This document shows, piece after piece, positions 1 through 47,526 of a stretch of 47,526 bases of DNA; position 1 is the stretch's first letter; each line of letters begins with the position of its first letter. The notes under the pieces were generated by a model. The model saw only the letters and a list, made by a program, of their open reading frames with translations. It did no database searches and was not told the origin of the DNA. The stretch is from a virus. The stretch lies in the IMG/VR virus record IMGVR_UViG_3300017605_000337, positions 1-47,526 of that record. One strand, 5' to 3'. A program made the translations under genes and the position numbers.

Positions 1-141
1 TGCTGCGACGGTTCACGCGACGGGTGATGCGTGCGATCATGGGGCGACCATGAACCGCCGCGGCTTCCTATCCGGCCTCCTCTCCGCAGCCGTCGCCGCA
101 GCAGCGCGCATCTACCCGGCGAGCTTGCCGGTGCTGCCGAA
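1..141. repeat. Terminal redundancy, left copy
   Basis: The first 141 bases recur exactly as the last 141 bases (47386-47526). The repeat begins inside one gene and ends inside the next without regard to gene borders. This looks like overlap left when a circular graph path was written out linearly, not a biological terminal repeat. Positions 1-53 are the 3' end of the small gene that is complete at 47268-47438. Confidence 0.95.
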
Positions 142-313
142 GGTAGGTCCGCTGCCGGTCATCACCTACGGGGCGACCAGCGGCGACACGACTTACCTCG
201 TCAGCTACTTCAACCCGCCCATCTTCATAGACCCGGAAGTGGACAGGGCTGGAGCGGAAGCCGCGATGGAGCGGATGCGGGCTAGCTACCAAGCCCGCTG
301 GCACGTCGGCTAG
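50..313 (+). CDS. Small protein with twin-arginine-like signal sequence
   Basis: 87 aa, last gene of the plus-strand early block. It begins MNRRGFLSG, an RR-x-F-L pattern like a twin-arginine leader, followed by an Ala-rich hydrophobic stretch (about residues 8-20) and a short mature part of about 65 residues. Short phage proteins with such leaders are often seen but have no settled role; Tat export is inferred from the motif only. Its ATG overlaps the stop of the upstream 56-aa gene (ATGA) across the assembly junction, so the pair is probably translationally coupled. Its stop TAG overlaps the stop of the convergent gene in a shared CTAG. A partial second copy of the gene lies at 47435-47526. 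Confidence 0.8.
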   Translation: MNRRGFLSGLLSAAVAAAARIYPASLPVLPKVGPLPVITYGATSGDTTYLVSYFNPPIFIDPEVDRAGAEAAMERMRASYQARWHVG

Positions 314-648
314 GACTTCACCATCGACTGCGGCAGCCCAACGCGCTGCGTCGCAGGACCGCGCACCTTGCGGACGATCATCGGACCACCGATCAGAGCC
401 AGCGCAGCGTTGAGACCGACGATACCCAGCGTCTCCCAGTCGATCGGCTGGTCCTGCTCCAGCGCCTCCAACGCGGCATCCCGCTGGGCAGCAGTCATGT
501 TGCCGGCGTCGTACTCGCTCTGGATGGTCTGCCGCAGGCTCGCCTTCTGCTCAGGCGAGAACACGCTGCACCCCGGCAGGACCGCGACCAAGCCGCAGAG
601 CAGGTAGGTGGGAAGGCGACAGGGCTTCTTGGGCTTCTTCTTCTTCAT
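310..648 (-). CDS. Small lipoprotein with C-terminal membrane segment (possible lysis protein)
   Basis: 112 aa, last gene of the late block. A very basic start (MKKKKPKKP) leads into a hydrophobic stretch ending in a lipobox-like VLPGC, with the candidate lipidated Cys at residue 27. The middle (about 30-70) is charged and helical. A second hydrophobic segment lies at about 73-93, followed by a basic tail. Lipid anchor plus C-terminal membrane segment is the topology of a unimolecular spanin (T1 gp11 type), and the late-block 3' position fits. The segment between the anchors is only about 45 residues, short for spanning the periplasm, so spanin is only a possibility. Its start overlaps the upstream stop (ATGA). 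Confidence 0.65.
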   Translation of the reverse strand: MKKKKPKKPCRLPTYLLCGLVAVLPGCSVFSPEQKASLRQTIQSEYDAGNMTAAQRDAALEALEQDQPIDWETLGIVGLNAALALIGGPMIVRKVRGPATQRVGLPQSMVKS

Positions 649-866
649 GGGTGGTTGTCCTGAACGGACCGGTAGAAGATGGACTCGTAGCCGTCACGGC
701 ACTTATGGCTACAGAAGTAGCTGGTCTCGACCGCGCGGTTCACACCGCAGAAGGCGCAAGGGATGTGGATGGCACCCCACTTATCGCGCCAGTCCGAAGC
801 ACGCTGCCACAGGCGCTCGGCGTACTTCATGTCCATGAGCATCGCTGGCTCTTCGGTCGTGGTCAT
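645..866 (-). CDS. Small zinc-finger-like protein
   Basis: 73 aa from ATG 866, which follows the upstream stop after two bases (TAGCCATG). An upstream in-frame start at 917 would overlap the preceding gene widely and was not used. A CAFCG motif (CxxC) about 50 residues before the end is followed by FCSHKC (CxxxC), giving four cysteines suited to one zinc site, similar in layout to treble-clef or HNH-derived fingers. No catalytic HNH residues are visible. The N-terminal half is helical and charged. It sits among small membrane proteins at the end of the late operon. Function unknown. Confidence 0.7.
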   Translation of the reverse strand: MTTTEEPAMLMDMKYAERLWQRASDWRDKWGAIHIPCAFCGVNRAVETSYFCSHKCRDGYESIFYRSVQDNHP

Positions 867-868
867 GG

Positions 869-1141
869 CTAGCTGTTCTTGAACGCCGCAACCGCGGCAT
901 CGTGACGGGCCTTCCAAGCATCCGTGCTCTCGTCGGGAAGGCGAACGGTCGAGATCGTGACCGTCGCACCATCGGCACGGGTCACAGGCTGGGTGATCGT
1001 CTGCATGGTCTGTTCGATCCTCTGCATCAGGAACTTGATGCTGCGGTCAAGCTCGTGGAGCCGGAACGCAGCGAACCCACACACGCCGCACAGCAAAGCC
1101 AACATCAGGACGATAGCCAACTGCGCAGCGTTCTCTCGCAT
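869..1141 (-). CDS. Small single-span membrane protein
   Basis: 90 aa. A hydrophobic segment at about residues 7-27 is followed by a helical stretch with coiled-coil character (about 28-50) and a Thr/Val-rich, probably beta-strand tail. One N-terminal span with a soluble C-terminal domain fits several phage proteins found near lysis genes, including i-spanin-like proteins and accessory membrane proteins, but no signature decides between them. It lies between another single-span protein and the zinc-finger protein, with 2- and 6-base gaps, so all four genes at the end of the late block are probably co-translated. Confidence 0.7.
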   Translation of the reverse strand: MRENAAQLAIVLMLALLCGVCGFAAFRLHELDRSIKFLMQRIEQTMQTITQPVTRADGATVTISTVRLPDESTDAWKARHDAAVAAFKNS

Positions 1142-1147
1142 AGGCGG

Positions 1148-1444
1148 TCACTTCTTCATGGCGGACATCGCCGCCTCCAAGATCGTAACACGCTTCTCGA
1201 TGCCAACCACCAGCGTCTCCAAGACAGCATGCGCGCGACCATCCCTGATGGCTTGGTCGGCAAGCCGGTCCACCGAGATCCGCACGTCCTTCATGGTCTC
1301 CCCCAGCGAGATCACACTGGCTTGCAGCGCCGTCATGTAAGCGGCACCGCCAGCCACCGACACAAGCAGGGACGCCAAGATGCTGATGGTGACCCCGGTG
1401 TTGAGGTCGATCTTCCTGAACTTGGGGTTGTCGGTGGAGGTCAT
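1148..1444 (-). CDS. Small membrane protein with coiled-coil tail (possible holin)
   Basis: 98 aa from ATG 1444, seven bases after the upstream stop with GAGAT just before it; the longer frame to 1525 would overlap the preceding gene and was rejected. Residues 1-20 are polar, about 21-42 form one transmembrane segment (rich in Ser, Leu, Ala and Val), and the rest is a long amphipathic helix with heptad spacing ending in a basic KK. Size, topology and place right after the ejection-protein genes suit a holin or a virion membrane factor. There is no family motif, so holin is a guess from context. Confidence 0.7.
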   Translation of the reverse strand: MTSTDNPKFRKIDLNTGVTISILASLLVSVAGGAAYMTALQASVISLGETMKDVRISVDRLADQAIRDGRAHAVLETLVVGIEKRVTILEAAMSAMKK

Positions 1445-1451
1445 GGGTATC

Positions 1452-4400
1452 TCACTTGGCCCAGTCGGCCATGGCGTCGAGGAGGTTGTCGTAAGCCCGC
1501 AACTGGCTGAATGCGTCAGGACCAACGCGGTTGATGAGGCTGTTCAGAAGCTCAGGCTTCTCCGCGTAGCGAGCCACCGTCCGCTTGCCGCGAAGGTTCT
1601 CAGCCACTCGGTCCCAGCCTTCCGCCTGCGCCGCAGCCATCAGGGCTTGCGCGATCTCAGGGTCGCCCGGCAACCGACCTTCCTTGACCAAGAGCGCGAC
1701 GCGCTTCATGGAGTCGAGGAACGGGGTCAGGTCGGTGACCGTGCTGGAGCCAGGGTCGTTCTCCGACTTCCACGAGTAGTAGGACCGCAGCGCCTGGGTC
1801 AGTTCCGCGTCTTCGGTGATCGCCACCGACCCGAGCAGCGGCGTGTTGTTCGCCACCGCCTTGATTAGCGGCGACTGGTTGATGAGGAACTGGCTGAACT
1901 TCTCGGTGGTCGTCAACCCCGCATAGCGGTTGTCGGTCTTCGCCCCGGCAGCCAGCCCGAAGGAGTCCACGAACTCATTGAGGTCGCGGATAACCGACAG
2001 CGGAGCCACCTGCCGCGCCACGAAGTCAGCCATGGTCTGGCGGTCGTCGTCGGTCGCTTCGATCAACGTGGACCCCACGATCCAGTTGGCGTTGGCGCTG
2101 GCGAGGAAGTCCTGCGCGAACTCATCGGGATCCTCCATCGCCTTCAAGTAAAGGTCGTAGACCCCAGCCGTGCCGTTGCGCAGGAGCGTGCCAAGAGTCA
2201 GTAGCGCCGTGGTCTGCACCCCGATCATCGCCGCCAGCTTCGCGGCGTGGAGCTTGCCTTCCTTGCCACCGCTCTCGCGGATGATGTTGGCAGCCGTGCG
2301 GATCTGATTCCAGCGACGGGTGGCGTAGCCTTGGAAGGCGATCAGGTTCTTGAACACCCGACCATGCTCGAACATGGTCTTCTCCGCCCCGCGCCGCGTG
2401 GTCCCGCCCGTCAGCCAGCCGGGGATCATCGTCGCCGCGTCGTCGTACAACTCGGGCGCAGCCTTGCCGCTCGCCATCAACTCGACCTCGGCACGGTCGA
2501 AGCCAAGCTGGCGCAGGAAGGCACGGTCGCTGCTCGAAGCCTTGCCGCTCTTGAGGTCGGCGACGAGATCCTTCGCCCCCACCGCCAGCGCCATCTCCAC
2601 GAACTCCTGCGTGAAGTGCGCGCCGGTGATGCGACCGGAGACGTCCCCGAACAACTTGGCGGCCGACTCGTAGCGAGCGAGCATGTCGCCCGTCCCGATG
2701 TCGGTAGCGAGCACGTCGCGGGTGATGAGCCCTTCGCTCTGCAACTGGTTCAGGAACTGCTCGCGGGTCGCCCCATTCGTCAGCGCCCGTAGGGACTTGC
2801 CGATCGCCCCGAGCATGCGCTTGCCACCGAGCGCCGCCATGGCACCGCCACCGATCAACTCCGTGACGTTCGCGGCAGCTTGCATCTGCAAGCGCAGTGA
2901 CCGCCACACGCTCATCGCCACCATCCCAGCACGACCGATGCGGTCCAGCGGGCTGTTGACGTCCACCACCGGCGGGTGCGTCGGCAGGTTGTTGAGCGCG
3001 CGGATCATGTCGATCGACCGCTTGGCAGCCTGCGTCCCGTGCTTCTTCAAGGTGTCCATCACGACACCGTGGGCAGTCAGCGGCAACTGACCGGGGAACT
3101 GCGCGGCGACCTCTTGGACCTCCGCGTCCGTAGCCTGCCGTCCCTGCCCGAACTCGGAGATGAAGGCAGAACGGTCCGCCGACATGCGAGCCAGCCGCTG
3201 GGCATGGAAGGCAGGGCGCGTCTCAAGGATCTGCACCCAGCGACCGTCCACCGAGATGTGGTCGGGGAGCACCTTGACGACACGGCTGTGCTCGAAGGCT
3301 CCGCGCTTGGTCAGCGCCCGAGGCATCAGTTCCGCCACCCGTCGCCCGGCTTCCGCGAGGTCGATGCCGTTCAGCTTTGCGACCTCACGGACGAAGGCGT
3401 CGTATGCCCTGCCGCTGCGGTTGAGGACGATGTCGAGGCCAGCTTCCGTGTAGCTGCGAGGCAGGCGGCGCGTCTCCTTGTCCGCCTTGATCGGCTCGAA
3501 GACCCCGGGAGCGGTCTCCATGGTCGCCCCGACCTTCTCGTACATCTCCATCGACCGGTAGCGGACCTCGTTCCACTGGTCCACGATCGCCTGTGCGTCG
3601 CCGCTGACCTGTAGCTCGGAGCCACGACCGGCAGCGATCACCTTCTCGCGAATCAGGTCGTCCATCAGGGCGTGCCCGACCTCGACCTTGCTGCCGTCCG
3701 TCAACTGGATGAAGCGGTGCAGTTCGCGCAGCGCCTTGCGGTTGCCGCGCACGGAACGGAGCAGCGTGTTGACCGTCTCCGCGACCTTGCCGTAGGTCTT
3801 CTTGGCTTCCGAGACCACACGCCGCCCTTGCTTGGCGACCTCGACCGCACCTGCTTCGCGCGTCCGGTCGATCAGGCTCGGTAGCATCGGGTCCGTGACC
3901 AACTGCTTGACCGCCGGAAGGGCGATCTCGGCGAGCTTGGCGATGGCGATGCCGGTGGGGTCACCGCCATACAGCAGAGTCGGTCCGCCCTCGTCGATCG
4001 CGCGGTCCATGGCGAGCTTGTCGATAGACGCCTGTTCCGCCGCCCGCAACTCCTCGGACGCGCGGACCTCACGAGCCGGCTTGATCGGGGCGTCCTGCAC
4101 CCCGAACGCCTTGACCATCTTGCGGATGACCGGATCCAACGCCTGCGCCTTCTCGCGAGTGGTCTTGCGAGCCTGCTGGCTGACCTTGCCGGCTTCCTCC
4201 GCACTGAGCTTCACCTTGCCTGGCTGCGTCTGCGCCGCCACGGTCTCAGGGCTCAGGACTTCCCCGAGCACGGCAGCCTCCTGCTCGGTCACGTCGAACT
4301 CGGCTTCGCCCTTCGCCTGCGCCAGCCGCTGTGAGTCCTCGATGCGCGCGTCCTGCTCCTGCGTGTCCGCGACGTTCAGTTCGTCCTGCAAGTCCTCGAC

Positions 4401-6644
4401 GGCGTGGAGCGGATCCTTGTGCGTCGCGATCTTCGCCACCTGGAGGATCGCCGCACGCAGGCGCGGGCTGCTGTTCCCCGCCACCAACCCCAGCGACGCA
4501 GCCTCCGCGACCATGGACTGCACCAGCCCGCTGTTGATGGCGTCGGTGAGATCCTTGATGCCGGGATCCCGCTCGCCGCTCACGGACCGCAGCGAGTAGT
4601 CCAGCGCATCGAGCACATCCGCGACCGGCTTCGACTGCTTGCCGAACTGCGACCGCATCGCGAGCAAGGCATCCGCCGCTTGGATCTGCGACGGGTCCAC
4701 CGGCTCTGGTTCACGGGCGGGCTTGGCTTCGCCGACCTCCACCCACTTGTCCTTGGACGAGGCGTCCTTCTCCCAGATCCGCCCAGCCCGCACCTGCCGC
4801 AGCTTGCTCGGTTTGCTCGGATCCACGCTCCGCTGCGCGTAGATGCCGGGTGCCCACTCCTCGCCGGGGAGCATCCACTTGCTGACCAGCGCATCGAGCA
4901 CGGACACCTGCTCCACGAACTGGAAGAACTCGTTGGCCTTGAGCTTGGTCTGCCCCAGCCCCAGCGCCTTCGCCAACCGGTCGCTGTACTCGACCGTTCC
5001 GTCCGGGTTAACCTTGAAGGTCAGCGGCGTGTCGCCCAGCGAGAACTCGCGGTAGCTCGGCTTCTCCGCAGGCTTTGGCTCGGGAGCGTCACCGCGCATC
5101 CCCGCCATCGGATCTTCGACAGTGGGACGCGATCCCTGCGGCTTGTCGCCTTCGACCAGATCCACGAGGGTCGGCTCGTCCGCCTTGACCTCTTCCAGCC
5201 CGAGCCGCCACAGGTCACCCGTGGTTGGGGCGTTGTCGCCACCAGCCCAGCCTTCGTAGGCGGCAGCGTCATCCACCCGACCTTGGCTCGCCTGCGTCGG
5301 GGCATCCGACCGCATGGGTTCAGGAGCCGGTCCTTCCTGCGGGCGACCGAGACCTTCCCCGTAGGGCTCAGGCTGGGACGGCTTCGCCCCTGCCGGTGCT
5401 TCCACGGCGTCCGCGGTCTGCACCTGCCCTGCTTGGTAAGCGGTCTCCTGCCGCAGATCGTTCGGGATGAAGTCGGAAGTCGGACGGGCTCGGTTCCACG
5501 TCAGGAAGTCGCCGGGTGCGGAGCCCTTCCACTTGTCCACATTGAAGCGGAGCACCGCCATGCCAAGCGAGTTCGCCATCGTCTTCTGCGCGAACCGCAC
5601 CGCCGCCTCGCCCCACTTGCCATCCGCGATCAGGTCGCCTTCCTCAGCCAAGAACTCATGGTCGAGGAGGTTGAGCGCGCCACCTTCCACCAGGAAGCCA
5701 CCAGCCTTGGCGACGTACTCCTGGTAGCTCATCGCCCTGCCCGGTGCCCCGCTCGCCAGCCACGCATGGACCACGCGCTGGGCGAACTCCTGCGGGGCTT
5801 CCTCGGGCATCGGCTTGCGGATGCCGCTCTCCTGCGCCCACTTGGCGATGGCGTCCATCTCCGCCTGCGCCTTGGGATCCCGCACCGCACGCGCGAGCGC
5901 CCGGTTCACGACGCCGACCACGCCCTCGAAGGCGGCACTGGTCAGTGTGGTGTAGGCCGCCGTCACCGCACGATCACCCAGCCGCTCCCCGATGCCGCTG
6001 GTCTCACCAGCCGACGACTGGCGGATGCCTTCCACGACGCCCTGACCGAGAGCGCGGGACAGGATGCCGCGAGCCGTCTGGTTCTTGACGACCGTTTCGA
6101 GTCCCTTCTCCAGCTTCTGGGCAGCCTTGCCGTAGATCCACGCAGCCGGGAGCTTGTTGAGCGCCGACGTGCCGCCTGTCCCGAACGAGCCGAGGATGAA
6201 CCCGGCCAAGTCGGAACCGCCAGCCGCGATGTCGCCAACGAACTCGCCCGTCTCTCCGAACTGCGCGCCCGTGGTGTCGGACAGGGCGCGGTTCATCGCC
6301 GCCATGCCCTGCCCCTGCGTCTTCTCGGTAGCCCAGTCGCGCAGGTTGAAGCGGATCGGCTGGTTGCGGAACAGGTTGACCGCCCCAAGCCCGACGTCGA
6401 TCACGCCACCTTGGACGATGCCTTCGCCGGCACGACCGAGCATGTTGATGCCGTCGTAGAGCGACGCACGGATGGGGTTCTCTTCGCGAAGCTGGCGAGC
6501 GCCTTCCGCGAGGTTCGCCTGATGCAGACGGCGGGTGTATTCGGTGCCAGCCCCGACCGCCCCGCGCAGGCTGCTACTCGCCTTCTCTTGGTCGAGGTCG
6601 TCGGGCGAAAGCGGTGGCAGCGTGCGGACGTCGAAACCGGTCAT
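1452..6644 (-). CDS. Very large internal virion / ejection-type protein
   Basis: 1730 aa, the largest gene. The start is ATG 6644, overlapping the upstream stop as TAATG. A longer in-frame extension to 7202 is an out-of-frame reading of the upstream gene. Hydrophobic stretches near residues 75-92 and 143-171 are followed by a Pro/Glu-rich linker (about 415-450), a long helical, charged region, and a C-terminal portion (about 1400-1560) with an aromatic/basic block and a membrane-like helix near 1480. That C-terminal part resembles the large polyvalent protein-associated domain LPD38 found in giant podovirus ejection proteins; this is recognition by eye. It likely travels in the virion and enters the host with the DNA. 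No lysozyme motif was seen. Confidence 0.8.
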   Translation of the reverse strand: MTGFDVRTLPPLSPDDLDQEKASSSLRGAVGAGTEYTRRLHQANLAEGARQLREENPIRASLYDGINMLGRAGEGIVQGGVIDVGLGAVNLFRNQPIRFNLRDWATEKTQGQGMAAMNRALSDTTGAQFGETGEFVGDIAAGGSDLAGFILGSFGTGGTSALNKLPAAWIYGKAAQKLEKGLETVVKNQTARGILSRALGQGVVEGIRQSSAGETSGIGERLGDRAVTAAYTTLTSAAFEGVVGVVNRALARAVRDPKAQAEMDAIAKWAQESGIRKPMPEEAPQEFAQRVVHAWLASGAPGRAMSYQEYVAKAGGFLVEGGALNLLDHEFLAEEGDLIADGKWGEAAVRFAQKTMANSLGMAVLRFNVDKWKGSAPGDFLTWNRARPTSDFIPNDLRQETAYQAGQVQTADAVEAPAGAKPSQPEPYGEGLGRPQEGPAPEPMRSDAPTQASQGRVDDAAAYEGWAGGDNAPTTGDLWRLGLEEVKADEPTLVDLVEGDKPQGSRPTVEDPMAGMRGDAPEPKPAEKPSYREFSLGDTPLTFKVNPDGTVEYSDRLAKALGLGQTKLKANEFFQFVEQVSVLDALVSKWMLPGEEWAPGIYAQRSVDPSKPSKLRQVRAGRIWEKDASSKDKWVEVGEAKPAREPEPVDPSQIQAADALLAMRSQFGKQSKPVADVLDALDYSLRSVSGERDPGIKDLTDAINSGLVQSMVAEAASLGLVAGNSSPRLRAAILQVAKIATHKDPLHAVEDLQDELNVADTQEQDARIEDSQRLAQAKGEAEFDVTEQEAAVLGEVLSPETVAAQTQPGKVKLSAEEAGKVSQQARKTTREKAQALDPVIRKMVKAFGVQDAPIKPAREVRASEELRAAEQASIDKLAMDRAIDEGGPTLLYGGDPTGIAIAKLAEIALPAVKQLVTDPMLPSLIDRTREAGAVEVAKQGRRVVSEAKKTYGKVAETVNTLLRSVRGNRKALRELHRFIQLTDGSKVEVGHALMDDLIREKVIAAGRGSELQVSGDAQAIVDQWNEVRYRSMEMYEKVGATMETAPGVFEPIKADKETRRLPRSYTEAGLDIVLNRSGRAYDAFVREVAKLNGIDLAEAGRRVAELMPRALTKRGAFEHSRVVKVLPDHISVDGRWVQILETRPAFHAQRLARMSADRSAFISEFGQGRQATDAEVQEVAAQFPGQLPLTAHGVVMDTLKKHGTQAAKRSIDMIRALNNLPTHPPVVDVNSPLDRIGRAGMVAMSVWRSLRLQMQAAANVTELIGGGAMAALGGKRMLGAIGKSLRALTNGATREQFLNQLQSEGLITRDVLATDIGTGDMLARYESAAKLFGDVSGRITGAHFTQEFVEMALAVGAKDLVADLKSGKASSSDRAFLRQLGFDRAEVELMASGKAAPELYDDAATMIPGWLTGGTTRRGAEKTMFEHGRVFKNLIAFQGYATRRWNQIRTAANIIRESGGKEGKLHAAKLAAMIGVQTTALLTLGTLLRNGTAGVYDLYLKAMEDPDEFAQDFLASANANWIVGSTLIEATDDDRQTMADFVARQVAPLSVIRDLNEFVDSFGLAAGAKTDNRYAGLTTTEKFSQFLINQSPLIKAVANNTPLLGSVAITEDAELTQALRSYYSWKSENDPGSSTVTDLTPFLDSMKRVALLVKEGRLPGDPEIAQALMAAAQAEGWDRVAENLRGKRTVARYAEKPELLNSLINRVGPDAFSQLRAYDNLLDAMADWAK

Positions 6645-7663
6645 TAGCGCCTCTGAGCGGGTGGTTCCTGAGCCTGCTTGGTGCCCAGCGACTTGCCGTG
6701 CTCGCTGATGAACCGGGACAGCGGACTGTTCTTGTCGGCGAGCAGGCGACGCACGGCGCTCGCAGCGGTCCGCTCGGCAGCCTCCTGCTCCAGACCGTTG
6801 CGCAGCGCCTCGGTCCGATAGAAGTCCATGGCGTTCTTGATCGCCGGGATCGCGGTCTCCATCTCGGCACCGACCGCACCCGCAGACGCAGCGAGGTCCA
6901 TGGCGTCGGGGACGTCGCTCGCGGAACCGGGCTGGTAGCGTTCGCCGGCAGGCTGTGCCATCCCGGTCGCTCCACCGGTGCCGCCCAACAGCCGTTCGCG
7001 GATGGAATCCCGCATGCCCTCCAACTGCTTCACGCGCGAGGTCCGGGCCTTCTTCTGCTTCTCGTCCTCGCTCCCCATCGGGAACTGGAGCTTCTTCAAC
7101 TCCTCCTCGATGGAGGCAAGCGCGTTCTTCAAGTCTCCATGCGTGTTCGAGGATCCGCGAGCCTGCGGGTTGTAGCCCTTGGGGCGGTAGCTGCGACCCC
7201 ACTTGTTCACGCCGGACGGGTCAGGTTGCAGCGTGTACCACTGCCCCTTCTGCTCGTCGTAGTAGTCGTTGCCCTCGGTGCGCGACATGACGTAGCGGTC
7301 CCACTCGCGCATCTCCGCTCCCTTCTGGTACTCCTTGGAGAAGGCGAACTTGTCCTTCTGCAACTGGAACTCGGCCGCCTGCAACTGCAACTCCTGCCCG
7401 CGCAGACCCTGCATCTGCTGGGTGATCGCCATCTTCTGGACAAGCTCCTGCTTGCTCAGTTCGTGCTGTTGCAGCCGCAGCGTGTTCTCGGAGTCGCGCA
7501 ACTGCATCTCCTGCGCGGCAGCCCGAGACTGCATGAACGCCTGTGCCCCGGTGGCGAGCCCGTGACCGATCGCCTGTCCGCTCTGCATCTCGGCTTCTCC
7601 TGCCGCCATGCGCGAACGCTGGATCTGCTCGTCGGAACGGAGCCCGTAGTCACCGATAGGCAT
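6644..7663 (-). CDS. Coiled-coil internal virion protein
   Basis: 339 aa. It starts MPIGDYG and soon enters a Gln/Glu/Met-rich region (about residues 10-115) with heptad spacing, likely a long coiled coil. A short aromatic segment (about 125-160) follows, then a second charged helical region and a Gly/Ala-rich linker. Genes with this composition usually lie between two other ejection-protein genes in short-tailed phages, as here (321 aa upstream, 1730 aa downstream), and act as scaffolded core or DNA-ejection proteins. The start follows the upstream stop with two bases between (TAGCCATG), and its own stop overlaps the next start (TAATG). The assignment is from composition and context. Confidence 0.7.
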   Translation of the reverse strand: MPIGDYGLRSDEQIQRSRMAAGEAEMQSGQAIGHGLATGAQAFMQSRAAAQEMQLRDSENTLRLQQHELSKQELVQKMAITQQMQGLRGQELQLQAAEFQLQKDKFAFSKEYQKGAEMREWDRYVMSRTEGNDYYDEQKGQWYTLQPDPSGVNKWGRSYRPKGYNPQARGSSNTHGDLKNALASIEEELKKLQFPMGSEDEKQKKARTSRVKQLEGMRDSIRERLLGGTGGATGMAQPAGERYQPGSASDVPDAMDLAASAGAVGAEMETAIPAIKNAMDFYRTEALRNGLEQEAAERTAASAVRRLLADKNSPLSRFISEHGKSLGTKQAQEPPAQRR

Positions 7664-7665
7664 GG

Positions 7666-8631
7666 CTAGACGATCCTGCTGTAGAGCGCGTCAGGGCGGG
7701 TCGCGCCGGGGATCTGACCGCTGATGTAGTCGAGGTTCATGTGCTGGCGATTGAGCCAGTCACGGTCCACGGTGCTCGCCGCGATCTGCAAAGAGGCGGA
7801 CTGGAGCGGGGCCGCCTGCGCGACCTGTTGGGCACCTTGCGGAGCGCCCTCCGCACCGCCACCCATCCCACCGGGAGACTGCTGCCCGAGCATGGAGGGA
7901 GCACCTTCGGCTCCACCGGGCTGCTGGACACCCGCCTGCGCAGACCCAGCGCCTGAACGCGCCCCGCCGGCAGCCAGGGCATTGTCGCCAGCCCCGATGG
8001 GGTTGAAGCCAGCAGGCTGTGCGCCAGGGCTCCCCAGACCGGCTCCGAGCACCTGAGCGCCTGCCCCTGCCGCGCCAGCGCCACCGCCGCCCGCCAGCCC
8101 GCCAAGGATGGTCCCGGCTGCACCGAGCGCACCGCCAAGCATCGCCATCTGGCTTGCCTGCTTGGCTTCCTTGCGCGCCTGCCGCGACTCGGCATCCCGC
8201 TTCTCCGCAAAGAAGTCCGGTCGCTCCAGACTGTTGGCGATGTCGAGTTGCATCGCGCCCCGGTTCTGGAGCAGGTTCGCGGCAGCGCCAGCCGCGCCAC
8301 CAGCCCGGTAGCCGCCGAGGGTAGACAGCGCCTGCTGATTGCTGCCCAGCGCGTCTTGGAAGTAGCGGTTCTTGGCTTCCAGGTACAACTGCTGGGAGCG
8401 CCAGTCGCCTTGGATCGCCTGCTCCGCGGTCGGGGCACGGCCACCCGGCATGAAGGTGTTGGGATCCCAGCCGCGGTTCAGGAACTCATCCTGCGCCGAC
8501 AGCGTGCCCTGTAGCTGGTTCTGCCGCCGCTGACGCTGCTGGTCTCCATAGCGGTCGCCCGCAAGGGAGTTGGCGATCTCGGACCCGCCCAAGGTGGCAA
8601 TACCCGCCGCAATACGACCCCATCTACCCAT
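7666..8631 (-). CDS. Ala/Gly-rich internal virion protein
   Basis: 321 aa. The N-terminus MGRWGRIAAGIATLGG is a glycine-rich amphipathic segment of the kind that opens many small podovirus internal core proteins. A Gln/Arg-rich region (about 28-65) is followed by an Ala-rich helical region and a Gly/Ala-rich, low-complexity stretch (about 160-285) that could insert into a membrane. The last 35 residues become polar and aromatic. It is the first of three consecutive internal-virion candidates and begins nine bases after the methyltransferase stop. No enzymatic motif is visible. Confidence 0.65.
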   Translation of the reverse strand: MGRWGRIAAGIATLGGSEIANSLAGDRYGDQQRQRRQNQLQGTLSAQDEFLNRGWDPNTFMPGGRAPTAEQAIQGDWRSQQLYLEAKNRYFQDALGSNQQALSTLGGYRAGGAAGAAANLLQNRGAMQLDIANSLERPDFFAEKRDAESRQARKEAKQASQMAMLGGALGAAGTILGGLAGGGGAGAAGAGAQVLGAGLGSPGAQPAGFNPIGAGDNALAAGGARSGAGSAQAGVQQPGGAEGAPSMLGQQSPGGMGGGAEGAPQGAQQVAQAAPLQSASLQIAASTVDRDWLNRQHMNLDYISGQIPGATRPDALYSRIV

Positions 8632-8640
8632 GTTCGTAGC

Positions 8641-9195
8641 TCACAACTTGACGAGTCTTGCGACCCAGTCGTAGACCGTGTTCCAGTTCTCTTGGAAGCG
8701 CCGCGCCTGCGCCTCGGGGTGGAGCGCGCCTAGCTCCACCGGCATCGTGTGGTTGACCTCGATGCCAAAGTCACACTGGCAGAGGTAGTGACCCAGCTTG
8801 TTCAGGTCGCGCCACTGCTTGTTGAAGTAGTAGAAGCTCTCCGCGACGAAGAACCGACGGTGCGTCGGGTCTTGGAATCCCCGGTTGCTGCGGGCGTTGG
8901 GGACGATGATCTTGAACTCACCGCCCTTCTTGAGCACCCGCCACGCCTCGTCCATGAAGGCGCAGAGCCGGTCGCGACCGTCTTCAAGGTAGTCCGCAGG
9001 GATGTGCTCCAAGAAGTGGCTGGAGTGCAGGGCTTCGACGCTGCCGTCCGCCCAAGGCCACGGAAACTGGAACAGGTCGACCTTGTGCTTCGCGTTGGCG
9101 GCGAACTTGTCCACGCCCTCATAGCCATCGGCAGGGGTCTCCCCACAGCCAAGGTCGAGGCGAAGGAGCGTGGGAGCTACGGCGACATCTACCAT
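8641..9195 (-). CDS. Class I SAM-dependent methyltransferase
   Basis: 184 aa. The start is ATG 9195, one base after the upstream stop (TGACATG); an in-frame start at 9234 would overlap the glycosyltransferase gene. Near the N-terminus LRLDLGCGETP is motif I of the Rossmann methyltransferase fold (SAM-binding glycine loop). HSSHFLEHI lies where motif IV is expected, and LKKGGEFKIIVP is the typical post-motif strand region. The length fits a bare catalytic domain. Phage proteins of this type next to glycosyltransferases and fibre genes are often thought to modify virion sugars or proteins; the substrate is not evident. Adjacent coupling with the glycosyltransferase suggests they act in one pathway. 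Confidence 0.85.
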   Translation of the reverse strand: MVDVAVAPTLLRLDLGCGETPADGYEGVDKFAANAKHKVDLFQFPWPWADGSVEALHSSHFLEHIPADYLEDGRDRLCAFMDEAWRVLKKGGEFKIIVPNARSNRGFQDPTHRRFFVAESFYYFNKQWRDLNKLGHYLCQCDFGIEVNHTMPVELGALHPEAQARRFQENWNTVYDWVARLVKL

Positions 9196-9196
9196 G

Positions 9197-9940
9197 TCAG
9201 TAGACGATACCCGTGTTGATGTCGAGGTGTCCAACGCGGACCCGCATGTCCACCGCGAACCGCTTGCCCGCGCGACACGCCTTCTCGCAGAACGCCAAGT
9301 CCTGCGTCATGCACGCCACACCGCCCTTGTCCGGCAGCACGTCATTGAAGGTCGTGAACCACGGCTTCGGGATCTGCCGGAACAGGTCCAGCTTCCACAG
9401 CGCGCAGCCCATGGCGATGCCGTTCACCGGCATGATCTGTCCCTTCTCCAGCGCCGGGCGCACGTCGCGCGGGGCGAACTCCAGATAGCCCGAACTCGCG
9501 TAGGTCGCCGGGTTGCCGTACGCCATCGGCATGTTCCAGTCGCCCTTGGTCCAGTAGAGCCCTGACACCGCGTCGTAGCCGTGCTCCTCGATGGATTCCA
9601 GCAACCGGATGTGGGCGTCCGGTGGCTGGAGGTTGTCGTCCTCCACCGTCATCACGTACTTCCACTGCTTGAGGTTCGGGTCCGCGAGGATGGTCTCGAT
9701 CAGCGCGTCGTAAGCCTTCCCGACCTCGTGCCCACTCGCCCACAGGAAGGCGTGCTTCTGGTTCATCGGGCGAATCATGCCCAGCCACGACTGGACCACC
9801 TTGTGGTGGATCGTTCCCCTGGTCGGGCAGATCGTGATGGTGCTGCTGTCCTTGTAGGTCGATCCGTGGTGGACCTGCACGCGATCGAACCCCAGTCCCT
9901 CGAAGCTCTTGGCGACCTCATCTACCGGCGTCATGCTCAT
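9197..9940 (-). CDS. GT-A type glycosyltransferase
   Basis: 247 aa. TITICPTRGTIHHKV near the N-terminus is the nucleotide-binding start of a GT-A fold. MTVEDDNLQPP holds the DxD-like acidic motif for metal and nucleotide-sugar binding. GVACMTQDLAFCEKA towards the C-terminus fits the acceptor-side region with a possible catalytic Asp. It ends with a Val/His-rich strand region. It lies between the LamG-like fibre protein and the methyltransferase and overlaps the fibre gene by ATGA. It probably transfers a sugar to a virion component or a host glycan; donor and acceptor are unknown. Confidence 0.82.
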   Translation of the reverse strand: MSMTPVDEVAKSFEGLGFDRVQVHHGSTYKDSSTITICPTRGTIHHKVVQSWLGMIRPMNQKHAFLWASGHEVGKAYDALIETILADPNLKQWKYVMTVEDDNLQPPDAHIRLLESIEEHGYDAVSGLYWTKGDWNMPMAYGNPATYASSGYLEFAPRDVRPALEKGQIMPVNGIAMGCALWKLDLFRQIPKPWFTTFNDVLPDKGGVACMTQDLAFCEKACRAGKRFAVDMRVRVGHLDINTGIVY

Positions 9941-10680
9941 GCCGTCAGCCTACCAACGGCACCAGCGCCGATACAGCCGAAGAACGTAGCCGGGGCAGCC
10001 GTCGCCGTCGGGATGCGGACCTTGGACCTCGGTGCGAGGTAGCTGATGCGAGGACCGTCCGCAGCGGTCGGCGAGCCGGTCAACGTCCAGTTGCGGCCGT
10101 TGCCGCTGTAGTCGTTGCCGTCGCCGTTCAACCAGTGCCACCAGCCATAGAGGTTGGACCTCCGAATCGGAGAGTCCTGAAACATCTCGCGCTGGATCTC
10201 TCCGATCGTCAGAACCGCCGTCCACCACTTCATGCTGCGAAGGCGGATGTTGCCATTGGGACTTCCCTCGTAGTGGGCAATCCACATGTCGTCGATCGCC
10301 GCGCGACCGCTTGCATCGTGCGTGATCGAGGCGTAGGCGGTGCTATCGCCATCGAGGTACCAGTCGAGACTGGTGCCGTTCCGCACGCGGGCAAGGTGAT
10401 GCCACTCGTTGTCCTGGAACACCGCCCCGTTCGTGGCGGCTCCCGCATACGTCGTGTAGGACGAGCAGCGCAAGTAGGTCCCACTGCCACTGTTGCGGAT
10501 ATCGGTGAACTCCTCTGAACCGGAGAACGCGCTACCAGCTTGAAGCCCGAGCACCTGCTGGTTGTCGGTCGTGCTGCTTGCGAAGAACCAGAACGCGACG
10601 GTGTTGTCGGCGTTGCCATCCACGCAGTCCGTGTTGCGCGTCGCATACTGCGTCAGGCCGTCGAACTGCGTCGCACCCAT
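9937..10680 (-). CDS. LamG/concanavalin A-like lectin domain virion protein
   Basis: 247 aa. The pattern of strands with DNTVAFWFFASS near the start, then NEWHHLARVRNGTSLDWYLDG, is characteristic of laminin G-like jelly-roll domains, in which WHH and YLDG mark two central strands. A second conserved region (MKWWTAVLTIGEIQREMF) matches the end of such domains, where the segment counts of bacterial and phage members lie. The C-terminal 50 residues form a short tail with Gly/Ala. In phages such proteins decorate fibres or the capsid and bind carbohydrate. It is followed after a 4-base overlap by the glycosyltransferase. Confidence 0.82.
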   Translation of the reverse strand: MGATQFDGLTQYATRNTDCVDGNADNTVAFWFFASSTTDNQQVLGLQAGSAFSGSEEFTDIRNSGSGTYLRCSSYTTYAGAATNGAVFQDNEWHHLARVRNGTSLDWYLDGDSTAYASITHDASGRAAIDDMWIAHYEGSPNGNIRLRSMKWWTAVLTIGEIQREMFQDSPIRRSNLYGWWHWLNGDGNDYSGNGRNWTLTGSPTAADGPRISYLAPRSKVRIPTATAAPATFFGCIGAGAVGRLTA

Positions 10681-10683
10681 AGG

Positions 10684-11190
10684 CTACGTGTCGCTGTAGC
10701 TGAGGATTGCGCCGATGACTTGCGCGTCGCCGGTCATGGTGTCGGAACCGTTCGCGCCGAGGCGTTGCAGCCGGATCCACGCGATGTCGCCCGACGCCAC
10801 GCTGTCGAGGTTGCTGATGGTGATATCCACCGAATGCACTCGCTGTCCGGTGGTGCCAAGGTGCGAGTCAGTCGCGGTGGTCTCCGTGGCGAACGACTTG
10901 GTCTCCGCGTCCTGCGTGTCGGTGTTCGGAGTGATTGCGGCGAGCGCGCCACCGAACACCACGTCACCGCTCGACGCCGAATCCGCATACCAGATCGGAG
11001 TCAGAGTGATGTTTCCGCTTCCGTAAGACGGCAGGCGAGGGATCTTCCACATGCACCCCTCGGTGCCTCCGGCGTCGAAGCTGAGTGAGTCGACGGTCAG
11101 GCTACTGCCAGCCTGCTTCATCTGCGGAAACGTCACCCCGGGTACGGGCAGAGCGTTCGCGATGTCGAGTTCGTAGTAAACCGTCGCCAT
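10684..11190 (-). CDS. Beta-sandwich virion protein (fibre or decoration)
   Basis: 168 aa, with almost no helix-forming stretches. The features I recognise from a recurrent family of uncharacterised phage virion proteins are the central ITLTPIWYADSASSGDVVF, then TPNTDTQDAETKSF, and an end in SDTMTGDAQVIGAILSYSDT. These read as alternating strands of a jelly-roll or Ig-like sandwich. It is encoded between the fibre cluster and the LamG protein, with its start overlapping the upstream stop (TAATG). A role as receptor-binding or decoration protein is inferred from context; no catalytic motif is seen. Confidence 0.75.
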   Translation of the reverse strand: MATVYYELDIANALPVPGVTFPQMKQAGSSLTVDSLSFDAGGTEGCMWKIPRLPSYGSGNITLTPIWYADSASSGDVVFGGALAAITPNTDTQDAETKSFATETTATDSHLGTTGQRVHSVDITISNLDSVASGDIAWIRLQRLGANGSDTMTGDAQVIGAILSYSDT

Positions 11191-11438
11191 TACACCCGCC
11201 TCCCTGCACGAGCCCCGATGACGATGGCGAGCACTAGCGCCTTTTCCGCAGGACTTGCCGAGTTGCGGAACGGCAGCGGCAGCGCCGCGTTGTAAGACGC
11301 AGAGTTGCTATCCGCCCACGAGTCAGCAGCGTCGATGACCGCTCGGATCTGCGCCTTGAGGCAGTCGCCTGGTGCGCCGCCAAGCTCCATGTAGCGACGC
11401 CATGCGGCGACACGTTCCGATCCAGAGAGGAGGGCCAT
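11190..11438 (-). CDS. Small helical virion-associated protein
   Basis: 82 aa, mostly helical. A central LKAQIRAVIDAADSWADSN and the NAALPLPFRNSASPAEKALV segment resemble a small protein commonly found beside the beta-sandwich gene in uncultured phages; I know no function for it. Start and stop overlap both neighbours (TGATG with the long fibre gene upstream, TAATG with the sandwich gene downstream), so it is translated as part of the fibre cluster. It might be a fibre chaperone or a minor component, but this is guesswork. Confidence 0.7.
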   Translation of the reverse strand: MALLSGSERVAAWRRYMELGGAPGDCLKAQIRAVIDAADSWADSNSASYNAALPLPFRNSASPAEKALVLAIVIGARAGRRV

Positions 11439-14155
11439 CAGCTAGTGCTCCATAGAACGGCATAGGGAATGATCGAGTTGTCGTTGGTCATGCTGCTGAT
11501 AGCGATGCTCGCCGGCAGCGTGTTGAGCCCAGCGCTTGTCCAGATGCCTTCCAGGCGCGGATTGCCGCCGAGCATCGGGCCGACGTTCGATCCTGTCGTC
11601 CACGCCGACGAGAACGACCCGATGGGCGCGATGCCAGTCAGCGAGTTGGCGTTGCCGTAGATGCTGAGCCGCAAGCCGCCGCTGTTGCTGCTCGACGAGT
11701 TCATCGCGATGACGCCGAGCCAGTAGTCGCCCTGCGACAGCGTGGTCCCGAACGGCATGTGGATCATCTTCAAGCCGGTGTAGCCGCTGGAGATGTTCAC
11801 GCCCGCGCTGGCGGTCGTCGAATAGGTGTAGGCGATGCTGCCGCTGCTCGTCGGCTGGCTGATCGTGTAGCTGCTGTTGTTGACGCTCAAGCCGATCGAC
11901 AGCGAGTTGCTGGTGAGGCGACTCAGGATCGTACTGTTGGTTCCAGTTCCGCGCGTGTAGAGCCCGAAGTGGTAGCTCAGACTCTGCGATGCGTTGCTGT
12001 TGCTGTAGGTGATGAACGACATGGAGTGCACCACCCCAAGCCATCCAGCGAGCACCGGCGCAGCGATCGGCATGTAGAGGAACGTTGCCGTCGCGGAGGT
12101 GTTGGTCCCGATGCTCAGCACCCCGGTCCCGGTGTTGTGCCACGAGTTCGGGATGATCGACGAACATGGTTCGTGGTAGACCGAGATCGTCTGCGCGCCC
12201 GCAGCCGTGCTTCCACTCAGGCGGATCCCGAGACCGCCAGCCAGGACCACCGTGCCGCTGGAGAGCGTCTGCGTGGATCCGGTCGTGTTACCGCCGTAGC
12301 TGACTACGAGAGACGGGAAGGTCGCAGTCGCGGTGATAACGCCAGCCGCTGCCCCGAAGGAGACGTTGTTGCTGTTGGAAAGCGTCGCCTGCGAGATGTT
12401 CGCGGTGACCCGCGTGCTCCCCGACATCCCGAAACTGACACCGTTGCTGTCCGAGAACACGATGGTCCCGGTCGTGGCAGCCGTCTGCGTGCCAGCGGCG
12501 ATGACGTTCACGCCGTCAGCCGCCGCAGCAGGGACCGAGACGATGAGCGTCCCGGCATTGATGCCGACCGAGGCGATGCCAGCGCCCGAGACGTAGATCG
12601 TCCTCGGGCTGTAGGTGCCGGTCTCGTTGACGGTGCTGTTGTTGACCGCCGAGAAGCTGCCGGTGGACCGGTCCTCAAGGACCATCGTTCCAGCCGTGTA
12701 GCCGACCGAGAGACCGCCGCGACCGCTGACCGCAAGGCTGCTGTAGGACAGGTTGCCGGTCGTCTGGTAGTCCGGATGCGAGTTCGCGCCCGTGACGTAC
12801 GCCTTGCCGGTCTGGTTGCTCTGCTGCGTAAGCGCGTTGTGCGAGCCCACGATCGTGTGCGAGCCGTTGGCACCCGTGCTCAGGCTCAGCGTCACGCCGT
12901 TCAGGTTCGTGAAGGCGAGTTGCGCCAGCGTCCCGCTGGTCGCAGCATCGCTCACCGTCATCGAACTGTTGGTGACGGTCGGCACCGTGTAGCTCCCAAC
13001 CATCGAGCCGTTGCTCGTGTAGAAGCTCATGCCGTTCAGGTTGCCGAAGGTGGCGGTCTGGAACGCGAAGCTGCCGTTGCTGCCCGACAACGCCTGATTG
13101 CTTTGCGTGGACAGCCAGTCCTCACGCACCGAAGCGGTGAGGATCGAGCCATCCACAGCATTCAGACCGAACGTCACGCCGTTCGCGTTGCTGAACAGAA
13201 CCGTCCCCGCCGTTGTGGCGGTTCGCGTTCCAGCCGCGATGATGTTCACGCCGTCCCCAGCGCCGCCACCTGCCGGCACGGAGACGACCACGGACCCGTT
13301 GCTGTAGCCGACGCTCGCGACACCGGCCCCGTGGAAGGTCAGACTCCGAGCGTCCTGCGTCCCGCTGCTGCTCTGCGTCGTGTTCGACGTGAAGTAGAGC
13401 CCGAGCGTCTGGTTGGTCTGTGCGGTGAGAGCGTTGGCGCTGAACACCACCGACCCGTTGGAGACGCCGACGCTGAGACCGGTGCCGCTGGCAGCGAAGA
13501 TCGGTGCAGACACCTGCATCGACATGCTCACGCTGTTCGTGGCGATCGTGTTGCCGGTCGCGGATGCGTTTCCGGTCACCTGTGCGGTGATCGTGCTGGC
13601 GTTGAAGCCCCAGTCCACGCCGTTGCTGTCGGCGAACCGGATGTCCCCCGTGCTTCCCTGCACCGAGATCGCGTTCTGCGTCTGCACCGTCTGCGACGTC
13701 AGCGCGTTGCCGCTCATCACGATCGAGCCGTTCGAGACGCCCACCGACACCCCTGTGCCGCTCGCCGCAAACACGAACGCCGACAGGTTGGCGGTCATGC
13801 TCACGCTGTTGGTCGCGATCGTGTTACCAGTCGCAGAGATGCTGGCGGTGGCGTTCGCCGTCATCGTGCTGCCGTTCAGTCCCCAGCGGATGCCGCTGAG
13901 GTCCGAGAACACGAGACTCGACAGGGCTGCCGACGACGTGCCGCCGGAGAAGGTCACCGCCCCACCACCGCCACCCGCAGCCGAAGCCGTCACCGTGCTT
14001 CCAGCCATCCCGAACGTGACAGTGGGCGAGTTCGAGAACACCACCGTCCCGTTCGAGACGCTGTTGCCCGCTGCCGAGATCGCGGCGATGCCAGCCGAGG
14101 CCCCGGCTGCTCCGCCCGTGATCTTCAACACGCCGTTGCTGTCGTAGACCCTCAT
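11438..14155 (-). CDS. Long repetitive tail fibre-like protein
   Basis: 905 aa, extremely rich in Ser, Thr, Asn, Gly, Ala and Val, with very few charged residues. It contains at least eight diverged copies of a motif like FSNSNGVxFGLxGSTxTA, spread over about residues 35-640, with frequent SNGS elements between. This is the composition of a trimeric beta-rich phage fibre. The last 200 residues lose the repeat and form a different domain ending in AVLWSTS, probably a tip or receptor-binding region. The many Ser/Thr/Asn side chains make it a plausible target of the nearby glycosyltransferase; that link is inference. The start overlaps the upstream gene by ATGA. Confidence 0.85.
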   Translation of the reverse strand: MRVYDSNGVLKITGGAAGASAGIAAISAAGNSVSNGTVVFSNSPTVTFGMAGSTVTASAAGGGGGAVTFSGGTSSAALSSLVFSDLSGIRWGLNGSTMTANATASISATGNTIATNSVSMTANLSAFVFAASGTGVSVGVSNGSIVMSGNALTSQTVQTQNAISVQGSTGDIRFADSNGVDWGFNASTITAQVTGNASATGNTIATNSVSMSMQVSAPIFAASGTGLSVGVSNGSVVFSANALTAQTNQTLGLYFTSNTTQSSSGTQDARSLTFHGAGVASVGYSNGSVVVSVPAGGGAGDGVNIIAAGTRTATTAGTVLFSNANGVTFGLNAVDGSILTASVREDWLSTQSNQALSGSNGSFAFQTATFGNLNGMSFYTSNGSMVGSYTVPTVTNSSMTVSDAATSGTLAQLAFTNLNGVTLSLSTGANGSHTIVGSHNALTQQSNQTGKAYVTGANSHPDYQTTGNLSYSSLAVSGRGGLSVGYTAGTMVLEDRSTGSFSAVNNSTVNETGTYSPRTIYVSGAGIASVGINAGTLIVSVPAAAADGVNVIAAGTQTAATTGTIVFSDSNGVSFGMSGSTRVTANISQATLSNSNNVSFGAAAGVITATATFPSLVVSYGGNTTGSTQTLSSGTVVLAGGLGIRLSGSTAAGAQTISVYHEPCSSIIPNSWHNTGTGVLSIGTNTSATATFLYMPIAAPVLAGWLGVVHSMSFITYSNSNASQSLSYHFGLYTRGTGTNSTILSRLTSNSLSIGLSVNNSSYTISQPTSSGSIAYTYSTTASAGVNISSGYTGLKMIHMPFGTTLSQGDYWLGVIAMNSSSSNSGGLRLSIYGNANSLTGIAPIGSFSSAWTTGSNVGPMLGGNPRLEGIWTSAGLNTLPASIAISSMTNDNSIIPYAVLWSTS
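12235..14050 (-). repeat. Degenerate fibre repeats encoded in DNA
   Basis: Inside the long fibre gene, about eight segments encode variants of F-[SAGT]-[ND]-x-[NS]-G-[VIM]-x-[FW]-G-[LMF] followed by a GST/x/TA turn. Examples are FSDLSGIRWGL, FADSNGVDWGF, FSNANGVTFGL and FSDSNGVSFGM. Spacing is about 50-100 codons. A longer block with NTIATNSVSM and FAASGTG occurs twice within about 90 codons, so at least part of the array arose by recent duplication. Confidence 0.75.
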
Positions 14156-14580
14156 GCTGGGCGAACCTCTCCGAGCACGGTGTAGTCGACTTCATTGTTG
14201 TTGGTGGCGAAGCCTTCGATCAGGTCGCCCACGCGCAGGGTCCACGCCTCTTCGGCTTCGAGGATGTCGGCGCTCTCCAGTGTGAGCAGCACCGGGGCAC
14301 CCACGACGCGCGAGGTGCCGTCCTTCCGCTTCAAGTAGACGGTCGCGGTGTTGCTACCAGCCCCACGGTTGTTGAGCTTGATGTGCTTCACGATCGCCTT
14401 GTAGCCGGTCGAGACGCTGAACATCGGGCTCGTTGCCGAGGACAACCGCCCGTCCGCGATGATCTCGGCGACTACCACGCCGTCCTCGTCGAGTCGGTCC
14501 TGCACGCCACGCGCCCACTCCATGAGCCGCGCGAGGTTGGGATCCCGAGAGTCTGACTTGAGTTCAAGCCGCTCACTCAC
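14152..14580 (-). CDS. Small virion protein near tail nozzle
   Basis: 142 aa. The first 40 residues are charged and helical (SRDPNLARLMEWARGVQDRL). The rest alternates short strands (VSTGYKAIVKHIKLNN, TATVYLKRKDGT, LLTLESADIL, LRVGDLIEG) like a small beta-barrel. It lies between the nozzle-like gene and the long fibre gene with overlaps on both sides. A helix plus sandwich architecture in this position suits a linker that joins fibre to tail. No family is recognised with confidence. Confidence 0.7.
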   Translation of the reverse strand: MSERLELKSDSRDPNLARLMEWARGVQDRLDEDGVVVAEIIADGRLSSATSPMFSVSTGYKAIVKHIKLNNRGAGSNTATVYLKRKDGTSRVVGAPVLLTLESADILEAEEAWTLRVGDLIEGFATNNNEVDYTVLGEVRPA

Positions 14581-17500
14581 GGAGCCTCCATGACAACGTC
14601 GGACAGGCGCACCTGCCCAGCATGATAGATGGTCAGTCCGACCTGGATCTCCTGACCCGAGGCGATGCCCTTGGCGAGCTTGATCGACCGGCCGACTGGC
14701 GTGCCGATCTCATCCGACCCCAGCCACTCCGCAACCTTCTCGCCGTGCAGCGGCATCGAGGCGTAGGTCCGCGAACTCTCCACGCGCTTGTTGACCGCCG
14801 CGTAGGCTTGGAGAGCCGCAGTCGCGGTGTTGTTGCCCCAGAGGTTGTAGCGGACCGAGACCGCCCTGGCGGTGGCAGTGTTCTCGGAGCCGGTGAGGTT
14901 GAACCAGTTGCTCGTCAGTGTGGCTTGCCGCACCCCGATGTAGACGGTGTCGCCATACGCCCACGAGCAGGAACTGGAGAGCGTGATGCTCCCGGTAGCA
15001 GCCGTCGCAGCCGAGATCGTGCTGTACGCCTTGACGGTGCCATCCGAGGACTTGATGAGCACCCCGGTGCCGACTCGCAGGAACGTGCCAGCGTCCACCG
15101 CAGCCTCGGTTGCCGCGAAGGACGCAGCCGTGACAGTCAGCGCCGTGCTGGAACTGCCAGCGTTGGTCGCAGTCAGCGTCAGCACGTCCGCGTTGGCGTC
15201 CGTGTAGGCGTCGTCGAGCGCGTAGAGCCGCCAGTCGCGCGCGAGGAAGAACACGCGCTGCGCACCCGAGGAGTCGTAGCCGCGCTCCATCCAGAACACT
15301 TCGAGCCCGGTCGGGGGCACCCACCGCGACCATGCGTTGTTGCGGTAGGACCAGACCAAGACCTCGTCGCACGGGAACCGGCTCTTGGCTTCGTCCGCAG
15401 AGAACGTCCCGGTCGGGTTGGCGGTGCTCCAGTTGTAGGTCTCGCCGCGATAGCTCACGGTGACGCGGTTCGCGGTTGCTGACTCGCGATCCGCGAACAT
15501 GCCGAAGTAGACCAGCCCGCGTTCGGCGTCGTGGCACGCCCACGAGTGGCGCATCATGCCTTCCGAGTCACGCTTGTAGCGGGCGGTCGAGCCGACGAAG
15601 TAGCGTTCCAGTTCGCGACCGATCCACTCGACGCCGTTGGCGGTCACCGCAACCGGGCCTCGGTCGCTGATCCACGCGCAACCGCCATCGAAGTCCACCA
15701 TCGAGTTCGGGGCGATGCAGCCGAAGTCGGCGCTGACCTGATCGGGCAGGGCTGGCGACACGCCGTCCGTGAACGGACTCTGACTCCAGTTGTAGATGTA
15801 GGTGTTGCTGCGGGTGCAGAACACCACCGCGCCGTCGAAGTGCCCGATGCCCTCGATGTCCTCTTCCTTCTGCGCATCCACGAAGTTGCTGTGGCTGTCC
15901 ACGACTCCGGGGGCGTTGGCTTCGCTGACTTGGAAGAGACCTCGCGGCAACACCGCCCAGCAGTTCATCCCCTCCCACGACCCGCTGCGCGAGAGCGTGC
16001 TGACCAGCGGCGTGTAGATCAGTTGGTAGCGGATGTAGCTCGCTGCGACGTTGAAGGTCGTCGGCAATCCGCTGTCCCACTGCGTCGTGGTGTTGACGAG
16101 CTTGGAGATACCAACGAGGAAAGTCGGGAACGGGTAGAGCTTGGGACCGGCGAGGTCCACTTGGTTGGCGTAGGCTGGCGGCAGGTGACCGTCCGCGCAC
16201 ATCCAGAAGCCATCCGACGGATGCCAGTTCGTGATCCCCGTTCGAGTGCGGAAGGTGATCTCGTTGTAGTTCGGGTAGTTGCCGCTGGTCCCGGTGTACT
16301 CGGTTGTGGCGCTCGACTGGAACAGTTCGCGCCGCAGCCCGGCGTTGCCCAACTGACCGCCGTAGAAGGTGTGGTTGCGGACCGTACGCACCGCCTTTGC
16401 CCCCATCGGCATCTGCTCGATGACGGGCACCGGGGTCGTGTCCTTGCGCAGAACCTCGTCTGCGAAGTAAGGAACCTCCAAGTCCACGTACTGGAAGTAG
16501 GTGCCGCCAGTGCCGAGACCAGTCGCCGGCTGGAGCCCGTAGCGCAGGCTCTGCTGCACGCCCGCGTTGCTGACGCTGCACTTGTAGTAGGTGCTGCCGT
16601 TGCGCTCGGTGCGGAAGACGACAATGGACAGCGCCATCGTCTCTCCCATCAGATAGCCGGGGTGCAGAACGCGGATGCGGATGGCTTGGAAGGCATTGGT
16701 CGTGCCCGTCGTGATCGCCACCGGCTCACTCGGCAGACCGATCTCGCCCGTCGCCTCGTCGCGGTAGGCGACCATGATCCGGTAGGTGCCGTTCCGCGCC
16801 GACACCGTGGCATCGCTGCCGCCGAAGTCGTTGCCGGTGGTCGCGCCACTGCGATCGAGGTGGTAGGTGCTAGCCTCCGCGGTGTCGTAGTCCACCCACA
16901 TGACCGCCTTCGGCACGCCTACGCACCGAGGCTTGTCGTAGATGTCGTTGTTCCGGTACGGGAACCCGTCCGTGCTCGGCGTCCCGGTCGTGTCTGCGAC
17001 GGGATCGACCGTGGTGAGACGCGGAGCTTGGAACACACAGCCGTAGCCTGGGGCCGCAAGCAGAAGCCGCTCGCCCGCAACATCGGGAACCAGCCGATAC
17101 GGGAGCCGCTTGCGACGGCGACGACCGACGCCCGTGCCCACGTAGCCCTCGTAGCGGACGCCACCGCCAGCGATCGTAAGGTCTCCGCAGTCGCGCATGC
17201 GATTCGCGACCCACGCGGAATAGGCACCCACGGAGCTTCCCGTGTGCATCAACGCCGTCACGCTAGGCTGGCTGTGGATCGACCACGTCGTCAGGGACTC
17301 CACATCGTCGCACGCGCGCGTGCCAAGGCTGGTGCTGTAGTAGGTGTCCGCCGAGTTGCCGGGTGCCGTAGTGCCGGGGCAGACACGGTAGATGTAGCCG
17401 GTCTGGCTGCTCGTGTTCGTGGACGACGAGGTGTCCGTCTCCAGCACAACCTGATTCGCCGCAGGCGTGCTGATCGCGAGGTGGAACTTGCCGTTGAGGA

Positions 17501-18113
17501 GCGAGGCGTTCGCCCCGGTCAGCCCCTCGATGTAGACCACCTGCGGGTCCGTGGTCGTGAACTCCAGACCGTTGAACGACCCGACCGTGGCGCGGAAGTT
17601 GGCGTTGAATGTCAGCGTCGTGTTCACGCCCACCGTCACCGCCGAGATGGTCACGGCAGCCGGCGTGCCACCAGTGTCGTAGATGATCTCCTTGCGGAAG
17701 TCGGATTCCCCGTAGAAGACCGTCTGCCCACGCACGAACTTGAAGCCGTGGATGTGCGTCGGGCGCGCGAAGCACGTCAGCGCCTCGGTCACCGCCGTGG
17801 AGGTGTACGGCGTGACGTTCTCATAGTAGTTGCCGGCAGCGGGCAGGAACGACACCGCGCGAGCGACGTCCGTGGTCAGCCGGTCGAATCCGACGCCACT
17901 GCCGTTGGTGCCCTGTGTCGTGCGGAAGTCCACCACGCACTTCCATCCGGGGAACGTGCGGATCTCGCTGCCGTCGCTGCTGACGTAGGCATTCTCCAGA
18001 AGCTGGAAGCGACGGTCACCCCGCTCGCCCAACGTCAACGTGGTCATCCCACGCCACGCGACGTCTCCACGCAGGCTGATCGGGATGGAACCTACCTGCG
18101 TCACATTGGCCAC
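14577..18113 (-). CDS. Tail nozzle / tubular protein B-like protein
   Basis: About 1178 aa. GTG 18113 is taken as start; the codon before it is TTG and equally in frame, so the exact start is uncertain. The N-terminus carries LLENAYVSSDGSEIRTFPGWK, the pattern seen at the start of nozzle proteins of the T7 gp12 type, where a list of 'N-x-Y' and 'RPG/FPG' residues follows. Strand-rich segments continue throughout, with CPGTTAP and GMQ-free loops, and a C-terminal part with Thr/Ser/Ala modules. The length exceeds T7 gp12 by several hundred residues. It follows the adaptor-containing gene directly, which is the standard adaptor-nozzle order. The assignment rests on the N-terminal motif and order. 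Confidence 0.7.
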   Translation of the reverse strand: MANVTQVGSIPISLRGDVAWRGMTTLTLGERGDRRFQLLENAYVSSDGSEIRTFPGWKCVVDFRTTQGTNGSGVGFDRLTTDVARAVSFLPAAGNYYENVTPYTSTAVTEALTCFARPTHIHGFKFVRGQTVFYGESDFRKEIIYDTGGTPAAVTISAVTVGVNTTLTFNANFRATVGSFNGLEFTTTDPQVVYIEGLTGANASLLNGKFHLAISTPAANQVVLETDTSSSTNTSSQTGYIYRVCPGTTAPGNSADTYYSTSLGTRACDDVESLTTWSIHSQPSVTALMHTGSSVGAYSAWVANRMRDCGDLTIAGGGVRYEGYVGTGVGRRRRKRLPYRLVPDVAGERLLLAAPGYGCVFQAPRLTTVDPVADTTGTPSTDGFPYRNNDIYDKPRCVGVPKAVMWVDYDTAEASTYHLDRSGATTGNDFGGSDATVSARNGTYRIMVAYRDEATGEIGLPSEPVAITTGTTNAFQAIRIRVLHPGYLMGETMALSIVVFRTERNGSTYYKCSVSNAGVQQSLRYGLQPATGLGTGGTYFQYVDLEVPYFADEVLRKDTTPVPVIEQMPMGAKAVRTVRNHTFYGGQLGNAGLRRELFQSSATTEYTGTSGNYPNYNEITFRTRTGITNWHPSDGFWMCADGHLPPAYANQVDLAGPKLYPFPTFLVGISKLVNTTTQWDSGLPTTFNVAASYIRYQLIYTPLVSTLSRSGSWEGMNCWAVLPRGLFQVSEANAPGVVDSHSNFVDAQKEEDIEGIGHFDGAVVFCTRSNTYIYNWSQSPFTDGVSPALPDQVSADFGCIAPNSMVDFDGGCAWISDRGPVAVTANGVEWIGRELERYFVGSTARYKRDSEGMMRHSWACHDAERGLVYFGMFADRESATANRVTVSYRGETYNWSTANPTGTFSADEAKSRFPCDEVLVWSYRNNAWSRWVPPTGLEVFWMERGYDSSGAQRVFFLARDWRLYALDDAYTDANADVLTLTATNAGSSSTALTVTAASFAATEAAVDAGTFLRVGTGVLIKSSDGTVKAYSTISAATAATGSITLSSSCSWAYGDTVYIGVRQATLTSNWFNLTGSENTATARAVSVRYNLWGNNTATAALQAYAAVNKRVESSRTYASMPLHGEKVAEWLGSDEIGTPVGRSIKLAKGIASGQEIQVGLTIYHAGQVRLSDVVMEAP

Positions 18114-20620
18114 CAACCACTGTCGCGACCGCGCGCAGTGCCATAGTCAGCGTCGTAGTCGCGGTGGACTCCGTAGACGTCCGCGCGAGTCTCCAGATTC
18201 TGGTACCGCTGCTGGTTGTGGCGGCGAGCATCGCGCTTCGCCAAGATCAACTGCCGCTCCTGCTCCGAGGCGTAGACCGCCAACAGGTCGCGGTTGCCGC
18301 TGGCTTCCGCGAGACGCCGACAGGCAGCGACCACGATCAACTCGCGGAACTCGTCAGGAACGATGGAGACGTCCGTGTCGCCGCCGAGGTCCACCGGCTG
18401 CAAGCGGTAGTGGCAGGTGTAGGTGCCAGCCGCCAACTGCGGGACGCTCACCTGCAACTCACCCTGGCTGCTGTAGCCAACCAGCTTCCACGGCACATAC
18501 GTGCCCGGCATGTCCGGGTTCTCGATGCGCAGGAGCCGTTTGATGCGCTTCGGCAGCGTGCTCAGGGACTGGTCGTAGGAGCCGGTGAACTCGATGTCTT
18601 CGATGACGTTCAGGAACCACGCCTGATCGCCAAGCTCGTTGAAGATGAGCCTGTGCGCGTCGTTGATCGCGGCGTCGATCGAAGCGTTCGTGGAGTCGGT
18701 CGTGACCGAGTTGCGCTCGTAGCGCGCCTTCACCAACGTGCGCAGACCTTCGAGCGTCTTGCGCTTGGCTTCGGGTGTGCTTGCAGCCGACTCGAAGGCA
18801 CGCATCGCCCGCCAGTTCTCGGCGTGCCGCTCACCGATGGTGACGTAGGAGTCCGCGTTGAAGTGCAGCGCATCGGTCGTGCGAACCGGCAGACCTTCGA
18901 CCTCGACCACGCGAGTGTACGGATCCTCCAGCGCCAGTTCCCGATACTGCGGGTTCACGACCACGCCGCCCGGATAGCCGACCTCGTCCATCAGCGACAT
19001 CGACCACGGGATGCGGTCCTGCGCGATGGTGGTGTAGCCAGCGTCGTAGATCGCCTTCCGCATGGTGTCGCGGAGCAGGCGCATGTTGCGACCAGCGTTC
19101 TCAGCGCGACTCGGGTCGTTGGTGTAGTCCAGAGACTCCGCTTCACCGAGCGCCACGAACACGCCCTGCACGTCGAGCGTGTCGCCAGGACGGTTGGTTG
19201 CCAGCCACGCCGGGATCTGCGTCTTGAGCAGGTAGTCGATGAACAACCCGTAGAGGTCGTAGAAGCAGGCGTTGGTCGTCTGCGCCGACAGGTCGCCGTG
19301 GACTTCGGTGCTCGACGGGTTCCAGTCGTTCATCCGCTTCGTGTTGAACCACGAGTACGACAACCCGGTCAGCAGCGCGCCCTTCTGCACCGACATGAAC
19401 GAGTAGGGAATCGGCATCTGGAGCACCCAGAGGTCCGAGTCCAAGAACTCGTGGCGCATCTGCCACATGATCTCCACCATCGGGCCGGCGTAGATCAGCG
19501 AGCCATGGAACGCTGGCGAGAACAGCGGCGTCCCGTGGATGTTCGGGTAGTCGTAGCCAGTCTCGTACTGGTACTGCGAGCTTGCCTGATAGAACAACTG
19601 GAACGGGAGGAACTTGCCCTCGTAGCTGAACGTGGGGTTGGACGCCGTCAGGTAGTCGTAGGGCGCGCCCTGCGTGCCTGCCGTGCTGATGCGGAACAGG
19701 TCACCCGAAGCCGGGTCGGCGATCCACGGTTCGTTGACTATGACCGTGGACGCAGTGTTGCTGCGAACCAAGCGGGCGAGACCGCCGTTCGCCCCGCTCT
19801 CGCAGATGATCCACTTGTTCTGCAACGAGTTGACGGTCAGCACATCCGAGGACGGCAACTTGATCGCGTTTAGCGTGCTGCCAGCGCCAGCCTTGAACTG
19901 CGAGGTAATCATCGCCACGTCGTTCAAGGCGACCGCACCGGCAGCCGTCTCGAAAGTAACAGTCGTGGCGGTGTTGGCGGTGATCTGGTAGCGGTCACTC
20001 TGCAACGCGGCGGTCGTGGTGTTCGCCGCGAAGTAGATCATCTGCCCGACGTGCGCATCGGCGGTCAGTCCGGTGGTCACGAACGTCGTCGCGCTGCCGC
20101 TCGATGCCACCTTGCGGATGTCCGCAGGCGAGGACGGCATCTTGGGCGTCCAGATGTTGATGCCGTGGAGCTTCCGGTCCACGCCGCGGATCGTGTAGGT
20201 GGTTCCCGAAGGCACGTTCGCCGTGAACACCGGGCTCACGCTGATCGTGAACGTGGCAGCCGTCACACCCGTGACCGTACTGACCTGACCGTTAAGTTCG
20301 GGAACGCCGGGAGCGTCCACGATGGTCACGATCATGTTCGTGAAGTCCCGAGCCGTCTTGGTCGGGAACTCCGCGACGTCGAACATCAGGTTCTTGTCGA
20401 TGATCGTTGAGGTCGATCCAGCCGAAGAACCGAGTGCGGTCGCAGTGCCGTAGTAGGTGTTGGTGTTGCCCCAGTTGGTGAGCGACGCCGGCTTTGTCTG
20501 CGCACCGCTGTCGAGCGCACCGAAGTAGCGGTACCAGTCCGAGTCCTGCAACTCGGTCCATGGAGCCATGCCCTCCATGTTGCTCTGACCGAACATCAGG
20601 ATCGCCTTGAGCTTCGCCAT
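18101..20620 (-). CDS. SGNH/sialate O-acetylesterase-like domain fused to a tail adaptor-like domain
   Basis: 839 aa from ATG 20620 (TAATG overlap with the upstream stop). Residues 7-17 (ILMFGQSNMEG) hold the GQSN block with the nucleophile Ser13, typical of the SASA/CE6 esterases of the SGNH superfamily. GVFVALGEAES (about 486-496) resembles the GE block, and DALHF (583-587) supplies the Asp-x-x-His pair. Residues 55-335 form a beta-rich insertion with repeat modules also present in two other virion proteins. From about 615 onward the protein becomes helical (RTLVKARYERNS, DAAINDAHRLIF, FRELIVVAACRRLAEA) like podovirus head-tail adaptor proteins. The fusion would place a deacetylase at the tail; activity is inferred from motifs. 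Confidence 0.75.
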   Translation of the reverse strand: MAKLKAILMFGQSNMEGMAPWTELQDSDWYRYFGALDSGAQTKPASLTNWGNTNTYYGTATALGSSAGSTSTIIDKNLMFDVAEFPTKTARDFTNMIVTIVDAPGVPELNGQVSTVTGVTAATFTISVSPVFTANVPSGTTYTIRGVDRKLHGINIWTPKMPSSPADIRKVASSGSATTFVTTGLTADAHVGQMIYFAANTTTAALQSDRYQITANTATTVTFETAAGAVALNDVAMITSQFKAGAGSTLNAIKLPSSDVLTVNSLQNKWIICESGANGGLARLVRSNTASTVIVNEPWIADPASGDLFRISTAGTQGAPYDYLTASNPTFSYEGKFLPFQLFYQASSQYQYETGYDYPNIHGTPLFSPAFHGSLIYAGPMVEIMWQMRHEFLDSDLWVLQMPIPYSFMSVQKGALLTGLSYSWFNTKRMNDWNPSSTEVHGDLSAQTTNACFYDLYGLFIDYLLKTQIPAWLATNRPGDTLDVQGVFVALGEAESLDYTNDPSRAENAGRNMRLLRDTMRKAIYDAGYTTIAQDRIPWSMSLMDEVGYPGGVVVNPQYRELALEDPYTRVVEVEGLPVRTTDALHFNADSYVTIGERHAENWRAMRAFESAASTPEAKRKTLEGLRTLVKARYERNSVTTDSTNASIDAAINDAHRLIFNELGDQAWFLNVIEDIEFTGSYDQSLSTLPKRIKRLLRIENPDMPGTYVPWKLVGYSSQGELQVSVPQLAAGTYTCHYRLQPVDLGGDTDVSIVPDEFRELIVVAACRRLAEASGNRDLLAVYASEQERQLILAKRDARRHNQQRYQNLETRADVYGVHRDYDADYGTARGRDSGWWPM

Positions 20621-21099
20621 TACCGCTTCCCCCACAGCAGACCCTCACGGGCCAGCTTGTTGCGCGTGTCCTTGAGCCAGTACGACGGGTCGCCGCTCTC
20701 CTGAATGCGCTTGGCGTACAACTGCGGCGTGACCTCGCCGACAGCGCGCATGTCCTTGCCCTTCAAGGACGACGACTGCCGCGACATCGCCGCAGCCTTG
20801 CGCTCGTTGTAGCCACGCTTGTCCTTGTCGGTCCACTCCTCCGCCTTGGAGAGTGCCTGCGCAGCCTTGCCACGCAGGTTCGACGCCAGCCGCAGCGCAC
20901 CGGCTGCCTGCTCATCCACGCCGACGTCCTCGCTAGTGTAGGCGCGACCGCGGATCTCCTCGCAGGCGGTGTGGCGGTAGCGAGCCGAAGACCATCCGCA
21001 CACCTGCTGGCAGACAGGGCAAGCGACGTCGTCGCCATCCCCATCGCTCACGGTGAACGAATGCCCAGAACCGCAGGTGTAGAGATAGGTGACGTGCAT
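20620..21099 (-). CDS. Zinc-ribbon protein in head-tail module
   Basis: 159 aa. Cys9 and the following H13 in YTCGSGHSF, then CPVCQQVC, give a CxxxH/CxxC arrangement fit for a zinc ribbon within residues 1-36. The remainder is charged and helical (DEQAAGALRLASNLRGKAAQ, then KDKRGYNERKAAAMSR) and ends WGKR. It lies between the capsid and adaptor genes. Short zinc-ribbon proteins in this spot occur in several uncultured podoviruses, without known function. It is separated from the capsid gene by a strong hairpin, so it is probably made in smaller amounts than the capsid protein. Confidence 0.72.
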   Translation of the reverse strand: MHVTYLYTCGSGHSFTVSDGDGDDVACPVCQQVCGWSSARYRHTACEEIRGRAYTSEDVGVDEQAAGALRLASNLRGKAAQALSKAEEWTDKDKRGYNERKAAAMSRQSSSLKGKDMRAVGEVTPQLYAKRIQESGDPSYWLKDTRNKLAREGLLWGKR

Positions 21100-21108
21100 T
21101 GGCGGATG

Positions 21109-21138
21109 GCGCCCGCTGCCATCTCTGACAGCGGGCGC
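21109..21138 (-). terminator. Strong hairpin after capsid gene (attenuator)
   Basis: Perfect 10-bp inverted repeat (GCGCCCGCTG / CAGCGGGCGC) with a 10-base loop, in the 50-base gap downstream of the capsid stop. No U-run follows on the minus strand, so it is more likely a partial terminator or a 3'-end stabiliser that raises capsid expression above downstream genes. Confidence 0.75.
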
Positions 21139-21149
21139 TACAGGGCGGA

Positions 21150-22229
21150 CTACGCCGCAGCCAGCAGATTGCAGCCGCCGGTGACCGCCAGCGGATTGCG
21201 GACGATCAGCATCTCTTCGCCAAGCACGACGCCCTGGTCACCGTCCAGGGTGTACGGCAGCGGAGCCCAGCCGAGACCACGCAGCGTCCCGACCTTCACG
21301 TACTCGGGCATGAAGACCACCATGGTCTCGTTGCACGGGAACGAACTGTTGAACAGACCCGAGGTGCCCTGACCCGAGACGTTGTCCACCGACATACTCT
21401 GACCGGGAAGGTCGAAGTAGCGGTTGTAGGCGATCGGCAGCGTGCCGAACGACGCGGTCTCGATGAACTGGACGTTCTCGGTGATGTAGTTGTCGTACGC
21501 CGGGATCTGGCGGTAGTTCAGCGGACCGTTCACGCCAAGCGCGAAGTTGCTGATGAGCGCCTTGAGCTTGCGACCGCACATCGCGACCGAGCCCTGCACC
21601 TGGAATCCCTGGTCCACCGCGCCACCGAGGATCTTGTCGGTGAGCATCGACAGGTCGAGGTTGACGCCACCAGCGTTGTAGAAGTTCGAGAAGAACTCGT
21701 CGTTGATGGTGTTGCTGTTGGTGTCCGCCAGCGTGGTCGCAGCCGAGCCCAGCGTGCGCGCCAGACCGGTGAACGCAGCCCAGTGGACGAGACCTTGCGT
21801 CAGTCGCGGCGACGCAGCGGCGGTGCCACCAGTGCCCCACAGGAGAGCCATCTCCTGGTTGTTGGCGGTGTCCACCATCGCCTTGTAGACACGGAACTCG
21901 AACGGGTCGCTGATGCCAGCGTGCTGGCTGGCGCGGTTGGTGCCCGACACCGCGACACCCTTCCAGTTGATCTGCGCGATCGAGCGCAGACGGTTCGGGA
22001 CCGCATCGTCGGTGGTTGAGAAGGTCGCGCCTTCCGCCTTCGCGTTGCTCGCGATCGACGCGATCGTGCGGGTGAAGTTGAAGCCGTCGATGCCGTACTC
22101 GTGGACCTTCTGGGTCACGGTCTCGCGGCCAAGGAACCGGTGCAGCGGCGTCTCCGCCGTGCTGATGATGCTCAGGTATCCGCTCAGATCCTCACGGATC
22201 ATCGTCTCGCTGGTCGTCAGAAGTGTCAT
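21150..22229 (-). CDS. Major capsid protein, SU10/DUF5309-like
   Basis: 359 aa from ATG 22229 (ATGA overlap with the scaffold stop); an in-frame extension to 22526 is a shadow of the scaffold gene. Characteristic points of the DUF5309 (SU10-type) capsid family, a HK97-fold group, are the N-terminal EDLSGYLSIISTAETPLHRF, then AKAEGATFSTTD, the RLRSIAQINWKGVAVSGTNRA strand and the NNQEMALLWG segment, where other members have a 'rDmE..l' helix. The C-terminal RNPLAVTGGCNLLAAA ends the P-domain. It has no obvious N-terminal prohead protease domain. The family and position between scaffold and adaptor genes make this a firm call. Confidence 0.9.
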   Translation of the reverse strand: MTLLTTSETMIREDLSGYLSIISTAETPLHRFLGRETVTQKVHEYGIDGFNFTRTIASIASNAKAEGATFSTTDDAVPNRLRSIAQINWKGVAVSGTNRASQHAGISDPFEFRVYKAMVDTANNQEMALLWGTGGTAAASPRLTQGLVHWAAFTGLARTLGSAATTLADTNSNTINDEFFSNFYNAGGVNLDLSMLTDKILGGAVDQGFQVQGSVAMCGRKLKALISNFALGVNGPLNYRQIPAYDNYITENVQFIETASFGTLPIAYNRYFDLPGQSMSVDNVSGQGTSGLFNSSFPCNETMVVFMPEYVKVGTLRGLGWAPLPYTLDGDQGVVLGEEMLIVRNPLAVTGGCNLLAAA

Positions 22230-22792
22230 CGTACCTTGTGAGTTCGCAGGAAGTCGCGCCGCCGCAGATCCTCCATGATGAGGTCTTTGGCTTCCCCAGG
22301 AGAGCGAACCGTCTTGGCCTTCTCCTGGAAGTTCCAGTCGTCCGCTTCCACTCGGGGAGCGTTCGACTGTGGCGGTAGGATCCCGTGCTGGGAAGCACGG
22401 AACGATTCGTCCCCCTTGCGAGTGAACAGTTCGGGCTTCTTCGCCTTCGCGGCAGCCATCGCCTCGGTCTGATCCAGTCCCTTCGACTGGTATTCGAGCA
22501 CCAAGTTGCTGGCGTCCTCGGACCACCCGTTCTGGTTTGCCAGACGGGCAGCCGCAAGCTGCTTCTCAAGCGGGGCGATGCCCTGCTCCAGACGCTGCTT
22601 CACGAATGCTTCTACTTCGGCCTGAGTCTGCACACCCTTGTCCATCTTGTTCAGCTTGTCGGAGAGTTCGGCGAGGCGAGATTCCAACTCGCGACGCTTG
22701 CCGATCTCTTCGTCGAGCCGAGCCTTCGGGATCTGGGGACTGTCGGGCTGACCTTGCGGTTGCTCGACCTTACCGGCTGGTGAATCCGTCAT
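22226..22792 (-). CDS. Scaffold-like coiled-coil protein
   Basis: 188 aa from ATG 22792; an in-frame start at 22840 lies within a hairpin and was not preferred. Residues 20-100 have repeated Glu/Lys/Arg/Leu heptads (RLDEEIGKRRELESRLAEL, DKLNKMDKGVQTQ), a long coiled coil. The C-terminus is basic and compact (DLRRRDFLRTHKVR), as in scaffolds that bind the capsid inner face. The gene immediately precedes and overlaps the capsid gene, the conserved position of podovirus scaffolds. No catalytic motif is visible, so it is probably not a protease. Confidence 0.85.
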   Translation of the reverse strand: MTDSPAGKVEQPQGQPDSPQIPKARLDEEIGKRRELESRLAELSDKLNKMDKGVQTQAEVEAFVKQRLEQGIAPLEKQLAAARLANQNGWSEDASNLVLEYQSKGLDQTEAMAAAKAKKPELFTRKGDESFRASQHGILPPQSNAPRVEADDWNFQEKAKTVRSPGEAKDLIMEDLRRRDFLRTHKVR

Positions 22793-22839
22793 ACACCTAC
22801 ACGCACGTATCGCCTGCGAAGCGGAATCGCTGTGAAGCA

Positions 22840-22861
22840 CTCACGGGTGCGACACCGTGAG
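22840..22861 (-). other. Hairpin upstream of scaffold gene
   Basis: A 7-bp perfect inverted repeat (CTCACGG / CCGTGAG) in the 80-base gap between the 56-aa gene and the scaffold gene. It may set processing or pausing before the scaffold-capsid pair. No promoter-like boxes stand out in the gap. Confidence 0.55.
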
Positions 22862-22872
22862 CGTGGTTGGCC

Positions 22873-23043
22873 CTACTTCTTCTCGTAGGTCTTGGCACCC
22901 TTGACCGAACCGGCATCGCACGAGTTGCTCTCGTGCGTCTTGTAGCCGCCGGTCGGGTGCGGCGAGCCACCGAGACCCGACATGGTCGCGTGGCGACCGG
23001 AGATCGTCTTGGGAGACTCGGGCATGTCTTTCTTGGCGTCCAT
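22873..23043 (-). CDS. 56-aa small protein between portal and scaffold
   Basis: 56 aa, starting MDAKKDMPESPK and ending KGAKTYEKK. The middle is Gly/Ser/Thr/His-rich (ISGRHATMSGLGGSPHPTGGY), with one Cys and no hydrophobic segment, so it is likely disordered. ATG 23043 overlaps the stop of the 129-aa gene (ATGA), which supports it as real despite its small size. Small proteins at this place are common in SU10-like and related podoviruses. Function unknown. Confidence 0.7.
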   Translation of the reverse strand: MDAKKDMPESPKTISGRHATMSGLGGSPHPTGGYKTHESNSCDAGSVKGAKTYEKK

Positions 23044-23432
23044 CACGTTTCCTCGGTTTTGAAGCCTGCGGCTTCTAGGAGTTCGTCCATAACGTCCTGC
23101 GGCAACCGGTTGCCGTCAAGGAGCTTGGTGAGTTCGTTGCGGTGAGCCGTCTTGCTGACCTCGGACTCCAACTGCGCGATCTGCTTCTCGTTGTCCTTTG
23201 CGGACTGCGAGAACACGACCAGCGCCGAGAAGAAGCCCTGCCAATAGCCCTGCTGATACGGCGACAGTTCGCCGCCGACGAGTCGGGCAAAGGCGTTGCG
23301 CTGGAAGGAGCGCACCCGCTCCGCCAGTGCCTGCCAGCGTTCATCTTGGACGAGACTGCCGATCTTCTTCGCGAGGTCCAGCCGCATCTCAAGCAGCATC
23401 TCGCGCGGGTCTTCGATCCGTTCAGCGGTCAT
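23043..23432 (-). CDS. Helical protein following the portal gene
   Basis: 129 aa from ATG 23432, which lies inside the last 11 bases of the portal gene; upstream in-frame codons lie deep in the portal gene and read as Arg-rich shadow. The protein is almost all helix: RLDLAKKIGSLVQDERWQALAERVRSF, then a short aromatic patch (YQQGYWQGFFSALVVF) and a final coiled stretch with NELTKLLDGNRLPQDVMDEL. It could be a small virion or assembly factor. I recognise no family. Confidence 0.72.
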   Translation of the reverse strand: MTAERIEDPREMLLEMRLDLAKKIGSLVQDERWQALAERVRSFQRNAFARLVGGELSPYQQGYWQGFFSALVVFSQSAKDNEKQIAQLESEVSKTAHRNELTKLLDGNRLPQDVMDELLEAAGFKTEET

Positions 23433-25629
23433 CGTCGCCTTGGTTCTTGTTCGGCTTGCGGCCAGGGCGCGGGGTCTTGCCCTGGCTCTGCGGACCCGGA
23501 TTCTCGCCCTTGGTCTTGCCCGGCGTAGACTCCATGCCGCCCGGTGGAGGCGACATAACATCGCCGTCCTCCTGACCTTGTGGCATCGACGCAGCCTGCG
23601 CTTCCTGCCGTTCCGCGAGCAGGCGCTGTTGGATCTTCTGCCGCTCGATGGCGACCATGTGATCGCGCTCGTGGCGCTTGACGGCGTCCTGCACGATCTC
23701 AGGGAAGCTGCCGAGCTTCTGGAGCAGCGGCACCAGTTCGTCGAGGTGCTGCTGGTGGTCGTCCTCGGCGTCCACCTGAACCACGAACCCGCGGGCGAGT
23801 TCGATGTTCTCCTCCTGCTGGGTCATGTACTCGGACGGGTCGCGCGGCACCTTGACCAGTCGCCCGGCGATGTCCGCCCCCAGCGAGGCCTCGACCATCT
23901 CGTGGAGCCACTGGAGGGTGTCCACGTTGTTCATATGCGTCTGGATCAGCGGCATCCCGCCAACCAGGATGTTCTGGAGCGCGGTCGCCTTGATCCCGTA
24001 GGACTGGAGGTTGTCCAAGCCGACGATCTCAACGTCCACGTCCTTGAGCAGCGTCTCGGGACCGATCTCCGAGTAGTGCCCGAGGTAGCGGCTGCGCTTC
24101 CCCAGCACCGGGAACGCCGTCTTCTGCGTCATGAACTGGAGGTTCAGGTCGTGGAACAGCGAGATCAGGTCTCGCATGAACTCCCCGAACCTTCGCTCGA
24201 TGCCTTGCAGCCGGCGGTTGGCTTCCAGCGCCAGCCGGTTGACCTCGGTGGCGGTGCCGCCGGTCGGGGTGCCTTCCAGCGTCTTCGGCACGCCGGTCGT
24301 CTCCGCAATCTGCTTCTCATAGTGCCCGAACACGAAGGAGATCAGGTCCAGCGTGTTCGGCATGCGGACCATGTCCACCTTGCCAGCGCCGGGGATGATC
24401 GCACCTTCGGGCAGCAGGTGCAGGCTGTTCGGCAGATCGCTGTCCAACTCCGTGAACACGATCGGGTTCGCGATCAGTTTGGCGATGCGCAGCGCAATCG
24501 CGGAGTAGCGGTCGTAGTCGATCTGGAGACGAACCGCGTTGTCCATCGGGCCGGTGCCGAAGAACGAATGTCCTGTGCGCGCAGCGCGAGCGACCGCGTA
24601 CGGCTTCCGCTTGCCGTCCAGCGGGTTCTCCATCGCACGCAGGACCACGCGACCGTCCGCGACCGTGAGCACGCACTCGCGCTCGATGCCGTCGTCGTAG
24701 AGGTCGAAGCGGCACCAGACCTCGTTGACGCTGTACTTGCGGTTGACCTTGCTCGGGGTCTGCGCCACCGCCTGCTGGTAGCGCGAGGTCGGCGACTGCG
24801 CGTAGCGGAGATAGTCCGCCATGCCCATGTCCTTCGCGGACCCGCTCATCCCCTCGGCTTCGTCGTCCTTGAGCTTGTCCACGTTCGCGAACAGCCCGAG
24901 TTCTTCGTACCGCTTGAGGTCGTGGAAGGTCCAGTCCGACTGATCGCCGACGAACGTTCCCGTCGCGATGCTCGTGCAGCAAGGATCGACGAGGAAGCGA
25001 TACGGGTTGACGATCTTCGCCTGTGGTCCATCGAACACGACGTTGTTGACGCGCGTGCGCTTGATGGTCGTCTCGACGTCCGAGCCGGAGACCTTGGACG
25101 AGACCTCGCGCTGGATGCGTTCGAGGTAGCGGCGCTCCCACGAGACCTTGGCGACGCAAACCTGATAGGTCCACAGGTCTTCGATCAGCGCCGGGATCAG
25201 CGAGCGGATCGCCGCCTGATCTAACTGCCAGTTGATGAGCGCGGCATTCGCCTCGGCCACGTTGCGCGAGGTTGGCTGCCGCGGACGCATCTTGAAGAAC
25301 GGATCCATGTCGAGGATCGCGCCTTCGATGCGAGGAACCGCAGCTTCCCGAGCCTTGTAGAGTTCGGGAATGTGCGTATCGATCTGGTTCTTCTCAACGG
25401 CGTTGCCAGCGAGCATCAGATCGAGCACCCGCCAGCGCAGGTGCATCGGTCGAATCGCGCCTTGGTATGGCGTGATGAGATCCTTGACGAACCCGAGCAC
25501 CCGGTCGTGCGTGCGTCGATCGCTGGCTCGATTCACGTACGGGATCTGCGTGTTGGTCCACGCGATCGCTTCCGCGGCGGTTTGCGGCCCCGCCTTCTCA
25601 TGGATGACCTTGGTGTCGATCGCCGTCAT
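23422..25629 (-). CDS. Portal protein
   Basis: 735 aa from ATG 25629, sharing one base with the upstream stop (TGATG); the extension to 25758 is a shadow. Length, Asp/Arg/aromatic content and the mainly helical pattern fit podovirus portals. Recognisable portions are KIVNPYRFLVDP (wing strand region), SVNEVWCRFDLYDDGIE, the ENPLDGKRKPYAVA loop, then TGVPKTLEGTPTGGTATEVNRL, the conserved 'G.p....T.tE' helix before the stem. The C-terminal 60 residues are Gln/Pro/Lys-rich and disordered. Position between terminase and scaffold/capsid supports it. It forms the dodecameric DNA channel at one capsid vertex. Confidence 0.88.
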   Translation of the reverse strand: MTAIDTKVIHEKAGPQTAAEAIAWTNTQIPYVNRASDRRTHDRVLGFVKDLITPYQGAIRPMHLRWRVLDLMLAGNAVEKNQIDTHIPELYKAREAAVPRIEGAILDMDPFFKMRPRQPTSRNVAEANAALINWQLDQAAIRSLIPALIEDLWTYQVCVAKVSWERRYLERIQREVSSKVSGSDVETTIKRTRVNNVVFDGPQAKIVNPYRFLVDPCCTSIATGTFVGDQSDWTFHDLKRYEELGLFANVDKLKDDEAEGMSGSAKDMGMADYLRYAQSPTSRYQQAVAQTPSKVNRKYSVNEVWCRFDLYDDGIERECVLTVADGRVVLRAMENPLDGKRKPYAVARAARTGHSFFGTGPMDNAVRLQIDYDRYSAIALRIAKLIANPIVFTELDSDLPNSLHLLPEGAIIPGAGKVDMVRMPNTLDLISFVFGHYEKQIAETTGVPKTLEGTPTGGTATEVNRLALEANRRLQGIERRFGEFMRDLISLFHDLNLQFMTQKTAFPVLGKRSRYLGHYSEIGPETLLKDVDVEIVGLDNLQSYGIKATALQNILVGGMPLIQTHMNNVDTLQWLHEMVEASLGADIAGRLVKVPRDPSEYMTQQEENIELARGFVVQVDAEDDHQQHLDELVPLLQKLGSFPEIVQDAVKRHERDHMVAIERQKIQQRLLAERQEAQAASMPQGQEDGDVMSPPPGGMESTPGKTKGENPGPQSQGKTPRPGRKPNKNQGDDDR

Positions 25630-26492
25630 CAGAAGGACCGTGGGTACTCGGCGTCGAGCCAGTATCCGGCGACGTTGACGGACCACGAGCCGGTGAGCGT
25701 GGCGGTCACGACTTGGATGTTGCCGCCGGGCTGACCGATCGCCTCCATGTCGGTCCACGTTCCACCGTCGGTCGTGATGCCGACGTTGTGGTTGAACAGA
25801 ACCGTCGGGTTGGTGTTGCCGTCGTTGCTCGCACTGGAGATCGCGAGCGTGCCAGCACCCGTGGCGACGTAGGAGAGCGTCACCGAGGTGAGCACCGGAC
25901 GCATGATCGACGGATACAGCACGTCGTACGTCGCGGTGCCGATGTTGCCGCCCGAGAACGCAGGCGACACCGTGATGGTCGTCTGCGTGTTGCTGACGAT
26001 GCGACGGACTTCGTTGATGTCCGTGCCGCTGGTGATGCGGAGCGCGTAGCCGACCAGCGAGTTGATCGGCACCAGCGTGCCGAAACTCGTGTCGGTCAGC
26101 ACTGTTCCGGACGCGGAGGCATCCGAGGTGCCCGAGAACAGAACCTTCGGAGGGCAGGCATCCGCCTTGCCGATGCGGTAGACCGACGTGGCAATGTTGC
26201 CGCCGAACGCAGTGCCAACCGTGAGCGCGGTGCCGGTGTTGGACGCGATCGTCCGCACCTGACCGGCAGCGGTGGCACTATCTTCGAGGAAGAGGTCGTA
26301 GCCGGCCCACTGATTCGTGGTCCACGACTGCGATGCGTCGGTGAGCACGGTCGTGGAGGCAGAGGCGTCGGACAGATCGCGGAAGACCTGGAGGCTGCGC
26401 CGCGGCACGAGGATGGTCGTCCCCGTGCCGGAGCTTGAGACGGTCGCGGTCCACGTCGCGCGACCGTCCTGGTAGGGGATCTTGGATCCCAT
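25629..26492 (-). CDS. Virion protein with two tandem beta modules
   Basis: 287 aa. Two related modules run in tandem after residue 40: TDASQSWTTNQWAGYDLFL, AGQVRTIASNTGTALTVGTAF, then TDTSFGTLVPINSLVGYALRI, NEVRRIVSNTQTTITVSPAF. Such 'T-D-x-S..W..N-x-(W/L)-x-G-Y ... R-x-I-x-S-N-T' units recur in phage virion proteins and appear in two other proteins here. The C-terminal 100 residues form another beta-rich domain ending in PRSF. It is likely a head or tail appendage. The stop overlaps the portal start. Confidence 0.75.
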   Translation of the reverse strand: MGSKIPYQDGRATWTATVSSSGTGTTILVPRRSLQVFRDLSDASASTTVLTDASQSWTTNQWAGYDLFLEDSATAAGQVRTIASNTGTALTVGTAFGGNIATSVYRIGKADACPPKVLFSGTSDASASGTVLTDTSFGTLVPINSLVGYALRITSGTDINEVRRIVSNTQTTITVSPAFSGGNIGTATYDVLYPSIMRPVLTSVTLSYVATGAGTLAISSASNDGNTNPTVLFNHNVGITTDGGTWTDMEAIGQPGGNIQVVTATLTGSWSVNVAGYWLDAEYPRSF

Positions 26493-26493
26493 G

Positions 26494-28479
26494 TTACGAC
26501 GTCGCTCCCTGGATGGTCGGGACGGTGTTGCGCTTGCCGATGTTGCCGTTCAGCTTGTCGGCGAAGCGCGGACGCCGGCGACCCCACATGAGAACGCACA
26601 GCGAGTCGTGCGATCCAATCGCTCCGACCCCGAGCCCGGTCTGCACGTTGCCGGTGCCGGTGCCACCGCTCATTGGCGTGAAGCGCACCCCGATGTTCTC
26701 CATCGAGAAGTAGGTGCTCGCATCGCTGCTGCCAGCAAACGTGAGCAGCGTCGGCATCACGTTGAGCGCGGAGCCAGAGGCGCCGAGCCCGTTGAAGACA
26801 CGGGCGAGTTGCTGATCGCCGTTGCCTTCGCCGTTCACGACGAGACCTTCAATCTCGCAGTCGAACTCCAGCGGCGTGTCCTGCGTGCTGAGCAGACCGA
26901 CATCGCTCGCGAAGTAGCCCTGCACGTCGCCGGCCGCGACCGTGGTGCGGTCATAGCACCACCACCAGCGATCCCCGCCAAAGCCTGAGATCATGTAGAC
27001 CGAGGTGGCATCCGGGGTCGTCGCCCAGTTCGGGGTGACGGTGAGCACCGTTCCCGTGCTGGCGGTGATGAGGCGCGTCTGACCAGCGCCCGTGCCGCTC
27101 AGGATGTTGACGTAGGCACCGACGTAGAAGCCGGTCGCCCACGACTTGGTGCCGTCCGTGATCGAGCCGGCCGCGCCAGCAGAAGCGGTGCCCTTCTCGT
27201 TCACGCGCTGGCTGATGACGCTCTCTGTTCCGAACGCGGCAAGCGTGCAGGACGAGACGCCGTGCGGCTGATACTGGTTGTGCTGGTCCGCGTTGACATA
27301 GCGACCCCACACGACGATCGCCGCCGAACTGGTGATGTCGGTCGAGGAACCGACGATCGAGAGCCCGTAGCCGGGAGGACCGGTGATCTCGCAGTCGTCG
27401 AGCGCCTGCTGCGTGAAGCAGCGTCCTTGCACATTGCCGGCAGGATCCACGATCGCAGTGATTCCCTTGGTGAGCCAGAACCGCTGCACCGTGCGCTCCG
27501 CGTTGCCAGCGGCGCTGGTGCCCGTGTTCTCGAACGTGCGGTCCGTGAACATGAGGCGCGCGTTCGCGGTGGACGCGGCGGTGTTGTCGTTGAGGCCGGT
27601 GAAGTACCAGCCTTCGACGCGCACGCACATGCCGGGACCGGAGGTGGTCTGCGGCACGCCACCGATCAGCGTTGCGCGAGTCGTGTCTACCACACGGGCG
27701 CTGCTGATCCAGAAGTCGCCGAGCATGATCTCGACCACGTCCGAAGCGGCGGGGTCCGTCGAGAACGCAGCGTCCAAGACGATCGTGTCGAAGCCGGCGG
27801 CGGTCACCGAGTTCGACGTGCTGCTGACGATGCGACGGACTTGGTTCTCGGTGACGGCAGTTGCGGGAACCGTGCCGTCCGCGCGACGCACGAGTCGCAC
27901 GAGTTGACCCGCGTGCGTGTTCGTGGTCGTGATCGGACCCGAGGTGAGTCGCACCGTGGTGCCAGTGCCGCCAGCGGCAACGACCGCCGAGATGTCCTTC
28001 GCGATCGGAAGACCAAGCTTGGAGGCTTGCTGGATCGAGGTCACCGCGCCGGTGACGATCGGGTTGCCGGTGACGTCGTTGGTCGTTGCGAACGCCGTGA
28101 GTTTGTAGCCAGGAGCGATCGCGATGCGACCACCGGGACGCAGCTTGTACTGGCGAGTGACGGGAGCAAGAGTCGCAGCCGCGTAGTCCTGCGGGCAGAG
28201 GAAGATCAGATCCTTCGACGCCGTGCCGTTCGTGAGTCGCAGGGTCACCGCGTGCGATAGCGACACGGTGTCCACGTCGGGGATCACCTGCATCGCGATC
28301 TGGTCCAGGTACTGGATCAGGTCGGTCTTCGAGTCACCGGCCACATGGCCCATGGTGCTCGTCAGATCCTGCTCGGTGACGATGGTGGAGAGCGGAATGC
28401 GACCAAGGATCGGCGTACCGACCCCCTGCAACCGCTGGAACTCAGAACGGCGATTCGGGAAACCGAGGCGTTGACTCAT
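26494..28479 (-). CDS. Large virion protein with shared beta modules
   Basis: 661 aa. The N-terminus (MSQRLGFPNRRSEFQRLQ, then GTPILGRIPLSTIVTEQDL) is unlike any family I know. The rest is beta-rich with at least two copies of the tandem module seen in the 287-aa neighbour, for example TDGTKSWATGFYVGAYVNI with GAGQTRLITASTGTVLTVTP. The final 100 residues end in VPTIQGATS. It starts with ATGA overlap after the 80-aa gene. Between terminase and portal such a protein could be a head fibre or a tail spike; the exact place cannot be told from sequence. Confidence 0.72.
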   Translation of the reverse strand: MSQRLGFPNRRSEFQRLQGVGTPILGRIPLSTIVTEQDLTSTMGHVAGDSKTDLIQYLDQIAMQVIPDVDTVSLSHAVTLRLTNGTASKDLIFLCPQDYAAATLAPVTRQYKLRPGGRIAIAPGYKLTAFATTNDVTGNPIVTGAVTSIQQASKLGLPIAKDISAVVAAGGTGTTVRLTSGPITTTNTHAGQLVRLVRRADGTVPATAVTENQVRRIVSSTSNSVTAAGFDTIVLDAAFSTDPAASDVVEIMLGDFWISSARVVDTTRATLIGGVPQTTSGPGMCVRVEGWYFTGLNDNTAASTANARLMFTDRTFENTGTSAAGNAERTVQRFWLTKGITAIVDPAGNVQGRCFTQQALDDCEITGPPGYGLSIVGSSTDITSSAAIVVWGRYVNADQHNQYQPHGVSSCTLAAFGTESVISQRVNEKGTASAGAAGSITDGTKSWATGFYVGAYVNILSGTGAGQTRLITASTGTVLTVTPNWATTPDATSVYMISGFGGDRWWWCYDRTTVAAGDVQGYFASDVGLLSTQDTPLEFDCEIEGLVVNGEGNGDQQLARVFNGLGASGSALNVMPTLLTFAGSSDASTYFSMENIGVRFTPMSGGTGTGNVQTGLGVGAIGSHDSLCVLMWGRRRPRFADKLNGNIGKRNTVPTIQGATS

Positions 28480-28718
28480 GGCTTTGGCTCATCACTGGGC
28501 TGCTTGGAAGCAGCACGTTCCAGGTCTTTCACGAGGTGCCAGCAGAACTGCTGACAACGACTCAGTTCGTGCGCGAAGTGCGCCGCGAGATGCTGGTCGT
28601 CCTTGGGGAGCCGCTGCGCGATGCGCTCAAGTTCCCGAAGCTTGGTGGCGATGGACTGCACGCGATCCAGAACCGATGCGGAGGAGCGGATCGCGTTTTC
28701 GGTAGTCAGTCCGATCAT
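28476..28718 (-). CDS. Small helical protein after terminase
   Basis: 80 aa from ATG 28718 (ATGA overlap with the terminase stop); an in-frame start at 28835 would lie deep in the terminase gene. The protein is helical (SSASVLDRVQSIATKLRELERIAQRL, HFAHELSRCQQFCWHLVKDLERAA) with heptad spacing, likely a small coiled-coil dimer. The C-terminus is charged. Its tight coupling between terminase and a virion gene suggests a role in packaging or assembly, but nothing specific is visible. Confidence 0.68.
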   Translation of the reverse strand: MIGLTTENAIRSSASVLDRVQSIATKLRELERIAQRLPKDDQHLAAHFAHELSRCQQFCWHLVKDLERAASKQPSDEPKP

Positions 28719-30397
28719 GCCTGAATGTTGTTCGCCCGAGCGATCTCTGTCCAGAAGTCGTTGGAAGAACCACCAGATGGGAACCCTTGTTCGTACTGGA
28801 TGAGCTTCTGCCGGCGCTGTTCTGGGATCGACCACTGCGCCTTGGGCTTCGGGGCGCGGTAGGTGCAGTATCGCGCGTAGTTGTTCTTTTTGTCCACTGC
28901 CTCGATGTCCGCGATCGCGTCCGCGATGTCGTTGCGCGGATAGAGCGGGAAGCGGATGAACTGGCGCACGAGTTCGCCATCCGGCTGCGGGATGTGCGAG
29001 ACGTCGTCCTTGATGCCTTCGGGATCCCAGAGCACCTTCTCGCCGTCCACGTCGGTGAAGGTCCGCGGCACGGTGTCCACCACGAAGAACCGGCGCTGCT
29101 TGAACAGCGGCTGAATCGCCATGATGCGCCGCTGCTTGCCGCCGTCACCGCCGCTGCGCTGGATCTTGATGACGTTGAGCTTGTAGCCCTTGAGCCGCGC
29201 CACGTAGTTCAGGTGGCCCATCATGGTCTGGGTCGCCTGATTCGACTCCATCGTCTCGCCGACGTGGTTCACCTTCTGCATCCAGGCGTGCAGCATGTCG
29301 AAGTAGTGCTGCCCGAACTCTTCCGTATGCCACCGCCCGACCTTGAGGTCGAGCAGGTAGGTGTTGTACTGCGAGTCCAGCCCGACATACGCCAGCACCG
29401 AATAGCAGGCGTCCTCGTTGGTCGAGGAGGCGGTGTCGGTGAGCAGGTATCCTGACAGCCCGGACATGTCCGTGTCCCAGCGGCAAGTCTGGAACAGATC
29501 GCGCGTAAACATATCCCGCACATCGTTTTGGATGCGGTTCATGTACTGCGACATAAAGGCGCGCGGCTTCATGATCGCGAGAGCGTCGTTCAGGTATTCG
29601 AGCGACTGGTGGGCGAAGCGGGGTGTGCCGGTGACCCGGTAGGAGCCGTTGGCGGCTTGCTCGACCGAGATGTCATCGCCCGAGTCCATGGTCAGGCGGG
29701 CCCAGCGACCTTCGGACAGAGCCTCGCCGAAGACGTCGTCCTCGGAGTAGCGGGTGCCGACGAGGATAAAGACGCCGCCCTGCTCGACCAGCGGGAACAC
29801 CTGCCGGATAGCGCGCTTGGCGCGAGCCATCATGTCCTCGCTGCACCACTCCTCGTCGATCGGGTCGTCCACGATGACGACCTCGAAGTGACCGCCCGTG
29901 GCGGGGGCGTTGGTGGTGAAGGTGCGGAAGGTTGGCTCTTGGAGGTTGTGGCGAGTGCGTGAGCAGACCGTCCAGCCGTTGACGTCCGAGGGGCCTTCGA
30001 TCTGCTTCCCGAATAGGGCTTCGAGGTTCGGGTTGGTGAGGCAGGCGCGGACGGCTGCGGACTTGTCCTCCGCGATGCGGTCGTTCAGCATCCCGTAGAG
30101 GATGCGGACGTTGGGGTCGCGCAGGATGCGGCGGACGCAGTACCCTTGCAGGATCGTGGACTTGTAGCTGCCGCGTGGGGCGAGGAGCAGCTTGAACTTC
30201 TTGCCCTTGGCGTCGAGGAAGTCCGTCATCTGGCGGTGGGGGCCGTTGCCGCGCACACCGCCGGACCCGATGTTGACGTGATCCCCGGTCTTCTCGTCCT
30301 TGTCGTAGTTCCAGCCGAGGAGGTTGCGGCAGAGGAAGCCGGTGTCCTCCTTGCACTGCTCCTTGAACTGTACGACCTTGGGGTCGCCCTTGTTCAT
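28715..30397 (-). CDS. Terminase large subunit
   Basis: 560 aa. The ATPase domain shows Walker A as APRGSYKST (residues 73-81), Walker B as VVIVDDP (173-179), and GTRYSEDD at 214-221 as the coupling motif. The nuclease domain begins near LLTDTAS (Asp321), with acidic ESNQ and DIADAIAD segments further on, as in RNase H-fold terminases. Length and order agree with terminases of podoviruses, resembling T7-type gp19. It packages DNA into proheads by ATP-driven translocation and cleaves it. The start overlaps the preceding gene by four bases. Packaging type (headful or site-specific) cannot be inferred from this sequence; a circular map suits either terminal repeats lost in assembly or circular permutation. 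Confidence 0.93.
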   Translation of the reverse strand: MNKGDPKVVQFKEQCKEDTGFLCRNLLGWNYDKDEKTGDHVNIGSGGVRGNGPHRQMTDFLDAKGKKFKLLLAPRGSYKSTILQGYCVRRILRDPNVRILYGMLNDRIAEDKSAAVRACLTNPNLEALFGKQIEGPSDVNGWTVCSRTRHNLQEPTFRTFTTNAPATGGHFEVVIVDDPIDEEWCSEDMMARAKRAIRQVFPLVEQGGVFILVGTRYSEDDVFGEALSEGRWARLTMDSGDDISVEQAANGSYRVTGTPRFAHQSLEYLNDALAIMKPRAFMSQYMNRIQNDVRDMFTRDLFQTCRWDTDMSGLSGYLLTDTASSTNEDACYSVLAYVGLDSQYNTYLLDLKVGRWHTEEFGQHYFDMLHAWMQKVNHVGETMESNQATQTMMGHLNYVARLKGYKLNVIKIQRSGGDGGKQRRIMAIQPLFKQRRFFVVDTVPRTFTDVDGEKVLWDPEGIKDDVSHIPQPDGELVRQFIRFPLYPRNDIADAIADIEAVDKKNNYARYCTYRAPKPKAQWSIPEQRRQKLIQYEQGFPSGGSSNDFWTEIARANNIQA

Positions 30398-31140
30398 ACC
30401 TTGGGAGCGACGGGCACGCTCTCACGGCGAGCGCGAGCGACGAACCAGCCGAGCCACCGACCCTGCATGTCGGTCACCTGCCGACCGCTCTCGTCGTAGT
30501 GGATGCCGGTCTTCTCATCCACGGTGATGCGGATGCCGGACTTCTGGATCCACTCGTTGACCTGAGCCTCATTGTGCGGCTGCTTGCCGTAGCGACCGGG
30601 CTTCTTCTTGACGACCGGCTCCTTGGTGAAGTCGGGGCGGGTCTCGTCCTCGACCGGCTTTACGGGCTCACTGGGCGTCGCCGTCTCGATGACGGTCTCC
30701 AGCGGCGGTACGTTGGTTGGCACCTGTGACAACGCGGACGGCTCGGGCTTGGGCGGCGGGTCACGCTGCTCCACGGTGTTGAGCTTCTGCATGTCCACGA
30801 TCAGCTTGCGCAGTTCCGCAATCTCGGCGGCGAACTGGGCAGTGGACTCCGCGCGCTGGTGCTCCAGCATGGCGGTCTCCTTCTTGGAGAGGTCGCTGGG
30901 CAGACCATCGCGGATGTGGCGGACGATGCGGTCAGCCGCTTCCTCGACATCGGCGCTGGTGTCCATGTAGTGCTGCGCCTGCTTCTGTGAGACCCAGCCG
31001 AGGGTCTTGTCGATGCGCGGGAACTTCTGGATGCGCGAGACCAGTCCGAGGAACTGCGGGTCGATCCCCTTGACCGTGACCATGAATCCGCGTCGGATGC
31101 ACGCTTGGACGATGTCGTCCATCGAGTAGGTTTGAGCCAT
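30394..31140 (-). CDS. Protein upstream of terminase (possible small terminase)
   Basis: 248 aa, first gene of the late block, overlapping the large terminase start. The N-terminal 80 residues are helical (MDDIVQACIRRGFMVTVKG, VEEAADRIVRHIRDGLP). A coiled-coil stretch (AQFAAEIAELRKLIVDMQKL) follows, then a Pro/Glu-rich linker (about 120-180) and a compact basic C-terminus with GRWLGWFVARARRES. Small terminases are usually DNA-binding plus coiled coil; the position fits but no HTH is evident, so the call is uncertain. Its ATG (31140-31138) overlaps the divergent gene's ATG within CATG. Confidence 0.65.
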   Translation of the reverse strand: MAQTYSMDDIVQACIRRGFMVTVKGIDPQFLGLVSRIQKFPRIDKTLGWVSQKQAQHYMDTSADVEEAADRIVRHIRDGLPSDLSKKETAMLEHQRAESTAQFAAEIAELRKLIVDMQKLNTVEQRDPPPKPEPSALSQVPTNVPPLETVIETATPSEPVKPVEDETRPDFTKEPVVKKKPGRYGKQPHNEAQVNEWIQKSGIRITVDEKTGIHYDESGRQVTDMQGRWLGWFVARARRESVPVAPKV

Positions 31141-31372
31141 GACAGATCAGGGTAGCAAGTCAGCAGACCAGGAGCAAGACCAGCAGACCAGCCTCCCTTC
31201 TCAAGAGCAGGTGCTCGGGGTGGTGTGGTCGCTGCTGCGGAAGGCGGTGGATGGGGAGCAGGTGGACCATCCCGCATGCGCGAAGTATGCGGAGTTGCTA
31301 TTGAAGAACCGCCCCAAGGCTGCGGCTGGAATAGACCCCGCTCTCTTGACGGCGATTGAGCAGGCGCGCTAG
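31139..31372 (+). CDS. Small protein divergent from the terminase block
   Basis: 77 aa. The first 20 residues are Gln/Asp/Ser-rich (KSADQEQDQQTSL). A helix with SQEQVLGVVWSLLRKAVDGEQV and AKYAELLLKNRPKAA follows, and a short tail ends TAIEQAR. ATG 31139 shares two bases with the divergent late-gene start in CATG, so the promoters of each must lie in the other gene. The fold could be a small DNA-binding or adaptor protein; no motif decides. Tandem repeats within the 5' end are listed separately. Confidence 0.65.
   Translation: MTDQGSKSADQEQDQQTSLPSQEQVLGVVWSLLRKAVDGEQVDHPACAKYAELLLKNRPKAAAGIDPALLTAIEQAR
31154..31191. repeat. Two ~19-bp tandem repeats near the divergent start
   Basis: AGCAAG-x-CAGCAGACCAG occurs twice in tandem, with the 11-base CAGCAGACCAG exactly repeated at 31161-31171 and 31181-31191, 20 bases apart. 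Two turns of helix between copies puts them on one face of DNA, as in binding-site iterons. They lie just inside the divergent gene, at the start of the packaging operon, so a protein or packaging-site role is possible. Confidence 0.55.
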
Positions 31373-31387
31373 AAGCCATGCTGTCGA

Positions 31388-31414
31388 GCGCATGATGCGC
31401 CGGGAGATCCGGCG
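31388..31414 (+). other. Palindrome and hairpin in 3' region
   Basis: GCGCAT-G-ATGCGC (31388-31400) and an overlapping hairpin CGCCGG-GAGAT-CCGGCG (31398-31414) follow the stop of the 77-aa gene. No U-tract adjoins, so terminator activity is doubtful. The arrangement could be an operator. No gene was found in 31373-31535. Confidence 0.5.
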
Positions 31415-31468
31415 ATGCCGCTTGTCCTTTTGTCGGCCATGAAACACGCTCGACCCTTACACCTGCTT

Positions 31469-31518
31469 GGCGGACCGCTGTGTATCCCCTCCCTCTAACT
31501 CCTGTTGCGCGGTCCGCC
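31469..31518 (+). ncRNA. Hairpin with CUAACUCC in its loop (candidate anti-SD RNA element A)
   Basis: Perfect 10-bp stem GGCGGACCGC / GCGGTCCGCC around a 30-base pyrimidine-rich loop. On the plus strand the loop contains CTAACTCCTG at 31495-31504, complementary over 10 bases to CAGGAGTTAG before the gene at 34446, and TCTAACTCCT (31494-31503), complementary to AGGAGTTAGA before the gene at 34134. Both targets contain the Shine-Dalgarno sequence. No start codon follows CAGGAGTTAG at usual spacing on the minus strand here, so it is not a minus-strand RBS. Pairing and function are inferred. Confidence 0.5.
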
Positions 31519-31535
31519 GAGCTTCTTCCCTTCGC

Positions 31536-31760
31536 ATGCGTCGCATCTGCATCCTGGTGCAAGACCAGTCAAAGCTGGTGATCCCGACGGAGGTGCGTCT
31601 GCTAGCACAGGTCGGGGAGGAGAGCTTCGTCCAGTTCGAGAACGTCGCGTTGGCGGCGTTGCACCATGACCGGATCGTGAAGGACGGGAAGGAGCATCGG
31701 CTGAACTACCGGTCGCTCTACACGTCGGCGCTGGAAGCGATCACCTGCCCGCAGGACTAG
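31536..31760 (+). CDS. Small unknown protein
   Basis: 74 aa from ATG 31536; a TTG frame start at 31467 falls in the hairpin and is rejected. MRRICILVQDQSKLVI opens with alternating strands, then a helix (EVRLLAQVGEESFVQFENVALAALHHDRIV) and a basic YRSLYTSALEAI. No family is recognised. No strong RBS is visible, which lowers confidence. Its stop TAG overlaps the convergent gene's stop in CTAG (31757-31760). Confidence 0.55.
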   Translation: MRRICILVQDQSKLVIPTEVRLLAQVGEESFVQFENVALAALHHDRIVKDGKEHRLNYRSLYTSALEAITCPQD

Positions 31761-32014
31761 GAGAGGTTTCGGATGGCAAGGACTGCAACTCGCGGGATGG
31801 TGAGTTCACCGCGTCCGCATGTCCGAACGTTCTCGTCATCATCGCCACTGAGGTGCGGGCAGATGGTGATGGCTTTCTTCGACTCGGCGATCACCCAGCC
31901 GACCGACTTGCAGTTGAGGATCTGGTTGTTCTCAGCGAGTCGATCGAGAGCGCACCAACCTTCGGAACCATGTGAGTCCACCCATTCGACCATCACGAGT
32001 TTGCGCTTCGGCAT
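31757..32014 (-). CDS. Conserved small phage protein
   Basis: 85 aa from ATG 32014. VEWVDSHGSEGWCALDRL, then CKSVGWVIAESKKAITICPHLS and GRGELTIPRVAVLAIRNL match a pattern I know from many small phage proteins of unknown function: a small beta domain in which a W-D-S-H-G turn and an S-V-G-W-hydrophobic strand are conserved. It is likely a small barrel that binds something in host or virion. It starts ten bases after the secreted protein, so the two may be co-transcribed. Confidence 0.75.
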   Translation of the reverse strand: MPKRKLVMVEWVDSHGSEGWCALDRLAENNQILNCKSVGWVIAESKKAITICPHLSGDDDENVRTCGRGELTIPRVAVLAIRNLS

Positions 32015-32024
32015 GCCGCGAATG

Positions 32025-32537
32025 CTACTGCCGGCGCAGCGAGAAGGCTCGGCTCGTTCCCCGATCCCCGATCGCCTGCACCGCGAAGTCGATCCCGTGA
32101 GGCAGCAGTTCCATCGGCACCTCTAGGATCCAGTCTGCGGCGTAGCCCCGTCGCCACGGCAGGCTGCTGACGTCCACGATGTTGGCGGTGCCCAGCCACC
32201 AGAGTCCTAGAGGGTGCGAGAGTGGGGTGTTGGTCCAGGTCCCGACGCACAGCATGGCGGTGTTGCGGAACTGGAGCTTCCAGTGTGTGCGATCCCACCA
32301 GCACTCCAGTTTCTCGGCACCCGGCTCGCTTCTGAGCATGAGCATGGGGGCGATGCTGATGTTCTGCTGGCAGGGATCACCCGGACCTTGGTAGCCGCCC
32401 ACGCTCGGTTCCGCCCACAGGTCGAAGGTGCGAGCCGGCGTCCGCTTCCTGAGCCATCGCCACGTCTCGGGATCCGCCCCGACCGCCACCACGAACAGCA
32501 GCAGGAAGACCGCCACCGCCTGTACGGCTGACCGCAT
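32025..32537 (-). CDS. Exported or membrane-anchored unknown protein
   Basis: 170 aa from ATG 32537 (an upstream in-frame start at 32597 lies in structured DNA and lacks a clear RBS). The N-terminus has one hydrophobic segment, AVQAVAVFLLLFVVAVGA, like a signal peptide or anchor, followed directly by DPETWRWLRKRTP. The rest is rich in Trp, Arg and Pro with possible strands (WKLQFRNTAMLCVGTW, AADWILEVPMELL) and three Cys. No family is recognised; it may act at the cell envelope. The gene belongs to a minus-strand pair in the mosaic region. Confidence 0.62.
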   Translation of the reverse strand: MRSAVQAVAVFLLLFVVAVGADPETWRWLRKRTPARTFDLWAEPSVGGYQGPGDPCQQNISIAPMLMLRSEPGAEKLECWWDRTHWKLQFRNTAMLCVGTWTNTPLSHPLGLWWLGTANIVDVSSLPWRRGYAADWILEVPMELLPHGIDFAVQAIGDRGTSRAFSLRRQ

Positions 32538-32796
32538 GGACCTGTCTTGTACAGGAAAGCGGGTCGCGAGTCTCGCCCACCCGCGACCCACAGGCACACC
32601 ATGTCGTTCGTGCTGCTCTTCTGCACTCCAGACCGCTGCATGCTAGCGCGGGATCGCAGGAGCGCAAGTGGAACGGAGGGGCGACTCCTGCGGCGCGTGG
32701 CTGGCCGTGTCACAGCCCTTTGGACTCGCGCTGGGTGCAGGGGCGGAATAGCTAGCTCCGCCAGCCCCTCCGACCCACATGGTAGCACATTCGTTG
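32538..32796. other. Structured intergenic region with five inverted repeats
   Basis: 259 bases without a convincing gene. Perfect inverted repeats are CCTGT/ACAGG (32541-32555), GGGTCGCG/CGCGACCC (32561-32568 and 32582-32589), CGCAGGAG/CTCCTGCG (32655-32662 and 32685-32692), GGCTG/CAGCC near 32700-32717, and GGCGGA/TCCGCC near 32743-32764. None is followed by a convincing U-run. They look like a mixture of 3' ends and operator sites. I could not place a clear promoter here. Confidence 0.6.
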
Positions 32797-33075
32797 CTAA
32801 AGTTCACGATCCAAGGCTTCAACAAGCGCGTGAGCAGCCGTCGGTATTGAGTCCGACTTGTAGATGGCAAAGCTCCACCGCCATCTGGTCTCCTTCTCCG
32901 TCAGGAAGGCAGCGAACAAGCGCTTCCCATCCCGATCCTCGAACTCGTAAACCTTCCCCATCCACTGCCCGCCCGTGAGGGCACTGCTGCCATCCCACTC
33001 CCCGCACGCCCTCACCTCCCCGTACAACTCCTCCACCCATCCCTGAACCTCTGCCAACGTAGCCGCGCTGCTCAT
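32797..33075 (-). CDS. Small unknown protein with possible leaderless start
   Basis: 92 aa. Helical N-terminus (LAEVQGWVEELYGEVRACGEW), then strands around MGKVYEFEDRDGKRLFAAF and TRWRWSFAIYKSDS, and a final helix (TAAHALVEALDREL). No family is recognised. There is no Shine-Dalgarno before ATG 33075, but a TATAGT box ends only seven bases upstream, so the transcript may start at or next to the ATG. Confidence 0.62.
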   Translation of the reverse strand: MSSAATLAEVQGWVEELYGEVRACGEWDGSSALTGGQWMGKVYEFEDRDGKRLFAAFLTEKETRWRWSFAIYKSDSIPTAAHALVEALDREL

Positions 33076-33082
33076 GCGTTCG

Positions 33083-33112
33083 ACTATACACAGCAGCAGA
33101 GTCTCGGTACAA
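33083..33112 (-). promoter_or_regulatory. Candidate sigma70-like promoter
   Basis: On the minus strand TTGTAC (33112-33107) and TATAGT (33088-33083) are separated by 18 bases. Four of six positions in the first box and five of six in the second agree with consensus. It would start RNA at or near the ATG at 33075. Confidence 0.45.
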
Positions 33113-33119
33113 GCAGAGC

Positions 33120-33425
33120 ATGGCGATGCACGGCACCCGGAAGACCAAGAAGTCGAAGAAGCGACTGCGCACGAGCCCGCTCCACGCCTCCATGACAGTC
33201 GATCCCTGGCCCGCCATCCACGCCAAGATCGACGCCGACATCATCCTCGGTCGCATCGACCCCACCATGCGCGCTCTCCTCACCGCCATCTACCTGCACG
33301 GATACGGCGTCTCCGGCACCGCAAAACTGCTCTCGATGCGCCGCCAGAACATCCGCAAACTGCTCGCCTCCATCCGGGCAGAACTACGCACTTCCAAGGA
33401 AGTTTGCCGCGAAGAGCACCACTAG
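33120..33425 (+). CDS. Basic helix-turn-helix protein
   Basis: 101 aa. The first 20 residues are very basic (GTRKTKKSKKRLR). A helical C-terminal domain contains TMRALLTAIYLHGYGVSGTAKLLSMRRQNIRKLLASIRAELR, which reads as an HTH similar to sigma region 4 or to antiterminator-like regulators ('LHGYGVSGTAKLLSM' as turn and recognition helix, shown in parts). It is divergent from the gene at 33075. It is a good candidate transcription regulator for the phage. A second ATG two codons in is equally possible as start. Confidence 0.7.
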   Translation: MAMHGTRKTKKSKKRLRTSPLHASMTVDPWPAIHAKIDADIILGRIDPTMRALLTAIYLHGYGVSGTAKLLSMRRQNIRKLLASIRAELRTSKEVCREEHH

Positions 33426-33442
33426 GTGCCACTTCTGGCCCT

Positions 33443-33454
33443 CTCTATATAGAG
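33443..33454. promoter_or_regulatory. 12-bp AT-rich palindrome and adjacent inverted repeats
   Basis: CTCTATATAGAG is a perfect palindrome between convergent genes (33426-33528 has no gene). Further on, CCAGT/ACTGG flank GTAC repeats near 33488-33506 and GGTC/GACC flank a short loop next to them. A protein-binding site is likely; no strong U-run terminator is visible on either strand. Confidence 0.5.
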
Positions 33455-33528
33455 CCCTCGCGCAGGCGCAGGCGTCTGAGAGCTTCCAGTACAGTACCGA
33501 CTGGTCGTCGTGACCGGAAGCATCCGCC

Positions 33529-34017
33529 TCAGGGCATCCCGCTCATCAACGCCACCACCCGCTCACTCGGCTCCTTCCCAGCCAGCCGACACACCTCAAG
33601 GTACGCTCGCAACGCCTCCCCGCCCTTCGCCTCAGCAGCCTTCTGACGGCGACGGTACTCAGCGCGACTGACCAGCGGCGAACCATCAGGAGCCTCCAGC
33701 AGGCCATCAGCGCCCACAGGGAAGGGATTGGAAGGAGAGGGGGAGCCCAGTCTGGAATCCTTGGGCCCCCCCCCGCGTTCGATGCTCCCCCCGGGGGTGG
33801 GGGCTGGTGGCTCAAGTGCGAGTGGCGTGTCAGCCAGGAGCGCTTCCAGCTTGGCGAGGTCGGACGCATGCAAGCCCATCGCCTCAAGGCTACGGCGAGA
33901 GCGGACGGATGGGGGCACATGCAGTATATTGCCACTCCGAGCCGCATCCCTAGCGACGGTTAGCAGTCGGCTAGAGTCCTTCCCCCGCTGGGCGAACGGT
34001 GTCCGTATTCCTGACAC
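33529..34017 (-). CDS. Unknown protein with homopolymer-rich linker
   Basis: 162 aa from GTG 34017; the start is not well supported because no SD precedes it, and ATG 33879 is an alternative. A Ser/Arg-rich N-terminal part, a short helix (DLAKLEALLADTPLAL), a Pro/Gly linker encoded by runs of C and G, and a helical C-terminus (EYRRRQKAAEAKGGEALRAYLEVCRLAG) are seen. The 9-C tract at 33766-33774 and the C6-G5-T-G5 block at 33787-33803 could slip during replication or be sequencing trouble spots. No family is recognised. Confidence 0.55.
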   Translation of the reverse strand: MSGIRTPFAQRGKDSSRLLTVARDAARSGNILHVPPSVRSRRSLEAMGLHASDLAKLEALLADTPLALEPPAPTPGGSIERGGGPKDSRLGSPSPSNPFPVGADGLLEAPDGSPLVSRAEYRRRQKAAEAKGGEALRAYLEVCRLAGKEPSERVVALMSGMP

Positions 34018-34101
34018 TATGGAAGAATAGTGCGATCAGAAAGAAAAACAAGAAAGACTGTAGGGATTCGCTGTCTCGGACGATATAGGTATGCAAGCGC
34101 T

Positions 34102-34130
34102 GGCGCTAGTGCCTGGCGCGAGGAGTTAGA
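34102..34130 (+). promoter_or_regulatory. Leader and RBS of the gene at 34134
   Basis: The 116 bases before the gene include an A-rich tract (34035-34055), the near-palindrome GGCGCTAGTGCC (34102-34113) and AGGAGTTAGA (34121-34130), with its AGGAG four to eight bases short of ideal spacing but strong. GGAGTTAG here is shared with the 34446 leader and is the complement of two hairpin loops elsewhere. Confidence 0.6.
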
Positions 34131-34133
34131 CCG

Positions 34134-34361
34134 ATGCGTGACTTGACCGACAAGCAGTTCCGTGCCGCTATGGAGCGGAACGGATGGACCAAACCCGAAT
34201 ACCAGTTCCTTGGCTACTGGCAGCACCGCAGCGGGCTGCACGCGAGTGCATGGAACTACCCGACGCTGCGCGCTGCCCTCAAGGCGCTGATCGCAATGGG
34301 CGAAAAGCGCGACCGCGAGGCAGAGAGGGCGCGCAAGGCGACCACGGACAAGGGTAGCTAG
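34134..34361 (+). CDS. Small unknown protein
   Basis: 75 aa. DLTDKQFRAAMERNGWTKPEYQF begins with a helix and is typical of small phage proteins in which such a N-terminal 'D-x-x-F-x-x-A-M-x-R-N-G' element is conserved. A strand-turn region (LGYWQHRSGLHASAWNYP) and a basic helical tail (LRAALKALIAMGEKRDREAERARK) follow. It has a strong RBS (AGGAG). No function is known to me. It is the first gene after the HTH protein region on the plus strand. Confidence 0.75.
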   Translation: MRDLTDKQFRAAMERNGWTKPEYQFLGYWQHRSGLHASAWNYPTLRAALKALIAMGEKRDREAERARKATTDKGS

Positions 34362-34411
34362 CCAGCCGCGCCCTCGGGAGCCGCAATCCCGGACATTGCC
34401 GTACCCGCGGC

Positions 34412-34443
34412 GCTGGCGAATGCCAGCAACGGGCAGGAGTTAG
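34412..34443 (+). promoter_or_regulatory. Leader hairpin and RBS of the gene at 34446
   Basis: GCTGGC-GAAT-GCCAGC (34412-34427) forms a 6-bp stem with a tetraloop just before CAGGAGTTAG (34434-34443), whose AGGAG is the RBS. The leader resembles that of the gene at 34134 (shared GCGCTGGCG and GGAGTTAG). Its SD is complementary to the loops at 31495-31504 and 35662-35669. Confidence 0.6.
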
Positions 34444-34445
34444 CC

Positions 34446-34853
34446 ATGAAAGAACCATCGGACGTTGCCATCTACGCCGCCCGCATCATGCGCGCGTATC
34501 CAAGCCTCTCCGCCTACAGTGCTGCCATGCTCGCTACCGAGCTTGCGGCTATCGAGCGGGCGCAGGAATGGCATGCCTTGCGAGCGTGCAATGGGGACTA
34601 CCGGAAGCACGTAGCCGGCAAGATGGAGCACGATCCCGACGCGGAAGCGATGGCGGGGAAGCGCATCGAGAAGCGGCTAGCGGTGTGGCATCGCGCGCTT
34701 GGGCTTCTGCTCATTTCCTCGCGCGGGGAGGATTCCAAGCGCGCGACCCGAACGCCGGAATGGTGGGCGGCGTCCGCAACCGTCATCCTGGCGGGCGACC
34801 CGCGCGGGCGCTGCCTGACCGCGCAGTTTCCGGGGGAGGCACCGCAGCCATGA
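34446..34853 (+). CDS. Unknown helical protein
   Basis: 135 aa, starting with ATG just after a strong RBS. Helices dominate (VAIYAARIMRAYPSLSAYS, MLATELAAIERAQEWHAL, KRIEKRLAVWHRALGLLLI). The C-terminal part has a small strand-like section (PEWWAASATVILAG). One Cys near 48 and another near 123 do not form a metal motif. It overlaps the next gene by ATGA, starting a five-gene run that ends at 35649. No family is recognised. Confidence 0.7.
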   Translation: MKEPSDVAIYAARIMRAYPSLSAYSAAMLATELAAIERAQEWHALRACNGDYRKHVAGKMEHDPDAEAMAGKRIEKRLAVWHRALGLLLISSRGEDSKRATRTPEWWAASATVILAGDPRGRCLTAQFPGEAPQP

Positions 34854-35104
34854 CCACGAAAGCCAAGAAATCGAGCGCACCCGTGTGCGTGTTCTGCCGT
34901 CGCTCCGGCGCCGGCGTACAGTTCGCAATCTTCAATCCCCGCTTTCAACCGTTCGGTACGGCGTGCGTGGATTGCGAGCGCGACTTGCCACCCGGAACGC
35001 CAGCACCCGATGAAGGTTGGCATTCCTGCGCAGGCAAGCCAAACCAGCTTCCGGGCAAGCCCTGCGGCATCTGCGGCAAGATGAAGCATGCGAGGCAACC
35101 ATGA
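34850..35104 (+). CDS. Cysteine-rich zinc-binding protein
   Basis: 84 aa from ATG 34850 (ATGA overlap); a longer frame from 34568 is a shadow. It carries CVFC, CVDC and, near the end, CGIC, so three CxxC pairs plus a lone Cys give capacity for one or two zinc ions, as in small zinc-ribbon phage proteins. Its N-terminus MTTKAKK is encoded by a 23-base sequence repeated exactly at the start of the next gene. Function unknown. Confidence 0.75.
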   Translation: MTTKAKKSSAPVCVFCRRSGAGVQFAIFNPRFQPFGTACVDCERDLPPGTPAPDEGWHSCAGKPNQLPGKPCGICGKMKHARQP

Positions 35105-35310
35105 CCACGAAAGCCAAGAAAGCACCCGAACGCTTCACCCTTACCGTCAAGCTGGACGATGACTACATGGCGAACCATCTTTCGATCGGTTTGCACCACA
35201 TCTTCCAAGAAGTGCACTTCCGTATCGTCCGCGAGGCGGCTGGCGTAGGCTGGGAAATGACCCTGCGGGACGAGAACGGCAACCGCATCGGGGAGGCGAA
35301 GATCGAATGA
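35101..35310 (+). CDS. Small beta-rich protein with duplicated N-terminal sequence
   Basis: 69 aa from ATG 35101 (ATGA overlap). Starts MTTKAKK like its neighbour. The rest looks like a small alpha/beta domain (FTLTVKLDDDYMANHL, VHFRIVREAAGVGWEMTLRDENGNRI). No Cys pairs, unlike the preceding protein, so only the start region is shared. No family is recognised. Confidence 0.72.
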   Translation: MTTKAKKAPERFTLTVKLDDDYMANHLSIGLHHIFQEVHFRIVREAAGVGWEMTLRDENGNRIGEAKIE

Positions 35311-35432
35311 CCCCGCCCCTGATCGCTGGCGGACAAGGCAAGACCGCTACTGAAGTCCGCGAGTCCGCCCGCGTGCTCACCTTCCTACTCATCTGCGCCG
35401 TCACTACCGTGGCGGCGCTTCTGATCCTCTGA
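35307..35432 (+). CDS. 41-aa single-span membrane peptide
   Basis: 41 aa from ATG 35307 (ATGA overlap). A polar N-terminal half (GGQGKTATEVRES) is followed by a hydrophobic segment LTFLLICAVTTVAALLIL at the C-terminus. Such tiny tail-anchored proteins occur in phage accessory regions. Coupling with both neighbours supports it as real. Its function is not evident; a membrane-acting host-takeover peptide is one guess. Confidence 0.6.
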   Translation: MTPPLIAGGQGKTATEVRESARVLTFLLICAVTTVAALLIL

Positions 35433-35442
35433 GGCACCTACC

Positions 35443-35649
35443 ATGACCGATACCAACACAAGAATCGCCCGCCTACGTAGCGAAGCCGCTATCGCAGGTG
35501 ACTATTGGATGGTCAAGGTGTGCGAACTGGCTCTAGGACGCATCGACGCACCCAACCATCACACCATCGAAGCCCTGCGCACACCAGAGAATGCACGGCG
35601 CGAATGCCTACGCATCCTTGCCCATGCCAAAGCACAAGAAGACTCCTAG
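35443..35649 (+). CDS. Small unknown protein
   Basis: 68 aa. Helical and charged (TRIARLRSEAAIAGDYWMVKVCELALG), then PNHHTIEALRTPENARRECLRIL, typical of short phage accessory proteins. The stop codon TAG forms the first base pair of the hairpin described next, so the gene's 3' end and the RNA element overlap. The start follows the preceding stop by ten bases; SD is weak (GAGGCACC). Confidence 0.7.
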   Translation: MTDTNTRIARLRSEAAIAGDYWMVKVCELALGRIDAPNHHTIEALRTPENARRECLRILAHAKAQEDS

Positions 35650-35722
35650 CGCGCGGCGGTCCTAACTCCCCGTCGCGTGCGGGCGCTGGTCGCCGGGGCA
35701 ACCTGGGCCAGCGCCCCTTTTT
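35649..35722 (+). ncRNA. Loop-presenting hairpin plus intrinsic terminator (candidate 3'-UTR sRNA, element B)
   Basis: Two hairpins in tandem. The first (35649-35680) has an 11-bp stem with two G-U pairs and exactly a 10-base loop, UCCUAACUCC. The second (35681-35716) is a 9-bp GGGCGCTGG/CCAGCGCCC stem followed by CTTTTT: a good intrinsic terminator. The loop complements GGAGUUAG in the RBS of genes at 34134 and 34446. This looks like a terminator-ended small RNA released from the 3' end of the operon it could regulate. Function is inferred. Confidence 0.6.
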
Positions 35723-35739
35723 CGTTTAGGGTAGAAGCC

Positions 35740-35926
35740 ATGAACGACCCCATCCTACGCAACATCTGCCCCAAGTGCGGCGAGTCAGGCCTGTAGCGAC
35801 CTCACGTCTCCCGAGAAGCCACCCGAACAGGCGGCAGCGGACCGGGAAGCCTTCTTGGCGTGGTGGCGCAACCGTCCCGCTAGCCGGCCCCAGGATCGAC
35901 GATCGCCACCCCCGCTACCTAGATAA
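35740..35926 (+). pseudogene. Small gene broken by (or using) a +1 frameshift
   Basis: ATG 35740 opens MNDPILRNICPKCGESGL and stops at 35796. If one base is skipped at GGC-C just before that stop, the frame continues C-S-D-L-T-S-P-E-K-P-P-E-Q and a helical DREAFLAWWRNRPASRPQ until TAA at 35924-35926. The composition of both parts suits one small Cys-containing protein of about 60 aa. Either a single-base indel (mutation or sequencing) or a programmed shift is possible. 35927-36007 contains nothing I recognise except a C-run. Confidence 0.4.
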
Positions 35927-36007
35927 CCCCCCCATCGAGATCGTCGCCGCTGCCCGTGTAGGTGCGCGTCTCAGCGGCTGCCAGAATCAAAGCCACGGGG
36001 TGGACCA

Positions 36008-36346
36008 CTATCCGCCACCGCTGCCCTCGCCTTCCTTCTTCTTGGTCTCGGGCTTGTAGCCCAGCATCCGTTCGACGGCATCGCTGACCGCTACCATGCG
36101 GCTCGCCGTGTAGGCGTCGGCGCAGATGCGGCGGACGATCGCTAGCACCGCCTCGGGGATGTCCTGCGCGTACGACAGCCGCACGCCGGCATCGGCGGTG
36201 CTGACGATCACCAGCTTCCCGCTACCCTCGCCGTGGTGGAACGTCATCCTCCAGAACGAGTCCCCTTGAAAGGTCTGAGTCAGGAACAGGTTGCGGCTAG
36301 CGAGGTTGCGCGAAAGCCACGCCTGCACGTTGGTGGCACCGCTCAT
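36008..36346 (-). CDS. Unknown protein
   Basis: 112 aa from ATG 36346 (ATGA overlap with the upstream gene). N-terminal MSGATNVQAWLSRNLAS is followed by strands (LFLTQTFQGDSFWRMTFHHG, GKLVIVSTADAGVRLSY) and a helical part (PEAVLAIVRRICADAYTASRM). The tail is Lys/Glu/Gly-rich. No family is recognised; the pattern suits a small alpha/beta fold. It is paired with the 80-aa gene and may share its promoter. Confidence 0.68.
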   Translation of the reverse strand: MSGATNVQAWLSRNLASRNLFLTQTFQGDSFWRMTFHHGEGSGKLVIVSTADAGVRLSYAQDIPEAVLAIVRRICADAYTASRMVAVSDAVERMLGYKPETKKKEGEGSGGG

Positions 36347-36585
36347 GTGCGCATCCTGCTCTTGGCGCGAACAAGCTCACGCTTCCACGGACCGGTGAGC
36401 CAGTAGGCGAACAACCCGATCGGGTCGCGGGCGCGCACCTCGGTTGAGTTGGCCCAGCGCCAGAGTTCTAAGAGGTCAGGGGGAGTGCAGCCACCAGCGA
36501 CAAGCTCCTTCGCCTTCGCGATGCGGTCCTCGGTACGATACCGGCTGCGGTCCCGGTAGCGATACTGCGCAAGGATCGCCACCAT
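36343..36585 (-). CDS. Small basic helical protein
   Basis: 80 aa from ATG 36585, which has AGGAG six bases upstream. A longer in-frame start at 36870 would read through the G-quadruplex region and is not favoured. The protein is basic and helical (YRYRDRSRYRTEDRIAKAKEL, PDLLELWRWANSTEVRARDP, KRELVRAKSRMRT), possibly nucleic acid-binding. No family is recognised. Confidence 0.65.
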   Translation of the reverse strand: MVAILAQYRYRDRSRYRTEDRIAKAKELVAGGCTPPDLLELWRWANSTEVRARDPIGLFAYWLTGPWKRELVRAKSRMRT

Positions 36586-36610
36586 CTGCTTCTCCTGCGC
36601 CGAAGGCGGC

Positions 36611-36724
36611 GTCCCTCCCTCATTCTGGGCTCCGATCTCTCCTCTCCCTGCCCCTCCCCGCTGGCATGCTGCATGCTCTGTACTCCGGCGCGCTTCGCGC
36701 TCTGTACCAGAAAGAGGGAGGGAC
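36611..36724. repeat. Long inverted repeat with C/G-rich arms
   Basis: Arms at 36611-36628 (GTCCCTCCCTCATTCTGG) and 36707-36724 (CCAGAAAGAGGGAGGGAC) match at 17 of 18 positions with a 78-base spacer. The spacer has GCTCTGTAC twice and the small hairpin GCGC-GCTTC-GCGC. It lies in a gene-free stretch (36586-37066). It may be a cruciform or protein site. Confidence 0.6.
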
Positions 36725-36752
36725 GAGCGGAGCGAGACCCTACCCAGAAGGA

Positions 36753-36775
36753 GGGAGGGTCTTAGGGAGGGAGGG
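36753..36775 (+). other. G-quadruplex motif
   Basis: Five GGG tracts (36753, 36757, 36765, 36769, 36773) with loops of 1, 5, 1 and 1 bases satisfy the canonical G4 pattern. Two more GGG tracts lie in the upstream arm (36716-36722). The plus strand carries the G-rich side. It is located close to the divergent promoter boxes, where it could affect transcription or replication. Confidence 0.65.
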
Positions 36776-36835
36776 CGGTGGCTGTCAAGCCGAAAAATCT
36801 TCCCGATACGATCTTGGGACTCTTGCGGCTGGTCG

Positions 36836-36864
36836 TTGCCAAAGCTGCCGTCAGGCTGTATACT
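36836..36864 (+). promoter_or_regulatory. Near-consensus sigma70 promoter
   Basis: TTGCCA (36836-36841) and TATACT (36859-36864) are separated by 17 bases; each box differs from consensus at one position. It points right, with initiation expected near 36871. The genes on both sides run left, so its product would be a short RNA or antisense RNA. A TTGACA box on the minus strand (36788-36783) could start a leftward promoter, but its -10 region is poor. Confidence 0.65.
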
Positions 36865-36870
36865 GGGCAT

Positions 36871-36930
36871 GAGTTAGAACCTCAGCCCGGCGCGCGAAGT
36901 GATGGTCGCAGCCGGGCTTATTTCGTTCTA
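36871..36930 (+). ncRNA. Short structured RNA candidate (element C)
   Basis: Directly downstream of the promoter, the RNA would begin near GAGTTAGAAC. An outer TAGAAC (36875-36880) pairs with GTTCTA (36925-36930). Inside, AGCCCGGC (36884-36891) pairs with GCCGGGCT (36911-36918), and GCGA pairs with TCGC, around an 8-base loop. A T-rich TTATTTCGTT follows the main stem, like a terminator. No coding gene runs this way. The 5' GAGUUAG matches the loop complement of elements A and B, so it could be a sponge or a third partner; that role is inferred. Confidence 0.5.
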
Positions 36931-36959
36931 CCCGGATCATCCCGGCTTCACAACCCCCT

Positions 36960-36977
36960 CATGAGCTTTCGCTCATG
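36960..36977. repeat. Perfect hairpin repeat
   Basis: CATGAGC-TTTC-GCTCATG is a 7-bp perfect inverted repeat with a 4-base loop. It is the first of three perfect palindromic elements in a 105-base stretch downstream of the 531-aa gene. Confidence 0.7.
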
Positions 36978-37000
36978 CCATGGGCGCGTCGCAGTCGGAT

Positions 37001-37022
37001 ATCCGGCCGGATCCGGCCGGAT
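37001..37022. repeat. 22-bp perfect palindrome
   Basis: Two overlapping ATCCGGCCGGAT units give a 22-bp perfect palindrome. Such tandem self-complementary sites often bind a dimeric or tetrameric protein; no restriction or recombinase function is evident here. Confidence 0.75.
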
Positions 37023-37040
37023 GGCATGGCGTGTGGGTGT

Positions 37041-37064
37041 GTGTGGTACCACGTGGTACCACAC
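37041..37064. repeat. 24-bp perfect palindrome
   Basis: GTGTGGTACCAC followed directly by its inverted copy: two GTGGTACCAC palindromes in tandem with matching flanks. It ends two bases before the stop of the 531-aa gene. Each 10-bp unit is itself palindromic, as in operators for tetramers. Confidence 0.75.
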
Positions 37065-37066
37065 GG

Positions 37067-38662
37067 CTAGCTGCCCGGCACCCGCCACCTGGGGGCGATC
37101 TCTACCGCATCCAGGATCGCCTGCGCCCGGGCAACCAGATCCTCGGGCACCGGCAGCGCCATGCGATGGGCTGCGATCACGACCGACGGCCCGGCTTGCA
37201 TCCAGCCCTTGAAGAAGCCGCTCGTGAACCGCTCGGTCCCCGGCACGCCCGGCTCGCGCTCCTCGATGGCATCCCACGCAATCCACACTCCATCCACCTG
37301 CGACCAACCGTAGCGGGTCACGGCGTCCGCAGCCGCCAGCGCAAGCCACATCGCCTCATCCAACTGCATCGCCCGATAGGCAGCCCACAGTCCCATCGCC
37401 GCGATCGAGTGCTGCCACGGCACCCACGCCGTCTTGCCTCCCAGCACCCGGTCGTCCGTGACGGTGGCGAACCGCTTGACCTCGTAGCCGGGGTTCAGAC
37501 ACTGCGGCACGATCACTTGCCGTAGCCGCTGCGCCATTCGCTCGCGCACTTCCTCGTCCTTGTCCAGCGCCACGTAGACCTTGGCGGCAGCGAGGCACGT
37601 CCAGCCCACGCCGCGCGGTGCCCCGGCGTTGCTCGTGCTCAGGCGCGGGTCCAGCGTTTCCCCTCCCAAGATCAGGGTCCGCTGGTCCTCGATCAGTTGC
37701 CGCAGCAGCGGGCTGCGCGTCTGCTCGTAGGTCTCGCATAGGGTGTTCAGCAGCCAGTGCTCGCGGTCTGGTCCCATGTAGCCGCCGCTCCACTCCATCA
37801 CCTGCTGTGCCAGCCCAAGCTGGTCCGGGGAGACGCCACGGCTCCAGTGCGGTCGCCCGTCCCACAGGACAAGCTGCGGGTGGTTCGCGAGGTCGATCGG
37901 TCGCCCGTCCGACTCGCGGAAGCCGTTTGGTCTCCGCGCCATCTGCAACGCCGCGAGGTAGCGGGCGAGCAAGTCCCGGCTGTCGAGCAGCCCGTGCTGG
38001 GCATGCCAGCCCTGATCTTCCTGCGCCCCGGTGTCGCCGCTGCGGGCATTCGGTCCCAGCGGGATATGCCTCCACGTCCCATGAGCTTCCCACAGCGCCG
38101 ACAGCTTCTCGCGGTCGAGCGGTGCCGCGATGTCGCGGTGCCCGTGGCGCAGATGATCCTGCACAGGAAGCATCGGATGCTCCCACCACGCCATCGCACT
38201 CCGCATCTGCTCGGGGTCAGCCAACGCCTTGTCGAGCACCCACACACCGCACACCGCCATGGCTTGCCCGTGGAACAGGAGCAGAGCCTCGCGCTGGCGC
38301 AGGAGCAGGTGCCCGCCGCTCACGAGCTTGGGCAGCATGTCGAGTTCCCAGCGGGCGGACTCGGCGGTTGCGGTCACCAGAAGCTCGGCGTGCCCCCAGT
38401 GCTGACCTTCGTGGACTTCAAGCCACAGGTCGAACACGAGGCCCGGTCGCACCCAGCGGCAGTGCCAGTGAAGACCGGCATCGCCATACCAAGCACTGAG
38501 GTCGGGAGCCGCACCATCGAGTGTGATCGGCGGGATGGTCGGAATCGGCTCGTCCGAAGGCGGCAACATCTCGACCTTGTTGGAGTTCGCAGGGATGCTG
38601 ACGCGCTTGCCCGTGCCGACGTAGCCGGTGAACGGGTGCGAGGTGGGGTTGACGAGGTTCAC
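37067..38662 (-). CDS. Unknown protein with alpha/alpha-toroid-like C-terminal region
   Basis: 531 aa from GTG 38662 (GTGA overlap with the HTH gene stop); a TTG frame start at 38686 lies in that gene. The N-terminus has short strands (VNLVNPTSHPFTGYVG, then KRVSIPANS), and the middle has helical and aromatic segments. The C-terminal half (about 300-490) shows repeated helix pairs (TCLAAAKVYVALDKDEEV, WQHSIAAMGLWAAYRAM, AMWLALAAADAVTRYGW), as in (alpha/alpha)6 toroid enzymes such as glycosidases or lyases; no catalytic residue can be fixed. It might be a virion or host-modifying carbohydrate-active protein. It is alone with a small HTH gene, so it may be a moron cassette. Confidence 0.6.
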   Translation of the reverse strand: MNLVNPTSHPFTGYVGTGKRVSIPANSNKVEMLPPSDEPIPTIPPITLDGAAPDLSAWYGDAGLHWHCRWVRPGLVFDLWLEVHEGQHWGHAELLVTATAESARWELDMLPKLVSGGHLLLRQREALLLFHGQAMAVCGVWVLDKALADPEQMRSAMAWWEHPMLPVQDHLRHGHRDIAAPLDREKLSALWEAHGTWRHIPLGPNARSGDTGAQEDQGWHAQHGLLDSRDLLARYLAALQMARRPNGFRESDGRPIDLANHPQLVLWDGRPHWSRGVSPDQLGLAQQVMEWSGGYMGPDREHWLLNTLCETYEQTRSPLLRQLIEDQRTLILGGETLDPRLSTSNAGAPRGVGWTCLAAAKVYVALDKDEEVRERMAQRLRQVIVPQCLNPGYEVKRFATVTDDRVLGGKTAWVPWQHSIAAMGLWAAYRAMQLDEAMWLALAAADAVTRYGWSQVDGVWIAWDAIEEREPGVPGTERFTSGFFKGWMQAGPSVVIAAHRMALPVPEDLVARAQAILDAVEIAPRWRVPGS

Positions 38663-38880
38663 TTGAGTCCTTGGTAGCGGAGCCAACTCTCCAAGTTCGC
38701 CGCCGCCAGTCGGCGAACATCAGTCTTGAGGTGCGCTGCCATCGCCACGAGGCTCTGGTAGCCGGGACGCGCGAAGCCGACCCGCCAGAGGTCGATCGTC
38801 CTGCGCGACTTCTCGCAGACGCGCGCGAGGGCTTCGAGATTCGCCCCCTTGAGCACATCCGCCATGGTTTCACGTTGCAT
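38659..38880 (-). CDS. Cro/YdaS-like HTH regulator
   Basis: 73 aa (or 68 aa from an ATG five codons in). The helices LEALARVCEKSRRTIDLWRVG and YQSLVAMAAHLKTDVRRL form a Cro/C1 or YdaS-type HTH: the turn SRRTIDLWR is the recognition helix, and the DVRRLAA end is typical. It is divergent from the early plus-strand block, in the position of a switch regulator. No integrase accompanies it, so it may control early transcription rather than lysogeny. It overlaps the next gene by GTGA. Confidence 0.78.
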   Translation of the reverse strand: MQRETMADVLKGANLEALARVCEKSRRTIDLWRVGFARPGYQSLVAMAAHLKTDVRRLAAANLESWLRYQGLK

Positions 38881-38886
38881 GCAGGT

Positions 38887-38957
38887 GTTCTAGCGTGTAG
38901 AAGAAAAAGCGCAATAGTCGCTTGACTTTCCTAACCTCGATGCCGAAGATCATGCGC
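38887..38957. promoter_or_regulatory. Divergent control region of the early block
   Basis: On the plus strand a TTGACT box (38922-38927) lies 30 bases before the start at 38958; the -10 near 38945-38950 (GAAGAT) is weak. AGTC-GCTT-GACT (inverted repeat) overlaps the box. On the minus strand TTGCGC and TAGAAC are 16 bases apart before the HTH gene. The inverted repeat is a plausible operator for the HTH protein. Confidence 0.5.
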
Positions 38958-39245
38958 ATGGAAACCACGGACACCACCGCGACGCCGCTCCAGTCGGTGC
39001 GCGCTCTCTTCGTCGAAGTCGAACGCATCGGCATCGCGATCGACTTGCTCCGCCACGAGGTGGATGCCAGCGACGGGCTCACCAGCGAAGGTCGCTGCTC
39101 AGTGCAGGGCTCGCTGGCGTGCGCCATCGGTCACATCCGCGGCGCATCTGCCACACTCTTCGCCAGCCTGAGCGGCGTGACCTCGCACGACGCGCTGCTC
39201 ACGGGAGCCGCGCTGGCTGAGCTTCCCAAGAACAGGAGCTTCTGA
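38958..39245 (+). CDS. First gene of the early block, unknown
   Basis: 95 aa from ATG 38958; other in-frame starts are ATG 38940 and 38952, and none has a good SD, so the mRNA may be leaderless. After METTDTTATP a long helix runs (QSVRALFVEVERIGIAIDLLRHEV), then a Ser/Gly/Ala region with one Cys pair spaced apart (CSVQGSLACAIGHIRGA). A helix (SHDALLTGAALAELPK) ends it. No family is recognised. It is two bases from the nuclease gene. Confidence 0.65.
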   Translation: METTDTTATPLQSVRALFVEVERIGIAIDLLRHEVDASDGLTSEGRCSVQGSLACAIGHIRGASATLFASLSGVTSHDALLTGAALAELPKNRSF

Positions 39246-39247
39246 CC

Positions 39248-40003
39248 GTGACGCACTGGTACATGGAGGACGGCACCCCGGTCTACGAGGTGCCACGAGC
39301 AGACGGCAAGGGCATGCGCGACCCGACGATTCGGGATGCGCGCAAGATGTCCCTCAAGCCCGGCAGCACATCCGTCATCCGCATGGCGGCTGCGCCGGGA
39401 CTGGAGCGGTGGAAGTGCGAGCAGGCGGTCTACTCCGCGCTCACGCTCACGCGCATCCCCGGTGAGACCGATGCAGAGTTCGTCGCCCGCGTGCTCGCGG
39501 ACTCGCGCGAGCAGGCGGAGAAGGCTGCTGAGGAAGGAACACGGATCCACAAGGCGATCGAGGATAGTCTGTCCTCTCGCCCGGTGGACCCGGCCTACGC
39601 CGCGCACGTCGCAGGAGTCAGGGCGTTGCTGCTGCGCGTGTGCGGCGAACAGGCTTGGGAGACGGAGCGTCCGCTAGCTTCCAGCCTCGGCTTCGGCAGC
39701 AAGCTCGACCTCTACAGCCCTGAGTGGCTGTGGGACTTCAAGGGCAAGGACGGCGACATCACCGCTTTGCAGGAGCAGAAGCTCTACGACGAGCACCTGA
39801 TGCAGCTTGCTGCTGGATTGATCTTGCTCGGTTACCCGTATGGGGGAACCCGCAAGGCGGGCATCATCTTTGTTAGTCGCACGCACCCTGGTCATTGCCA
39901 TGCGGTTACGGCAACGCAGGACGAACTCGTCAACGGGCACCTCATGTTCAAGGCGTGCCTCCAACTCTGGCAGGCGAAGAACAACTTCAACACGAGCTAC
40001 TGA
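39248..40003 (+). CDS. RecB-like PD-(D/E)XK exonuclease
   Basis: 251 aa from GTG 39248. The RecB-family pattern is visible: GTRIHKAIED with His101 (the GxxxH motif), E140, D154 in LGFGSKLDLYS, and the catalytic DFKGK (163-167), here with Lys165. LYDEHLMQLAAGLILLGYP fits the last family motif (QxxxY-like region). Phage members act as 5'->3' DNA exonucleases with an annealing protein, and an ERF gene lies 280 bases downstream. Length suits a single-domain phage exonuclease. This is a confident call by motifs. Confidence 0.85.
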   Translation: MTHWYMEDGTPVYEVPRADGKGMRDPTIRDARKMSLKPGSTSVIRMAAAPGLERWKCEQAVYSALTLTRIPGETDAEFVARVLADSREQAEKAAEEGTRIHKAIEDSLSSRPVDPAYAAHVAGVRALLLRVCGEQAWETERPLASSLGFGSKLDLYSPEWLWDFKGKDGDITALQEQKLYDEHLMQLAAGLILLGYPYGGTRKAGIIFVSRTHPGHCHAVTATQDELVNGHLMFKACLQLWQAKNNFNTSY

Positions 40004-40008
40004 CCAAC

Positions 40009-40281
40009 ATGAGCTTCCGATGTGTGTTTGAGTTCGAGTTCAACATCGGTATCACCCACGAACTGACGAGGCAGGTGAGCCATCTCCCTCGCGTCGAAGA
40101 AGGCTTCGTAGCGAGGTTTGGGAAGGAGATAGCCGCGCTGCGTGCGGCTGGTCGAGATGACACCGATTGGGACATCCAAAAGCTCAACATCATCCAAAAC
40201 TGTGAGTGGAGGGTCGCCTTCGTCCAGCATGTAATGACCGGCGACGCCCTCGAAGCCGAGGTAACGCTTGAGGAAATCTGA
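40009..40281 (+). CDS. Small unknown protein in recombination operon
   Basis: 90 aa from ATG 40009, five bases after the exonuclease stop. Rich in Glu/Arg/Phe with strands at the start (FRCVFEFEFNIGITHELTRQ), then helix (DWDIQKLNIIQNCEWRVAFVQ) and an acidic end (EAEVTLEEI). No known domain is visible. It may assist the exonuclease or ERF protein. A longer frame from 39895 is a shadow of the exonuclease gene. Confidence 0.68.
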   Translation: MSFRCVFEFEFNIGITHELTRQVSHLPRVEEGFVARFGKEIAALRAAGRDDTDWDIQKLNIIQNCEWRVAFVQHVMTGDALEAEVTLEEI

Positions 40282-40283
40282 CC

Positions 40284-40907
40284 ATGACGCACAAGACCAT
40301 CTTCGACGCCCTCCTGGCGATCCAGTCCGAGATCACCGAGCCCCCGAAGGACGGAGTGAACCCACACTTCCGCTCCACCTACGTCACCCTGCCGGGGTTG
40401 ATGGCGCACCTGCGACCTCTGTGCAACAAGCACGGTGTCCTGATGCTCCAGTCGATCGACGGCAACGACCTTCGCACCGACCTCACATGCGCCGGTCAGC
40501 CGGACAAGGCGCTCTCCAGCAAGTACCCGATCAAGCCCGCCAAGGATGACCCGCAGGGGTTCGGTTCCGCGGTCAAGTACGCGCGGCGCTACGCCCTCTG
40601 CACCATGTTCGGGATCAGCGGCGAGGATGACGACGACGGCAACGCCGCCAGCCACGCACCAGCGAAGGCTGCTGCCAAGCCCGCTCCGCAGAAGGCGGAG
40701 AAGGCTGCCGAGAAGCCCAAGGAGTTCGGCTACGACGAGGCGGTTGCGCAACTCAAGCAGTGCAAGACCTCGGCGCAGTTGGCAGCGGTGGGGCAGCGCA
40801 TCAAGGTGCTGTGGCCGTTCCTATCCGAAGTCGAGAAGAAGACGCTGACGGACCTCAAGCCGGCGGTCGAGGAACGCATCGCGATCGTGGAGGAGCCGGC
40901 GAAGTGA
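40284..40907 (+). CDS. ERF family single-strand annealing protein
   Basis: 207 aa. NPHFRSTYVTLPGLMAHL and PQGFGSAVKYARRYALC followed by MFGISGEDDDDG are the signature regions of the ERF superfamily (PF04404). ERF proteins bind and anneal ssDNA and drive phage recombination. The C-terminal third is an Ala/Lys/Pro-rich linker plus a helix with coiled-coil spacing (AVAQLKQCKTSAQLAAV). It works with the RecB-like nuclease and SSB encoded nearby. Confident. Confidence 0.92.
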   Translation: MTHKTIFDALLAIQSEITEPPKDGVNPHFRSTYVTLPGLMAHLRPLCNKHGVLMLQSIDGNDLRTDLTCAGQPDKALSSKYPIKPAKDDPQGFGSAVKYARRYALCTMFGISGEDDDDGNAASHAPAKAAAKPAPQKAEKAAEKPKEFGYDEAVAQLKQCKTSAQLAAVGQRIKVLWPFLSEVEKKTLTDLKPAVEERIAIVEEPAK

Positions 40908-41116
40908 CCAACAACTGGATCGACGTGACCTACAAGGCTCGCCGCAAGCACGCCAGGGACACTTGGCGGCTGCGCGGGGAAGCACAGCAGGCGTGCATCC
41001 GTGCCGGCATCTCGCGGTTCACGGTCGCACAACGGTTCGGGTTCCCTGCGACCAACTTCCGGTGGTACATGCTCACCGAGGAGCAGTGCCGCATTCTCCT
41101 CGCGGAGTACAGGTAG
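40904..41116 (+). CDS. Small HTH-like protein
   Basis: 70 aa from GTG 40904 (GTGA overlap). A basic N-terminal helix (YKARRKHARDTWRLRGEAQQA) and a second region GISRFTVAQRFGFPATNFRWYM read like an HTH: QRF as turn and NFRWYM as recognition helix. It could be a DNA-binding accessory protein in recombination. Confidence in the HTH is moderate. A longer frame from 40760 is a shadow of ERF. Confidence 0.68.
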   Translation: MTNNWIDVTYKARRKHARDTWRLRGEAQQACIRAGISRFTVAQRFGFPATNFRWYMLTEEQCRILLAEYR

Positions 41117-41118
41117 CC

Positions 41119-41322
41119 ATGCGCGACCACGCTCTCATCGAACAGGTTGCCTCCATGGCGGAAGAGATCACCAGCCTTCGCCTGCGTGTGCAGGCGCTGG
41201 AGGCGCAAGTCGCTGGCAAGCTGCCGATGCAGGACGAACGGCTGGCGATGCCGCCCAAGACTCACCACAAGCTCGCCAAGGACATCATCGAGATCCATGG
41301 TCAACAGTCGTCAAAAGGGTAA
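41119..41322 (+). CDS. Small coiled-coil protein
   Basis: 67 aa from ATG 41119, two bases after the previous stop. One heptad-rich helix (EQVASMAEEITSLRLRVQALEAQV) fits a dimeric coiled coil; the C-terminus KTHHKLAKDIIEIHGQQSSKG is basic. Its last 26 bases overlap the start of the Hjc-like gene in another frame. No function is evident. Confidence 0.65.
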   Translation: MRDHALIEQVASMAEEITSLRLRVQALEAQVAGKLPMQDERLAMPPKTHHKLAKDIIEIHGQQSSKG

Positions 41323-41656
41323 GCGCGTCGAGCGTGCAGCCGCTGCGGCGCTGAACGCCATCGGCTTCGAGACAAGGCGCGGGGTGCAGTACTCCGGCGG
41401 TCCTGAGTCTCCTGATGTCGTCGGCATTGCCGGGCTCCATATCGAGGTCAAGGGGGTCGAGAAGTTGAACATCGACAAGGCGATGGCGCAGTCGATCGCG
41501 GAGAGCGCCAAGGACGAAATCCCCGTCGTCCTGCACAAGAAGAACCGGGGCGACTGGCTGCTGACGCTGCGTCTCGACGACCTTGCATCCACCGTCAAGT
41601 TGCTCAACCAGCACTTCGACGTGATCCCCAAGCCATCCATCCACGAGAACCCATGA
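41297..41656 (+). CDS. Hjc-like PD-(D/E)XK nuclease (Holliday junction resolvase-like)
   Basis: 119 aa from ATG 41297; a longer frame from 41147 is a shadow of the coiled-coil gene. Glu12 in KRVERAAAAAL, P39-D40 in SPDVVG, and E50-V-K52 in HIEVKG form the active site of the archaeal-type Hjc/PDDEXK family; the spacing is as expected. Members in phages resolve branched DNA. Sitting between ERF and SSB genes it probably resolves recombination intermediates or cleans branches before packaging. Its stop overlaps the SSB start. Confidence 0.82.
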   Translation: MVNSRQKGKRVERAAAAALNAIGFETRRGVQYSGGPESPDVVGIAGLHIEVKGVEKLNIDKAMAQSIAESAKDEIPVVLHKKNRGDWLLTLRLDDLASTVKLLNQHFDVIPKPSIHENP

Positions 41657-42030
41657 GCAACTACAACACCGTCTACTTCGCGGGCACCGTCCGCAGCTTC
41701 GAGTCCAAGACCACGAGCAACGGCAACTCGTGGGGCATCGGCGTCCTTGCCATCCAGCAGAGGGGCAAGGGCGGCGATCCCAAGGAGGTCGGCGTCGAGT
41801 TCAAAGCGTTCGGTGGGCTCGCGGAGGAGCTTGCGGCGCTGGAGGGACGCGCGGTCGTGCTTATCTGCTCGCTGTCGCCCGAGGAGTGGGAATACAACGG
41901 CAAGACCTCGCGCAAGCTGGCGCTCCGGGTGGAGCACTACGCGATGCAGCCGACCGACGATCAGGAGGAGAGCGAAGCGGAGAAGGAGAAGTACGGGGAA
42001 CGCACCGAGGATCAGGACATCCCCTTCTAG
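41653..42030 (+). CDS. Single-stranded DNA-binding protein
   Basis: 125 aa from ATG 41653. An OB-fold pattern with VYFAGTVRSFESKT, then SWGIGVLAIQQRG and VGVEFKAFGGLAEELAAL, resembling phage SSBs. The acidic tail ends EDQDIPF, the conserved tip that binds host repair proteins. It coats ssDNA made by the exonuclease and acts with ERF. The family match is by tail and OB pattern, not a full alignment. Confidence 0.87.
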   Translation: MSNYNTVYFAGTVRSFESKTTSNGNSWGIGVLAIQQRGKGGDPKEVGVEFKAFGGLAEELAALEGRAVVLICSLSPEEWEYNGKTSRKLALRVEHYAMQPTDDQEESEAEKEKYGERTEDQDIPF

Positions 42031-42032
42031 CC

Positions 42033-42320
42033 ATGACCATCGATGAACAAGTCGCGGTTGCGCTGGGGTGGCCGCGAGACCTCACGCTCGAATGCCCAGA
42101 GTTCTCCACCGACTGGAGCCTCCTTCCGCAGTTGCTGGCGTGGCTGACGCGCGAGAACGAAGTGGGGATCGACGCACGCGAAGGTCATGTCGATGCTCAG
42201 GCTTACCTCAACACCGACAACTCGCAACTACGCAGTTGGGTCGAAGCCAAAGGCGACACCCTGCCGCTCGCCCTCTGCCGCCTCGTCCTGGCCGTGCGGG
42301 CAAGGGAGGAAGGCAAGTGA
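42033..42320 (+). CDS. Small alpha-beta sandwich-like phage protein
   Basis: 95 aa from ATG 42033. CPEFSTDWSLLPQLLAWL and the C-terminal AKGDTLPLALCRLVLAVRA resemble the small phage ABA sandwich domain (PF18066), in which the last helix has G-D-T-x-P-L-A-x-C-R. The middle (ENEVGIDAREGHVDAQAYL) is short. Function unknown. It is coupled to the next gene by GTGA. A longer frame from 41730 is a shadow of SSB. Confidence 0.7.
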   Translation: MTIDEQVAVALGWPRDLTLECPEFSTDWSLLPQLLAWLTRENEVGIDAREGHVDAQAYLNTDNSQLRSWVEAKGDTLPLALCRLVLAVRAREEGK

Positions 42321-42556
42321 ACGACCGGCAAGCTAGACGCGCGCTCAACGCCTTGCAGCAGGCGGTCGAGATCATCACCGATGCGGCGTCCTACTGCGAC
42401 GACATCAAGCCTGCGCAGGATGCGAGGCGCAAGATATGCGAACGGCTGATGCCGATTCTTGCGAGGGCTGATGCCTTCGAGGCTGACGCCTTGATGGCGG
42501 TGGTCACCGACTTCGTTCAAGATATCCAAGCCAATAGGGAGAAGCGCTATGGGTAA
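42317..42556 (+). CDS. Small helical protein
   Basis: 79 aa from GTG 42317. All helical: RQARRALNALQQAVEIITDA, then CDDIKPAQDARRKICERLMPIL and DALMAVVTDFVQDI. Two Cys separated by about 20 residues do not form a zinc motif. It overlaps the next gene by eight bases. Unknown function. Confidence 0.68.
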   Translation: MNDRQARRALNALQQAVEIITDAASYCDDIKPAQDARRKICERLMPILARADAFEADALMAVVTDFVQDIQANREKRYG

Positions 42557-43130
42557 CGACCGCGAACAGGCGATCGAGGCGTGGATGGCGCGCGTCGACG
42601 ACGCGATGCTGTCCTTCGACCACTCGTGGGGCTTGCCCGACACCGCGTCGTGCCAGCCGTTCGGTCAGCATGAGAAGCACGCCGCCGTGCGCAAGGTGCT
42701 GCGCGAAGCCGTCGCGCTCATGCGCTCCGCGCCGCCGGCACCGGCTGAGTGGGAGACGACGATGCGAGAGCTCTTGCAGGTCGTGGCCATGCTCCCCGAG
42801 GACGACCTGCCGATCTACATCATTGATCCATACGGTGTGATTGGCGACGCGTTAGATCTACTCGGCGAGTCGCGTCAGCCGGACATCTACAGGGCTCTGC
42901 ATCGGTGCGTCGGGTTCCCTGATCCTGGAGAGAAGAAGCCTACGCCGCCCGCGCCGCCGGCCCCCGATGCGGTCGCCGAGTTGCGGGCGCTGGTGGCCGA
43001 GATGGACAAGAAGGAGAACCGCATGTTCGGGCTCAGCTATGAGGAGAAGGTGTGGCGCACGAAAATCCGAGAGCGCATCGCCGCCCTGACCAAGCCGCGC
43101 GACCGCGCCGAGGTTCAGGAGGGATCGTGA
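42549..43130 (+). CDS. Unknown accessory protein
   Basis: 193 aa from ATG 42549. An N-terminal helical region (AIEAWMARVDDAMLSFDH), a Cys/Gln/His-rich patch, then a helix (AVRKVLREAVALMRS) and Pro-rich linkers (APPAPAE, PTPPAPPAP). A strand-like YIIDPYGVIGDALDLL sits mid-protein and a coiled helix (ALVAEMDKKENRM) near the end. It reads as several small units joined by linkers. No family is recognised. Confidence 0.65.
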   Translation: MGNDREQAIEAWMARVDDAMLSFDHSWGLPDTASCQPFGQHEKHAAVRKVLREAVALMRSAPPAPAEWETTMRELLQVVAMLPEDDLPIYIIDPYGVIGDALDLLGESRQPDIYRALHRCVGFPDPGEKKPTPPAPPAPDAVAELRALVAEMDKKENRMFGLSYEEKVWRTKIRERIAALTKPRDRAEVQEGS

Positions 43131-43438
43131 GCAAGCAGCATCCCTACACGGCGAAGCGTGCCGATGATGCCTACACCGCCTATAACTGGAACGACGGCGA
43201 TCGCGGTTCCGACGTTGTGTGCCATTCGCAGTGGATCGCTCGCAACGCCAAGACGCAGCCATGCGCCGGCAACGGCGCTGGTATGGGGCACGAAGTAGAG
43301 GCTGGTGAGCGCATGCTCGTGCAGAAGGCCCTTGTCGATGGCAGTTGGTGCGGCTACCGGCTTTGTCTGGAGTGCTGCGACAAGTGGCTCGACGAGTTGG
43401 AGGGGATCGACCGCGCCGAGTCACAGGAGGAAGCATGA
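43127..43438 (+). CDS. Cys-rich unknown protein
   Basis: 103 aa from GTG 43127 (GTGA overlap). Cys lie in VVCHSQW, QPCAGNG and, at the end, WCGYRLCLECCDKW, enough for one zinc site. Aromatic residues dominate the N-terminal half. The C-terminus is acidic (ELEGIDRAESQEEA). Unknown function; probably a small metal-binding accessory protein. Confidence 0.65.
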   Translation: MSKQHPYTAKRADDAYTAYNWNDGDRGSDVVCHSQWIARNAKTQPCAGNGAGMGHEVEAGERMLVQKALVDGSWCGYRLCLECCDKWLDELEGIDRAESQEEA

Positions 43439-43872
43439 CCGAAACCGAAAGCGGCCTCGTCGCGCACGCCCGCGTCGAGCTTGAAGCCATCGGCGCATTC
43501 GACAAGGACAAGGATTTCTACGGCGGCATGACCGGCAATGCCGTCTTGGAACTCGTGTGCGTTTTCGCCGCGCAAGGGCACAGCGGCATGAGCGCGAGTC
43601 TCGTGCGCAGCCTGTTCGCTAAGGTCGCTGCCTACGAGCCGCTGTGCCCGATCACCGGGGCCGATAGCGAGTGGTTCGAGGTCAGCGACGGCGTGTGGCA
43701 GAACCGGCGTTGCTCGCATGTATTCAAGGGTGCGGACGGCGTGGCCTACGACATCCAAGGGCGCGTCTTCCGCAACAAGAAGAACGGCCACAGCTACACC
43801 AACATCGACAGCCGTGTGCCTGTGACGTTCCCCTACACGCCGAAGTCGGAAGTCGTGGACGTGGACGAGTGA
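43435..43872 (+). CDS. Conserved phage protein, unknown
   Basis: 145 aa from ATG 43435 (ATGA overlap); a longer frame from 43345 is a shadow. AVLELVCVFAAQGHSGMSASLV and YEPLCPITGADSEWFEV match a pattern I have seen in many phage accessory proteins: a helix followed by P-L-x-P-I-T-G and a W. The C-terminal CSHVFKGADGVAYDIQGRVF has strands. It is likely a small regulatory or host-targeting factor; no function is known to me. Confidence 0.72.
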   Translation: MTETESGLVAHARVELEAIGAFDKDKDFYGGMTGNAVLELVCVFAAQGHSGMSASLVRSLFAKVAAYEPLCPITGADSEWFEVSDGVWQNRRCSHVFKGADGVAYDIQGRVFRNKKNGHSYTNIDSRVPVTFPYTPKSEVVDVDE

Positions 43873-43874
43873 CC

Positions 43875-44078
43875 ATGACCATCACCGAGGAACAGAAAGC
43901 ACTCGCCACCGACGCCACTGTCTTGTGCGTTCGCCTGCGCGCGGCTGGGCTGCTCGCCACTGCGCAACGCATGGAGGCAGTAGTCCGCATGATCGGCTGG
44001 GAGATGGCTGGCGACATCTCCGGCTGCATCAAGGCAGAGGCTCGCGAGGCTGAGAAGGCACGGAGGGCAAGGAAATGA
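43875..44078 (+). CDS. Small helical protein, start region duplicated
   Basis: 67 aa from ATG 43875. MTITEEQKALATDATVLC leads into a helix (LRAAGLLATAQRMEAVVRM), and a basic tail ends EKARRARK. The first 21 bases of the coding sequence are identical to those of the next gene at 44075. It overlaps that gene by ATGA. Unknown function. Confidence 0.65.
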   Translation: MTITEEQKALATDATVLCVRLRAAGLLATAQRMEAVVRMIGWEMAGDISGCIKAEAREAEKARRARK

Positions 44079-44491
44079 CCATCACCGAGGAACAGGTCCG
44101 CGCGCTGCTGGCGGCGGAGGCGAAGGTGCCGAGGAAGGCTCGCGCCTTGTGGAAGGCGGTGACCGGGCACTCCGTCATCGGCGCGCAGTTGACGCAGGAC
44201 GACGTTGACTTTTTCGACCGTGTGATGGACGCGCGCACGTTCGTCGCTGTTGCACGTCGGCACGCCCGCCCCCTCGCCGAGTCCTGGCTGGCGCAGCGGG
44301 CGCGCATCGCGGAGTTGGAGCAGGGCGCGGAGATCAACGCACTGCGATTCCGCGCGGTGTGCGACATCGCCGACAAGCGGCAAGCCCGCATCGCGGAGTT
44401 GGAGGCGCTGCTGCGGCGGGTGCTGGTGGTTCCGCTCAGTGACGCGGTGCTCATGGAGATAGAGGCGGCGATGACCGCCAAGGAGACCTAA
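44075..44491 (+). CDS. Coiled-coil protein, start region duplicated
   Basis: 138 aa from ATG 44075, starting MTITEEQ as in the previous gene. A helical N-terminal half, then two copies of RIAELE in a coiled coil (about 75-115), the second followed by ALLRRV, a segment whose DNA is repeated in the next gene. The C-terminus has VLMEIEAAMTAKET. It looks like a recently duplicated gene family. Unknown function. The stop overlaps the next ATG (TAATG). Confidence 0.68.
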   Translation: MTITEEQVRALLAAEAKVPRKARALWKAVTGHSVIGAQLTQDDVDFFDRVMDARTFVAVARRHARPLAESWLAQRARIAELEQGAEINALRFRAVCDIADKRQARIAELEALLRRVLVVPLSDAVLMEIEAAMTAKET

Positions 44492-44733
44492 TGGACGCAT
44501 CCTTCGAGATCCAAGTGCTCACCGGCACCGTGAAGCTGTTGCAAGCTCGGGTCGCCGAACTGGAGGCGCTGCTGCGGCGGGTGAGCGAGCGCGAGATTCG
44601 GCACACAGAGGGCACGGACGAGTTCTGCATGCTCGTCACGCACCCATACCGCGACGGTGTCCGATGCACCTGCGGCGCGCTTGAACTAGAGGCGGCGATC
44701 GAACAGGCCCTCGCGGCCGGGGAGGCGACGTGA
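44491..44733 (+). CDS. Small coiled-coil protein with Cys pair
   Basis: 80 aa. After MDASFEIQVLTGTVK a helix with VAELEALLRRVSERE, partly encoded by a 23-base sequence shared with the preceding gene. VRCTCGALELEAAIEQAL follows, with a CxC pair. The N-terminal part is strand-like. It could dimerise with its upstream relative. Unknown function. It overlaps the next gene by GTGA. Confidence 0.65.
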   Translation: MDASFEIQVLTGTVKLLQARVAELEALLRRVSEREIRHTEGTDEFCMLVTHPYRDGVRCTCGALELEAAIEQALAAGEAT

Positions 44734-44981
44734 GCGATACCCGTGTTGGTTCTGGCTGGGGCATCTACGACGAGTGGGACCGCAGGACGCGGTGCCACCC
44801 ATGCTGCGGCGCGCACGTCATTCGGCATGAGAATGGCGTGACGTGGCTGGAGCACGGTAGCGAATACGGCGAGGAGGCGAACTTGGAGATCAACTACTGC
44901 CCGCACTGCGGCAAGAAGCCGGAGCCTCAGCGGCCCAAGACCGAAGGCATCCTCGTGCCCAAGGAGGCGACCGATGGCTAA
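44730..44981 (+). CDS. Zinc-ribbon-like protein
   Basis: 83 aa from GTG 44730. CHPCCG and CPHCG lie about 43 residues apart: two CxxC pairs able to bind one zinc. The middle (HVIRHENGVTWLEHGSEYGEEANLEINY) is strand-rich. Small phage proteins of this layout include restriction-alleviation-like zinc ribbons, but the spacing is longer than in Lar. Unknown function. Confidence 0.68.
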   Translation: MSDTRVGSGWGIYDEWDRRTRCHPCCGAHVIRHENGVTWLEHGSEYGEEANLEINYCPHCGKKPEPQRPKTEGILVPKEATDG

Positions 44982-45180
44982 GGCGAAGAAGAAGAAGCCG
45001 CCGTTCAAGGCGGTGGATGCGTGGGCGGTGGTATCTCCTAACGGCAACTTCGGCGAGCCGCGGGTTGAGGACGTGTGCCTCTACATCTTGCACGCGAAAC
45101 GGCTGACCATGGCCACCACGCTCAGGGTCCACCCCTGCCGCATCGTCCCGCGCAAGAGCAAGCGGAGGGTGCGAAAGTGA
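44974..45180 (+). CDS. Small basic protein
   Basis: 68 aa from ATG 44974, overlapping the upstream stop by eight bases. Ends are very basic (MAKAKKKKPP and RIVPRKSKRRVRK). The centre has short strands (DAWAVVSPNGNFGEP, VCLYILHAKRLTMATTLRV). It resembles small beta-strand phage proteins that bind RNA or ribosomes, on charge alone. Unknown function. Confidence 0.65.
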   Translation: MAKAKKKKPPFKAVDAWAVVSPNGNFGEPRVEDVCLYILHAKRLTMATTLRVHPCRIVPRKSKRRVRK

Positions 45181-45635
45181 GCGACGACGACGTGCTCCAG
45201 CCCTACGGCAACGAGACCGCCGACTCCCGAATCCGGAGCTTGGTAAGCGACAACTGGAGGTTGCGCCAAGAAATGAAGGCGATCATCGACTCGATGGGCG
45301 GTGAGCCCAACCCTGACATCACGCCCGGCTACCGCCCGCTGTCCAACAAGATCATGCGCCAGCGCCGCCGGCTGCGAGAGCTTGAGGAGTTGCAGGCGCA
45401 GCATTCCAACGAGTGGGCTCGTTGTCGCGCCCAGCTTGCCGAACTCAAGCAGCACATCGACAAGGACTGCACGGCTTCCGACGCGCTCACCCGACTGTGG
45501 TGCGCGCTCGGCTTCGGCTTCCTGACGACTGCGGTGATGCAGTTCATGGTGCCGCGTGCGATGGCGATGGACCTCGGCACCTTGGTCGGGATCGTCTACT
45601 GGCTGACGGCGTGGATCTTCCGGAGGCGGCCGTGA
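45177..45635 (+). CDS. Coiled-coil protein with two C-terminal membrane segments
   Basis: 152 aa from GTG 45177 (GTGA overlap). Long coiled coil (NWRLRQEMKAIIDSM, then RQRRRLRELEELQAQHSNEWARCR) for two thirds of the length, then two hydrophobic segments (ALGFGFLTTAVMQFMV and LGTLVGIVYWLTAWIF) separated by a short loop, ending RRRP. This is a tail-anchored hairpin topology. Such proteins in early blocks may act at the inner membrane, for example in superinfection exclusion; this is inference. Confidence 0.68.
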   Translation: MSDDDVLQPYGNETADSRIRSLVSDNWRLRQEMKAIIDSMGGEPNPDITPGYRPLSNKIMRQRRRLRELEELQAQHSNEWARCRAQLAELKQHIDKDCTASDALTRLWCALGFGFLTTAVMQFMVPRAMAMDLGTLVGIVYWLTAWIFRRRP

Positions 45636-45835
45636 AGAAGGAACCAATCTCCGGGTTCTACAGATTCGACGACTCGAACGACGAGGTGCGTTGGCGCGTC
45701 AGGGTCGGCAGCGAGCATGTCGATTTCGTGCTCATGCCGGCGAAGGGAAAGACATCGAAGGACATCTTGAGCACGCTGAGCGGCGTTCGCGTGGAAGAGT
45801 CGTTACCGCCGGAGAACAAGGAGGTCGGCAAGTGA
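45632..45835 (+). CDS. Small beta-rich protein
   Basis: 67 aa from GTG 45632 (GTGA overlap). EVRWRVRVGSEHVDFVLMPA is strand-rich; the rest (SKDILSTLSGVRVEESLPPEN) has a short helix. No family is recognised. It lies before the SLOG gene, with which it overlaps, so the two are probably made together. Confidence 0.65.
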   Translation: MKKEPISGFYRFDDSNDEVRWRVRVGSEHVDFVLMPAKGKTSKDILSTLSGVRVEESLPPENKEVGK

Positions 45836-46185
45836 AGGTGCTCGTGTGCGGCGGGCGGGACTTCGGAGACACGGAAGCGGTCTATGCCGCTCTGGAAGCC
45901 ATCAACGCCAAGCAGAAGATCACCTTCATCGTGACCGGCGACGCGACAGGCGCTGATGTGCGGGCGAAGTGGTGGGCACACAACCGATGCGCTGGTGGCT
46001 ATGCGATCTACCACGCTCCGTGGCCCTTGCGAGGACTCATAGCCGGCCCCATCCGCAACCAGCGCATGCTCGACGACAACCCGGACATCGCGCTCGTGGT
46101 CGCGTTCCCGGGCGGCAAGGGCACCGCCGACATGGTGCGCAGGGCACGGAAGAAGGGCATCGAGATCAAGGAGATCGGCAAGTGA
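45832..46185 (+). CDS. SLOG (YspA/cpYpsA-like, DUF2493) nucleotide-binding protein
   Basis: 117 aa from GTG 45832. The SLOG Rossmann pattern is clear: VLVCGGRDFGD (residues 3-13) as first strand and phosphate loop, TGDATGADVRAKWWA (35-49) as the GxxxGxD-type second motif, GPIRNQRML (72-80), and PGGKGTADMVRRA (93-105) as the phosphate-binding PGG-x-GT. Members bind nucleotide-derived ligands, and several are linked to signalling or conflict systems. The length is a single domain. It might sequester or process a signalling nucleotide; that is inference. Confidence 0.85.
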   Translation: MKVLVCGGRDFGDTEAVYAALEAINAKQKITFIVTGDATGADVRAKWWAHNRCAGGYAIYHAPWPLRGLIAGPIRNQRMLDDNPDIALVVAFPGGKGTADMVRRARKKGIEIKEIGK

Positions 46186-46412
46186 GCATTCTCGGCAGGC
46201 AACTTTCCCTCAACGACGACAGCCGCGTTGGCACGTGCAGCCTGTGCGGCGGCGACGTCATGGCGATCAGGACCTACTGGGGCGTCGGTCCGATTCCACG
46301 ACCGCAGTGCAACCGCTGCGGCGCGGTCATGGATAGCCCGATGTTCGACGACGTGGTGCCGATGCGGCGGAACCCGATCAGGAACGGCGAGAACAAGGAG
46401 ACCAGCAAGTGA
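46182..46412 (+). CDS. Zinc-ribbon protein
   Basis: 76 aa from GTG 46182. CSLCG and CNRCG are 25 residues apart, both CxxC, consistent with a zinc ribbon. Between them, VMAIRTYWGVGPIPRPQ forms strands. The C-terminus has PMRRNPIRNGENKETSK. Layout is close to Lar-type restriction alleviation proteins but without full motif match. It overlaps both neighbours by GTGA. Confidence 0.7.
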   Translation: MSILGRQLSLNDDSRVGTCSLCGGDVMAIRTYWGVGPIPRPQCNRCGAVMDSPMFDDVVPMRRNPIRNGENKETSK

Positions 46413-47020
46413 CCGACAACCAGACCAGGGCGCAGTGCATCGAGGCGGCTGCGCGGGAAGTGCTCGCGTTCCACCAGAACATGACCTACGTGAACCTCCC
46501 AGAAGAGGTTGGCAAACTCGCTGACGCCCTCGCCTACGTCACCCTCGACGAACTCGCGGATGACATCGAAGCTGACGACGCCGAGAAGCGCCTCGCCGAA
46601 CTGACCGCCGAGCGCGAAGCCCTCGCGCGCATCCTGCCGGCGGGATGCGGGTCGCTGGTGGAGGCGGCGAAGGTGCTAACGAGCGACAAGCTGAGGCTCG
46701 CCGACGAGGTTCGCGGCGCGCTCGATGGTGCCAAGGTGCCGACGACGCTGTTCAACCGCCCCGCCACACTCGCCGAGCGCATCGAGATGTTGGCTGCCGA
46801 GCGGGACATCGAGCACGAGAACGTGCAGCGGCTGGAGAAGCTGAAACTTCCAAGGCTGCCAAGCGGGCCGTTCGTCATCGAGGACGAGCCCGACACCGAA
46901 GCCGAGAAGGAACTCGACGCCGCGAAGGAACGCGCAGAGGAATACCTCGGCACGCTGGGCGACGCCCTCAACCTCATCGCGTGGCTCGTGGAGCGGCGCA
47001 ACAGCGGGGCGGACTCGTGA
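46409..47020 (+). CDS. Acidic helical protein
   Basis: 203 aa from GTG 46409. Long acidic helices dominate (AAAREVLAFHQNMTYVNL, DDIEADDAEKRLAELTAERE, EIMEHE-like middle, then EKELDAAKERAEEYLGTLGDALNLI). The coiled-coil content suggests an oligomer. It may be a DNA mimic or a scaffold; acidity alone does not prove either. It overlaps the next gene by GTGA. No family is recognised. Confidence 0.68.
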   Translation: MTDNQTRAQCIEAAAREVLAFHQNMTYVNLPEEVGKLADALAYVTLDELADDIEADDAEKRLAELTAEREALARILPAGCGSLVEAAKVLTSDKLRLADEVRGALDGAKVPTTLFNRPATLAERIEMLAAERDIEHENVQRLEKLKLPRLPSGPFVIEDEPDTEAEKELDAAKERAEEYLGTLGDALNLIAWLVERRNSGADS

Positions 47021-47271
47021 GGATCACGCACATGGAGACGCTGCGGAATCTGGTAGGGTTCACCGACCCGTTCGGCCATCGCTTCTGGATCTACGACGCC
47101 GACGTGGTCTCGGTCCACGAGGCTTACTTCGACAAAAAGGACCGGTTCGTAACCGTCATCACCACTGGCAACGGCCACGTCTGGATGACCGAGGAAACGA
47201 CCGATAGCGTGGTGAAGCGAGTGCGCCCTGTAGTCCTGTCGCAAGTCACTAATCCGGGCGTCGCCACATGA
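47017..47271 (+). CDS. Small beta protein resembling FlbD-like fold
   Basis: 84 aa from GTG 47017 (GTGA overlap); a longer frame from 46645 is a shadow. FTDPFGHRFWIYDADVVSVHEA followed by FVTVITTGNGHVWMTEETTDSV is a strand-loop-strand order like the FlbD family ('N-G-x-x-F-x-(L/I)-N-x-(D/E)-x-I ... T-x-I-T-L-x-(D/N)-G-x-x-(Y/W)-x-V-x-E'). The match is by eye and weak. It could be a short adaptor. Overlaps the next gene by ATGA. Confidence 0.68.
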   Translation: MRITHMETLRNLVGFTDPFGHRFWIYDADVVSVHEAYFDKKDRFVTVITTGNGHVWMTEETTDSVVKRVRPVVLSQVTNPGVAT

Positions 47272-47438
47272 GCCTCGACGACGAACCGCGCGTCCGAGTG
47301 AGCAAGGGCGACAACCGCTGCCGCTGCGGCGGTCACCACGGCGGCGCGAAGTCCAACCGGCACCACCACGGCACGCTCGTCAAGATGCTGCGACGGTTCA
47401 CGCGACGGGTGATGCGTGCGATCATGGGGCGACCATGA
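47268..47438 (+). CDS. 56-aa basic Cys/His protein spanning the assembly junction
   Basis: 56 aa from ATG 47268. Cys18 and Cys20 in NRCRCGGHHGG with neighbouring His residues (also RHHHG at 31-35) make it a likely small metal-binding peptide. The C-terminal half is very basic (KMLRRFTRRVMRAIMGRP), so nucleic acid or membrane binding is possible. Its last bases overlap the start of the Tat-like gene (ATGA). Positions 1-53 repeat its 3' end. Confidence 0.65.
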   Translation: MSLDDEPRVRVSKGDNRCRCGGHHGGAKSNRHHHGTLVKMLRRFTRRVMRAIMGRP

Positions 47439-47526
47439 ACCGCCGCGGCTTCCTATCCGGCCTCCTCTCCGCAGCCGTCGCCGCAGCAGCGCGCATCTAC
47501 CCGGCGAGCTTGCCGGTGCTGCCGAA
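47386..47526. repeat. Terminal redundancy, right copy
   Basis: Exact second copy of positions 1-141. The window thus closes into a circle of about 47,385 bases; the 92 bases from 47435 are the 5' part of the twin-arginine-like gene and are complete at 50-313. Confidence 0.95.

Follow-up and report, generated by a model that had tools for sequence, protein, structure and literature searches.

A possible 3′-end feedback hairpin in a phage operon, with two loops complementary to the same two Shine-Dalgarno sites

Phage genome and operon organization

The window analysed here is the whole record of 47,526 bp (G+C 64.5%), which probably represents a complete genome because it carries a 141-bp direct terminal repeat at 1–141 and 47386–47526. 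The genome encodes a recognisable terminase, portal and major head protein, and the terminase shares at best ~25% protein identity with those of annotated phages (Zobellviridae and cyanophage podoviruses). The gene set is our own codon-model prediction; the tests below use its 66 starts and 19 non-coding hairpin loops. At 33120–33425, a 101-aa protein shows a weak likeness to sigma-70 region 4 or a helix-turn-helix (E 0.02, under the family cut-off).

Six plus-strand genes occupy 34134–35649, and from their spacing we infer that they form one transcript. The first gene (34134–34361) encodes a predicted three-helix protein of 75 aa, and the second (34446–34853; 135 aa) is the first in a run of 4-nt-overlap starts. 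The remaining genes (34850–35649) start at 34850 (84 aa), 35101 (69 aa), 35307 (41 aa) and 35443 (35443–35649, 68 aa). Since 34850, 35101 and 35307 each begin in a 4-nt overlap with the preceding gene, the operon has two main uncoupled starts, at 34134 and 34446. Gene 35443 starts 10 nt past a stop; its start may be reinitiated or may use a GAGG of its own. Family and defence model searches with the operon proteins returned nothing convincing. The structure model of the 34134 protein is fair (pLDDT 78), with no structural match and no convincing fold, and that of the 34446 protein is poor and of low confidence.

Two hairpins with a common loop octamer

Hairpin 2 (35649–35680, plus strand) is located directly 3′ of the last operon stop codon and consists of an 11-pair stem and the 10-nt loop UCCUAACUCC. 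A sequence-only reading of this DNA had described an 11-bp stem with a loop of exactly 10 bases, which is what we find: two of the 11 pairs are G-U, and the loop is exactly TCCTAACTCC. The hairpin is sandwiched between the stop codon (35647–35649) of gene 35443–35649 and a predicted, intrinsic-terminator-like GC-rich hairpin with a CUUUUU tail (35681–35722, plus strand), which directly follows it and closes the operon; the pattern scan missed this terminator, as the loop limit of the scan is 8 nt. Hairpin 2 together with the terminator folds with a z of −3.8 on the plus strand vs −1.4 on the minus strand, and the octamer in its loop has a predicted unpaired probability of 1.0 in contexts of 88–508 nt.

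Hairpin 1 (31465–31522, plus strand) is flanked by genes 31139–31372 and 31536–31760, and its 30-nt pyrimidine-rich loop contains CUAACUCC. The 10-bp stem reported earlier is present as 10 perfect pairs, but the full plus-strand stem is longer and reaches 14 pairs when a G-U pair is included. The fold z is −3.7 on the plus strand vs −1.9 on the minus strand, and the octamer is predicted to be unpaired with a probability of 0.82. The better folding of both hairpins on the plus strand, which is partly due to G-U pairs, favours RNA structures on the strand proposed earlier. Gene 31536 lacks an SD, and its ATG lies 13 nt past the end of hairpin 1.

The octamer CTAACTCC occurs in both loops, at 31495–31502 and 35662–35669 on the plus strand. 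Its complement, GGAGTTAG, forms the plus-strand SD sites of genes 34134 (34122–34129) and 34446 (34436–34443), each of which is complementary to loops 1 and 2. The sequence-only reading had seen the motif only at these places in the intergenic DNA that it scanned, and the whole window bears this out, with four occurrences in 47.5 kb and no further copy; the mean count in shuffled sequence is 0.42, and four was never reached. The complementarity to loop 1 is 10 nt at each SD region, as was claimed, and that to loop 2 is 8 nt. The matched SD regions are exactly those of the two main uncoupled starts. An octamer common to two SD sites is not itself odd, because GGAG is an ordinary SD and the start context TAGCCATG is common here, where it is found at five genes (866, 7663, 34446, 41119 and 42033); 43 octamers are common to at least two translation initiation regions (TIRs). 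The core heptamer CTAACTC, which is antisense in the loops and sense at the SD sites, has all five of its copies in non-coding DNA and is the top-scoring dispersed 7-mer for non-coding bias (binomial p 2.4e-7 uncorrected, ~2e-3 when corrected for ~8,200 7-mers). The sequence pattern is real and unusual.

The fifth CTAACTC copy, at 36871, coincides with the start point of a promoter-terminator unit. A sigma-70-like promoter, TTGCCA-17-TATACT (36836–36864, plus strand; 10/12 matches), precedes a predicted short RNA (36871–36925, plus strand) whose 5′ end is GAGUUAGA and which ends in a GC hairpin and then a U-rich tail. GAGTTAG at 36871 had been assigned to the predicted 5′ end of a short RNA, and it does occupy that place, after the promoter and before the GC stem and U-rich tail at 36884–36924. 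A gene at 36343–36870 with its ATG at 36870, in which CTAACTC would serve as spacer, was rejected in favour of a better SD and start at 36585. At 36612–36775, CCCTCCC/GGGAGGG repeats of both orientations cluster in a mostly non-coding stretch, and the 9-mer CCCTCCCTC of this cluster recurs in the hairpin 1 loop at 31487.

Predicted pairing with the initiation regions

The loops were run against the leaders, as had been suggested, with a simple ungapped duplex model plus accessibility over the 66 starts. For both hairpins, 34134 and 34446 rank as the top two of the 66 after accessibility correction, with energies of −10.4/−9.8 and −7.6/−7.1 kcal/mol; the SD sites of both genes are predicted to be partly paired themselves (0.14–0.56 unpaired). 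The earlier proposal that the loops repress translation at these SD sites remains plausible and gains from arguments that it had not used, namely the position in the operon, the plus-strand folds and the target ranking; the pairing itself stays a prediction. The predicted 36871 RNA could form 8 pairs with loop 1 (−6.9 kcal/mol) and 7 pairs with loop 2 (−5.4 kcal/mol); these 7–8 pairs and the promoter-terminator prediction weakly suggest a role of this RNA as a sponge.

Relatives and known RNA families

In alignment scans, the closest records are two IMG/VR phages, L091 and L092, with 44–45% terminase identity, and L011 with 37%. The structural genes of all three are syntenic with those of this phage, and in none of the three is the octamer present or are the operon proteins recognisable. 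Phage and plasmid records contain no DNA relative, scans with single proteins (terminase, capsid, and the 34446 and 35101 proteins) gave no relative, and the genome collection holds no relative of the terminase or the 34134 protein. A match to the 34134 protein in L096 was dismissed as chance, as it spans 12 residues in a reading frame that lacks a long ORF, on a contig of 42% G+C. No homologue of the operon proteins and no homologous operon turned up in the collections searched. No Rfam family matches at the gathering threshold, and none is plausible at E≤5.

In L091, a hairpin lies directly after the likely homologue of gene 31139, and its loop differs from that of hairpin 1. A separate loop core, TCAGAGA, is common to hairpins at 21107–21140 in this phage, ~168–200 (minus strand) in L091 and ~8627–8660 (minus strand) in L092, which have different stems; the L091 copy comes after the likely homologue of gene 31139.

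Discussion

The match between hairpin 2 and the two uncoupled starts of its own operon is the strongest functional argument in these data. We tentatively favour, at somewhat below an even chance, negative feedback by a 3′-UTR hairpin resembling that of OppZ and CarZ, with hairpin 1 as a possible second copy. Hairpin 2 and the adjoining terminator would constitute a 3′-UTR regulatory RNA, either as part of the operon mRNA or as a fragment released from it, and the exposed loop UCCUAACUCC would pair with GGAGUUAG where genes 34134 and 34446 have their SD sites. Such pairing would shut ribosomes out of the two main uncoupled starts and limit the operon in proportion to the full-length transcript made. 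Hairpin 1, on a different transcript, has this seed too, with 10 nt of complementarity, and could repress the operon in trans. The existence of these RNAs, their pairing and the lowered translation are all inferred from sequence. A fuller phage RNA circuit, in which two transcript-end hairpins on different transcripts, with one octamer seed, shut the two main uncoupled starts of one operon and combine self-feedback, cross-talk from the packaging side and an SD-like short-RNA decoy, appears quite unlikely.

Coincidence is nearly as likely as feedback. Hairpin 2 would then serve 3′-end protection or termination, hairpin 1 would be either a terminator or simply a strong hairpin between genes, and the pyrimidine-rich loops would match by chance two SD sites composed of GGAG and a TTAG spacer. 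Several of the component events are indeed common: an 8-nt match of some loop to some TIR arises in 96–99% of simulated loop sets and is trivial, single loops matching two TIRs number 5 vs 5 and 4 in reversed and complemented controls, and two loops with a common octamer appear in 22–34% of simulated sets. The frequent TAGCCATG start contexts point the same way, as does the choice of the motif once it had been noticed, which makes the chance statistics post hoc; they are also in part mutually dependent. Against coincidence stand the wholly non-coding distribution of CTAACTC and the joint event of two loops, one octamer and the same two TIRs, which occurred in 2e-4 to 1.2e-3 of simulations; it occurred 0 times in 872 kb of other phage loci, each at least 8 kb long, a weak control with only 78 non-coding hairpins. 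The complementarity of hairpin 2 to the initiation regions of its own operon, 8 nt at two TIRs, likewise exceeds chance (1e-4 to 2.8e-3, post hoc). A random 10-nt loop reaches at least two of the six operon TIRs in 0.01–0.09% of draws, shuffles of the hairpin 2 loop reach both entry points in 0.28%, and random loops of hairpin 1 length reach both entry TIRs in 0.005–0.14%.

A dispersed motif recognised by a phage or host protein ranks third and is unlikely; it would be the site of an RNA-binding translational repressor or a DNA operator, or the copies would be what remains of a short duplicated element, GAGTTAG, in some cases with ACC after it. The dispersed, non-coding copies fit this explanation, as do the ACC triplet within one base of the core in three of the five copies and the position of the 36871 copy at a promoter start point. 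However, the core is not palindromic, and two of the copies are antisense and both sit in strong hairpin loops, an arrangement that a simple sense-strand site does not need. The version in which all copies descend from one duplicated leader, raised in the sequence-only reading, finds no support in the flanks, which by eye have little in common beyond the short core and show no longer homology. It is very improbable that hairpin 1 is instead a cis-acting 5′-UTR element of gene 31536, opened or closed by the 36871 RNA through its 5′ GAGUUAGA, with the SD matches being secondary. The SD-less ATG 13 nt beyond the hairpin and the 8 pairs of the 36871 RNA with loop 1 (−6.9 kcal/mol) would agree with such an element, but the short RNA is itself a prediction, it matches the loop over a shorter stretch than the SD sites do, and hairpin 2 is left unexplained.

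The feedback reading has its closest counterpart in OppZ and CarZ of Vibrio cholerae, autoregulatory sRNAs derived from 3′ UTRs, which are Hfq-linked RNase E products established by compensatory mutations (PMC7398697). As in those systems, the element is located between the last stop of an operon and an intrinsic terminator and is complementary to starts of its own operon (oppB and carA there; PMC7398697). Unlike them, it belongs to a phage operon, holds its seed in a closed 10-nt loop, matches two starts and is known here as a sequence prediction; the resemblance of hairpin 2 to OppZ and CarZ is therefore one of design, and we do not claim membership of their class. The NfeR1/alpha-r14 ('cuckoo') sRNAs of alpha-proteobacteria carry three copies per RNA of a general anti-SD seed, CCUCCUCCC, and likewise present one unpaired anti-SD seed in multiple hairpins that cover initiation regions (PMC10746234). 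In contrast, the seed here is CUAACUCC, addresses two SDs only and is borne by one hairpin per transcript on two transcripts; the alpha-r14 motif CCUCCUCCC is absent from loops 1 and 2, which have no Rfam model match. A pyrimidine-rich hairpin loop facing an SD site is also seen in the C-rich loops of Staphylococcus aureus RNAIII and in E. coli CyaR, but these are separate sRNA genes that act in trans on host mRNAs, and the likeness noted here is one of design (PMC2837412). For the proposed 36871 sponge, the analogue would be SprY, a sponge RNA for an RNAIII loop covered in a review of phage-derived RNAs (PMC12197685); what speaks for a sponge here is only the 7–8 pairs and a predicted promoter-terminator unit.

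If the feedback reading is true, it would extend operon 3′-end RNA feedback from bacteria to a phage, and a single seed on two transcripts directed against the same operon would offer compact expression timing without a protein repressor. It also offers a search rule, in which the loops of operon-end hairpins are checked against the starts within their own operon. Downstream of the predicted short RNA, at 37000–37065, two perfect palindromic blocks, ATCCGGCCGGATCCGGCCGGAT and GTGGTACCACGTGGTACCAC, follow each other directly and are possibly origin-like or protein-binding.
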